Below, piece by piece: positions 1 through 64,000 of a stretch of 64,000 nt of DNA. Origin of the DNA: Owenia fusiformis (taxonomy: Eukaryota; Annelida; Polychaeta; Sabellida; Oweniidae); contig CAIIXF020000006.1 of assembly GCA_903813345.2 (NCBI GenBank), forward strand, positions 20,591,936 to 20,655,935, given 5' to 3'. The first letter of the stretch is position 1. Each line of letters opens with the position of its first letter. Position numbers and translations under genes: made by a program. The notes beneath the pieces are model-generated. The model searched no databases. It was not told the DNA's origin and worked only from the letters and a program-made list of their open reading frames with translations.

Positions 1-2312
1 GTATATTCTATTTCTAATACCAGCTGATTCCAACCACTGGTTGCTTTACACAATCCCATAATTCACATTATAACAATCCAATAGTTATAATAATCTGTTT
101 GTATATATTACTGTAAATCATAAGTATGACTTTAATCTTGAATATTATATTTACATGTTCTTGTATCTGAGTGATCTCAAGTACTAAATACATTGTAAAC
201 TTTCATTTTATCAATATTGACATTCTACTAAATTGCATTGGTATTCAGTTTCAGGTTTTAGATTCTGACATTGAAGAACTCACGTCAGTTTATAGAACAA
301 ACAGAAGAATTTGAACCAACTAACCAAGCCAGGGTGGATTGAACTTTAGTCGATCGATTGTAAAGTTTATATTGACCTAGTTCAACATTTTTCTATTTGT
401 GAATTGTTCTAAGTACTTGTAAGATAGATGATTCACAACCAAAATTTTTCCAGCTTCATGGGTTTTCTATTACTATTGTGTGGATTTTTGTTCTTCAGGG
501 CTATATTGTTAAGTGAGTGGTGTTTTCTTTTTGCCCTTTGTGTTTTCTGGATCCACTAAAGTATTAGGTAATAAGGCTCAGAGTAAAGGGTGATATCTGA
601 AGAAAGTATCTATTCATGAACATTTATCTCCTTTACATATGCATAGAAAAGGTCAGAAGGTCTCAAGATGTATAGAAAGGGGGTCTTCACTAATGATAAA
701 ATAGATTCTATGGAATGAAAATGAACATACAAAAAATGAACCTTTTCAAAAGACACAAACTATACATACACTTATAGAATAATATACAAAATACGGACCC
801 CATTTTGAAAATTAAAGAGTTTGTCACAATACATCAAGCTTCTATACTACCCCTTCCCATCCCTCATCAAGCTTCTATACTACCCCTTCTCATTACCAGA
901 CCTCCAAAAGCCCAGTATTAGAGATGACGGTGTGGGCCGTGGGGGAAACAGGGGCTAGATGTAAGGGTATTATAATCAATGATTCTATTCTGTATTGAAT
1001 GTTATATCCACTAGCGAATGGAACTTACAATAGATGAACATGCCCTGAATATATAATGGACCCATAATGTTAGTATCAATAAACTTTACCCAGTAGCTTG
1101 TTGTAATGTTTTAAACAGAGAAAAAGTAGAAGAAATAAAAATGGGAATGCAGAATTTTGATTTTTTTGATCTATACCTGCTAATTCTATAAGGTAAAAGG
1201 CCATCACTTCTCCCTCCCAACACCCCTATGAAAGAAAGGGACAGAAGGAAATATCTATAACTATAAAACTAAAAGTGAACAAACTTATTTTATGTTTTAC
1301 AAATGGGAGGTCATCTCGCATCCGAATTAACTTGATTAATGTTTTTTAAACATGCATAAATAGTTTAACTATTTGTGATAAAAGGAATCATAGGCCATAA
1401 AATAACATTTCAATGATTATAAACAAAAGTAGCCATTTGACACCTATTTTATACATCAAATAACTCCTCCATTTAAAAGGTTAAATGCTTCAATTATCAA
1501 AGACCAAAAATAAAGACCAAAAACAAGAAGATATCGGCTATTAAAATGATTAGTACATATACATTTAGATCTACTCCATACTTAGGGAGATGAAATATGT
1601 TCACCCGGTACCTTCTATGTAGAAAGTGGAGAAATGGTGACGCAAACAGAAATGAATATCTCGGTACACATTAAATAATAAGTAATAATAAAAAGTAGTA
1701 AAAAGTAATAAAATGCTTATGATTGTATTCAATGGTCATAAACAAAATACAAGGGGTTATGAGGGGTTTGATTTTAAAGGTCAATTGATCTGATTGATCA
1801 ACTGAAGCTTTAAGGCACACTTGAAAAAAATAAGCCAAATCAATATGCCAACAATGTTGGCATCAAGTCCCTCAAATCCCTCAGTCCAAACTCTTCCTCA
1901 AGGAAGATAACTCAAGAATAGATGCATGTTTTAAAATACATAATAGACTGAAATACTGGGTGTCTTTGCAATTACAATATAAAGTCTGTAAAAGGACTTT
2001 ATGGAAACCCTTTAGAATGTCAACTGTCAACAAATATGTTTTCAACCAACCATTCGAAAACCACACTCAAAATACCTCATAAAATGTAAGTGTCTATTAT
2101 AGCAGCAATTAGACAGGGATGGAAGTTGAAGATGATTTTTAACGAAATCCACAAATATGTCTAATGATTTCCATATATGGTACGAGCATCAAATATACTC
2201 ATATCTTTTCCTTTGGTCAGAAAAATTGGTAAATAGGAAGACATTGTTTCCTAGAGGATGCATGGAGTTTGTTTTTTCCAAAACCTTTTCAGTCTTCAGG
2301 ATATATTGATTC
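1..2312. other. No gene seen
   Basis: This is AT-rich sequence with frequent stops in all frames. Apart from the 33-bp duplication I see no coding or RNA feature. Confidence 0.6.
832..898. repeat. 33-bp tandem duplication
   Basis: The phrase catcaagcttctatactacc begins at 832 and again at 865. There are two copies with minor differences. Confidence 0.8.
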
Positions 2313-2320
2313 CTGAGAAC

Positions 2321-2891
2321 TAGAGCTGGCATCGAATAGGATTTTAATGTCGACATGTCGGAGCTCTCGATCGACAACGAAATCGACATTGTCGGGCCCA
2401 ATGATATTTGAAAAATGAAAAAAAAATTGAAGAAAATCCGTCTGAATTTTAGATTTTCTAGGCTTGTAATTAGCAATACGATGCACAATAGTCATTCTCA
2501 GTTGTATGTTTTATATTTAACTTACAGCTAAACCATGTTCAAGTATCAGACTTTGACGAAAAAGCAATAAATAGACATAAAACTACGATTTCTGTTGTTA
2601 TTTCCGGGCAGCCATTGAAAATAAATCTCGAGGGTAAATCTCGAGGGGCCCCAAGACCTAATTCGAGAGCAGGAAGTCGATCAAAACAAAAAAGAAAATT
2701 TGAAAATGTAGGCGGTAAAACTTCACTAAAATACACCATACAGCAGGTAGTAACAAAGATTTTAATTCATAGGGAAATAGCTTATTATGTTGTGAGTTCC
2801 GACTGTCGATCAAGAGGCGTTGTGTCGACATGGGTGTCGCAGAGAGCATTCGACTGACAATCGACCATTCCGACATTTGATGCCAGCTCTA
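2321..2891. mobile_element. hAT-type MITE with 8-bp target duplication
   Basis: The ends are inverted repeats beginning TAGAGCTGGCATC, a fit to the hAT terminal pattern YARNG. They are flanked by the exact 8-bp duplication CTGAGAAC at 2313-2320 and 2892-2899. The 571-bp interior has no transposase frame; the short frames inside follow TCGACA-rich sequence. This is a non-autonomous element. Confidence 0.85.
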
Positions 2892-3102
2892 CTGAGAACT
2901 GTCAAAGACATGTAGATATTCACCCCCCCACTCCTCTTGTTTAAAATAAATGCATTACAATAAAACCTGTCTTAGTGAACATATCTCTCTCTACTGAACA
3001 CCTGTGTTTAGTGAACACCACTTTAAGACACATTTTACATTGACTCCTCTGTAGGGAACACTTTTTGAGGCTCTCAAGGTATTCACTATATAAAGGCTAT
3101 AC

Positions 3103-4058
3103 CACGGTGTATAACCCAAACGCTCCTACATGCACGACGGAGCGTTACATTTACGCGGAAACGCTCCGAAGCGAAATAAAATGGCGGCTAATGAAGATTC
3201 CACTATGACCGTAAGTATTGTTTCTCTTACATATCATATGTAATGGTGAAATATTATGTACCATTCGATGAACAATACCGTGAGCAAAGATCTTATTTAT
3301 TCAACTTCTGGTGGTTAACTGTTATTTGCTTGATCAAAGCTCCGTAGTGTAGATCGAACGAATCTGAAGGTGACGTTTTGACCACAAATTACGAATTAAA
3401 CTAGTATTTCTATAAAAACGTTAATCTTTCTGTTAAACTAGTAGATCACAAACTCGTATATTCTCATTTCCTAAAATCCCAGTCCAAATCCATTACTTGT
3501 TCTCGAGAAATCGCTTGTTTTCCTCGAAATGCTATATATTTCCTAAACTGATCTAGACTACCGGAGCGTTTCCAGTTCACTGTGTTAATCAGATCGGAGC
3601 GTTTCTTGAATATGAGAATGTCATCATTTTTAAGACTGGATTTTCGGTCATCAAATCACTATTACGATAATGTATGGTGCGTTGAAGCATTGGAATTTGA
3701 CTAAAATATACGTTGGTGCTCTAATCTTGGCTCAACTAATCACATGTATCGACAAAAGGGATTTTGACCGGTAGAATGACAAATACGTTTTTGAATTTTG
3801 ATAACTATACTGCTTCGTATAGCTCTTCCTAATTGCTTCAAATGTCAACAGCCAGCCACGTACAACATGAATATCACACCCATCGAATGGTACACTCGAA
3901 ATATGTAACTCATACCTCTTATTCCCATTATTGGGGAAATCGTCAGATGGCTCATCATTCCCGCCAGCCAGTTTTCCTACTCCGGAGCGTTTCTTTGTTT
4001 AATTTCAGTAATGAAACGCTCCGTCGTGCATGTAGGAGCGTTTGGGTTATACACCGTG
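3103..4058. mobile_element. 956-bp DNA element, 44-bp perfect TIRs, TATAC duplication
   Basis: The two ends are perfect 44-bp inverted repeats starting CACGGTGTATAACCC. They are flanked by a 5-bp direct duplication TATAC (3098-3102 and 4059-4063). No transposase is present. A CAC..TG start with a 5-bp duplication resembles Transib/RAG-type ends, but the match is short. At 3181 an inward ATGGCGGCTAATGAAG frame runs into a gtaagt donor. A longer, inverted relative lies at 58878-60166. Confidence 0.85.
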
Positions 4059-5434
4059 TATACTGTGCTTATATAACATGATAAAAAACCTGGGGTATAT
4101 TAGTCCCAGATTAATTATAACTTAAATAACTGAACTAACTAATTAAGAATGTAATCAACATCTCCAACTGGTTAAGGTGTCTCTCTATAATGATTGTTAT
4201 AAGGGTTCATGCAAATCAAGGTACAGACAATCGTAGATGTCTCCATTATTTTATTTTACAGCTTCATCAAATTGCAACAACTGGCTTTAAACAATTGAGA
4301 TTCATTCATTCCGTAATCCCTGAAGTGTCAGTGAATCTAATTCTAGATTCCATACAGGCTCACTGGCAATGTACTTCCTCCTTTACCCCTGATTATTGTC
4401 TTAAATTATTCCATTGCAGATTACAGAATATCGCTGCATAGTACTACTCCTGTGGATAAGACATCACTGGGTTTACATTTTTATATGGAAAAGAGTAAAA
4501 AAAGGAGGAATTAGCGAGGAATAAACAAAACAGGCATGAAATGAAGACTTTATATTGTATAAAAATGCTTTAAAATCAGACATCTATATACATGTAAAAG
4601 AGAAATCAATTAAATCAGTATGACCCTCCCGGTCATATTTCAAGAAAGTGATATGTAAAGTGAGGGGATATTAAATGTTGTTTTCTATTTCTGAAGAAAA
4701 TCTTCTTACATAGGTCACGTATTGCTTACAGAACTAATACAGCATACAAGACTGCTTGAACAATTACAATTATATCCAAAGAAATAACTGCTTATATTTC
4801 GTAATTTCATGAAACAAATCAAATTTTATGAATTTTTTACATGCCAAAAAAGGTCCTAACCTATCCTAAGCCTGTCTTCTCTTATCTCCTTTCTAATCCA
4901 TCATGTACCAGAGTCTCCAGTAAATTGCAGCAAAATTGTTTACATGAATATATTTAATATGCTAATCAGAATCTTTGCTGATTAACGTATATGCACCAAG
5001 GAACATCTTTTTAGCTAAGATATTGGCTAAAGTATGATTGATCAGAGCACTCAAGATCTAACAAGTAGACACCCATGTTATGCATGACTGGTCACTTAAG
5101 TTAGAATTCAATCAACCACTACCAATTTAGTTAAGCCTTGTGTACTTTTTGAGTTGTTACACTTCCCCCTTATCAAACAGAAGATTCGCCCGCAGTCAAT
5201 ACCCAGATATTAATATTTAATTTGGCATAAGCGAAGACGAACTTCTTTCTAAGAAGGGGTAGTGTAGCAACTTAAATCAGGAGCTATCTAATACATGATA
5301 GATGTATACAGCTCCCACTTATGATGCAGTACAGCATTGATAGATCACATTTGGGAAATATAATCAACATAATAAAGTACTCATCCCTATAGATAGCACA
5401 ATTAAAATGCTACTGGGGATGATAATGTTTGCAG

Positions 5435-5633
5435 TGATCTCCCCAGGATTTTTTCTCAGTGTGTGCAAAATTCCCATTTTCACAATTCAGACCAAAACTG
5501 GTCAAAATATGCCAATTTTTCATCATTTTTCTCATTTTCAAGTCAGGGCAAATGGATTTTCAGGTGGGTACAAGGCTATTTTCAAAATCTAAGGTGGGTG
5601 CTGCGTCCACTTGCTTTAATACTAGGGAGATCA
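5435..5633. mobile_element. ~199-bp MITE, copy 1
   Basis: The element begins TGATCTCCCCAGG and ends with the complementary GGGAGATCA. Its interior carries repeated 'aggtgggtgc' phrases. It matches 7624-7820 closely over its full length. The short frames it contains are shared only because the repeat is shared. Confidence 0.75.
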
Positions 5634-7623
5634 ATGGCTTGATATAAATTCTTCTTGAAATATGAAAAATATGAACAATACTAATATATTATTTCTATAT
5701 AGTTTCCAGTGTTGACCTCATGTCCATGCAAACCACTGTTCAGGAATCACCTCTTTCTTAACTTGATTTGATGATTCTAAACCATGACTAGTAATATTTC
5801 TCCCATGAGTAATTATCTGTCCCTTGGTATTATGGGTGAGGTGACTCTCTTTATGGACTGATAATTATCGCTTGGCATATCTCTACATAATTTATACCAA
5901 CACACATGTTTACAGTTGAACCTGTCCTACATGGAATTAAATAAAAAATGCAAGAAATAATACTATATTTCAGGGCAATATTTCCAGATTTTATCTCATT
6001 TATGTATTAAATTTTCATTTTACTAATTCAAACAAGTCAACATATAATTTTCAAATTTACTATTTGGAAAAAGTTTAACGTCAAAGATCTCTAAAAAGGT
6101 ATTTTGAAAATAAATGTTTACCAAAATTTTACTGAGCTTTTAGGGTGATTTTCAGCTGGATGTAAATCCTCCATTGCTGAGCCTGGGCAGTTGCCTCAGT
6201 AGACTTGAAGACCTAGTGCATGATTTAACAGAAAGGGGTATGTTTTGCACATTTACATATGTTAAGGTGACAATGGTTTCTATTGATTCTTTGGGTATAT
6301 GGTGTGATGTGACTATGCTACTAGATGATAATGTAATTACTATAAAACCTACACATGTGAGCAAAGCACCCTGGAATATGAACTCTTTGAATTCTTGAAT
6401 TTTATTGCACATCCTTTATTACACTAAAATTGTGATTCCAAATAGAGAGATTGACACATCATCAATCAACAATGAGCAGTTTTTTATGGTCTCTAATCAG
6501 AACACCGTCCTCTACTCTCCATCCTGGCTACTAACAGTGTGCACTTTAGGTTTTACAATACATATAATAAAAAACTATATATTATTAATACATAATGCTT
6601 CAAAATAAATATTTATAACACAAACACGAAAGAAACAACATATTTTAAAACATTGAGAAATGAGAGAAAATTAAAAAAACCAATTCAGATAATCAATTCA
6701 ATGAAATATAATAAAACAGCATCAAGATGTCATTTTTAGCAAGGGTTATGTTTGTTATATTCTTTTGTGTCTCTGAAAAAGCATTTTGATCGCTTTGATT
6801 GCATGTTCATATAAGATTTTCCCGCCGTTAATGTCTATCAATAATGCAATGTAACGAGAGAAGGGGCCAATACTGATATTTAAACATGACCTTATTTGAA
6901 ATATTAATGTTGCTTGCCAGAAAGTGGAGGCCTTCAACAATAAAAGAAACCTCATACACAATTAGGAATGAGTCTCTATGCATTTTTTATACAATGCAGA
7001 AAAACAGGCTGTAGTTTTTTCATGTGTTGAATTTGAACTGATTAAAAATGTGATACATTATAGGAACATTTTACAGATTTTGTATTAATGAATAATGAAG
7101 TACATCGAAAATTGATTTTACATTGCTTTGATTCATAGCAGTCGATAAATACAAGAAAAAAATTAAAAATATTGCTACATGTACTTCCTTCTGTTCAGTT
7201 TTAATCTCATATCTCATGGATTTACAATTAATCAAAATATGCATATCAGTTAACTTCCAATTATAGAATTGTGAAAGGAAATATACACAGATGTTTCCTG
7301 CTGCTGTGTGTCATAGCAACTACATGAAAATATTCTCTCTTGCGATTTAATCAATTCAGGGTTCTCTGGATTTTTCAAGTGCAACATTCTCATTTTCGTA
7401 TTTTTTTACCTAAGTACAAAACACTGTGCATTTACAATGTTTTTCCAATTTCCAAGTTACTACAAAAAATACAAATGGATTTCTCTTGAGTACAAACCTA
7501 TTTTCAACTCAAATGAGTGTTATAGCACTAATGGTATGAAAAAGGGATGAAAAGGTCATTAAATCAGAACATCTTAATTTGCAAGATGGAAGGAAGTACC
7601 AGAATGTTGTGATGATCATGCAG

Positions 7624-7820
7624 TGATCTCCCCAGGTTTTTTTCTCAGGTGGGTGCAAAATTCTCATTTTTCAATTCAGACCAAAATTGGTCAAAATATG
7701 CCAATTTTTCATGATTTTTCTCATTTTCAAGTGAGTGCAAATAGATTTTCAGGTGGGTGCAAGTCTATTTCCAAAATTTCAGGTGGGTGCTTCACCCACT
7801 TGCTAATGCTGAGGAGATCA
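7624..7820. mobile_element. ~197-bp MITE, copy 2
   Basis: This has the same ends and interior as the copy at 5435-5633, with 'cttcacccacttgct' before the right end. A more decayed relative may lie at about 7370-7510, where the phrase order (tttttcaagtgcaacattctc...) is similar. Confidence 0.75.
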
Positions 7821-8389
7821 TATCATGCTTTGGCTCTATCACAAAGATGGAGCTGGGGGTGTGGCCATTAAAGAGATTTGGCAATATTTTCTTAAACCAA
7901 CAATGATCAACAGCGTAGCAGCATGAAGGCATGTATATACATATGGTTAAAAAATGATGACATATATGTTATTTAATTTAGCATAAGAACAGTTGGAAAA
8001 ACATCGTATAAACTTCCTAATTGGACTTACTGGCCTACTATACACCATAAAGTATCTTGGAAAAATGTCAAATGTTGACCCAAAGCTACAGAGAAAAATA
8101 TGAAAAATGGGCTATAAAAATTGCAGTAGCATAAATGCTAGACACCATACCGTGTCAAAGTCAAATTAACCAGTTTTTGCCCCTGAGACAAAAGAAAACA
8201 TAGAAGCGTCTATGCAGTTTATAGTTTTGAAACAGTAAATGTAAATGGTGATGTAATATCCCTATGGTAGATGAAGTAAAATTGGTAATGAGCCTTTAGT
8301 ATTATAGAACAGTACAGCCATTTATATATAAGGCAGGCCTAGTATGGCAAAATTTAAACCAGTATCCAAGTCAGAATGTTCTTCCTGGC

Positions 8390-8630
8390 CTTCCTTTAGC
8401 CATCCTCATGTGAACAGTCACAACATTCATCAATCTCATCTGTTAAGTTCTTACAAATGAAATATCTCTTATCGTGTTCATCCAGTCATTTCAAAGTTTT
8501 TTTTGATCAATCAAATCTTTTTCTAATTCTCTCTTAAGATCACTGATTTGTACGTTGTTTCTATACAGATATGTGTACATTTTATTTTGATTTTTAAGCA
8601 TGAAAGATCTGTGTCACTTGCTCCTTTACA
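8390..8630 (-). pseudogene. Possible frameshifted coding remnant
   Basis: The minus strand reads MLKNQNKMYTYLYRNNVQIS, then DLKRELEKDLIDQKKL and a stop after an A-run. Another frame then continues DEHDKRYFICKNLTDEIDEC before a stop. The charged, coiled-coil-like composition suggests old coding sequence broken by small indels. I do not recognise a family. Confidence 0.25.
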
Positions 8631-10800
8631 AACAGGACTTTGTATAATAGGCAAATAGCTTGCAGGAGCCTAAGGTAAGATTTGTAATAGGCAAATGTTA
8701 AATGCGGTTTGACATTGACCTTTTATGAGAAAGCTTAAACTTTTTTCATTTTTGGATTTGTGGACCCATTTGTCTTATCAACCTATATCCTGATTGTGTT
8801 TTGCATACCGTCAAATAGTTTTGAATCAAGTTTGGTAACTCCCTCTATCTATCCCACCACTGTATGAGGGAGGGGGTAGGCTCGATGCAAGACTAAATAT
8901 GGTGTATGGATATCCTATCTGTGCCTCCAAAGAAAAAAAAAAGAAAAAAGAATAACATGTATTCAGTCTGATGTAAATACTCGAGTTATTGTGCCACAAT
9001 ACCACAGCTAATTTATAGCACTATGCTTCCGACTGAGATAGTATCATCAGTTAAATATGAAATACAGAGTAATTTACTTGAATTTCTCAAATAATAGTGC
9101 AATAAACATAGTTCGATACAGATACACATGCAATACAACACTTTTATTGCACAGAGAGGCCCATAAATAAGACATAAAATGCTCCATAATATACAGAGTT
9201 GTTGATAATTTAATGCTATATACATGTAACTACTAACTAGCACATTTTGAAAAAAGCTGAAAAAATAAAAGATGGGCACAACCCATCAAATAACACTTTT
9301 TTGAAATCTCACTGCACCTCTTGGAAGCCCGGAGGTTGAACTTTTCCCTGTCACATATGCTCAATAGAATTGCGAATGACACATCACAGACTCATCCATA
9401 TAAAAGATATAAATTGCAATATCATCAGAGCTATAAATGAGTAACGCTAATAAATCTTAATAGATAATTAACATAATTACAGTATAATGCTGGTGTGAAT
9501 CCCACATATAGTTATTTTATTGATATGAGTATCTAGGGGGTCAAATAAAAGTATGCTCTCGGTTACAAATACAACAAATAAATTATTTTCCATTTCTCCG
9601 TTTTGGTCACATGTAAGTTTAGTTACACTCAAAAGATGGGTGTTGACTTTGATATCACACGATATGTAAAACAATCGTGCTGATTTGGCACGAGCAATAA
9701 AGAAGCTGGTAAAATGCCAATTAAGTTCAACCGAGAAGTGAAAAAGATATCCCATAAGAGATGAAGGGAAAGAAGTTGAAGTAAAGATGTCTATCAAGTA
9801 TTTTCTCATCCATGTCCTCAAGTCTATATAAAGGGGAGTGATGCATAGGGCTTTGTATATATGTGCCCTACATTATATTTTCAGAATGTGAGTAAAATGT
9901 ACAAATTGCTGAATTACGTATTTGTAAGTGTAACAACAGTCAGTGTTGCAATTTAGTATCATATTCTCTGTATCAAATAAACACTGATTATAGTGATTGA
10001 TATACGACAATTGACTGTCAAAAGATAAAGGATGATCCCAAGTAAATCACATACAAATCCATATCTGTTACTTTATTGAGACGAGATCTAATGAAACCCT
10101 ATGAAACACTGATGTTACAGAATGGATTTGGACTTGAAGAAGCCTCGATTCCCTAAGTTGAGAATATCACAGATCCAATAGAATAAATTCAAGAAAATGG
10201 TTGAAGATAATACTTCTAATAGATTTAAAATATACATACCCAGAAAAGGAAGTTGAATGCGAACATCAAGTATTTGATGCAACTGTAACATCCTCCAAGA
10301 CCCATCTTGTTTATTATTCCCGAGCTGACCTACTTTTACAAATCCAATTACTTTACTTCTTTTCTCTCCGACTAGGCTAAAACCAGCTTAAACAGTGAGT
10401 TTTAATCCTTGTTTGTAGACACTCCTTTTGGTGCGCAATAAATAGGAAAAAGTAGGCGAGACCTTCGACCTTTTATGCTCTATCAACAACTTATATCTGT
10501 AATTCTACGAACCGTTACTCCCGCAAATCCAACCCAAAACACAGTTGTGAACCGACAGGATTTCCAATTCACCGATTCCGAATGAAAACAAGAAATTGAT
10601 TTATGCGACATCTATAAATGTATTAATTTCTTTTGGGGATTACTTAGCCTTTTATTTTTTCATTTCAGGCCTATCAAAAATGGGCCTTTAATTTTCAAAA
10701 CATTTTTGGAAACTTTTTTTCTTGAAATGTGCCCCTATCCTTTATTAGCTTCTGGATACGCCAGTGACTCCCCCTCTTGAGAAGCCGAGCGCCGAGCACC

Positions 10801-10827
10801 ATGGGCTCTACCTCTGATAGAGCCCAT
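10801..10827. repeat. Perfect 10-bp stem hairpin
   Basis: The sequence ATGGGCTCTA, a 7-base loop and TAGAGCCCAT form a perfect short palindrome. No gene is close, so it is probably a repeat end or chance structure. Confidence 0.6.
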
Positions 10828-11923
10828 GCGAGCACCAACCACAGTCCACAAAAGGTTCAAATCTTCAATAACCCTCTACTAGTAAGCTTATTTCATCGCC
10901 CGGTTTCATCTTCAATTTATCTCAGTTCATTTTCATCCCCGGGCTAAGCTTAGTATCATTCTTAGGTATGGTTTAAGGATAATGATTAAGGATTTAAGAA
11001 TGATTTATGGTTGAAAATGGGGGTTGTAGAAGAGGTCAAAGGTTGAAAGCTCAGTTTTTGTCATCATCTTCCAGCATTTTCCATTTATTCATCTCACACA
11101 TAGCTTTAACAGTAATGGTTGCTTTGGGTCGGAGGAGTGGATCAAAAGTGAACTTCAAGAGGAAGCTGATGTGATCAGATGAAAAGAAACATTACAGTTT
11201 ATCAGGTTCATTTACAAATTGGAGCTAACTAATTAGATGAAATAAAATAAACTAGTTAAAATGCATAATTTGATTTCTTGAAAACGTCAACACCATTATA
11301 CATCACATCATTTTCATTTTTATAAATGTTTTCATTTATATTAGTGTAAGCTTTAAAGCATAGTGTATTTTTAATAGCTCAATGGTAGATGTATTTTCTA
11401 AGTTCTGAATTCTAAGTTCATAACTATAATTTATGGTAAGCTTGCTAATGTTAGTTGTAATTACAATTGTACATGTCGTACAATTATTATATTGTAATGT
11501 GTAACTTTTTGTATTAAATACTTTGTATTTGTAATTTGCAAACTCAATATGGCCAAATATGGGCGATGAGGAAATAAACTTCAACTTAAATTTATTTCTA
11601 ATTACAAAACGATTTGACAAAAACAGTAGATATACTTCTGTACAACGTTTATCTATTTCAATCACTTTTCGTTAGTCCTATGTTACATGTTTTCTCCCTG
11701 AGTGTCGGTAGTCGGTACATACATGTAAATGCTCTCTTTGGCAGTAATGAGTAAGATATGCATGCAGATATACAATTATATTTAGATATGCATTTTCCAC
11801 GCTAGAAACTAATACCCTGCGCGAATCTTTCCCGCGCGCCTTATATGTTCTATATCTTTCTAAACATACACAGGTAGGCTCATATAGGAAACCTAGGCTA
11901 TATAATTATCATTTTGCTTTACA

Positions 11924-12000
11924 TGCCTCGTAAGGGGGTCGAACCCATGACCCTCCGAGTCCATACATCAAGGTACTTAGCAAGAGCAAGGGCGCCCAGT
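11924..12000 (-). ncRNA. tRNA-like pol III promoter, probable SINE head
   Basis: The minus strand has a B-box GGTTCGACCCC (11935-11945) and an A-box-like TTGCTAAGTACC (11972-11983) at tRNA-like spacing. The acceptor stem does not pair convincingly, so a functional tRNA is unlikely. A tRNA-derived SINE fragment fits better. Confidence 0.4.
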
Positions 12001-14761
12001 ACACTGTGTTGTGAGACTGATGCTCTAAACTTTGTCGTTTTTTACCTGAGTCGCATCTTCCACTTTATCGTCTGACCTGGAAAAAGCGACAGAAACCGTT
12101 TACACATCATTGGCATCAGATATGTTTTTTAGAGATGAAAATATGTTCCAAATGTTAGCAAATTGTCATATCAGTTGAATAAAAGAATGCTTTGATTTGA
12201 AGGCTACCTTATTAATTATTTATCTTTAGATAGCACCTATTTTATGTAATCATCGATTTCAACATGATGGTTAAAAATAAACGTAGTAATAAATTCAAAT
12301 GAGGTGTCAAGTTCGGGTGTCAAGTTTGTCAACGTGAACTTCGTGAAGTAATAATTTGATTAATTTAGAAAGATGGCACTATTATACATAGTTAACACAA
12401 ACTAACACAACACTGACATCTATAATATTTGTCAGAAGATTATTGTCACACTGAGTCTGTGTGTGACTATAAATCTGCACATTTTTATCAACTAGTCCAC
12501 AGTTCTTTTAAAATGTTTTTGATTAATCGTTTCGCTAGACTTATACGTGATTTATATTGAACCACACTCAGTTCATTATTACATCTGTTAGTTCATAAGA
12601 TGAATAGTATCAAGAAGTTGGAGTTGACAGGAGTTCATGAACGTTTGGGAGTGCAGTGCCATCTTTCAATGAATATGCGAATTGTCATTAGAATCGTCCA
12701 CTCTACAACCAAGATGGTGTAATAAACACGACAATATAATGCCTCAAATGATTGTGTCACATGATCAAGGGTGTTATATTAAAAATAAGTTACCTTTTCT
12801 GAAACGACAGAGTTTGAAGCAGAATTAGAAAATAAAAATCTGAATTTAGCAAAAATCCATTTTGTTATGCCAGGGACCCTCGTTGCAATAGTCTAATAGT
12901 CAAGTGCATGGTGTGTTTAGTTAGTCTTGCTTCAAGACTAGGTGGATCTGACTCCTATCTCAAGAAAAGTTGTTAGAATAGCTAATAAGGGTCTTGAAGC
13001 GAGACTAGTGGTCTGAGTGCGGTGTTAAAACCAAAACCAAGTGCTCGGGTCTATTACCAACCAAATAAACGTTTTGGGCAAGGAGCCTTAAGAATATGCT
13101 CATTAATTGGATGTCTGCGACAAAAATCGTAGCACATTCTGTATTTCACTAATGTATTTCACTAAACAACAAATATAATCGAGTAAAAACATTTCATACC
13201 TAATAACTATTAACATGTTAACTTACTGTATATTATATATTACATATTGTGTTAACAAATAATTCACTGAAAAAAGCTCACAATAGAATATCAACTAATT
13301 AATAAATGTCAGTTCTTGATAGACGGCATTACAGAATTTGAAGTAAAACATCTTTCAAACTGAATCTGTCCAACAAAAACTGAGATTTTTCTATCAGGTT
13401 TTATGGGTCCCTTTACCCAGTTGTAAAATTGCAGTCTGGGGTCATTATCAGAAACTCGAGGATGGTCATTGTAAGATACGATTGAAAGTGATGAATACTA
13501 TACTATATCTAGTATTAAAGAGCTTTCTATGATATCTGGCAGGCTATCTGCTACCAATTAGCCACCTGGTGGTGAGACTGGTAACTACCTACTCGCATAT
13601 GGGAAGCAATTAGTAATCGTGTGGTATTTCTGATAATGATCTCCTGAATATCTAAGATTTATGAAATACTAGTCATAAAACACAAAGATAAATAGTATAT
13701 CATGGTTAAAGTGTATGGTACCATTTCCTGGTAAATGTCTATGATATGTTCCATAACGAATTATAACAAATATACGTTGAGTAATTTACATTAATTCATT
13801 ACTGCCCCATTTCCTAAGCAACCTTAGTCTACGTGTTATATAGATGAGTGTCTTCATTCTACGGGTTTATATTTAGCATATTTTTAGATTCTCTCAAACC
13901 TCACAACAAAAACATAAGCAGAAATTACTTCGTCACTTCAGACAAAATGCCAAAAGAGTGGAGCTGGTAGATATCATATCTTGCAGGGAATAAATCTGTT
14001 TATATAAAATTCTAAATGCCCTATGTACTACCATGTTTGATGCACAAGGGAGTGAATTAACTAACTGGTGTTAACGTCAGAGAAACAACTATACAATATA
14101 TCAGCCATTTTGGTAATCGTTAACTGCAGTTGTCATCATCATACTCTCTTACAATTGTTTTTGATAATGTATCGTTTGGCAGTAATGTATTTATAATGTA
14201 CAATTATACAACAATGCTGTACTGATACTGGTATAAAACTAGGTATAAATTTCAGCAAGTAGAGAAAAATGCACAAATATCAGGGCTTTTTAACATTTAG
14301 CATTTCAAAACACAATACGATGATACGGTAACATCACTTTTAAAGTAATTGATATGTTTAATCATCTATGGCACTTTTTCACATATCTCCCACATCTACA
14401 GGCAACGTCATGTGATGTGAAATATCTTCATACTAGGTTATATTCAAAGCTGGGTTAAGTAAAAGCACGTGTGAAATAGTTTGAAATCTGCACTTTTAAT
14501 GACATTAGAGAGTTTAAGCTAGCAATGTTTTTCACAACCTAAACGCGAACGTACGTTACTTAGCGATGCATTTGCATGGGCGATTTGTCATACGTATAGG
14601 TTGGCGTTTCGATTTTCATGCAAGCTTAAACTCCCTAATATTGAATCCGTGACCAGTACAGCACTATTGAAACAGCATGAATTGGTCATTATGAAGCCAT
14701 GCAAAGTGAGCACCATTGTCCCTGTTGAGGCTCTTAAAGGAATAGCCCCTTTAATGTGTTC

Positions 14762-16514
14762 TCACATGCTAGAAGTCCTGTCTCTCAGAATGGGCGCAAT
14801 AAGAGAGCTGAAACGCCGTTGTATCGTGTCTTTCCTAAGGTTCTCTACCTGTGGAAGGGTGGGTCTCATCCCAGAGTTCATCATAGCTCCTGCTGAAATC
14901 TTCCTCCGTCTCTTTGGTGTTCCAATATTCTTCTCCATCATCTAAATGGAAATTGAAATGACGTGTACTCATTTGGTAGACATGGTTTCTATTCCTGGAA
15001 CCCTGATAGTCATCTTAGTCAAATATTGATGGAACTTAATCGCAATGAATTATTTGGTGAACTAAAACCATAAATATTTCCCCATGGTATATTTGACGTT
15101 TCGTATTGTTGAAAATTGATTTTTCTTATTCATAGGGATTTGTATTGTTGCATTTTTCGAATGTTGCCTTTCGTGCTTTTTATACCTACTTTACGTATGA
15201 GGCTGAGGAATATTTGTTCAACCTCCGAGGACCACGAGGCTGCAGAGCATTCCTGGAAGGTGCAGCAGACGTAACTCCAGCAACATCTATGCGCCTCCGC
15301 AGACGACACTTTCCTAAATCATGACAAGAAATTAAAAAAACATTGATTATTAATTTGTGCATATGGGCATCCGTGGACGCCATTTTCCTAAATCATGACA
15401 AGGCATTTAAATTCATTATAGTAGCATTATAGTAGCAGTGATAGCTCCAAAGATATGCTCGTGTCTTCCCAGACGACACTTCTCTTTCCTCCTCCTAAAC
15501 TAGTACTTGTATACAACTTTCGAGATAAATAAGCGCACTGAATTATTTCTGGTGACAAGTTGAAACTCTCTTTTAAATAATAAGGTGTGCTTTCGGGGTT
15601 TTATGTTTTTTTCTCGATGCTTAGCTGAAGTGCAATACCTTAAATGATTGAGATCAGTTTTAGTACCCACAAGTATTGTAGGTGGCGCCCTCTCTTTGGA
15701 TCTATCCGATTTAGTTTCACGTTTGATAATATCCAAAATGTCCATAGCTCCCTCGAAGCTTGCTCTGTTTGTAATGTCATATGCCACTATAAAACCATCT
15801 GTTTTTGTAAACGTTGATTTTTCTTGAAGTTTAGATCTCATACCCTGCAAAAGTGACAAGGTTTAGGTAACTGGAAAATTGAGAAAATAAGATATCTACA
15901 ATACACGCATTTCAACTCTTGTCAATAAGCTGCTTGAAATCAAAACTAAAACCTCAGTCCTTAGTATGAGGCTGTCACATGTAACCTTCTTAATACTAGC
16001 ATGCATTCGTGCCTTATTTGGAAGCAATGTGGTTCCAAACACATTCAATGGCAGATGATATGGAGGATAAGTTACACGTTTTTAAGAGAACCTGTACAAA
16101 AGCGGGTAATATTTCGACCCACATGGATTACTGGCCCGCTCTCAATTCACTTTTCCAGGGACCTAATTACAATTATATTCCGAATACCTTTATACTCAAT
16201 CGGCCAGGTAAACACTACAAATGAGAGAACTAATCCACAGAGGACCATAATTTTACACGTTCACGTATACGTTTAAAAACCGTGTACCTCAACACCCCCC
16301 CCCCCCCTAATGACTAAGCGCCATCAAACGGAGTGTCATGGAACCAAACAAAATAACAGGTATGTCATAAGCCCCAAACTAACCTTTCCTGTTGGGTTAT
16401 GGATCTTCAGTTGGACTGGTTTGTCATCGACTACAACTAGACGCTCGTACACTGTATTATCTGCATGGCAATATTCGGGGAGGAAACGTTTTGTCAAATA
16501 ACGTACAACGATCG
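14762..16514 (-). CDS. RERG/RASL-like small GTPase, partial, with altered G motifs
   Basis: Four minus-strand exons join in frame: 16384-16514, 15639-15844, 15190-15313 and 14762-14941. The first encodes IVVRYLTKRFLPEYCHADNT and runs to KIHNPTGK. The second has TDGFIVAYDITNRASF and the G4 motif LVGTKTDLNH. The third gives KVSSAEAHRCC and the G5 region CTFQECSAASWSSEVEQIF. The last gives a basic tail with KRRRK ending RTSSM, without a CAAX box. The order and the LTKRF and YDITNRASF strings match RERG-type Ras proteins. The usual DTAG (G3) is NPTG here and the switch I PT is replaced by HA, so Mg and gamma-phosphate contacts look lost. The P-loop exon upstream is not securely identified, so the gene is 5' incomplete. 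Using a gtataa donor instead of gtaggt at exon 3 would give an acidic tail instead. It may be a pseudo-GTPase or a slow GTPase. Confidence 0.85.
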
Positions 16515-16643
16515 CTGGAAAATATACATCTGGATCTTTATTTTCTACCTATAGCATCCCACGACAGCAATATTTAAATGTACCAATTCATTTAGAAAAG
16601 ATCATTTAAAATGATATGTCTATTTTGTATTCACACCCTTTCT

Positions 16644-16676
16644 CCATGGCCATTTTCTTTTGTGAAATGGCCATGG
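16644..16676. repeat. Hairpin CCATGGCCATTT / AAATGGCCATGG
   Basis: Two 12-bp arms pair perfectly around a short loop. It lies about 130 bp 5' (minus strand) of the 16384-16514 GTPase exon, in intron sequence. Confidence 0.6.
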
Positions 16677-17037
16677 TATAGGTATACATCGATGTAATTT
16701 ATAATTAGTAGAATGAAAGAACATCAAACAATTAAGTAATTAAATGCTGAATGACTGAGTTATTAACATACATTTGTTTGGGTTACTTTTTTGGCTCACC
16801 ATGTATTTTCCAATATAAAGAATCTAAGCTTCCTTCGAAAGATTTGGAAACACTGCTTAACTCTCGAATAGCGTGGTAAGGCCTGTTCATTTTGTTGTTC
16901 ATTTTTTTCTCTCAATTGCAACGAGATTGAAAATTTATACCTTATAGTCAATACAAAAGAAATCAAATTTTCCTAAAATTTGATCACGGACCATTTACCT
17001 TTCATGAGAGTCAGTGTGAGATTTAAGTTAGATTAAC

Positions 17038-17128
17038 CATTCGTACTGGGTCTTACTGGAACTAATAGCCTCAGGCCGAGACCACCGGCCATTATACCTC
17101 CTAAAACCAGTACCCATAGTTTATCCAT
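17038..17128 (-). CDS. Speculative first exon of the RERG-like gene
   Basis: An ATG-started frame MDKLWVLVLGGIMAGGLGLR continues LLVPVRPSTN and could leave in phase 1 through a weak donor (gttaat). That joins in frame to the exon at 16514, giving ...STN-A-IVVRYLTKRF. The hydrophobic strand LRLLV would sit where Ras beta-1 lies, but no GxxxxGK(S/T) is present. The donor is poor and the exon is short, so this is only a candidate. Confidence 0.18.
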
Positions 17129-17458
17129 AATGGAATTGTGGTAACCAAACTTTCAAGATGAGATGAGTGTACTTATAAACACTTTGATCGAAATATAACT
17201 ATGATATATTGCACAACGTTTTATCGTAGATAAAATGACAATTTTTGTTAGAAGTTTAAACCCAGTTACATTTTGGTCACACTCGTTTTTATCGATGTAC
17301 GCCTACAATCGTTTAGGGGAAGGGTAAAAGTCCAACACGTTATCTCAGCGTTTATTGATTTTTTTCAACTTGCAAGATCATTAGATTTTACTTGATTTTT
17401 TAGGGGAGGTTGACTTTTCGGTAATTCCGGAAGTAAATCACTGTAAATCCGCTCGATT

Positions 17459-17884
17459 ACCGTTTCGGTAACAAAATGTCGGAACGTCGAAGGTACGATT
17501 TTTCTTTTTTCCTTATTTCACGCGTTGTAGGCAGAATCTCCACCATTTTTTCTCACAAACGTGTATCAGTATCATATGTTTTAGAAAATGTACATGTTTG
17601 CGAAAAAAAGCTCAGAAGACAACAGAATCGTCGATTAATTCCTCACTTAAGTTACATAAACGGTATGGGTTAAAAGTGCAGATCTTAACTGTTTTTCGAA
17701 ATACCGTTTATGTAACTTAAGTGAGGAATTAAATCGACGATTCTGTTGTCTTCTGAATTATTTGTTCGCAAATATGTACATTTTCTTAAACATATGATAC
17801 GGATACACGTTTGTGATAAAAATGTCGTGGGGAATTCTGCCTACAAAGTGTGAAATAAGGAAAAAAGAAAAATCGTACCTTCGA
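17459..17884. mobile_element. Hairpin MITE, copy 1
   Basis: This is a long palindrome with arms of about 190 bp and a ~35-bp centre (gggttaaaagtgcagatc...). The left end reads accgtttcggtaacaaaatg and the right arm stops early after the complement of TCGAAGGTACG. Each arm carries the phrase ATGTCGGAACG or its mirror. A related copy is at 28038-28502. Confidence 0.85.
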
Positions 17885-20800
17885 CTTTTTTCTGAATACT
17901 TTCAAATTCAACCCTTTTCAACCTTGGCCAAAATGATTGTTTATGATTGGGTATACCTGTCTTCCCGACGCCCTCACATCCCAAAACGTAGATCGAATAT
18001 GGGCCGTAAGTTCCCGTCATATCGACCTATCCTCAAATCTTCTTGAGCCACCCTCGTATTCACAGTTTATGTGGGTTTGATTAGCATATTGTTCAATCGG
18101 CCCACACGATTATCCTCTTTAGACGTGTCCCGGGTAGACGTGTCTTAGCTTTCAGAAGATGTGTCTCTCAATAGACGTGTCCTTTGGTAGACGTGTCAGG
18201 CTATTTCAAATGGTAAACGTTAACTAAATCACCAAACTCTCCAAAAAGGGGGGTTATTCTGGTATCTAAGAACTTGTTTAATCGTTTTTCAATCGTATTT
18301 ATCGTCCAAGGTGATAAATTGAGAAATAGGCTTCTCTCTCGCACAATTTGTTGGACACCCTAATCAGCATTCATCAAGGCAATAATGCACTCTTCGTACT
18401 TTATCAACCCATTTCTTGCCTGGATGACGTCACACAGGTTCTACAATAATTTAAAAGTCCAGGTGTTAGAAATAAATGACTCGGAACTACTTAGATACAA
18501 CTGAACTGTGAAGACAATACGTAGATATGAAATAAAATATGCGAGAAAATCTCTTGTACAATTTGAAAAATGTATTCGCGGTGTAAAAATATCCACACCC
18601 CTGATAAAATATACATGTAATGTATAAACAAAACATCTACGAAGTTGTTCAATGTAAATTAAGAAAATTCACAGGGGTCTACCTAAAAACTAAATTAAGT
18701 TTTGGATAATCATAACATGATAGAGACATTATTATTATGGCAAATGAAAACTTCTATATTCAAAAAAGTTATGGGACATTTGGAGACTCTTCTCATTCTA
18801 TATCGCTAGCCTCGGATAAAATCCCAGGTAACCATGGTGACAGGCAAGCCCACAAACACCATTACCACGTCAGTTAATGCATGTGAAGATCAAATCAACA
18901 TAGTTTAAATTCTTCAGTATTGACAACGCCTCATGTTTTATTTGAAATAAAAATAAAATGATGCGGTTGCCCTAAATTAGTCTTACTTTAACAACAAAAT
19001 TGAATTGAGTTTCGTTCCAGTTTGATTTTGAATGCGTATAATTTGGTATACAGGGAAACGTCTTTTATTTTGGAGTGAAAACCCCTCTCTGTAGTGAATA
19101 TCCTTAATACTTGGGGTGGAAGGTGTGAGAATTGTGCAAAAAATGACTTTGTGAGCTGGATGGAGTTTCTCTGTATTTTTCATTCTATTAGGGTTTCCTG
19201 CATAAGGGATTTCGCCTGCGAAGCATATAACTCTTGCGAACATATCTAAATATTGGTCCGAAGAAGACATACCTTGAATTTTTTAGAGAAAATATGCTAA
19301 AAATGGAAACTACAAAAAGTCAAAATGTTCAACTCAAACAAAACACTAGCTATTTAATATTAACACTATGTATTATTTAATGTTTTTCAGATGTTTAAGG
19401 ACCTTCATTAGTGTACTAGTGTCTAGAAATAAGATAATTAAGGACAAAATATGGCATTTTTGATCATTTTCGCTTTCAGCAGTAACATATAGTTCCTTAT
19501 ATCTTGAGTTTAATGTTGACTGGTTGTTGCAATTTTGATCAAATCTGTTCTTGTATATGTTTTCTTCCATTTCAGATACGAAAAATGTATATTGGATCAC
19601 CAATGGTCATATTAGAGCTTTCAGATCTCCCCTACCCCATTTATTATGAAAAATTACTGAAACATATGAAAATGTAAAATAACTTGAATTTATAAACTTT
19701 AACAATGTTGTAGTTATTCTATATCAATATTATGTATTATTTAATGTTTTTCAGATATTTCAGAACCTTTATTGGTATACTAGTGCCTAGAAATGAGACA
19801 TTTAAGGACAAAACTTGGCATTTTTTAAAATCATTTTAGCTTTCAGCAGTAACATATGGTTCCTCATATATTGAGTTTTATGCTGACTGGTTGTTGCAAT
19901 TTTAATCAAACCTGTTCTTGTAGATGTTTTCTTCCATTTAAGGTATAGAAAAGGTATAGTGGACCACCAATGGTCATATTAGAGCTTTCAGATCTCCCCT
20001 ACCCCATTTATAATGAAAAATTATAAGAAAAATATGAAAATATAAAATAACTTGAAACTATTAACTTTAATAAAGTTGTAGCTATTCTATATCAATATTA
20101 TGTGTTATTTAATGTTTTTAAGATATTTCAGAACCTTTATTGGTATACTAGTGTCTAGAAATGAGACATTTAAGGACAAAACATGGCTTTTTTCAATGTT
20201 CATAGTAGAGCTTTCAGATCTCCCCCACCCCATTTATTAGGAAAAAATGATCGGAAAATATTAATAAAAAGTAAAATAACTTCAAATTATGAACTTTTAC
20301 AAAGTTGTACCTATTCTATGTCAATACTATGTATTATTTAATCTTTTTCTGATGTTTCAGGACCCTCATTAGTATTCTAATGCCTAGAAATGAGATATTT
20401 AAGGACAAAACTTGGCTTTTTTTCATTTTCGCTTTCAGCAATAACATATAGGTCCCTATATCTTGAGTTTTATGCTGACTGGTTGGTGCATTCTTGGTCA
20501 GATCTGTTCTTGTACACGTCTTCTTCCATTTAGGATAGAAAAAATGTATATTTGACAACCAATGTTGATATTAGAGCTTTCATGTCTCCCCTGCCCCATT
20601 TACATTTTTTGTATAATGTAAAAGTAATTTCAATACATAAACTTTAACAAAATTGTAGCTATTCTCTATCAATACTATGTTTTATTATGTAACCTTCATT
20701 TGATTACATGTGCCTAAAATTTGGCATTTTTAGCATTCTGCATTTAGCAGTAACATATAATTTTCCACAATTATAATTCTTATATGAATATTGAATCTGT

Positions 20801-21359
20801 TTTCTTTGATTTAAGTTAAAGAAAATGTATGTAAGACAACGAATGTTTTTATTAGAGGTCTAAGATCTGCCCTCCACCATTTAATAAGAAAACCAACACA
20901 AATGTTATTATTGTATGTTAATATGCTTAAACTTTTCAAAAGTTTAGCACATTTATTAGCACACTAAAATCAAAAAATGACACATAAATGGGCAAAATGA
21001 CCAATTTTTCACTTTCAGCAACAGTTGTTTATATTTTTAGTTGAATGGGGATTAGTTGACATATTTTAGATCATATATATTCAATTATGTGTCTTGTTAT
21101 CTTCAAAGCATAGACAATGTGTTTTAAACACAAATATACATATTAGAGATAAAATTTTCCCTGCCTTTTGCCATTTTATATTTGCGAATTGCCAAGGACA
21201 TATTTATATTGTGTTGCTACGAAGGTTTGTTTGTGAGTACTGGTACAAGACACCCATTTTTGATATATCTTCAAATAGGTATTGCACTTTGAGATTCATA
21301 TAGTAACTTAGAATGTTACCTTGAAGGACATAAGAAACTTTAAGCGCTCTTTTTAACTC

Positions 21360-22800
21360 TCATCCTTCTTTGCAAGCAGCATTCTGTATAATCAGACTGA
21401 ATACAAATTCTCTCAACATTGAATTCCTTTGTCTTGTCTGCAGCACTGTATGGGCCATAAGTAGAGTGTCAACTTCTTCATGATCAGTATTTGATAGATT
21501 GTTGCAACTATCAGTTTTGCAAAGTTCAATAGCAGCTCTGCCATAAGTGAAATTCATCCCATAATTTAGAGATACAGGGTGTCCGGAAAGTAAAGATACA
21601 AACACTCTAATTTTATAATAGATTTAGGTCTAGATTACAATTCATCTACCAACTTTTATAACATAAACGTGTTAAAGTTACGATTGTCATGGTTACGGTG
21701 GTCAGGGGTATGCGGAGCAGTTCCATGATGTCGCTAAATTGTCATGAATTGCTAGAATTTAACCATTTGAAACAGTGTTTATTATTGTATTTCCTATCAA
21801 TGTTTTGTTTTGTTCAATATTGTATTCTTGCTGCCATAGTATTCTCTTTAGACTAATGATATCACTGATGCATATCATAACTATATAAAGTCACTAACCA
21901 GTATAATCAAAGAAACATTATTTAAGTGCTTAGAAAAAAGGTCCCTGGATTAATAGGAAAGTCAATAGTGCACCTCCTGAATGCACCAATTCACAAAGCA
22001 AAGAAAACAAACCTTACAATTGAATGTCTTGACATTAAACGGTACCTTTTTGTACAATAGCCCATATTACACTGAGAAGGTCCCGTTAGACTCCTACATT
22101 AATGAAATTCTTAAAGCAATATTTGTTAAAAGTTCAACAAGAATATGAGACTGCTTGAAGCCTATTTTATCAGTAATCTGAGAGATGGACATCAGCGGTT
22201 TTGTCAGGTCTTAAATCTCTGGTCAAGATGCACCATGAATGTTTAGATAATATTGGGAAATACATAATACTGGATAAAAGTAGTAATGTCAAATGACCAA
22301 ATAATGTTACAGTACTTCTTCTTTTGCTGTTGTGGTACATAATTTGATGTATAATACAACAGATGATGGCGTGTCAAGATGATATCAGCAGGAGAAAAAA
22401 ATTATAAAACATAATTGTGACGCTGCTCCACATACCAGGGACTACCGTTACTATAACAGCCATAACTTTTTCATTTTGAAACAAATTGTCATGACAGTTG
22501 CAGGATTAATTGTTATAATGTCATTCTATAATCTGTAGCAATTTCATCTTACAACAGGTAAATCTAATGAAATTAGAGCATTTGTATCTTTACTTTCCGG
22601 ACACCCTGTACAGTAACATTGCTTCACAAACCAAAGACAGCTTACCATTTTGTAATACTTTCCAAAATCATCTTGTTGGCTGTTCTTCATTTCACAATGT
22701 TTGCATTTACCAAAATATCCCCAAGCCCAATATCCATCATGAACTTCCTAATTACACCACACTTAAGTGTAATATGGAAATCACCAAGCCTTTGACAACA
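21360..22800 (-). pseudogene. Decayed coding remnant interrupted by the TA element
   Basis: On the minus strand downstream of the insertion a frame reads NYGMNFTYGRAAIELCKTDS, then CNNLSNTDHEEVDTLLMAHT. Upstream of it, fragments read MMDIGLGDILVNANIVK and MKNSQQDDFGKYYKMVSCLW in different frames. The HEEVDT...H phrase resembles one I remember from repeat-derived invertebrate proteins. It is broken and probably belongs to the host repeat. Confidence 0.3.
21575..22608. mobile_element. 1034-bp TA-flanked element with CAGGGTGTCCGG ends
   Basis: The termini are inverted repeats CAGGGTGTCCGGAAAGTAAA, flanked on both sides by TA. A TA duplication and such ends are typical of Tc1/mariner-like non-autonomous elements. 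The interior has no transposase frame. It is nested in the loop of the large inverted repeat and splits an older coding-like remnant. Confidence 0.8.
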
Positions 22801-24805
22801 TTGCAATTGATATGAGGGAATTCAACCAATATGGCTTGATCACTGGTTATAATTATCACACTACTTTAAATATATTCCAAGTGTTCTACTATAATTGCAT
22901 AGATTCATGAGCAGTTTGCAACATATTATAACCAGAAAAGCCCAATGGACAAAGATAGAGAATACCCCCCCCCCCCCATTTGCAACTCAACTTTAAATGT
23001 CTAATTTTTAGACTTGTATACTCATGAAGTTCCTGACACATCTGAAAAATATCAAATAATACTTAGTATTGAACTAGAATAGCGACAACTTTGTTAAAGT
23101 CTATACTTTGAAATTGTTTGGTTTTTATATTTCTGGTTATTTTTCAAAATAAATGGGGTAAGGGAGATATGTAAGCTCTAATATAATGACAGGCTTTCCA
23201 ATATACATTTTTAAATACCTTAAATCAAAGAAGGCAGGCAAAAGAACAGATTTGATCAAGAATTCATCAACCAATCAGCATAAAACTCAAGATATAAGGA
23301 ACTATATGTTATTGCTAAAAGTGGAAATGATGAAAAATTGATGAGAAATGACAAATTTTGTTCTTAAATGTCTAATTTCTCGACACTAGTATACTAATGA
23401 AGGTCCTGAAAAAATAATTATAGCATTCCATAACACATAAAGAATGGCTACATCTTTGTTAAAGTTTACACTGGTAGTTTGAAGTTATTTTTTATATTTT
23501 CCAGTCATCTTCCCTAATAAATGGGGTAGGGGAGATCTGAAAGCTCTAATATGAACATTGTTTGTCCACTATACATTTTCAGTACCTTAAATGGAATAAG
23601 ACATGTACAAGAACAGATTTAATCAAAAATGCATCAACCAGTCAGCATAAAACTCAAGATATCAGGATCTATATGTTACTGCTGAAAGCAGCATTGATTA
23701 AAAAATGCCAAGTTTTGTCCTTAAAGTCTCATTTCTAACCACTTGAATACCAATAACAGTTCTGAAAAATATTAAAAACATTAAATAACACATAATATTG
23801 ATATAGAAAAGCTACAACTTTATGAAAGTCTATAATTTCAAGTTATTTTATTTTTTCATATTTCTCGTTTATTTTCCATAATTGATGGGGTAGGGGAGAT
23901 CTGAAAGCTCTAATATGAACATGGTTTGTCTACTATACATTTTCTATACCTTAAATAGAAGAAGACATGTACAAAAACAGATTTGATTGAAAATGCAACA
24001 ATCAGACAGCATAAAACTCAAGATATGAGGAACTATATATTACTGCTGAAAGCGAAAATGATAAAAAGAAATGCCAAGTTTTGTCCTTAAATGTCTCATT
24101 TCTAGCCACTTGTATACCGATATAGGTTCTGAAATATCTTAAAAACATTAAATAACACATAATATTGACATAGAATAGCTACAACTTTGTTAAAGTTTAT
24201 AATTTCAAGTTATTTTATTTTTTCATATTTTTCGGTAATTTTCCATAATAAATGGGGTAGGGGAGATCTGAAAGCTCTCATACGAGCATTGGTTGTCCAC
24301 TCTACATTTTCTTTACCTTAAATGGAAGAACACATGTACAAGCACAGATTTAATCAAAAAAGCAACAACCAGTCAGCATTAAACTTGAGATATAAGGAAC
24401 TATATGTAAATGCTGAAAGCGAAAATGATTAAAAATGCCAAATTTTATCCTTAAATGTCATATTTCTAGACACAAGTATACTAATGAAGGTCTTGAAACA
24501 TCTGAAAAACCTTACATAACACAAAATATTGATATAGAATAGCTACAACTTTGTTTGAGTTGAACATTTTGACTTCTTGAAGTTTCCATTTTTAGCCAAT
24601 TTTTTCTAAAAAATTCAAGGTATGTCTTCTTCGGACCAATATTTAGATATGTTCGCAAGAGTTATATGCTTCGCAGGCGAAATCCTTTATGCAGGAAACC
24701 CTAATAGAATAGAAAATACACAGAAATTTCATCCAGCTCAAAAAGTCATTTTTTCCTTAACGGAGCCTCTTAGAAAATTTTCCACCCCGAGTATAAAGTA
24801 TTGAA

Positions 24806-27800
24806 TATATTGAGTCAAATTCTGTGAAAATTCTCAGTAGTGAATACTCTTTCAAGTGTTCATCTTAAAGAGACCAGGGCATTATATAGTACTAGTGCAC
24901 ACCTATCCCTATAGTGAACACATTTTGTGAACTATTCCTCCACCCACAAATACATACTCTTTCTCTGGGGGATGGACATGTCACAAATTCTCTAAAATGC
25001 GAACACCTATCTACAATGAACACTATACATCACCAAGAGAAAGACTCACCACTGAATACAAGAGCTAACAAATTAATGGTACACAACCTTTATAACATGA
25101 AATTTTACCGACTATGAGAATCTTGCTTGTTTTATTTTGTTAGTCAGGTAATCAATCAATTTGATTGATAAGCAATCAAGTAATTTGTAGTAGTTTGTCT
25201 TTGGTAATGTATTGTAGTGAACCTTATCTTTGAATCCAAAGTCGAGGTTGTATTTTTTATAAAGAAACAATTATGACAATGTCCGTGGTTGTTTTCATAT
25301 TGTTCACCCCTTTTCTTCATTTTCATTTCGAACATTTGAATAATATAGTTTTGTTGGAAAACTACTATTTGTTTTAATTCCAATTATGGGATGCATCGTT
25401 TCTCGTTATTTCCACGTTTATTTTTGACGTTTCATTAACAAAAGTGACAACGATGAAATTAAATTAAAGGGACTCCTTCGACTCTTTTCATAAATAATTT
25501 ACGTCGGCGGTATTATGTGTTATCTCTATTAAACATAAATATTATATCAAAACAGATAATGTGACATAATTATGACTATTATTTTTAAATGACCGCTGTG
25601 TGCCATTCACAAATAATTTTCTTTTAAAGAAGTGTAATAATTTAAAGTAGTTCAACCCCGTTAATAGTACTATGAACATGAAATTAAAAACAGAAAATTC
25701 TACTTGAATAAAATACCGGTGTTTAGAAAATCCTTACCTTACCACGAGCTTCTCCTCTTCTTGATGAATATTAATGATAGAAGAATTGAAAATTCAAGTT
25801 TGCAATAAATTAACGTTTCTTGAGTTCTAAAGATGTTTTTTTTACTATAAGTACGAAAACAAATAATCCTTCAGGTAAATTCACACTGTTACGTTCATTG
25901 ATCAACACTTTAACGAACGATTGTTGTATTGCTTATTTATTTCATACAGTGTACAGCTTTTTGGGCATGTTGAATGTGACCATCGCGTGTTCTGTCTACC
26001 AGTACTCCGGCATGCTCCTGTTCTCTCTAGACCTCTGTAATGTTTACGTTGTCAACTAAAACTTGTAAATGCCAGAGAAAAAAATGGTTACATAAATATG
26101 TAATCAAAAAACATATTTGTCAAGTGTTATAAACAAACGGTTTATTCGCTCGTTTGAAACTCGATAGGAATGCAAGAGTTCATACATATGTCGTTTGTGG
26201 AGAATACAGTTGATTCAACGATTTTTTCATTCAAGAAAAACATAAGTGAGTCTGCGTATTCTTAAGAGTTATTTTATCATTTATATCTAGTATCTCTGTA
26301 TTTAGGGCCATGATTATGTAATTCTAGGATAACACAAGTACGTCCGTTAAGATGACACCATATTCACGATGACAAACACGAAAAAGGGACTTGTTTTTAT
26401 GATTTAAGCACTAAGCACAAGATTATTTCTGATAGTTTCTTTTCAATAAACAAATCATACGCTATGACGTCTTCTGATCAAATCAAAATGTAGTTAACTC
26501 CTGAAAAATTGCACTCTTTTACAAAGCATAATAAGCAAAAACAACCGGTATTGTTTCTATTATTTTGAGAGCTTGGGAATATCAGGGGGAATATCATATT
26601 CGTCAAAGTCGAAAAGAAGTGGAAAGAAGGAATAATTGTTATTCAACCTCAACTTAAATATCATCAAAGTTATTTGACATCTCTCGTACCGTGTTGGCAT
26701 TGGAACTTGTGATAGTAGATATTCGTACATATAACTCTTTGACTCAAGTACTCAATTTCAAGTGTCGGGGTTTATCAAAATTAATGGAAAAATAATAGGC
26801 ATAAATAAGTTAAGATTACATTTATCTAATTTTAAGCTAGCAAAATGCACGAAGAATAATTCATTTTATCTACAAGGGCGTTCATTAAGTGATCCGGCCA
26901 TCCCTGTACCTGGCACACACACTTGGACACGCGCAATCAGAAAATAAAACTGTGTCAAAAAATGTCGAAATAATAACCGTTTGACTTATTTTTAAATCGA
27001 CGAGATCAATATGTTGACAAACAAGAGAAAATGAGCTGTGTTTTTTATGATTTAATCACAATAAAATTGACAAGATTGCTTCCAATTGTTTCGATTAGAT
27101 AAACAAGGTCAAATGTTATGATTATTATGGTTTGAAATAATTATGCCACTTGAAGTTTCGACTACTTTATTACAGAAACTATTTTTATTGGAAATAAAAT
27201 GCGCTTATAAGGTATTATATACACCCTCCCCATCTCTTTACTGATACATGTCAATGAAATGAATGCCAAATTAGCTGATACTAAACACGTATCATTCATA
27301 ATGTGTGTGGGGGAGGAGATTGTGGGGGATGATATTGTAGTGGAGGAGGAGTTATGGGATGGAGTATGTTTTGGAACTCCAGGAGGGCGTGTTGGGGATT
27401 GGATTAGAATAATGGTTTGGGGATAAAGGGATATGAGTTGATATGGAGAAAAGGGCAATATATGGTTGGGGAGGAAAGAGGATCTAACGCCGAGGAAGAT
27501 AACTCTGGATAAGAAATTCTTCGAGAACCTATTTCATTTGCTTCATTTACTCGCATAAAAACTCAGAATGTTTTGATAACGGTATCAAATGCATTAAAAG
27601 CTGCATCTTCCGTGAGATAATATGAATTATATATAAAGTATAAGGTATACATGAGGAATGGGGAAAAATGAACAGGATTTACAATAAAATGCTAAACACA
27701 GCAAATTCTATAATGTTCTAACCTTGAACTAGAACGAGAAAAACGTGAAATAAGCATTTAAAACGTATATTTAGAGACCTAGAACTTCAAAAAGATTGTG

Positions 27801-28037
27801 AAGAGTTTATGGACATAGTAATGAGTGTACTAGAAGTTGTACTTGATCCTCCTTGTGCTATGTTCGACATTACATTTGCTCTCTAGCTAGAATATCTAAA
27901 CTACATACAGTTAAACCTTATGGAACGAGCTACTTTAAAGTATTTTTTACGTTCACGTTTCAATGTGTACATTGTCAGGTCTAAAGAGAACGGGGGTTGT
28001 CACTGGTGATCCACTCGATTACGCTGGTTACTAAAAC
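24806..28037. other. No gene seen; two isolated splice-donor-like sites
   Basis: The minus strand has donor-like sites at about 25735-25755 (gctcgtg/gtaagg), and another lies further on at about 29783-29790 (gtactg/gtaagt). These could end untranslated first exons of the GTPase-like gene, but no P-loop is encoded beside them. A purine-rich tract runs at 27300-27490. Confidence 0.4.
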
Positions 28038-28502
28038 GAACCGTTTTGGTAACAAAATGTCGGAACATCCGGAAGGTAGGATTTTTCTCGTTTCCTTATT
28101 TTACACGTTGTAGGCAGAATTCCCACGACATTTTTCAACACAAACGTGTATCAGTATCATATTTTTAAGAAAGTGTACATATTTGCGAACAAATAGTTCA
28201 GAAGACAACTCAGAATCGTCGATTTACTTCCTCACTTAAGTTACATAAACGGTTTGGGTTAAAAGTGCAGATCTTAACTGTTTTTCGAAAAACCGTTTAT
28301 GTAACTTAAGTGAGGAAGTAAAACTACGATTCTGTTGTCCTCTGAGCTATTTTTTCCCAAACATGTACATTTTCTAAAACATATGATACTGATGCACGTT
28401 GTGAGAAAAAACGTCGTGGGGATTCTGCCTACAAAGCTTGAAATAAGGAAAAAAGAAAAATCGTGCCTTCGACGTTCCGACATTTTGTTACCAAAACGGT
28501 TC
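28038..28502. mobile_element. Hairpin MITE, copy 2 (both ends present)
   Basis: This is a 465-bp near-palindrome beginning GAACCGTTTTGGTAACAAAA and ending with its complement. It has the same central sequence as copy 1 at 17459-17884. No clear target duplication is seen, and upstream similarity between the copies (ctcgattac...) extends beyond the palindrome. Confidence 0.85.
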
Positions 28503-28779
28503 TTTATTTACCCAGTAGACCCATTTTCTCAAGGTACGACACGATTCGCTTCGCGTGCAGCTAAGCTAATTTTTAGGGGGAATGATGTATGCAGTATGAA
28601 GCTTATTTTCTAATTGTAATAAGTTCACTTCGCAATCTTAAGTAAAGTAGGTGTACAATACGATTTTTGTTGTGTCGACATACCAAAAGAAAATGTATTT
28701 GATCTTAATATCAAATGAGGTCACGATCTGTTGTTCAGATAATTTTTGTTCATGACCAAAGCCAAGATGGAGTCTTAAA

Positions 28780-29000
28780 AAGATGCATGTCCCCATCATG
28801 GAATACCATGGCCCTTTCTTCTTGCATCATAGATTGAATTAAACACAGACGGGTTTTTAGATGCGTTGGTATCAGAATGACATGTCCCCATCGTGAGAGA
28901 TCACAGCCTTCTCTCAGTTTCCTTTCTAGAATGCTTGTGCATTGCAGAGATGGTCTGAGCATCAGAATGACATGTCCCAGGATTAACCTCAACGACCTCA
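28780..29000. repeat. Degenerate ~90-bp tandem repeat
   Basis: The phrase 'atgacatgtccc' recurs near 28782 (variant), 28877 and 28967 with about 90-95 bp spacing. On the minus strand it gives repeats beginning GTCHSD in a frame with stops. I see no protein family. Confidence 0.4.
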
Positions 29001-30490
29001 TCGGTAGAAATGTCATATGTCATAAATCGTCGAGACGAAGCAACAGTGTGGTCTGCTACCCATTTGCTCATTGATATTATCATCATGATGATAAAATATA
29101 AAAGAAAAAAAGAAAATTGCACTAACGCGAGTTTTTTTCGTTTTTTATGTTCTCTTCAATTAGCAATTACTGAGCAGATTGAGGGAAGAGACACAAATGG
29201 ATGTGGATTATATATCGTTCCATTATTTCCATATTGTTATAACTTATTTTTGCAGGTTTTGAGATATAAGTGTACGCAGGTTTCACTTGGGGATCCAGGC
29301 AGAAGGGGGGGGGGCATGGGGCCCCCATGTTCATATGTCAGTATTTTACATGATTTTTTTAGTTTGGGTTAACGTTTTATGAATTAATTCGATTTAATAC
29401 GACAAGTTCAAACTACAAGCAATTAAAATAGCAACGATTTATCTTCTAAGTTTTATTACAAAGATTTGTCTTCTAAGTTTTATATTGTACCCACTCTTGG
29501 CATTGGTTTGCCCTAACCAAAACTTTCCAAAAATAGTTAAATTAAGTCAAGACCTTGGCGTACATACTTCTCTTACTTGAGAAATAAAATGCTTATTTAG
29601 CACTACAAGTTTGCCCACATACTATAAACAACAGTTCATTCATTTCTTGATTTAGTTTCACAACCAAATAAACATAAACTCAAGTAACGCAAACAAGTAA
29701 ATTCTGGTATTACACCTTAATTCTTATCAAAAAATTCAATTAATGCGCATTAACTTTGAAAAGAATTAAAGTTTCAAGAACTTACCAGTACAATTTCTCG
29801 ACAACAATTTTCTCTCCCTGGATTTTCCAGTTGTTATTTAGCTATTAGTCTTGCCGATCGACTCTTAATCCAAATATCTGGCAACTCACTTGGAATTCCG
29901 ACAGTTTTGTTTATATAACAAAAAATAATACATGAACTCCACAAAATGTTGATTTTACTTAACAACTCCTTCTCTCGTGTTTTAAATAAACAAACAGTAA
30001 CACGAAGGAGCTAACATCTTCGATACGTCGATAAGATTATCTATAAAAATGATTAAACAATAATGACAAGACTTGAGATATTTTAAGTGCTCTTGTAACC
30101 AATCTTTGATGTAAAAACGTGTTCACGGTTACTACGAATCTATATAATTGTAAAAAACTATTTAGTGAGTTAGTATTTGCTTAAAGAACACTATTACAGG
30201 GCAGGGTATTTAAGGATATCGGATCGTGGACACAACTTTAAAAATCATATTGGTAATTTAAAGATAATATAACTCCTATAAGGCCTTGGGATTAGCTTTG
30301 AAATCAACAGGGAACCTGATTTGTTTGGTAAGAGTTCTAGAATCGGAGAAGTGACAGCTATAGATTACAGCCATTTAAATTAAAGAATATAGGAAACCGC
30401 CTTGATCCCAATCCCCCCTCAACCCATATTTTTAATGACAGCCTATTTATGTTTAAAAAGGTATAAATAAAAGCTGAGCTAACCATAGTT

Positions 30491-30646
30491 TCACAGTGGG
30501 TTGACCCTTTCGATGACTAACGTTTCAGTAACAAGATGGCGAGCAAATGTATCTTTAATTTGCCCATGTTCACAGTGGGTTGACTCTTTCGATGACTAAC
30601 GTTTCAGTAACAAGATGGCGAGCAAATGTATCTTTAATTTGCCCAT
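30491..30646. repeat. 79-bp tandem duplication
   Basis: Two nearly identical 79-bp copies start at 30491 and 30570 (tcacagtgggttgac...). Each contains aagATGGCGAGCAAATG. The phrase 'gtttcagtaacaagatgg' resembles the ends of the hairpin MITE family, so this may be a related end fragment. Confidence 0.85.
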
Positions 30647-30855
30647 TATTGCTTTGTCCGAACGGTAATTTGTGATCATAATGATTTAAAACCTTTTTCT
30701 TGATAGCCCCTATATCTCGGTTTACACATATATTTATATAGTTGGCTAGATACGACAACTCACCGCTACGTCAACTCTAAATCTCACCAGTGATCATACA
30801 AATCCCATTATTTACCTGTAACAGATTCGGGTACTTTATTCGAGAGTTTTCAAAT

Positions 30856-31158
30856 CTATTCGCTATCTCTTATATAATTATGAATTTCATGTACATCGAA
30901 ACAAGCCCCAAAAATTGTTATCCATAGCCCCTCTGACGAAGCGACAGTAAAGAACAAAATAAATTCCGGCCATATTTTAATGTCACGGTAACTGTAGAAT
31001 CCGTATGTGATTACCACACTGAGAGTTTTCAGTTGAAATCGAATTACTGTGTGAGACTCCGTGATTTGAATAGCAGTATCTGTATTAAAACCATGACCCA
31101 TAAAAATGATATCAAACCGCAACCCATTATAGTACTGGCCAGTGTAGTTCTCATACAA
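30856..31158 (-). other. Unrecognised 100-codon frame
   Basis: This frame reads MYENYTGQYYNGLRFDIIFM and ends FDVHEIHNYIRDSE. Open sequence extends about 25 bases upstream of the ATG. A parallel frame carries SPDEPVKCNPGSKTLN, as if a small indel separated two parts. Composition is balanced and protein-like, but I do not recognise a domain and see no clear splice signals. Confidence 0.2.
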
Positions 31159-32719
31159 TTCAACGTTTTCGAGCCAGGGTTACATTTTACAGGCTCATCG
31201 GGTGAAATATAATGACTCTTACTCAAGCCTCACTTCTCTAGGGACAGTTGCTGGAAACAATTAGTGTAAGAAAAAACTTAAGAATCTTAACTGGGAACTA
31301 CATATGATCAAGTATAAACTATGAGAAAACGGCACTGGCCTAGGAAATTGAATATCGCAGTTTTTTAATAAATGTATTTATTTCAAAAATAGTCTGAACA
31401 TACAATACGTCGCAGGTCGAAGGTCGCAGATGCAGGTCGAAGGTCAAAGAGTTGTTGTTATAGGCTCCAAAATTTTTCGACTGTCGACTTGTCATGATTT
31501 GTCATCTATCTATGCAAAGGCATACAGGTCAATTTTACAAATGAAATGTAATTTGACTGTGCATGAAGCATCATTTTATTTTAAATTTCTGACTCCTCAT
31601 TGTTGCCCTTGTAGTTGATCGTCTCGCCTATTGCCCAGTTGTTATATTCTTGAGGTTTTGATTCGAAGCAAACACCCCCACTTCAGATAAATGTCTGACC
31701 CTCGCGTTTCCCGCATAGAATGATACTGAGTTTCGTTTTACCTTTGATCAAACAGAATGCATCCTGGTTATTTAAACTTAGCATATAGAATGTTTTGAGT
31801 TAAAGAGAGAATCAGAACTAGCGAGCAGCCTAACAAAAAATTGTTTCAATTTTAGAATATGTCATTCCTTTTCATGTCTATTTTCTAAAAATCCAAAAAG
31901 TGCACACTTTATTTCAGGAAAACTAAAGATTTTTACGATAATGTATTACATGTACGTTATCTTTCTATCAGAATGGTTACCATTCTTATTGATTGGAAGA
32001 ATTTAAACATTTTTCACCCATTTTTGCGCTTTGAATCCATTATAACTTCACCAATGTATTGTTGTTTGTAATTTTATCACCCCCCCCCCATAGATATGAT
32101 TCTGCCTTTAATTATCAAAGATCACATATTTACAAAAAATGGCGGCCATTTTGAATTGAGTGGTCATATTGGAAATTTCTTCCTGAGAAGAGGTCCATTG
32201 CCCATATGACATAAGCTTATAACTGGTAAAAGATTAGAAATGGCGGCCGTTTTGCTTGGTGGCCCCTTTGAACAGGCATCTTGAAAACCCCTTCTTGAGC
32301 AGAGTCGTATATGTATGTCCCTACAGCACAGCATATAAAGTTTGAGCCAATTCCATCAACTGGTATTTGGGGTATCAAATGTTACATTTCGTATGAAAAA
32401 ATGGTGGCCATTTTGAATAGAGTGGACAATCGGTTGAGCAATCTGAGGCCTTATCACGCGCTCGTCGCAAGTTTTGCGTTTGGGTCTGCGTTGCGTTTGC
32501 GAATCTCCAATTTGCGCTGGCGCAACTCTCGCGTTGCGTTTTATCACGGGGTTGTCGCAACGAAGATCGCAACGTAAGTGGCAGTTTACCACATGCGATC
32601 GCAAAAATGTAGAATTCCAACATATCTTTAAGTTCAATTTTCATGGGATTTATTTCTAAGTATATTATACTTGTACATCATTACATGAATCTCGCAATCG
32701 GGAACACATTAATAGTTGA

Positions 32720-33100
32720 ATATCAGTACACATTTTCACCCGAGTGCACCCTCGTCATCACATGATCCGAGTGCACCATCGTCAGTACACACTCTCACCC
32801 TAGTGCACCATCGTCAGTACACACTCTCATCCGGGTGCATTGTAGTTGAGTGTGTCATCACGAGGGTACCCTGGTTTTGAGTGTACTTACAAGGGTGCAC
32901 TCGTCTGGTGAAAGTATTTACACTCTAGGGTGCACCCGGGTCATAGGTTAGAGTATGTATGACGTGGTTTCACACGGGTGAGAGAGTGTACTGAGAAGGA
33001 TGCACTCAGATGAAAGTCTGTACAGACGAAACTTTACTCGGATGAGAGCGTGTACTGACTGACGAGTGTACACTCGGGAGAGAGTATGTATTGATATTGA
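32720..33100. repeat. Degenerate 'gtgcacc' repeat block with inverted halves
   Basis: The left part repeats phrases like 'cagtacacactctcaccc' and 'gagtgcaccatcgt'. The right part has their complements (gggtgcac, gagagtgtactga). Unit length is about 30-35 bp, with many changes. Confidence 0.7.
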
Positions 33101-33265
33101 ATGACGTGTTGCCGTTCGCGATATTCCTTTGATGTGTGACTATACAGTTTCACATTTCAAACTTCAAATAAGTTCGCCTTCTTCTTGGAGCAGACAACGT
33201 CTAGGAGCCAAACACTATATCAGATCGCTCTTAGACGTGGTCCACAGTCTACTTTACTTCTAAAT

Positions 33266-34095
33266 CACAGGCTGGTATCGAAAGATTTGTCCGCTGTGAC
33301 AGAGCATGCTATTTTTCATAAAAACACCAAGAATGCTTCACGATTTATTTTTTAACTCATATGTTTCGTTATATCAAAGATAATTACTTACTCCATGCAA
33401 TGGATATATCGTTTGCGTGTAACCTCCACTTCTGTTTGAAGTCCAGTAACGCTAGGAGTAAAATCTATTGAAAACGGCGCAAGAGTATCAAACTCTAAAA
33501 TGTACCATTTCTTTTTTAACTTTTTAATGGCATGATATAGTGACACGATAATATTAACATATATTTTCAGCATAACTCTGAATGTATTTATGAGATATTA
33601 ATGCAATTGGTCTTTTTAATTTTTTGATAAAAAATAATATTAATAATTTTTTGTCCGCTGTGACGGAGCATTTTCACAGTTCACATTTGCAACTGCTCCG
33701 TCATAGCGGACAAAAAAATTAAACATCATTTTTTATAAAAGAATTAAAAAGACCAAATAAATCAACATCTCATTTATACCTTCATAGTTATGCTGAAACC
33801 ATGTGTAAATATTATCGTGTCACTATATGGTGCCATTAGAAAGTTAAACAAGAAATGGTACATTTTGAAGTATGATACTCCGGCGCCATTTTCAATAGCT
33901 TTTCTTCCCAGCGTAATTGGACTTCAAACAGAAGTGAAAGTTACCCGCAAATGATATAACCATTGCATGGAGTAAGTAATTTTGTATGGTATAACTAAAC
34001 ATGAGTTAAAAAATAAATCGTGGAGTATTCTTAGTGTTTTTATGAAAAATAGCATGCTCCGTCACAGCGGACAAATATTTCGATACCAGCCTGTG
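33266..34095. mobile_element. 830-bp fold-back element with TAAAT duplication
   Basis: The whole element is one imperfect palindrome with arms of about 390 bp. The ends are CACAGGCTGGTATCGAAA, and a 5-bp duplication TAAAT flanks them (33261-33265 and 34096-34100). The motif TTTGTCCGCTGTGACGGAGC and its variants occur near both ends and again at the centre. No transposase is present. Confidence 0.9.
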
Positions 34096-34501
34096 TAAAT
34101 AAAAGTATCATGAGGGTAAAGGACCCTTTTCCACCGTATATGCTAAAATTATTTCAATGCTATCGAAACACCCAATTAACAAAACAGGTCATATTCGTAG
34201 CCTAAGAACCGGTCATACTCCATATACGTGGAAACTCTAGTAGCCCGTGAATTGGTATATTGGGACATTAGGACGAAATAATGTGTTGAAATTCGTAATC
34301 TCTTTTCGGACTTTTGAGCTAAGCTAAGTCCTAAGCTGTGTTCAGCTAAAAATAACCAAGATGTAGTCAACCAACACGACCACTCAACCCAGTGTTGTAT
34401 ATATGAGCATGATTTCATGGTACATAAATATAGCCATTTATTTTGATTCACAGCTGAACGATTAACCCTTTTATATTCATAGCTATTGGCAAAGTTGCAC
34501 C

Positions 34502-35476
34502 ATGAAAATGGCAATGCAGTCAAGGATGAAATACATTAGAAGTTTGGTGTTGTTTGTTGTTGTGATCTTTGTGACTCAATACATCACTACAGCGCTAAAT
34601 ACAAACAAGAAGAGAAACATTGAGACTTTACATGTGCAACAGAAACATTTATCATCATTGATCGAAGCCAAAAGAAGAGCCCGGGATGAGACGTGTGGTG
34701 TAATGCTGAACGTTATTACGACCTTTCCAATGCTGAAATCGACGTACGATATGAAATCACATGGATTTTTCAAAGAATCTCACGAAAAATTTGAAAGTCG
34801 TCAAATGGACTTCGTGCATTCTCTTGCACTGAATATGAAGCATCCTTGTGTTGAGAAAATACATCTTCTTGTGGAAAACATGGATTTGGAAAGTTATTTA
34901 AAATCAATGAACACAACACTCTTCTCAGCACCTGACATAAATACTATGGTTCATTTTCACAAGGTTCGAAGTTTCCCCACTTACAAGGATTATGCCAAAT
35001 ATGCCAATGAACATTTGATGTCTAAGAACATTGCTGTAATGAATGCTGATATATCTCTAGGAGATGGATTTGATAGGATTAAAGAAAGTTACCTTATTGA
35101 TCGCCAAGTTGCGTATTGTTTAACACGTCACTCTTCACTATTGCCCAACTGTACATTCAACAGGAACTTCTGCAGCAGACATTATTTCGGATCTCACGAT
35201 GTCCATATAATGTTTATGAAAGAAGCTTTCGATAACTGGAGCCTTGATTTTCTTGATTTTCCGATAAATTTACTTGGTGTTGAAAACCTGTTAATGTATA
35301 TAATCACAGCCAAATTGAATAAAACTGGACTAAACCCGTGTTCCATTTTGAAAAGCCACCACAACCATTGCTCTGGATTAAGGACGGTAGATACAGTAAA
35401 TAAGTCAAAACGTATAAACATTGGTCCAAATGCAAATTATTCAACACGGATCAGTTTTTCTAAAAGATTATTTTGA
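34502..35476 (+). CDS. Intronless type II membrane protein, glycosyltransferase-like
   Basis: One uninterrupted frame of 324 residues follows caccATG. Residues 13-31 are a single hydrophobic span after a short basic N-terminus, the layout of Golgi type II glycosyltransferases. A stem of about 35 residues follows, then a domain starting VMLNVITTFPML. Possible active-site elements are AVMNADISLGDG (178-189), CLTRH (206-210), SHDVHIMF (231-238), GVENLLMY (259-266) and NPCSILKSHHNHCSGLR (278-294). Several paired Cys and NxS/T sites (NTT, NCT, NWS, NKT, NYS) support a lumenal location. This pattern (N-A-D, then SHDV, then GxEN, then NPC..hxxHxHxSgxR) reminds me of a poorly characterised nucleotide-sugar transferase-like family in marine invertebrates and algae. 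The exact donor and acceptor are unknown. The lack of introns beside intron-rich neighbours may mean a retrocopy or a naturally intronless family. Confidence 0.8.
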   Translation: MKMAMQSRMKYIRSLVLFVVVIFVTQYITTALNTNKKRNIETLHVQQKHLSSLIEAKRRARDETCGVMLNVITTFPMLKSTYDMKSHGFFKESHEKFESRQMDFVHSLALNMKHPCVEKIHLLVENMDLESYLKSMNTTLFSAPDINTMVHFHKVRSFPTYKDYAKYANEHLMSKNIAVMNADISLGDGFDRIKESYLIDRQVAYCLTRHSSLLPNCTFNRNFCSRHYFGSHDVHIMFMKEAFDNWSLDFLDFPINLLGVENLLMYIITAKLNKTGLNPCSILKSHHNHCSGLRTVDTVNKSKRINIGPNANYSTRISFSKRLF

Positions 35477-35702
35477 CCTTTATGTTAAGTTGTGATGCTC
35501 AAAAAGAGTGTAGTATAACGCCATGGATCAAGGAGTTTATAATAGAAATACAAATGTCAGTTTTGTAGTACCCAGTTTATGTAGTTTGGATTCTTGACTT
35601 CTAAAATGGTATTTGAAGAATCATTTACTAAGAATAGAACACCCTGATATGATGTCCATAGTGTGCATAGACAAAGTGTACATAGACAAATTAGTCGCCG
35701 TG

Positions 35703-35708
35703 AATAAA
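35703..35708 (+). promoter_or_regulatory. Candidate polyadenylation signal for the intronless gene
   Basis: An AATAAA lies 227 nt after the stop codon of the glycosyltransferase-like gene, a normal distance for a short 3' UTR. No experimental support is available from sequence alone. Confidence 0.4.
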
Positions 35709-35849
35709 AAATGATCAATCATCTAAATTCATAATATTTCCCAAGATGGTTATTCAGTCTATTCTCAGCCGGGATTCTCAGAAGGAGTTAAATGTTTCAC
35801 ATCACATCATCTGCACTGTCCTACACATGCAATCTATTGGTACTTAATT

Positions 35850-36635
35850 GGCGCACAATAAATTGTCTACGAAACCTGGTCGTATCTCATGCCTGATTTG
35901 GGTTTGGGGTATATATCACCCGAGAATATATATCATATCTGAGGAGCAGGCCGGATATATTGTAAATGTCCGGCTCCAGGCCAAATGCGGGCAGATATCC
36001 TATAATATATCCATCCTGCCCCGGAAATTTTTCAAAAGTTTAAAAAGTTTAAAAATCTAAAATGTTTTAAAAAGTTTAAATGTTACAATTTCATTGTATT
36101 GAACTATCAGAACTATCAATATTACGAAATGTAAAATATAATTGTGCTTTTACAGTGTAGGCCTATCTTGTCATTTGAAAAAGGTGGAAAAGGTTATATC
36201 TACCACAAACCCACTCAAGTATGAGATATACCAGTTATGTACTGTTGGTTTTGGATATAGGATAAATCCCTCGGGAAATATTTATATTTCCCCTTGGTCC
36301 CTTCGGTCCCCCGGGGAGAAATAAATATATCCCTTGTGATATACCCTATATCCAAAACCTCCAAGTACATAACCCTTATTTATCCCATACTTGGGACAGG
36401 TTACTGGTACATAAAGCCAGTCAAGTTTGTAAAAACTTGATCTTGCGGGTAGATATAGCTATACGTCCCGCTCCGAGCTAGCAGGTATAGTATATTGGCC
36501 AATATAATATATTTTCTCTCGGGACCTGCGGCCCTCGGGTAGATATATTATATTTGCCTCGGGATAATCCCAATATCCTGAACCTCATATAGGATAATCT
36601 CTATATATCCCGGGGATAATATAGTTTCTGTACCA
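35850..36635. repeat. Cluster of 'gatata/cccgggg' palindromic repeats
   Basis: Several short inverted repeats rich in ggatata, tatatatc and cccggg fill the space between the intronless gene and the AP-3 mu promoter. The clearest pairs 'agtatgagata...ttttggatatagg' (36218-36261) with its complement near 36349-36400. Another pair spans about 35880-36020. They look like small related MITEs. Confidence 0.6.
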
Positions 36636-36693
36636 GTTGGCTTCGTTCAGTGCAGTATTTACGACAACCTTATCTGAAGTGGGACGTAACGTG

Positions 36694-36701
36694 TGACGTC
36701 A
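36694..36701 (+). promoter_or_regulatory. CRE-like TGACGTCA upstream of AP-3 mu
   Basis: A perfect TGACGTCA palindrome lies 83 bp before the AP-3 mu start codon, in sequence richer in CG than its surroundings. This is the full CREB/ATF consensus. A role in transcription of this gene is inferred from position only. Confidence 0.45.
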
Positions 36702-36783
36702 TCATCGAATTTTGAGATTTTCTTGAATTTCCGCTTGTTATTTCTTTGCATATTTTGATGGTTTTGGCCTCCAATTCTCCACC

Positions 36784-39700
36784 ATGATTCACAGTTTATT
36801 TATCATCAATAGTTCGGGGTAAGTTATATATGATTTCTAAACAGATATACCAAATCAAGGTGGTGGAAATCATCAAGCAGCTTTGTCGGTGAATTTTATG
36901 ACGAAAAGCAAAAGGTTTGGTTATCGGCTTTACTTTCAAAAGTAAAGTAGGTAGTTTGGCACTAGCAGGTATAACTCTGAACTCACTATTGTGGACTATT
37001 GCTTGTTTATGGTCAACTTGCGGCTATATTACTCTAAGTAAATGTCCTTAAATATGTTCATAATCTCTCGGAATATTTCAAGTTTAAGGTTCAGCTGGAA
37101 AGTAACATTTTGGTAAAAAATTGCTATACCTGCACATGTTATTTTCTGGTACATAATTAAGTATGAAGGCATGTGTGTATTTCCTTGCTTTTTTCAGGAA
37201 AGTATCATTACACTGTCTATTTTTAGTAAACCTGGAAACAGGTCAATGGTAGCTCCTGTGTTGTCTGGAAACTTTGAAAGAAAATTTGGAAAAACAGGAA
37301 GTGTGAAATATCAGAATTCCCTGGAGTTCCCTTTGAATGCCTACCAGATAATCTAAAAGAAGACAATGTAATGATAGTTTCCTGAAAAAAGCAAGGAAAT
37401 TGATACATGCCTTCATACTTTATTTTGTACCAGAAAATAACATGTGCAGGTACAGTGCTGATATATAATAATTAAGGGTGCGTTTTCAAACTAAACAGAG
37501 TGCTCCTACCAAAATGAATTTGCCTACATACCCCTGAGACTCTTATCTGATAGATAGAATGCACAAATAAAACAAAAGTTTTGCTCTTATAGGTAAAAAG
37601 TTCTCTTGAAATTTCGAAATGATTTTACCTGTTAATTCTGTCCTTGGTCAGCCATTTTTGCGGAAGTTACACTGAAACGGAAACTCCATGAAACGAAACG
37701 AAATCAGAAAAAATATGGCACACATTGTGCGCATGTGCAGCAAAGTTTAAACCAATCATATTATTTGATTTTTTTGCGCACGTGAATTATTTGCTTCTGA
37801 GCACTTACAAGCTTACCACAATAAACAAACCTGGCAGAGACTACCCTTAGCCTACTTCATTTTGGGAAAATTTCAGCTCAAACTCGTGACAAATGCATAA
37901 TGCATACGCTGGTGTGAAGCCTTGGAGACACTTATTTTGGTAAATATGATTTATGGTGTATACTTTTCTGCAGTTTGTGGGAGTTTGGGACATTAAATGT
38001 TAAAATTCAAGAAAATATGCCAATTAAACGACTGATCAATTTTTTACCAAAATGTTACTTTCCAGCTGTACCTTAAAAATTTTTGCTCAAGTGCGCCAAA
38101 TGTGAAATCTGATTGGTTGGAATTCCTGGGAAAATACTTCTGCACTCATTTTGACCCCCTGGAAATTTTTGAAAACTGAACCCCCCTTGGCAAATCCTGG
38201 CTACGGGCCTGCAAAGTCACCGTCAGTGTGTTCTTTAAATAGTTTATGAGAGATCTATGAAGAATAAGGTCTTCAATGATCTTCCTGCAATTTTTTTCGT
38301 TTTTTTAAACATTTTTATACTGTCATTTTCTGGAATTGGAGCATAGCATTGTTGGGTGAACAGAAGGGTTGTCCCATTTGATACCAACTCCATACATACA
38401 TAGACATCCCTCTGACCTGGAACTGATTCACGGTGTATCTGCTGCTCACACTGCTCTGGTGATAATCAATGTTTATTACTGGAAAATAGTCAGATCAGTT
38501 GTAAAAACACAATGTTTAAAAAGCAGTAGAAACACAATAGAAAATAATTATTCCTTGGGACTTTGGGTTGTTCATAAATCCAGAAATATGTGACCTCAAA
38601 GGAAATACGTCCTGTCGGTCATTATTATTTGTTTACCCTAGGGGTCACAAATGATATTTCGAAGATGGTGGGAAGTTCAAAATTTGCAGCTAAATCAATG
38701 ATATTAGACAATTGTGCTTGGGATCGTGTTATTTTTGGGCACCATTTTGATGATAAAAAGTAAGGTGAGTTTGCCCTTTACAAGAGGTGAGTTTGTATCG
38801 AGTCCGCTCGTGTCTGCAGTATTTTTTTCACAAAATCAAAATTTTATCAATTTTTAAAATGTTGCAAATGATACGCGTCTCGATTCAAAGCATGACCGTC
38901 ATCTTGACTGATGAAAACAGCAATTTTACTGATTATTGCGCTTCATTTGTAAGAAAGTATTGAATATGATTTGGCAAATTTTGAGAAACTTATTTTTTGT
39001 TATTTTACCACAATCAGGAAAAGTGCGAAACTAAATCATACACGGAAAGTACTAGGAGTACAGTAATCCTTGAGTTCATTCTCCTGTAACAATATTTAGT
39101 ACATGTACTTTGATTTTGCTGATTTTAGTTTGTTTTGTATTTTTCAGGGATGTCTTCATGGAGAAGCACTGGAAAAGTGTCATTAATAGATCGATCTGTG
39201 ATTATTTCTTCGAGGCTCAAGGCAAGGTGAGATGTCAAGTCATTTACTAATTACTATGGTCATATTCCCAGGGATGAAAAATGTAGAAAATACAAATAGC
39301 AATTAAAGGTAGGATCACATAGATAGGGGTTGACAAACTATCTACCATCTCAAATACAGGGTGTATATTATCTACCAAAAAGATCAGTACTGCAGTTACT
39401 TATTAAATTGTTGAAGCTGAGAGCTAAATGTTTTGTTCATAGAGAAACTTCTACTCTATAGATTAGTCATTTTTAATGTGATCACATTCATATTTCTAAG
39501 TTTCCTTATGAGCACTAAAATATTGTCTCTTCAACTGATTAGTGTTTGGCATTCAGTATGAAAAATCTAATAAGATCACCTATTGATAGGGACATGTTGT
39601 ACATTTTTTATCACAGTAATCTGATTGGTTGGTCACCGTTTGAGTTTGAGTACCGGGAGTACAGAGTACTGAATACAATCATATGACCAAATCAAAATGC

Positions 39701-42700
39701 TTCAAAATTCCTAGACATGTGATAAAATCATCATCACACATTTCAGCTTATGTGATACAGGAAATATTCCACTCGGGTGACAATGTAGCATACCGTTCAA
39801 GCTTTGCTTTCTTGAATGATACAGTATTACCTTTCACATAATATTTCCTGAATCACATGCTGAAACATTTGATAACTGATATTGTCCTTGTTAAAGCAGC
39901 CGTGTATAAAAGGGGCTCGGGGGCTCATACAAGCCCTCCCCCTGATATTTCCTAAAAAATGGTTTAACATGGGAAAAATATTTTTGTGTGGGGGTGCTTT
40001 GGGGATTGGAGCGAATCAAGCCCCCAGCTGGCTACAGGCATGTAAAATATTGTGAATATTTGCAGGCTGGAACACCTGAGGATGTCCCACCAGTTATACG
40101 TACCCCCCATCACTATCTCATAAATATCTACAGAAATCAACTCTACTTTGTTGCCGTAGTTACAACAGAAGGTAAGCGAGGAATTAATTCAGATTAAAAG
40201 TTAGGAATTCTTTATGTAATTTAATAATTTTAATAATTCTTAACAGCATGAAAAACTCATTTTTATTACATCATAAAAATTTTTACTACTTATTGTAATT
40301 TTGTGTTGATATTAGAAATTCTGATCCAAGTAAAAATCTGTCAAAAATAAAAATAAAAAGCAGCATCCCATGTAGACAGTGAGTAAGATGTGGACTTTAC
40401 TATTAAATAATAATGTGTTTTTTCAGTCCCTCCATTGTTTGTGATTGAGTTTCTACATCGTGTGGTAGAAATGTTTGAGGATTATTTCACGGAATGCACA
40501 GAGTCCTCTATTAAAGAAAATTATGTTATCGTGTATGAGGTAGGAATTTGAAAAATTTAAAGTTAACTATCTGAGATGCTTTTCAAAAATATTCTGTAAA
40601 CTTAAGAAAAATAATGTAGAGTAATTGCTCTTTTTAATTCAGAAATAAAGTGCATATCTAACTTTGACAATAAATGTACAGTAATATATTACCTGGGATT
40701 AGCAAAATACAGATAAAACCTTGCATTTTATTCCCTTATTTGGCTTTTGACTATGGATGCATGTTATGTTTTTCCTTAAATGGTCTTAATAACAAAAAAT
40801 CAATTGTTTTGTTCTGCTTCCCATGTTAGCTCTTAGATGAGATGTTAGACAATGGATTCCCCTTAGCAACAGAGTCTAATATTTTAAAAGAATTAATAAG
40901 ACCCCCAAACCTCCTCAGAACTATCACCGACACTGTCACCGGCAAATCTTCTAAGTAAGTCATTGCAAGACTCAGTGTGATGTCACAAGTTTATATTGTG
41001 ATGTCACAACCCTGCATTCATTTGTTTTGTCACATGCTTGACAAGTTGTGATGCAACAAATTGCAGTTGGATTGAGTTCAGCATGTTTATTCTATGTTGT
41101 TTGTACATCCTTTATAGGGGTTTGTTTAACATTTATTAATATTTTCTCTTTACTTTTAGTTTTTACAGTAATCTTTTTATTTTATTCTATTTAGTTATGC
41201 ACCTTGTCTGCTTTTATATTTTGTTATACAGGGTGACTCATAAATTTAGTTGTTGAATTATAATACAGTTGTACTAGATTTTGTGTCACCCTGTAGCATT
41301 TTTGCTTATGGTGGTTACACAGACCTTGTAAAATATCCGAAATGGACAATAATATTCTCCTTAAAATGTTGCATATTTGATGATTTTGGATTGAATAAAT
41401 AAGAAAGTGTATGTAAACCTGTGAATTGTTTCAAAAATGGAACTTTAATGTTGAAGTTCATTTAAATAATTCTAATAAGAAATTGCATAATGGAATATTC
41501 AGGACCAAATGGTATATTTTGCACAGGTCCATCACACCTATATATTTATTAATATTTTAATTTTCGATAATTTTAATAAATCCTAAAATACAATAAAATA
41601 TGTATAGTGGACACTGTTCAATACGTTTTGTTGAGGATAATTTAAGGAATATGTACTGGTTATCTATGCACCATTCAGTGGTATTCTTGGGACCCCCATG
41701 TAGGAAGGGCTGGGGAGTTGATAAAATAAAGATTGGATGTCATATTCCCTATCCAGAGAGTAACCTAGTGATTGAATCTCCCCACCCAGGGAGCAATAAT
41801 AGCTGGTCAAATATAGTAAAAGTTCTGTACTCAAGGAACGAAATACTCTGTCAAAGTCCCATTTCCTGGGAAAATATTACATGTCAAATTCCCAAAATTT
41901 CCCACTTGGGGTCTCACTCAAACCTTTGTATTGTGCATTTAGTGTTCACTAATACAGGTTTTACTGTATATTATGTTTTTGGCTGCTGTTCTGCACATTT
42001 CTGTTGTACTAATTGTAACTAATTTTATATTCAATAGGCAATATTGCTGTTTGCTTAATGACTATTTATTTGCCCCATGGAACACCATTGTCATATTTCA
42101 AATTTACTTATGCTTGCTAAAGGTTGGCCCTGACAGATGTTTTATTATTCCCTGCTCTGTCCAATTTTAAATGCTGATTTCCAAATATTTTTTACAAATA
42201 TTAACAGCTTATGGAGGAAATGTTGGATAATGGGTTTCCACTTATGATGGAAAACAACATGCTAAAAGACCTGATTAAACCGCCATCTATCTTGAGAAGT
42301 GTTGTAAGCACTGTGACGGGTCAGTCAACTACGTAAGTGCCACCTATAGGTAGATTATGGGAACCCGTGGGGTACAGGCCTGGTTAAAATTGAGTTGATC
42401 ACAGAACAAAATAGTCCCTGGATAATTTTTTTTCTTGCAAATATATGAATGAGTTTCATTCTGTGAGCTGTGTTTTCATTAACCAATGAATAAATTTTTT
42501 CTATTAATTCCTTTTTTGGGCAAGTGGAATCTACTTCCAGAAACACACAAAATGCATTAATCTTAATATGAATTGACGTCGATATTTTAACCCCTATATC
42601 TTTGTTTTTCCAATTCATGTTGATTTTAAAAATACATTATTATTTGGTTCTGGTGGCTTGGTTTTGGGCAATGCAATGCTTTATGGGTTAGTCTTCTCCC

Positions 42701-45700
42701 TGTAGGGCAGCTTTTATGATATTCAACCAGATTTGGGAATTAGCCATATCATATAAAAACTTGAAATGCCTTTGTTGTGTTTTTCTCAATTTTTATATGT
42801 TACATTGTGGGGTTGGTGCTCACTAGGGGATAGGTGCCTAATACAATGTTAATTGTATATATAAAAGTCCAGTCTAATAAAAACAATTTGCAGTTGACAA
42901 AAAATAGTTATTTTCAAATCTGCATGGCTACATAATTCTAATTCTCTTGTTCTGTACTTGAGCACAAATTTTGCATGTTGTGTAGCATGAATGTCTGTAG
43001 CATATTTCACCATGTTATGCTTTCATTGATGTGACTTTCTGACATGCTTCTTGATATAATTTGCAAAAATGTCACTTTTTATTTCAAAATTGTGTAACTG
43101 AAATAAATGTTGTGGAAAAATAAGAGAAGTTTGTCTTATATAAGAATCACTGGAATGGGAAAAAATATGAGTTCACAAATTGTTCTCTTTAAAATAAAAT
43201 TATATTTTTGCAAAAGTGACTACAGTAGGTATTTCTTAGGTGTTGTTTGCTTTTATGTAAAATTAAAAAAAACATTATTTAATATAATAAACAGAGAATG
43301 CATTCTGAGATAGAAAAGTAGCTTTAATGACATATTCTTAAAAATCCATGTCAGAAAGTAAACGTCATGACAACATGGCAAATTGTAGCAAATAAGTATG
43401 TCTAATCTCTAACTTTAGTACACTATACTAAATGCACCATTACCAAAATCCAAATTCTATCTTGTAAAATTTAAAAGTATACAATAAAATATGATTTTGC
43501 ACTTTTATAAATTACGCTTCTCTGAATTGTGTCATTAGACGTGGAGGTAATTTGTTATATTGTGAACACCATAAATTTACTGTGTAAAATTTCATCTTTG
43601 TATCGTTTTTTCATCATTGTTTCATCATTCTGTAATTCTCATCATTGTATCATTTTTATAACCATCAGCATATTGGCTGAGTTGGCTCAGTATGTCATTA
43701 AAGTATGACATAACTTTTCTTTTGTCATCATTGTTAATACAGAAGTAGAAAATTTTCATCATTGTATAGGAGAATGGAAGTATGTTTGAGAATGGTCATC
43801 ATTTTTTTTTCTGATAGTAATTATTATTTCATTAGATAATGGTCATTATTGTATTGGAATCCTATTTTTCATCGTTTTGACCATTGAATAAGAGCATTTT
43901 ATCCTTGTATTTGCTCATTTCACAATTATTATCATTGTTCGATAATTCTCTTCATTTAATTCAAAAATTGTCATCATTTTATTTGGTCATCATTATGTTT
44001 ATGTTTTTTTTTTATCTTAGCTTTGTTGAAGAACGCTACTTTGTTGAGTTCAGTGAGTAAGTAACACCAAAGAAATGTCAAGGTGACCAAAAATGACACG
44101 GTGGCTAAAGATCGGAATTTGAAAATGTTTGTTTAACATAGAGATCATCACGCCCAGTGATCAGAAAAATGGGATGGAGGGGAGCAGGCAATTTCTGCTA
44201 GAAAATTTAACAAAGCGGAAGATTCATTTTTTCAGGAGAAGTTTAATTTTATTTAATTGCTGAATGGATAGGCACACAGTATATGATAAAATATGTTAGC
44301 TCTTCTAGGGTTTTTTGAATCAATACATTTCTGAGATATGAAATCTATTAAAAAGGCGTAAGGCCACCAACGTGCATATGTCAATGTTTTGCCATAAATC
44401 AAGCAACAATGGTCTACTATGGCATTATTTTTGCTTCTTTATTCGTTAAATTCAAATATATTTGATATATGGAATATCTATATTCGCTAAATCAATTATC
44501 GTTCGGTAAAAACATTTATATATTTGTAACAGCGAATTAAGTTTTCAAAAAAGCCAATGGATTAAATCCCTTAATACTATGTGCATTTAATTACATATTT
44601 TATTCACTAAATGATATATGTTTTGCGTAAACTGTTATGGTATTCCTTAAGAGTAATACATATATGCGTAATACCGAATTTCTATTTGAACCCTTACCGA
44701 AATAAGTTAGTCTATATTTACCAAATGATTTATTTTTTAATAACAAAGTTAATGCTTTTTACCGAAAGCTAATTTGCTATTTACCGAATGCAATAATTAA
44801 AATTAAACCAATATTCGATAAGTTTCGTTGATGTTCGATATTTTGTAACATGACCTCGAGTTTTGCAAAATGGCCGCGCAGCTATTCAACATCGTTTTCA
44901 TATATCACGTGACTGAAAGTCTCGTAAAGTATCGAAAAATAACGATTTATCGAATGTGGCATTCGGTATTTACCGAATATAAATAAGTTAAATACCGAAT
45001 GTATAAATAATCAATTGATTTATACGTGCGCTAAGGAAAACAAATTGAATCGCTGTATCAAACAAATACATTTGTATAGATATCAAAAGTAATTGCCAAC
45101 ACAAAGAACAAGTGAAACTGTTCAGCGAATATAAATTGTATCAATTATTATTTTCGATAAAATAAAAAAACATTCGATAGATTGGGTGAAGGTTTGGTTA
45201 ATTGTTTGTTTTATTTGGTATGTATGGAATATTTAATGTACCGAATAAAGAAGCAGTTTAAACACCATAGTCTACATGACCTGTAATAAATACTTGTAAA
45301 TGACATAATCGTAACAAAATTAATGCCATTGCTGACTTTATGAAATGACTTTCCATACACTGTATAAAAAAGTAATAGAAAATAATTAAAATGGGATGGA
45401 GGGGGAGGGGAAACTTTCTAGCAGAAATTGCCTGCTCCCCCTCCTTCCCATTTTCCTGATCACTGGGCGTGATCATTACATTTGGTTGATATTTTTAAGG
45501 AAAGTATAAATTCTTATTTCCATCTTGGCATTTTAAAAAGCAAAGATTTTTAATGCGACGCTGTGGTATGTTAAAACTACGCAGCTTTTTAACGCTTCAG
45601 CTTTCTAATTGGTCAATTTCCTGCAGATTTGAATTAAAAAAGGTATTTGATATAATGATATTCATACATTTATAACATAGAAAAACAATGACAACTTTTA

Positions 45701-48700
45701 TGAATTTCAGTTTAAAATGTTAGTTGAGCTTGCAGTTAATTTTACAAATAATGTTAAAACTGTAGGATTTGACTATTCACTCCTTTTGTTCCCAATTAGG
45801 TCATAAATTAACACATTAAAATCGACTGCATGGCATTGTATACATTTTGTAGACAATTAATACTTCTTGATAATGTACTTGTACTAATTATAAAGTTAAT
45901 GAATTAACTTTCACAACTGATTACAACAATGAACAAAGTTCTGCAATACATGACAAAGTTTCTTTTATATGTCTACTCACTGAGTTCAAAATTCAAACAA
46001 AAAATGGAGAAATTTAATTTCAAGTGCACAATTCTAAATATGTAACATTAACTAACATATAGTCTTCAATTTATGAAAAATATATGATTGGTGCCTCTAG
46101 ACTATTGTACTAAAGTTACTGTGTGCAAGTATTCAAGGGCGGACTTCAATCCCATAAGCATCTTTTCATAGTACAGATTTTAAAGGTGCTAATGCATTAT
46201 GGGATTGGGGTACATCTTGTGCTTTAACTGATGTGTGATTTGCTTTTCCACTCTAGAGGGCTCCCTAACCAGCTAACTGATATGATCACTAGGTCAAAGT
46301 AAGTGTCCATCTTGGGAAGCATATCCCATAATTCATAGTCTAGCTACAAGCCCTTATTACTCCCCCCATTACTCACCACCACTGTTGTTGAGGTAGATAA
46401 GGAGGGGGGGTCAAAATTCTTGAAGCAAGACTGCATTCTTTTAAATATTTACTCTTGTATTCTTCTTGTTCTTTTTACTATTTTGAGGAATTGGATGTTT
46501 ATTTACATTTTAGCCTTATTATCATTATTTTATGAAAAGGTTATTCCTTATTATGTAATTAGTCATCAGAGTCAACTATGAAAGATGAGTTTCTGCTTTA
46601 CCCACAATTTTAATGCTAGAGCTACACTTTTACAGCTTTTGGCACCTTTACAACTAGCTTTAGTTTTAATTCTCTCGTTTTATTTTTACTTTTATTTAGA
46701 TAGATTTTCATGTATACATATATAAGCAGGCCTAGAATATGTATAATTGAAGGCCCAAATAACTAGATACTGTCTGCATTAAGGGCCTAGTACATACATT
46801 AAAGAAAGCCTAGTACATGTATGCATTAAGATAGTTACATGTAAAAAAGGTCCAAGTCTAATAACTCATTTCACTGAGCTATATTCTCACTTAGCCTGTC
46901 TCATAATATGCATAACTTTACAGTCTTACATTTAATCACTCTATGCATTCTAATTATATATATCTACTGTAACCTAATGCAATAAAACCTGTGTAAGTGG
47001 AAAACCTCTCTTACCTCTAAAAAGTGTTCTACTTTGCAAGTGTTCAACTTAGGCAGGTTTAATTAACATAAGGTTGATGGGTCATTCCACTTACAAAGGT
47101 GTTCCACTTATAGACTTTTTCCACTTAGTAGTTTTTACTATAATATTTTACAATTCTAAAAAGTATTGTCTTGTTTTCATTTTAGCCATAGCACAATTAA
47201 AGTTCACTACTAATTTCATATTAAGATTTTCTCAGGAATCTAAAATAGTGAATCTTAACTTTTCAGTGTCAGTTCCACCCTTCCTACAGGGCAACTTTCC
47301 AATGTGCCATGGAGAAGAACGGGAGTGAAATACACAAACAATGAGGCATATTTTGACCTGATAGAAGAAATAGATGTAATACTAGATAAATCAGGGTCTA
47401 CAGTTACTGCAGAAATCCAAGGATATGTGAGTTATTGTGTATTTTTCAAGAAATAGGTTGATGAAATTTAATGGTTTTCAATCAGTATCCCATTTAACAG
47501 GTGTTAAAGATCCTTAATTTTGACTATTATCAGTTACTTGTTTTATCATCCTATCTCTTAAATTTTGTATATACAGTTTGATTCTTGGAAAATTAGATTT
47601 TCATTATAAATTAGATATTCATTTCTGTAATTTATTGTTTTACAGGTAGACTGTCTGATCAAGCTAAGTGGGATGCCAGACCTGACACTATCATTTGTTA
47701 ATCCTCGTCTTCTGGATGATGTCAGCTTTCATCCTTGTGTTCGATTTAAGAGATGGGAGGTAGGGCAGACTTTGCTGCATACATTATTTATAAGAATCCC
47801 CATATATTGATGTCACATATTGATGATGCATTTGATTTTGCCCCATTCTGAAAGCCAGTTCTTGTGGATTGGGTTGTCTTATACTTTTAGCTTGCATCCT
47901 TCTCTCACTATGATTATGCGTATATGCCATCACAGGCCCATAGCCTGGGGGGTGGGTTTGAAGAAATTCTGAAAAATGAGCCTCAAATTTAATAAAATCA
48001 GGAAATGTCCCAATTTTTCAGCAGATCACAGGGTTTGAACTCCACCTTTTAATTCATACCACACTGGAAATTTCTGATTATTGGCCTGCATCAGCTGGTT
48101 AAATAACTCTGCTTTAGTACCCTTTAATCATTGCCAATTTCTGAGTGCCCCACCAACATTGCCAATTATTATCTTACAGAGTGAGAAGGTGTTATCATTT
48201 GTGCCACCAGATGGCGCTTTCAAAGTGATGTCATACCACATAGGAGCTCAAAAGTAAGAACTCTTCCTTCACAATAATAATTTATGCACATTATAAACAC
48301 AATACAGAGGAATTAGCAAGGAATAAAGTGAACAGGCCTCTACTTTTGTCTGACACTTAATAAGAAGTCAAGAAAGTCAATTACTTTAGTGAAAGTAGTT
48401 CAGCAGTCCATTTCAATGAAAAAATAATTGAGTTATTGGCACTTAATACAATTTGATCCAGAGCAAAGAAAGTAGTAACATCATTATGTGAAAATACGTA
48501 ACATATTTATAATTGTTCATTTTTTATGTAGTTCCCCTTCATCTTCTTGTTGTAGTATGGTAGCCATTCCAGTGTATTTAAAGCACAGTATTCAATATAG
48601 AGAGGGAAGTGGGGGACGTTTAGATATTACAGTGGGACCACGACAGACTATGGGGAAAACAGTAAGTTTATTAGTACATACTCTGATAAATTCATGTATC

Positions 48701-50158
48701 AAGGAGCACATTCAGTTTGAACACATCCTTTATAGGACATTATCCTTTAGCTGGGAGTTTTCCGACAGTCTCTTAATAGGCATTTGAATTGATTCTAGTA
48801 TTCAAGACCCATTCAATTCATAAGAGAAAGTTTCTAGAGAAATGGCACCTTTTTTCAGCTATTTTTATGCTTTATTTATTTTTATTTTTTCAGGTAGAAA
48901 ATGTCTCCCTCGTTATACCATTCCCAAAGGCAGTGTTAAATGTTACTTTGACACCAAATCAAGGAAAATACTCATTTGATCCCGTATCTAAGATTATGAC
49001 CTGGGATGTCGGCCAGATAGATACTAACAAACTTCCAAATATAAGAGGAAATGTAAGTCCAGTTGCTTATGAAAAGATTGCATTGATGGTGTCTCAATGT
49101 ATCTCAAGGGTCTAGAAGAATAAAGTTAATTTTGTTAGGAAGGAGGGGGTTACTGAAAATAAAATGTTGATCAGAATTTTTTGATTTTTATGTCATCACC
49201 AGAAAATGGGAGACATATGTTATAGTCTCCAAATTTTTTGTGGATGATGTTTGATGGTCAGTTGTTGGTGTTTGGCATCTGTAACAAATGGCAGGTGGTG
49301 ACATTCTACATGTTAATGTCATGTTTTCATTTTAAGAGGGGAGTGGGAATTTACTTGATTTTTTCACAACTGATAGCATTTGAACGCTGTCCTTTAATTG
49401 TAATTATACTTGTATTATGATCAAATTAAGAATTTCAATTTTTTTTATTTCATTGAATAGACTTATTTGCGGATAGTGATGGATCAGGGATGTCTATATC
49501 ACGGGTGTTAAAACACGAATATACCATGAGCACATGCTTTGAGGATCCGCATTGTTTGAACCTACCGCCGAGCACACTTATACATTAAGACCCGTTACAC
49601 AGTCATGATACCGCCGAGCAAGCTCATTGCATCATCGGGTCTGCTTTACCCCCGTGTATGTGATATGAATAATTTATCAAAATGAAATAAAATTTCAGAT
49701 AAACTTGCAAACTGGTCAGCCTGTCCCCGAGAGCAACCCAACTATATCTGTAAATTTCACTATATCACAACTTGCCGTCTCTGGGGTGAAAGTCAACAGA
49801 TTGGATATGTACGGAGAGGTAAGAACAAAATTTTGCAATTTACTTTGTACATGTATTGATTTTTCTTTGCTTTATTTAGCTAATATTATCTTAAGTAACT
49901 GTTGGACATTTCTTTTAACTTAACTTATCACATGTATCAGAGATACATTATATTAGAATGGTGTAATATTGCTGTACTAAGGGGCAGTCCTAACTGTAGT
50001 GACATCTTGTTATATCCACCATTTTTGTATCAAATTGTCACACTGCAACCGGGTTGTAATATTTTGTCTTGTGAATTCCTTGTTTATTTCAGAAATACAA
50101 ACCATTCAAAGGAGTGAAGTACCTTACAAAGGCAGGGAAATTCCAAGTTAGGACATAA
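36784..50158 (+). CDS. AP3M1: AP-3 adaptor complex subunit mu, complete 12-exon gene
   Basis: This gene encodes the medium chain of the AP-3 adaptor, which recognises tyrosine-type sorting signals and sends cargo from endosomes or the trans-Golgi to lysosomes and related organelles. I joined coding exons at 36784-36818, 39148-39226, 40066-40171, 40427-40539, 40830-40954 (or 42208-42332), 47267-47426, 47646-47759, 48180-48253, 48556-48661, 48894-49052, 49699-49818 and 50093-50158. All introns are GT-AG and every phase matches. The total is 1257 nt, or 418 residues, the length I recall for vertebrate mu3. The start MIHSLFIINSSG lies in a good ATG context (ccaccATG). A longin-like domain covers about residues 1-140. 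The mu-homology domain begins near PWRRTGVKYTNNEAYFD and ends with LDMYGEKYKPFKGVKYLTKA and a C-terminal GKFQVRT. Identity to animal mu3 proteins is obvious by eye. No frameshift is present. Family and function are very secure; the 5' UTR and transcript ends are not. Confidence 0.97.
37083..38077. mobile_element. 995-bp TIR element in AP-3 mu intron 1
   Basis: The ends are imperfect inverted repeats of about 38 bp (tttaaggttcagctggaaag and its complement ending at 38077). A second inverted repeat is nested inside at about 37130-37452, with ends acctgcacatgttattttct and arms of 80-100 bp. No transposase frame is seen. Confidence 0.7.
40830..40954 (+). CDS. AP3M1: AP-3 mu exon 5, version A
   Basis: This 125-nt exon lies between ...gttag and gtaagt and ends in phase 2. 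It encodes LLDEMLDNGFPLATESNILK followed by ELIRPPNLLRTITDTVTGKSS. It covers the end of the longin domain and the linker to the cargo domain. Its first half is the closer match to the vertebrate sequence as I recall it (LATESNILKELI). It splices in frame from 40539 and to 47267, where the AA left over plus T makes Asn. Confidence 0.93.
41229..41293. mobile_element. 65-bp TA-flanked micro-element
   Basis: The ends CAGGGTGACTCA and TGTGTCACCCTG are inverted and bordered by TA on each side. It looks like a mariner-type MITE reduced almost to its termini. It lies between the two alternative AP-3 mu exons. Confidence 0.55.
42208..42332 (+). CDS. AP3M1: AP-3 mu exon 5, version B (mutually exclusive duplicate)
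   Basis: This is a second 125-nt exon 1.25 kb downstream of version A, with the same phase, its own acceptor (ttaacag) and its own gtaagt donor. It encodes LMEEMLDNGFPLMMENNMLK followed by DLIKPPSILRSVVSTVTGQST. The frame is intact and most changes are conservative, so it looks selected rather than decayed. Because 125 is not a multiple of three, including both versions or neither would shift the frame, so the two must be alternatives. The final AC plus T from exon 6 makes Thr instead of Asn. Confidence 0.9.
43590..44000. repeat. Degenerate 'tcatcattgt' low-complexity tract
   Basis: Phrases of the type tcatcattgt and atcattatt recur through about 400 bp of the AP-3 mu intron after exon 5B. 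It appears to be an old, decayed simple repeat. Confidence 0.6.
44145..45475. mobile_element. 1.3-kb inverted-repeat element with accgaat-rich core
   Basis: The arms of about 70 bp read atcacgcccagtgatcag and onward through a gggatggagggg/gagcaggcaatttctgc block, with the complement at 45395-45475. The roughly 800-bp interior is rich in taccgaat, attcggta and ttcgata words on both strands. No coding frame is seen. It lies in the AP-3 mu intron before exon 6. Confidence 0.65.
46978..47130. repeat. Dispersed 'ataaaacctgt..gtgttc' repeat
   Basis: The phrase 'aataaaacctgtgtaagtgg' and following gtgttc/ccactt units resemble sequence at 2957-3080 (aataaaacctgtcttagtga) and near 24840-25030. It is a short internally repetitive dispersed element. 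Confidence 0.5.
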
Positions 50159-50673
50159 TGATTAATAAGAAAAAAGATGATCAAAGGAAGTAAAATATAG
50201 AATATAACTCTACTAAAAAATTCTCATTCTCCATCAGCAAATGTTTGTCTTTCATGCTGCAGAGAGAGGATGTGGCAGATATGTTGATGCATTTGGAGAA
50301 TGAAAAATGAGAAATTCTAGCAATTGATGTCTTTAGTCAGATATAGATGGAACATTAAGATTTGTAACTTTCACAATAGGGTGGTTAAGTTACAGCCAAG
50401 TAAATAGTACAAATGGGAAAAATTATCCACAGAGAACCATAATTCTACAAGTTTACATAAAAGTTTTTTTTAAAACGTGTATCTTAACCTCCCTATTATG
50501 TTAATAAATGTCCTGGTCAATATATTGGACATTTAGAATATCATTCAAACCAAGGGTCAGGGAATTAACTCTAATAATGTTCATTTTCATGTAAAACAAA
50601 AACTTGCCAATTTATAATTAGAAAAATCTTAATGCAAAACCTTTGCTTACATATATGCATACTTACCTACGTT

Positions 50674-51040
50674 CCTGCATGAGGAATCACTCCCCAAGAA
50701 CAAGGATCAAAGGATTGATTTATCCATTTGAAGAAATATACATTGTAGTTTATTCTGATACATCCTGCATGAGGAATCACTCCCCAAGAACAAGGATCAA
50801 AGGATTGATTTATCCATTTGAAGAAATATACATTGTAGTTTATTCTGATACATCCTGCATGAGGAATCACTCCCCAAGAACAAGGATCAAAGGATTGATT
50901 TATCCATTTGAAGAAATATACATTGTAGTTTATTCTGATACATCCTGCATGAGGAATCACTCCCCAAGAACAAGGATCAAAGGATTGATTTATCCATTTG
51001 AAGAAATATACATTGTAGTTTATTCTGATACATCCTGCAT
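50674..51040. repeat. Four exact 90-bp tandem repeats plus a partial fifth
   Basis: A 90-bp unit beginning cctgcatgaggaatcac starts at 50674, 50764, 50854 and 50944, with a seven-base start of a fifth at 51034. The copies appear identical. Because 90 is divisible by three, the array stays open on both strands (about 138 codons plus, 133 minus), which looks like a 30-residue repeat protein but is better explained by the repeat itself. It lies about 0.5 kb after the AP-3 mu stop codon. Confidence 0.95.
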
Positions 51041-51554
51041 ATGGAGAATGCACATGTAGACATGCCATTTGGTGGATAGTATCTCTTTAGTTTTGGGATA
51101 TATAATGTAACTATTGTATATATTATAAAATGAACCTATATGTAATTAATGATAATAAGTGGTCTGTATACCAAGATGTTCTGTAGATATACTGTAGATA
51201 GTCAATATATGGAATGGATCTATGATAACGATAATTGCAATAGCATTGTAGTTAATTACTTGACTGACACTTGTCTTGACGACTGTCAATAGGGAAGGTA
51301 GGGGGCATAAAACAGTGAATTCAATTGTGAATTACAAAGAGAAAAAAGAAGGTACAGAATTATGAAGATTAAAAATAACAAATCAGAGAATTACAACAAG
51401 ATAAAAAAGCTTTTTTGAAGAGAAAGAATAACATAAGTTGGATCAATGTACATGCACAATGTACAGTTGTAGTGTATTTGAAATTGGAAGTGTGTACTTT
51501 TAGTGAATAACACCACCATATGTACATTTCATCTGCCTGTCATCATATCAGTGC

Positions 51555-51560
51555 AATAAA
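51555..51560 (+). promoter_or_regulatory. Candidate polyadenylation signal for AP-3 mu
   Basis: An AATAAA hexamer occurs about 1.4 kb after the AP-3 mu stop codon and is followed within 25 nt by T-rich sequence. If used, the 3' UTR would contain the four 90-bp tandem repeats. Other weaker hexamers nearby cannot be excluded. Confidence 0.35.
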
Positions 51561-51819
51561 CTGAATGTGAAAAACATTTTTTATTTATAGTTTATTTTAT
51601 TTTCACAAAAATCAATAACTAATACAATACAATTTGGCTAGGCTCAAAGAGCATTATTAGCCAAGTATGAATGCAGTATATAAAACCTTATAATCAAGGT
51701 AAAATGTTTAAAGTTCACTCAACAGGGGCCTGTGTGGTGGCTGGACACTTTTCTAGAAATATTGCACTGAGACTGAGTACTTTAATATTCAAACATCTGG
51801 TAAGTGATGGAGTACCATA

Positions 51820-52298
51820 TTAGAATAATTGTAATTTTTCCATTTTAGTTTTAAATGTATTAAAGTAACCAAACTTTAGTTGGCAGAGTTGTGCTTCAAA
51901 GTCTACTAAAAATGGTTTCCTGAGGGGACAATTGAAAATAGCATGGTGTGTGGTTTCATTATCTTGGTTGCAATAACATGTAGGAGTTTGTACATTTGTA
52001 AAATTGTGGGCATGAAGATGTGCTTGGAAAATAAGGTCTTATCTGACTCTATACAAAATTATTTCTTGATGCCTTGTTATGTGGAGGTCAGGTGCTAAGA
52101 TTACTTTAGGTGGAGCAATTTCTTCGAGGAAACCTTTTTTATTAAATAATTTAACATTTTCTTTTTGCTTTATTTCCGGTTGGAGAGCATTCCATTCATT
52201 TAAAATTGAAATTATACACGATTTATTCAAAGTATTTGATCTTTTGACCGGAAGTTGATACATTGAGGTGTATCTTACTATCTTAGACCTTCTCTAAT
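51820..52298 (-). mobile_element. 5'-truncated LINE, end of the reverse-transcriptase ORF
   Basis: The minus strand reads RYTSMYQLPVKRSNTLNKSC and onward, with LNEWNALQPEIKQ, then after one in-frame TAA DLIFQAHLHAHNFTNVQT and PTCYCNQDNETTHHAIFNCP, ending KMEKLQLF-stop at 51820. The WN.L...I region followed by a C.C....E..HH...C cluster is the usual C-terminus of non-LTR retrotransposon ORF2. Only the 3' end is left, and the internal stop shows it is dead. It ends about 260 bp from the AP-3 mu polyadenylation candidate. Confidence 0.75.
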
Positions 52299-52468
52299 GG
52301 TAGGTCTGCGAAATTTAGTTAACATTTCTGAGACATATCAAGGCACTAGATTTGCCTGAACTTTAAACATCAATGACATTCTGTGAACCTTTCTCTTCTC
52401 TGAAAAACAATGCTAAACAATGCTATCTTTTGTTAGTCGCCCATCCGTGCTACACAACCAAGGCTTTT

Positions 52469-55400
52469 AGTGCAGTCAGAATGTGGGTTTCGGCGTGCGT
52501 TCAGAGGGATTTTATGAGACATAATTTTTCATGTTACTACTATGATTATACATATTTTTATGGATTATTAGATCTTAGTTTTTCAGATTTTAGATTTTGT
52601 GGCCATTTAACCCCCCCATGGGCGAAAATTTGGACCCCTACTATAAAATTGGGCAAGAACTCAAAAAATACTCAGTGGAATGTTTCCAAATTACTAAGTT
52701 ATATTGGTATGGACTAATTGAATATACGATAAAAATTTCATGTCACATGGTTAAGTGGTTGCCATGGAAATGGATGAAACATGCCCTTCGGGTGTCAATT
52801 TTCAGGCCAATTTTTCAGGACTGACAGAGTCATTTCATGCATATTTTGTCCCCAATGTGTTAGGAAGGGTTAAAATGTAAATAGAAAACTTCTATAATAT
52901 ATTAGCAACAATTGTATGTAAAGATCAGTCCACAAAATCTCAGATTTTGGCCTTTTATTGGTCCATGACTTATACAGGGGTCTATTTTATAGACTCGAGC
53001 TCCCACATTGGATGGATGCTATAACTTTTGAAATAAGGGTGATCCAGGTCTCATTTTTTCAAATCTTCATAAATGGTTGGTTTTAAGTATTTTGATATAA
53101 GTTTGGAGCTGGTATATGATTGGTTGCCGTGGTAACCAGGGTTTTAAGGAAATCCTGACCCCGACATTGAATGGATGTTATAACTTTTGAAATAAGGGAG
53201 ATTCATGTCTCATTTTTTCAGATTTTTGACAATGATGGATTTAAAGTATTGATTTAGACTTTGGAAGCTGAAATTTGATTGGTTACCATGGAAACCAGGG
53301 TTTTGTTGAAATTCAGACCTCCACAATTGATGAACACTATAACTCTTAAATACAGCCAGATAAGATATAATCTTTTCGGATGTAAGATAATAATAATATG
53401 TGTGTATTGTATTAGACTTTGGAAGCTAGGATTTATTTGTCTGCCATGGTAACCATGTTTCATTGTCATGGTAACTGCTGTTTTCGTTTTCAGATTCACC
53501 TTTATTCTAAAATACCAAGTTGCTCAAAGTTACCATTTTATTCTTAATTTGGGGATTTTTTTTGTATTTTATATGATTTACATGCTCATGACTCAATAAT
53601 ACTAGAGATGCAAACATTGTTTGGCTCATAAAATATCAAATACTAGTAAACAATACATGTATGTCTGACAATATTGCCTTATTCCATACGACTAGTTCTT
53701 ACAAAAGCTCTGACTCCCAATTTATTCATTTGTACTCATCATTACTGTTTTCATTTAGCACAATTTCCTCTTAACATCAATTTCTGTTGGAATGAAGGAT
53801 TGTTTTGACCATTCTGGAGATAAGGATCCTCAGGGGATATAGTCCATTCATGCAGTATTGGACTTGGTAGAATGGGTTTAGACTGGTCCCTGTGGATTCA
53901 CTGTATGTAAAATGTGGTTGGGATCCTTGGCTGAACCCTCAAATATCAATATGTTCCCATCCAATCTGTCAAATTTGAATGTGTTCCGATATCAACCAAA
54001 ATAATGCCCAAAAGCCATACCAAATGCCCAAATATAGGACCAGTGCCATACCAAATATCCAGATATGAAAACATGGCCATTCAAAATTTCTAATGCCTCG
54101 AGAAGAAGGCAGATCATTGAGGAAAACAACCAAAAACAACCTCACATTAAGGATATACTAGATCAATGCCATACATGTAAAACAAGTGAGGGGCAACATA
54201 TTTTTCACAACCATTCCCAAATCCGACCATTGCCATACCTCTCAAGTCAATTTGGAGAGCATTCTCATACCAGATCCTAAAATTTGGGTCCATTGCCATA
54301 TCAAATGTCATAAGTACCCCACCTGAGCTGAGGATCCCCTCAAGGTTTATATACAGTGAACTCGATGGGAGACGAGGGGGGGGGGTAATGTTTCCACTTC
54401 CAAATATAAGTTTTATCATCCATCCTCTTCAAATGTTATAATGAGCAATCATTACAAGGTGGAAGAGTTCATCATTTAATTCATTGCATTATATTAGTTG
54501 CTATGAAAGCAGTGAAGGACCAGTCTTGAAAGATGGGAAGAGTTGAAATGTCAACACCTCCATAAGTGAGGGCAGCACTGTTCTGCTTTGGAGAATATCT
54601 TATGTGAAACAGCTCATATCGTTATCTATTGATGTAAGTTACAAACATATTTTTGTAATTCTGCTGTACTTTTACTGGTGAACAATTCAACTTTGGATTT
54701 TTGTGTCAGAAATTTCTATATTGATTCCTATTATGAAGAAAACAACCTTAAGAACCTCAAATGTGAACTATGTCCCATTAGATGTCAGAATCTCAACCCA
54801 ACCCCTGTAGCTGCAAACCTAGGACCAAGTCCTGTATGAAGCCATATTAGCCTTCAATGCGTTTACTGGATCAGAATAAAGGAAAAGTAAATCAACTGAA
54901 ACGGAAAAAAAAACAATTCTTAAAGTTGTTTTCTTCTATAGGAAACAATATAGGAATTCCCGCTACCATAAAATCGAAAGTTGAATTGTTCACCTGCAAA
55001 AAAACAGCAGAAATAGAAAAATAACTGCCACTAATAGATTACAAGATGAGCTGTTTCCCATGAGATACAGAACAAAACAGAACAGTGCTGCCCTCACTTA
55101 TGAAGGTGTTGACATTTTCTTTCACATTTGAAGAGGGTAAATTATCAAACCTATGTATGGACACATTCCCACCAGCCTAAACCCAGCTCTACCATTGTGC
55201 CCAACACTGCATGAATGAACTGTGAATTCCCTGACAAATCTTTAACACAAGAATGGTCAAAAGAATCCTTCTTTCCAATAGAAATTGTTGATATTTTTAA
55301 TTAAGAGGTAATTGTGGAAGATAAAAACGATAATGATGAGTAAAAACAAGTTGGGAGTCAGAATATGTGTGAGAACTAGTAGAATGGAATGAGGCTATAC

Positions 55401-56529
55401 TGTCAGACATACAGGATAAATTGCTGAATTTAAGAGCAAAATAATAATTTTGAGCGTTTTGGTATAACATGTTGTGAATTGACCATTCTCAAATGAAGGT
55501 AAAAATGAAATAAAAAATTAAGGGTACCATGACGACGAAACATGGTTACCATGGCAATCAACTAAATGCTAAGCTACAAAGTCTAATTCAATACACAAAC
55601 CTAATTAATTTTTAAGACCTGAAATGATGATATCTGTATCTGCTTAAATTCAAACGTTAAAGCATTTATCAATTGAGGAGGTCCAAATTTCAATAAAAAC
55701 TAGTTACCATGGTAACCAATCAAATTTCAGCTCCCAAAGTCTAATTTAGTATTTATAATCAATCATTGTCTAAGATCTGAAATAATGAGACATGTATCTC
55801 CCTTATTTCAAAAGTTATAGCATCCATCCAATGTTGGGGTCAGAATTTCCCTAAAACCCTGGTTACCATGGCAACCAATCACATGTCAGCTCCCAAAGTA
55901 TATAAAAATACTTAAAACTAACCATTTATGAAGATCTGAAAAAATGAGACCCGTATCTCCATTATTTCAAAAGTTATAGCATCCATCCAATGTGGGAGCT
56001 CGAGTCTATGAAATAGACCCCTGTATAAGTCATGGACCAATACAAGGCCAAAATCTGAGGTTTTGTGGACTGATCTTTACATACAATTGTTGCTAATATA
56101 TTATAGAAGTTTTCTACTAACATTTTAACCCTTCCTAACACATTGGTGACAAAATATGCATGAAATGACTCTGTCAGTCCTGAAAAATTGGCCTGAAAAT
56201 TGACACCCGAAGGGCATGTTTTATCCATTTCCATGGCAACCACTTAACCATGTGACATGAAATTTTTATCATATATTCAATTAGCCTATACCAATATAAC
56301 AATGTAATTTGGAAACATTCCACTGAGTATTTTTTGAGTTCTTGCCCAATTTTATAGTAGGGGTCCAAATTTTAGCCCATGGGGGGTTAAATGGCCACAA
56401 AATCTAAAAGCTGAAAAACTAAGACCTAATAAATCCATAAAAATATGTATAATCATAGTAGTAACATGAAGAATTATGTCTCATAAAATCCCTCTGAACG
56501 CACGCCGAAACCCACATTCTGACTGCACT
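52469..56529. repeat. ~4.1-kb inverted repeat element
   Basis: Arms of about 1 kb (52469-53500 and 55500-56529) are inverted copies, starting agtgcagtcagaatgtggg. Inner segments also pair: 53690-53830 with 55240-55390, and 54530-54700 with 54960-55130. The left half has an extra block around 53840-54480. Each outer arm contains a frame reading DPYYKIGQELKKYSVECFQI, but the frames are short. No transposase is evident. Confidence 0.8.
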
Positions 56530-56753
56530 ATTTGTCATTACATATTTAGCATTGGTGTTTAATGCTGACGGTCGGCAGGTCGGTAACCATTCAAGGATGA
56601 ATGATCGGAATTATGATTGTGCACTGGTTAGCGATTGTTGGATTTGGACTTTCAATGTCGTTATTTTTATCGTACCTAACAAGAAGTACGATATTGTAGT
56701 CAGCTTGACGGGCGGCGGGTGGGCGAGTGGCGGGCGGCGTCTCACTTTTCAGC

Positions 56754-57270
56754 TTGTCTACAGGTTTCCAGCCAAACCATTTGAGGGATTCATCTGAAAT
56801 TTTCAGGGATGTTTCTACATATCAACGTCAAGAACTGATTAGTTTTTGGGCATTCTGGTTAAATTTTAGGTGGCCATTTTGGATTTTCTGTCCTAAAATC
56901 TTCACTTTCAAGACCTGTCTACAGATTTTCAGCCAAACCATTTGAGGGATTCATCTGAAATTTTCAGGGATGTTTCTACATATCAACGGATCAAGAACTG
57001 ATTGGTTTTTGGGCATTCTGGGTAAATTTTAAGGTGGCCATTTTGGATTTTCCGTCCTAAAATCTTCACTTTCAAGACTTGTCTACAGGTTTCCAGCCAA
57101 ACCATTTGAGGGATTCATCTGAAATTTTTAGGGATGTTTCTACATATCTACGTCAAGAACTGATTAGTTTTTGGGCATTCTGGGTAAATGTTAAGGCTGC
57201 CATTTTAGATTTTCCGTTCTAAAATCTTGTAGTCTATCGAGGCTTGTCTACAGGTTTCCAGCCAAACCGT
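56754..57270. repeat. Three ~163-bp tandem repeats next to the sulfotransferase 3' end
   Basis: Units starting ttgtctacaggtttccagcc begin at 56754, 56915, 57079 and (partial) 57244. They share gggcattctgg and ggtggccattttggatttt. They end less than 200 bp beyond the sulfotransferase stop codon, so part may fall in its 3' UTR. Confidence 0.8.
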
Positions 57271-57457
57271 TCACATTTTTACATATGTTACACAGTGATT
57301 GATAAGTTCTAGAGCTGATTAACTTTTCTGCGGCCATCTTGCTTTCTTGGTCAACAAGACCACAATGCTGTGTTTTAGGTACGATATTGTTCACGTCTGT
57401 GCCTTGTTTATAAAGGCAGCATTGTGTATGTCATCACTGGTTATAATTTTCATACTC

Positions 57458-60400
57458 CTATTCATAATCAAATTTCCAAGAACAGCCCTCCATTTTTTCA
57501 GCAAAACGTTTATCAAACTGCTCACTCTGATTGACGGTGAAATAGTTTTTCCAGTCGCCAACTTTCCCCTTTCTCATGAACTCACTTTTGCTCAAGTCGA
57601 ACCATTCTTCAAATCGGAAATTTGTATTTGGGTTAGCTTTCATTTTGTCGAAGCTTGATTCAGTTGCAATTTTTGCAACAGTGTTTTCATCGAGTTCCAC
57701 ATTAAGAAAAGTGGCAACATCTTTAACAGATTTGAATGGATTTTTGTGCATGTCTTCATAAGTTGTTAAAAACATTTCAGAGAAAGTACCATCCTGTTTA
57801 GCATTCCAATACTGTTTTATGTGATCAAACCAATTTCCCCATAGTAGGTAACCGTCGATATACATTTCGAAAAACTCATTCCAAGTGCCTTGGAAATTAT
57901 AAGTTTTATCCATTCGATATAAATGATAAAATGACACTGCGGTATCTTTAGGGTTCCTTGCCACATATATGACCTTGACCTTCTTTTCTGTCGTCTGCTT
58001 TGGGAGCATGCGCAATTGCAGATGGGATTTCATGCATCGTTGGGCTTCAATCGGCATATCTTTAAGTTGCTTATATTCACCGTAGAGTTCTAAGAATGGT
58101 ACTCTCTCATGTATTGGTTTTTCATTAGCCTTGTCAACATCCCCTTTGGCTAGAATCAAGGAGACAATTTGAATCATCCAGGTCGTTCCTGAAATCAACA
58201 CATTATTCAGATTATTATCAGATTAATTGTACATATATTTTTGATTAATTTGAATGATTTTGGTATTTTTTATCTCGGATTATTTCTTTCAATTTTCTTA
58301 TTGAGTTGAATAGAAACGCAGAACAGAATTGTTTATGGATGACGACAGAAACGCCGTTTTTACATCTAAATTCAAATGTCATAAATTCATTAATAATCAT
58401 ATCATATGGCAGCCGGAAGTTTTATTGGATATAGCATATCAAAGCCTGTCAATCTTTGAATCTAATTTGTTCCTTAGTTATTAAAAATGCTTGGAAATTG
58501 TTGAGATGTAGATGAGAAATTTGATGAATTATTTAAATCGCCAGCATAAACAAGCGTCGTATGTAATCCAAAAGAAGACTTTCACTACCGACTGACATGG
58601 ATTTGAAGATTGGCGAGTAAAACAAGACAGGGGTTTTATATGAGTTGATGTTCTCTAAATCTCGCCTAACCATTGCGTAAACAGGCGTCACCGTACAGCG
58701 TACAGCTTTCGCCATTTTGGACCACCATTTTATCGACGGAAGAATCGAGATAAGAAATATCATTGATTTTATCAACATTGGGTCAGTTCACTGCATTCTT
58801 TCGGTAAGAGAATTGCGAATATGTGTGTCAACTTCAGATGATCCACTTCAACGTGATTTTCTTGTAAAACATCAATGCACGGTGTCCAACCCAAACGCTC
58901 TTACATGCACGACAGAGCGTTTCATTACTGAAACTAAACAAAGGAACGCACCGGAGTAGGAAAATGGCGGGCGGAAATGATGAGTCGTCTGACGATCTCC
59001 CAAATAATGGGAATAAGAGGTATATGTTACTTATTTCGAGTATACCATTCGATGGGTGTGATATCCATGTTGTACTTGGCTAGCTGTTGACGTTTGAAGC
59101 AATTAGGAAGAGCTGTACAAACCAATATAGTTATCAAAATTCATAAACAATTCATATTCAAAACCCCTTTTGTCGAGACAGTTGATTAGTCGAGTCAAAA
59201 TAAGAGCATCAGAGTATATTTTGGTCAAATAACAAAGCTTTAACACACCATACATTATCGTAATTGTGATCTCATCGAAAATCCAGTCTTAAAAATGATG
59301 ACATTCTCAGATTCAAGAAACGCTGCGATCTGTGTGAACTGGAAACGCTGCGGTACTAGTCTAGATATGTGTAGGATCCCGGAATTAGCTTGACCTTCCT
59401 TTTCAGGAAGAGAAGGAAAAGATCTATTAATACCCCTTGGCATCAAAAGAAAACAGATTAATTCACATTTAAACTTTTTGTTTTTTTGTCAATAGTTCAA
59501 ATATGTTTTAGCACACATGAAGGCAAAACATCATCTAATGTAGGCTTAAAATCGGCTTGTTGCACGTGTAGCATCACCAGGTTGGGAAGTTTCAATTTGC
59601 CTAACAAGTACAACACGTTTTTGAGAGATAGATTCGATTCCGAACTCTTCACTAATAATCTGAATATAATATCAAAACAAAATGGTAACAGCGTTTCTAA
59701 AAATGTATCCAAAATCGATGGAGCGTTTCGAGGAAAACAAGCGATTTCTCGAGAACAAGTGATGAATTTGGACTGGGATTTTAACAAATGAGAATATACG
59801 AGTTTTTGATCTACTATTTTGACAGAAAGATTGACGTTTTCATAGTAAATACAAATTTTATTCGTAATTTGTGGTCAATTCGTCAACTTCAGATTCGTTC
59901 GATCTACACTACGGAGCTTTGATCAAGCACATAACAGTTTACCACCAGAAGTTGAATAAATAAGATCTTTGCTCAGGTTATAGTTCATCGAATGGTACAT
60001 AATATGTCACCATAACGTACGATATGTAAGAGAAACGAGTGAAACAATACGTACGGCCATAGTGGGATCTTCATTAGCCGCCATTTTATTTCGCTCCGCA
60101 GCGTTTCCGTGTGAATGAAACGCTCCGTTAGTTGTGCATGTAAGAGCGTTTGGGTTGGACACCATGAACATACATGCCCATACCGTCAGCTGTCTGTATT
60201 TTTTGCCTGAATTTCACAAAATCCTCGCTAATTTTTGTTTTACTCCGTAGATAACAGTAACATAACGAATAGCAGATCTTATTATACAGAGAGTTTATGT
60301 CAACCTGACTTTCATTTTGGATGTTATTACAATAAACAGATTCTGTACGGTGACGAGGTGACCTTCATGCTAAACAGAGGCATTTTATATGTCTCTGTGC

Positions 60401-62452
60401 TAAATGTATTTGAAATGTTTTTTTCATTTCATAATTTATTTTCACACGTTTTCACACGATGCAGTACCCTGCGCGCAGAGTCTATAGATATAAACTTGAC
60501 AAAGCTCTATTAAGAAGTGAAGTCAAACGAATGCATGCATGTAGATGCGTTCAAACATGACCTCGACTCTAATGAATAGTTATATAGAGACATGATAGGT
60601 CAAATGACACGAGCTGACGTAATTTCGCGTATTTAGCAATGCAGGTTCGTTGTTCACAAAGTCCACTAGGTCTCCAAGTTTTACTGGTGTGTAACAAATC
60701 TATCTCGAATTTGCACATATTATTATGGATAAAGTAATGAATCCACATACTAAGCGCCATGTGTCAAGAATAAAAAACAGTTAACATTTTCAGATGAGGT
60801 TAAATAATATTTTATAATATTTCCTCGAAACGCTCTGTCGATTTTGTACACAATTTTTTACCATTTTATTTAGACATTATTTTCAGATTATTAGAGAAGA
60901 GTTCGGAATCGAATCTATCTCTCAAATACGTCTTGTACTAGTTAGGCAATATGTAGCTTTTTGAACATCTCAGAATTCCAATGACGACATCGTCACCGTA
61001 CAGTCGACGTGTCACCGTACAGATCTGATTTTTTATTTGTTAAATCTTCAACTGGCCTACTATATATGTAGTTAAAATCATAGGTTCTCGGAAAAATAAC
61101 CCATACTCTCGGACTTTCTATAACACACGAAATCGTATCTGTTTTCATCAAATTTTATTTTAAAAATAAACAAAGATCGACCACCATGCCATCTTTATTT
61201 AAAAATTATTCCTATCGGCCTTTGCCTATGGTTAAAATATATATTCTCGGAAAAATAACCCATACTCTCGGACTTTCTATAACACACGAAATCGTATCTG
61301 TTTTCATCAAAGGACAAGGTGCAATTATTGGCAAATATTCCTATGGTCAAAATGAATCATTCGTAGGTGTAACATGAAGAATAAAATGTCATATAATACT
61401 TTGGAAAATATTAAAGTGCTCGGACACACATAAGCTGAGATAGGGATCATTTCGTTCAGTAAGGTTGTATTGACTTACATGGGGCTGTGAACCATTGATT
61501 TGACATGAGGATATCAGCAGATCCCAATAGAGGCCATTGGTTTCAATTGATTATCACAGAAATACCAAAAATACACTATGACCTGAATCGATTGCAAACT
61601 TAATAATTTAATAACAATACGACACAAATGGTTTATCTCATCAAATGTGCAAATATGAAGTTTGCAATCGATTCAGGTCATACTTAAAATTAAAAGATTG
61701 TACATTTTTTTATCATTTCTTTCCCTACAAAATGGCTATAGAAAAATGCTCCAAAAACAACTTTTACACTTATCAAATATCATACAAGTTTGTAAAACCA
61801 AAGATTATACTATTATATTTCATTATGTAGTAACATATTTGGATAAGATGCAGGGATGCGTAGGATGTAAATGGATTTTGACAGACACAAAAATACTTCC
61901 TGGTTTGGAATCTATGCCTCTACACTTCATGATTGAATTATGACCCTAATAAGTGGCCTATACATCAATACAGTGCTGAATATAGGTCAACTAGTGTGCA
62001 TATAAATGTAATAATTGAAGCAGAATATTCATTTTGAAAAATCAGATGAATTATTTTTTTCCCATGGGGAGATCCCAATGGCGGGTGTATAAGGTCCTTT
62101 TATTTTAAAAACCCTCATCATAGTTTTTGCTTCAAATAAGTTAATTTCGCCACCGTACAGAAAACTGCACACTACTGAGTACTATATTTTCAGTTTTGAC
62201 GCTTTACGGTGACGCCTGTTTATGCGATGTTTAGGAGTATGTTATTAGATTCATTTACTCACCGCACTTTGGATAAGTGTCTATGAGAATATCACCATCG
62301 CGAAGCTCCAAGTCTCTGATCTCAAGAAGACTTTCCTTGCTTGTAGCTAACCCCTCAAACAGTACACCATCATGGAAATACTCGGTCTTAATCTTGTGTT
62401 TGAATTTCTCCTGCAAGGCCTTACAATGTTGTTTTACATTTCTCTCAGACAT
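57458..62452 (-). CDS. Cytosolic sulfotransferase (SULT family), two exons
   Basis: This gene encodes an enzyme that moves sulfate from PAPS to a hydroxyl or amine of a small molecule. Exon 1 is 62263-62452 and exon 2 is 57458-58188. The donor (gcg/gtgagt) and acceptor (gatttcag) join in phase 1 to give 306 residues, close to the usual 290-300. The 5' phosphosulfate loop is TYPKCGTTW at residues 59-67, with Cys where Ser is more usual. The probable catalytic His is H119 in MKSHLQL. The 3' phosphate site VARNPKDTAVS gives R141 and S149, and the RKGKVGDWK motif (269-277) completes PAPS binding. There is no signal peptide or membrane segment, so it should be cytosolic. The single 4.07-kb intron is packed with repeats. 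The acceptor substrate cannot be read from sequence, so no subfamily is assigned. Confidence 0.95.
58878..60166. mobile_element. Second copy of the 44-bp-TIR element, inside the sulfotransferase intron
   Basis: The ends start CACGGTGTCCAACCC on the left and the complement of CATGGTGTCCAACCC on the right. The interior matches the 3103-4058 element in the opposite orientation over several hundred bases, including the ATGGCGG segments near each end, and it is about 330 bp longer. I see no clear target duplication, which suggests an older or altered insertion. Confidence 0.8.
61085..61311. repeat. 68-bp direct repeat, 159 bp apart
   Basis: The segment ttctcggaaaaataaccc onward at 61085-61152 is repeated exactly at 61244-61311 within the sulfotransferase intron. 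The exact match indicates a recent duplication. Confidence 0.85.
61578..61681. repeat. 24-bp perfect inverted repeat
   Basis: The arm atgacctgaatcgattgcaa (plus 4 more bases) at 61578-61601 is complemented exactly at 61658-61681, with 56 bp between. It could form a cruciform or be a tiny MITE. Confidence 0.85.
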
Positions 62453-64000
62453 TTCGGTGTCTCAGTATATTATCTAGGTTGTATTTTTCTAAGCCTATGT
62501 CTAAGCTGAAGCATGTTCTAATATTACAAGGTCACCAACGTTCAAGTGTACAGTAATACTAATATGAAGAGCGATCAATTTTCGCAAGTCTTAAAACGTG
62601 CATCAGTACATGCAGTTATTCCGATTAATCAGTTACAGAATTGGCATCGTCTCCACGAATGAACATAATAATTATTTTACATAATCTTACATACGCAATT
62701 TATTCATACACAAAATAATTCCGAAATGGAAGATATTTGATTACTGTTAATGAACGTTCTTATAAAAAGCATACTCAAAAAATGTTTAAGTCATTAGAAT
62801 TTTTTAACTAAGATAACAGAGTTCTGCATTAACCTTCAATCATTTTCACTACTCCCATATATCATTTACATGACCAGGATCACAATGCAATGGTCATGGT
62901 CAAAATGACCCTTACCTTGCTGAAATTGCTTTTTCAGCCCTCTGAAATCGTGACTGAAAAAAGTTCAGTAAAAGAGAATATATTCTTTTTGTCTTCATAT
63001 TCTTTTTACTTTGGCCTTACACATGCATGAGTATGCTAATGATGAGAAAATTAGGCTAGTAGCCAGGGGAGGGGGAGCTGGCTAGAAATTCTTTAAATAT
63101 CATGCATTTTTTCATTCTAAGCACTTTTCGCATGATCTTTTAACCAAAACTGTCAAAAAGCTCCCTTCCCTTGGAAAAAGCCCCCTTCTTCTTTCAAAAC
63201 TGGCCACGGGGAAGCGAATGAACACAAGAAACTTCTGTACATTTTATAACTGAATTCCCAAGCCTAAGCTGATCAAACGATGAATACAAAAAACAGTAAA
63301 GTGAAACAATTTTGTTGACATTGCTTGAGTTTAGACATAAATCACAGCATTGACTTTTTATTTTATTAATCTATACTATAGAGTTGTTCAAATTGATTTA
63401 TTCATTTGTAACAGTTGTCATTGCATTTATGCAACATTTCAGCTTGTTATGATTATTCGAGAGAATATTGGACGTCAAGCATTTATGGGCCTTTGCAATA
63501 ATTGATATATCGGAAAATAGAAAAACTGAAATTTGAATTACAAATATGGTAATGATTTCTTGAATTATATAGTAATCACAGTGTATGATATCGTTAGAGG
63601 GATCATTATTGTCCTATGTTGTCCGCTCATGCAAGCTGATACAGGAGCCCAAAGGAATATCCAAGGAAAAAAGGAATTCATGATATTTAATAATTTTGTA
63701 TTTAAACTAAAAATAAACACGCTTCCTCAGAATTATGAATTGAATAATCATAATTTAAGGTGTATTCATATTATTCAACATTCAGCAATAGATTTCAGGT
63801 CATGAAAATAACACACTAAATTTCTCGAAAATTAATACCAGTTCACTATCTAAGATGGCGGACAGAAGTGCGATTCGATATTTTTAGTTTTCACCGAATT
63901 AAACTACTTTTTAGATGTCTTAATGCTTTGATAATTGAACTAGATCAGGCTTATATGACAAGGAAACTCTGGAGTGTGAATATTTGTTTCTATACTATGC
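62453..64000. other. Upstream flank of the sulfotransferase, no gene seen
   Basis: This should contain the sulfotransferase promoter (minus strand). I see no clear TATA box at a normal distance. The ATGGCGGACAGAAG start at 63854 is closed by a stop after ten codons. Confidence 0.5.

Follow-up and report, generated by a model that had tools for sequence, protein, structure and literature searches.

The AP-3 mu gene of the annelid Owenia fusiformis carries two versions of its fifth exon, A (LLDEMLDNGFPLATESNILKELIRPPNLLRTITDTVTGKSS) at 40830–40954 and B (LMEEMLDNGFPLMMENNMLKDLIKPPSILRSVVSTVTGQST) at 42208–42332, both on the plus strand of the window, i.e., the whole 64,000-nt stretch of DNA that was analyzed. 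The observation is real, and the explanation that accounts for it best, in which we place considerable confidence on the strength of the sequence, is that exon 5 was duplicated in tandem and that the copies have been kept as alternatives, so that the gene would encode two protein isoforms. We base this reading on three properties: the splice sites and reading frames of both copies are intact, both copies are constrained, and only splicing of a single copy yields a full-length product. The pair belongs to a known class of event, in a gene that is new for it.

The gene is complete in the window, extending from 36784 to 50158 on the plus strand, and has 12 exons, the fifth in two versions. Exons 1 through 4 lie at 36784–36818 (including the start codon), 39148–39226, 40066–40171, and 40427–40539, the last being the common exon upstream of A and B. 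The common downstream exon 6 (47267–47426) is followed by exons 7 (47646–47759), 8 (48180–48253), 9 (48556–48661), 10 (48894–49052), 11 (49699–49818), and 12 (50093–50158, including the stop codon). Residues 1–244, which are encoded by the first exons and comprise the longin domain plus the start of the mu homology domain, scored 440 bits against human AP3M1 (PDB 9c58_M) and 115 bits against the best AP-1 mu. Searching the genome with the same residues gave 11 matches, seven belonging to the AP-3 mu gene and four to the AP-2 mu and AP-1 mu genes; among the best candidates scored there was neither a second AP-3 mu gene nor a retrocopy containing a spliced A or B. No third copy of exon 5 was seen when the 64-kb window was searched by tblastn with AP3M1. 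Downstream of AP-3 mu, just past the end of the gene, lies a tandem repeat with open frames on both strands (50622–51086). The window also holds, on the minus strand at 57458–58222, an open frame of 254 residues that we take to resemble a sulfotransferase.

Both versions of exon 5 are 125 nt long, enter in phase 0, and leave in phase 2, and their reading frames lie between ag acceptors (ttag and acag for A and B, respectively) and gtaagt donors. The donor of exon 4 follows 40539, the acceptor of exon 6 precedes 47267, and the intron between A and B occupies 40955–42207 (1253 nt, plus strand). An earlier note on this DNA had described the coordinates, lengths, phase, acceptors, donors, and flanking junctions of the pair, and all were as described. 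The copies share 73 of 125 nt (58%) and 25 of 41 residues; the difference of about 17 in 42 residues claimed in that note corresponds to 16 of 41 whole codons plus a split codon (Asn/Thr). Computing the possible splice combinations showed that the frame is kept only with one copy per transcript: 4-A-6 and 4-B-6 each encode a complete protein of 418 residues, inclusion of both copies (4-A-B-6) leads to a stop at codon 166, and skipping of both (4-6) to a stop at codon 137.

A and B are old copies and both are constrained. Chance is excluded because synonymous sites between them are saturated (pS 0.98), pN is 0.25, and none of 20,000 neutral simulations kept 25 of 41 residues without a stop; a simulated neutral copy, produced by mutating one copy with the same number of changes, retained on average 13.2 of 41. 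The introns flanking the two exons, compared over 150 nt per side, share a chance-like identity of 0.33. This selection test is on the pair, and the finding that neither copy looks like the decaying one derives from a comparison with human AP3M1, to which A and B are each identical at 29 of 41 residues without gaps (30 and 29, respectively, with one gap). In the longin end, version A matches AP3M1 at 22 of 23 positions and version B at 17; in the linker, they match at 7 and 12 of 18 positions, respectively.

The alternative that withstands these data best is that the second copy is mainly regulatory, i.e., that the frameshift produced by double inclusion or skipping would switch the gene off, with the difference in sequence being minor. 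Both wrong combinations do stop early, and an exon pair in the AP-3 sigma gene of the same genome encodes nearly the same peptide twice (34 of 37 residues identical), which would fit regulatory use in that gene. A pure poison exon, however, need not keep its frame and protein sequence, and B has kept both; moreover, the residues at which A and B differ are spread over the encoded segment, 7 among the 23 of the longin end and 9 among the 18 of the linker. We consider a mainly regulatory role unlikely, and in part it could hold alongside two functional isoforms.

Less probable by a clear step is that one copy is no longer spliced in and persists merely as the relic of an old duplication. The candidate would be B, which has the lower splice-site scores of the two: its acceptor ranks 2 and that of A ranks 5 among 38, placing B among the weaker ones, and its donor scores 5.5 vs. 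8.5 for A in a scoring trained on constitutive sites, so B could be rarely used. Set against this, synonymous sites are saturated and yet both copies are free of stops and indels and have kept their splice sites, the neutral simulations did not once reproduce such preservation, and neither copy is closer than the other to human AP3M1. Gene conversion or an assembly error that made or misplaced the second copy can be dismissed as extremely improbable, as this genome does form tandem arrays from pieces of exons but these are short and nearly identical, whereas A and B share 58% of their nucleotides between unrelated flanks, and a single set of flanking exons surrounds both.

Frame, splice sites, and the selection acting on each copy thus lend strong support to two isoforms encoded by alternative versions of exon 5, as the earlier note had predicted; the note's suggestion that the exchanged segment chiefly contacts the adaptor core needs correcting, as the exon, past the final helix of the longin domain, encodes the linker helix of mu3. 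Specifically, exon 5 corresponds to residues 112–152 of human AP3M1, which form the end of the longin domain and the linker that leads into the mu homology domain. In the mammalian AP3:ARF1 coat, an amphipathic linker helix at mu3 139–148 is reported to give density that projects into the lipid bilayer (PMC13178560). Based on alignment and on that report, the equivalent helices would be LLRTITDTVT in version A (40911–40940, plus strand) and ILRSVVSTVT in version B (42289–42318, plus strand), which differ at 5 of 10 residues. Mean hydrophobicity of the helix is 0.57 in A, 0.66 in B, and 0.63 in human, its charge is 0, +1, and +1, and its helical moment 0.65, 0.55, and 0.65, respectively. Version A is thus predicted to combine a conserved longin end with a neutral, more polar helix, and version B a changed longin end with a helix that is more hydrophobic and carries a charge of +1. 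Given that the helical moments are similar, if slightly lower in B, the predicted difference between the helices is modest. Because the exon encodes the mu3 helix reported to project into the membrane (PMC13178560), membrane binding is the likeliest property to be tuned by the choice of exon 5.

We propose that exon 5 of AP-3 mu was duplicated in tandem long ago, that both copies were retained, and that each mRNA would take either A or B. Transcripts with both copies or with neither would shift frame, stop early, and be lost or non-functional. The swap would exchange the final helix of the longin domain together with the linker helix, the latter lying on or in the membrane in mammalian AP-3, and the choice of isoform may in this way tune membrane binding and bending by AP-3. 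Both isoforms would then be expected to be expressed, with the choice made by tissue or developmental stage and with differing affinity for membranes.

As to how exclusion might work, the intron separating A from B is, at 1253 nt, too long for steric hindrance, which is thereby ruled out for AP-3 mu. The three donors (gtagga, gtaagt, and gtaagt) and three acceptors around the copies are ordinary GT-AG sites, and there are no mixed intron types on which an incompatibility of U2 and U12 introns could act. Intron RNA pairing was unconvincing: duplex energies gave z values of −1.2, −0.3, −3.4, and −0.1, each against 30 mononucleotide shuffles, a null too lenient for AT-rich introns, and with so few shuffles we distrust the lone value of −3.4. 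Splice-site strength was discarded as a sign of regulation, the initial low scores having come from the score trained on constitutive sites; with leave-one-out scoring, the acceptors of 10 duplicated exons as a group were not weaker than those of 28 others (p 0.36). Regulated choice combined with the discarding of frameshifted products is the simplest sufficient mechanism.

The earlier note had treated the AP-3 mu pair as a single case, a view that comparable pairs in three other adaptor genes of the same genome contradict. In the AP-3 sigma gene, two exons of 112 nt each (G000:C7:24507110-24507221 and 24508068-24508179) have a pS of 0.88 and a pN of 0.03; the protein that they encode is almost unchanged despite near-saturated synonymous change. 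Exon 6 of AP-2 mu (G000:C1:28443500-28451500, minus strand) is present as copies of 139 and 142 nt, with 35 of 45 aligned residues identical, that lie only 57 nt apart. Because the next shortest intron seen in this gene is about 141 nt (a 47-codon insert) and the remainder are at least 202 nt, the gap suggests steric mutual exclusion in AP-2 mu. AP-1 mu (G000:C1:53161371-53170099) has pairs of two exons, namely a duplicated exon 7 of 143 nt (40 of 47 residues identical) and two candidate alternative last exons (exon 11; 27 of 32 residues identical), the first of which is followed by AATAAA 231 nt past its stop, a motif common by chance in AT-rich DNA. Across these four further pairs, pS ranged from 0.81 to 1.04 and pN from 0.03 to 0.13, flank identity was 0.23 to 0.36 (the AP-2 mu flanks compared include the neighboring copy), and for each pair none of 20,000 neutral simulations matched. 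The three internal pairs likewise have lengths not divisible by three. Judging from these sequences, AP-1 mu, AP-2 mu, and AP-3 sigma probably follow the alternative-exon route as well. Our mu and sigma searches found one gene per subunit carrying pairs, and no second exon copy was found in AP-1 sigma, AP-2 sigma, or zeta-COP within 4 to 5.5 kb per locus. Weak matches, which fall below the family cut-off, put AP-3 delta near C1:15.65 Mb.

The frequency of such pairs was compared with that in four control families, Adaptin_N (42 exon matches), Cpn60_TCP1 (71), Sec1 (21), and tRNA-synt_1 (33), which together gave 167 exon matches in 35 clusters. Five neighboring pairs among these overlapped by more than half on the profile, and on inspection none of the five was a full-length diverged pair: one, in a CCT gene, was a recent partial duplication with 100% identity, one was a piece of a short near-identical array, and three were unrelated peptides. 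A tblastn search for further copies of 81 of the 113 CCT and adaptin matches detected only repeats of 90–100% identity. In the test group (PF00928 and PF01217; 37 matches in 11 clusters) there were seven overlapping pairs, four of them real and three representing spill-over between neighboring exons. Exon 5 of AP-3 mu was left out of the test count, as neither copy was reported by the PF00928 and PF01217 searches, and since the profile searches missed this pair, pairs may have been missed in the controls too. Fisher tests, which were post hoc and depend on the choice of controls, gave p 0.0006 by exon (4/33 vs. 0/167) and p 0.011 by gene cluster (3/11 vs. 0/35).

As a positive control, a Myosin_head search (65 of 210 candidates scored, kept outside the 167 control matches) recovered a tandem exon array in the gene for the muscle-type myosin heavy chain, where a single motor-domain exon (TYSGLFCVxINPYKRLPIY...; G000:C9:37985500-37994900, minus strand) is present 13 times at nearly full length and once more in part. 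By its sequence, it is a very large candidate array of mutually exclusive exons, and its recovery indicates that the method detects such copies if the match to the domain is good and that large exon arrays occur in this species. When the loci and the window were each compared with themselves, repeats dominated most loci; the AP-2 mu pair appeared among the best eight pairs per locus, from which those of AP-3 mu, AP-3 sigma, and AP-1 mu were absent. The adaptin and chaperonin genes also contain short, near-identical tandem arrays composed of coding-exon fragments (C12:16563939-16567199; C6:37998245-38000849; C11:35576965-35577608; C11:134700-135800), i.e., recent minisatellites seeded by exons, which are a possible source of duplicated exons. 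A search of the genome for mitochondrial COX1 gave no match. Its 38 Forkhead matches are distributed over nine contigs which, if the first 12 contigs are chromosomes numbered in string order, correspond to chromosomes 1, 2, 3, 5, 6, 7, 8, 11, and 12, the same set as is reported for O. fusiformis (PMC9539403); for nine chromosomes out of twelve, such agreement has a chance of 1 in 220. Chromosomes 5 and 7, to which tandem foxQ2 genes are assigned in that paper, likewise carry Forkhead clusters.

The usual view of adaptor subunits is that they are invariant housekeeping components and that any variants are encoded by separate genes. In vertebrates, the paralogues AP1M1/AP1M2, AP3M1/AP3M2, and AP3S1/AP3S2 supply variants of AP-1 and AP-3 subunits. 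These are whole-gene duplicates, whereas here one gene was found per subunit, with duplicated exons, so the likeness is a parallel and not homology; by analogy, the exon pairs may work as the vertebrate adaptor paralogues do. That the worm diversifies its vesicle adaptors by exon swapping in AP-1, AP-2, and AP-3 mu and in AP-3 sigma, as a counterpart, at the level of exons, to the adaptor paralogues of vertebrates and with AP-3 mu switching its membrane-inserting helix, is a stronger and less certain claim than the two-isoform reading of AP-3 mu, and we judge its chances to be about even. If it is true, there could be up to four forms of AP-1 mu, two of AP-2 mu, and four AP-3 cores (two mu by two sigma), and if the exon pairs are used, one animal would rely on splicing to tune three of its adaptor complexes. 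In addition, the AP-3 mu pair would be a natural experiment on a helix seen only recently in the AP3:ARF1 coat, as it offers two natural versions, neither closer to the human sequence than the other, within a protein that is otherwise identical.

A search of the open-access literature found no description of the exon pairs of AP-3 mu, AP-1 mu, AP-2 mu, or AP-3 sigma. The earlier note's statement that no such case is described for AP-3 mu agrees with these searches, which covered one open-access library and do not prove absence from print. The main text of a survey of tandem duplicated exons in humans uses none of the terms AP-3, AP2, or adaptor (PMC9741552). A precedent for exon duplication across several members of one family is reported for the G-protein alpha genes of cephalochordates (PMC5896119).

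The closest known systems are exon 5 of SNAP25, the voltage-gated calcium channels (PMC9741552), and muscle myosin heavy chain (PMC3912159), with which the AP-3 mu pair shares adjacent homologous exons of equal phase, a length not divisible by three, constraint on both copies, and a protein that is identical outside the swap. It differs from known mutually exclusive exons in the gene concerned, and its exclusive use is what we infer. Within the same phylum, the muscle Mhc gene of Capitella teleta is reported to have seven clusters of mutually exclusive exons, and Helobdella robusta is described in the same source as having none of these clusters in its two Mhc genes (PMC3912159). The Capitella clusters represent the same device as that proposed here, and the myosin gene of O. 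fusiformis also has a long array. Mhc, however, is the classic exon-array gene of muscle, whereas adaptor subunits are housekeeping proteins of membrane trafficking.
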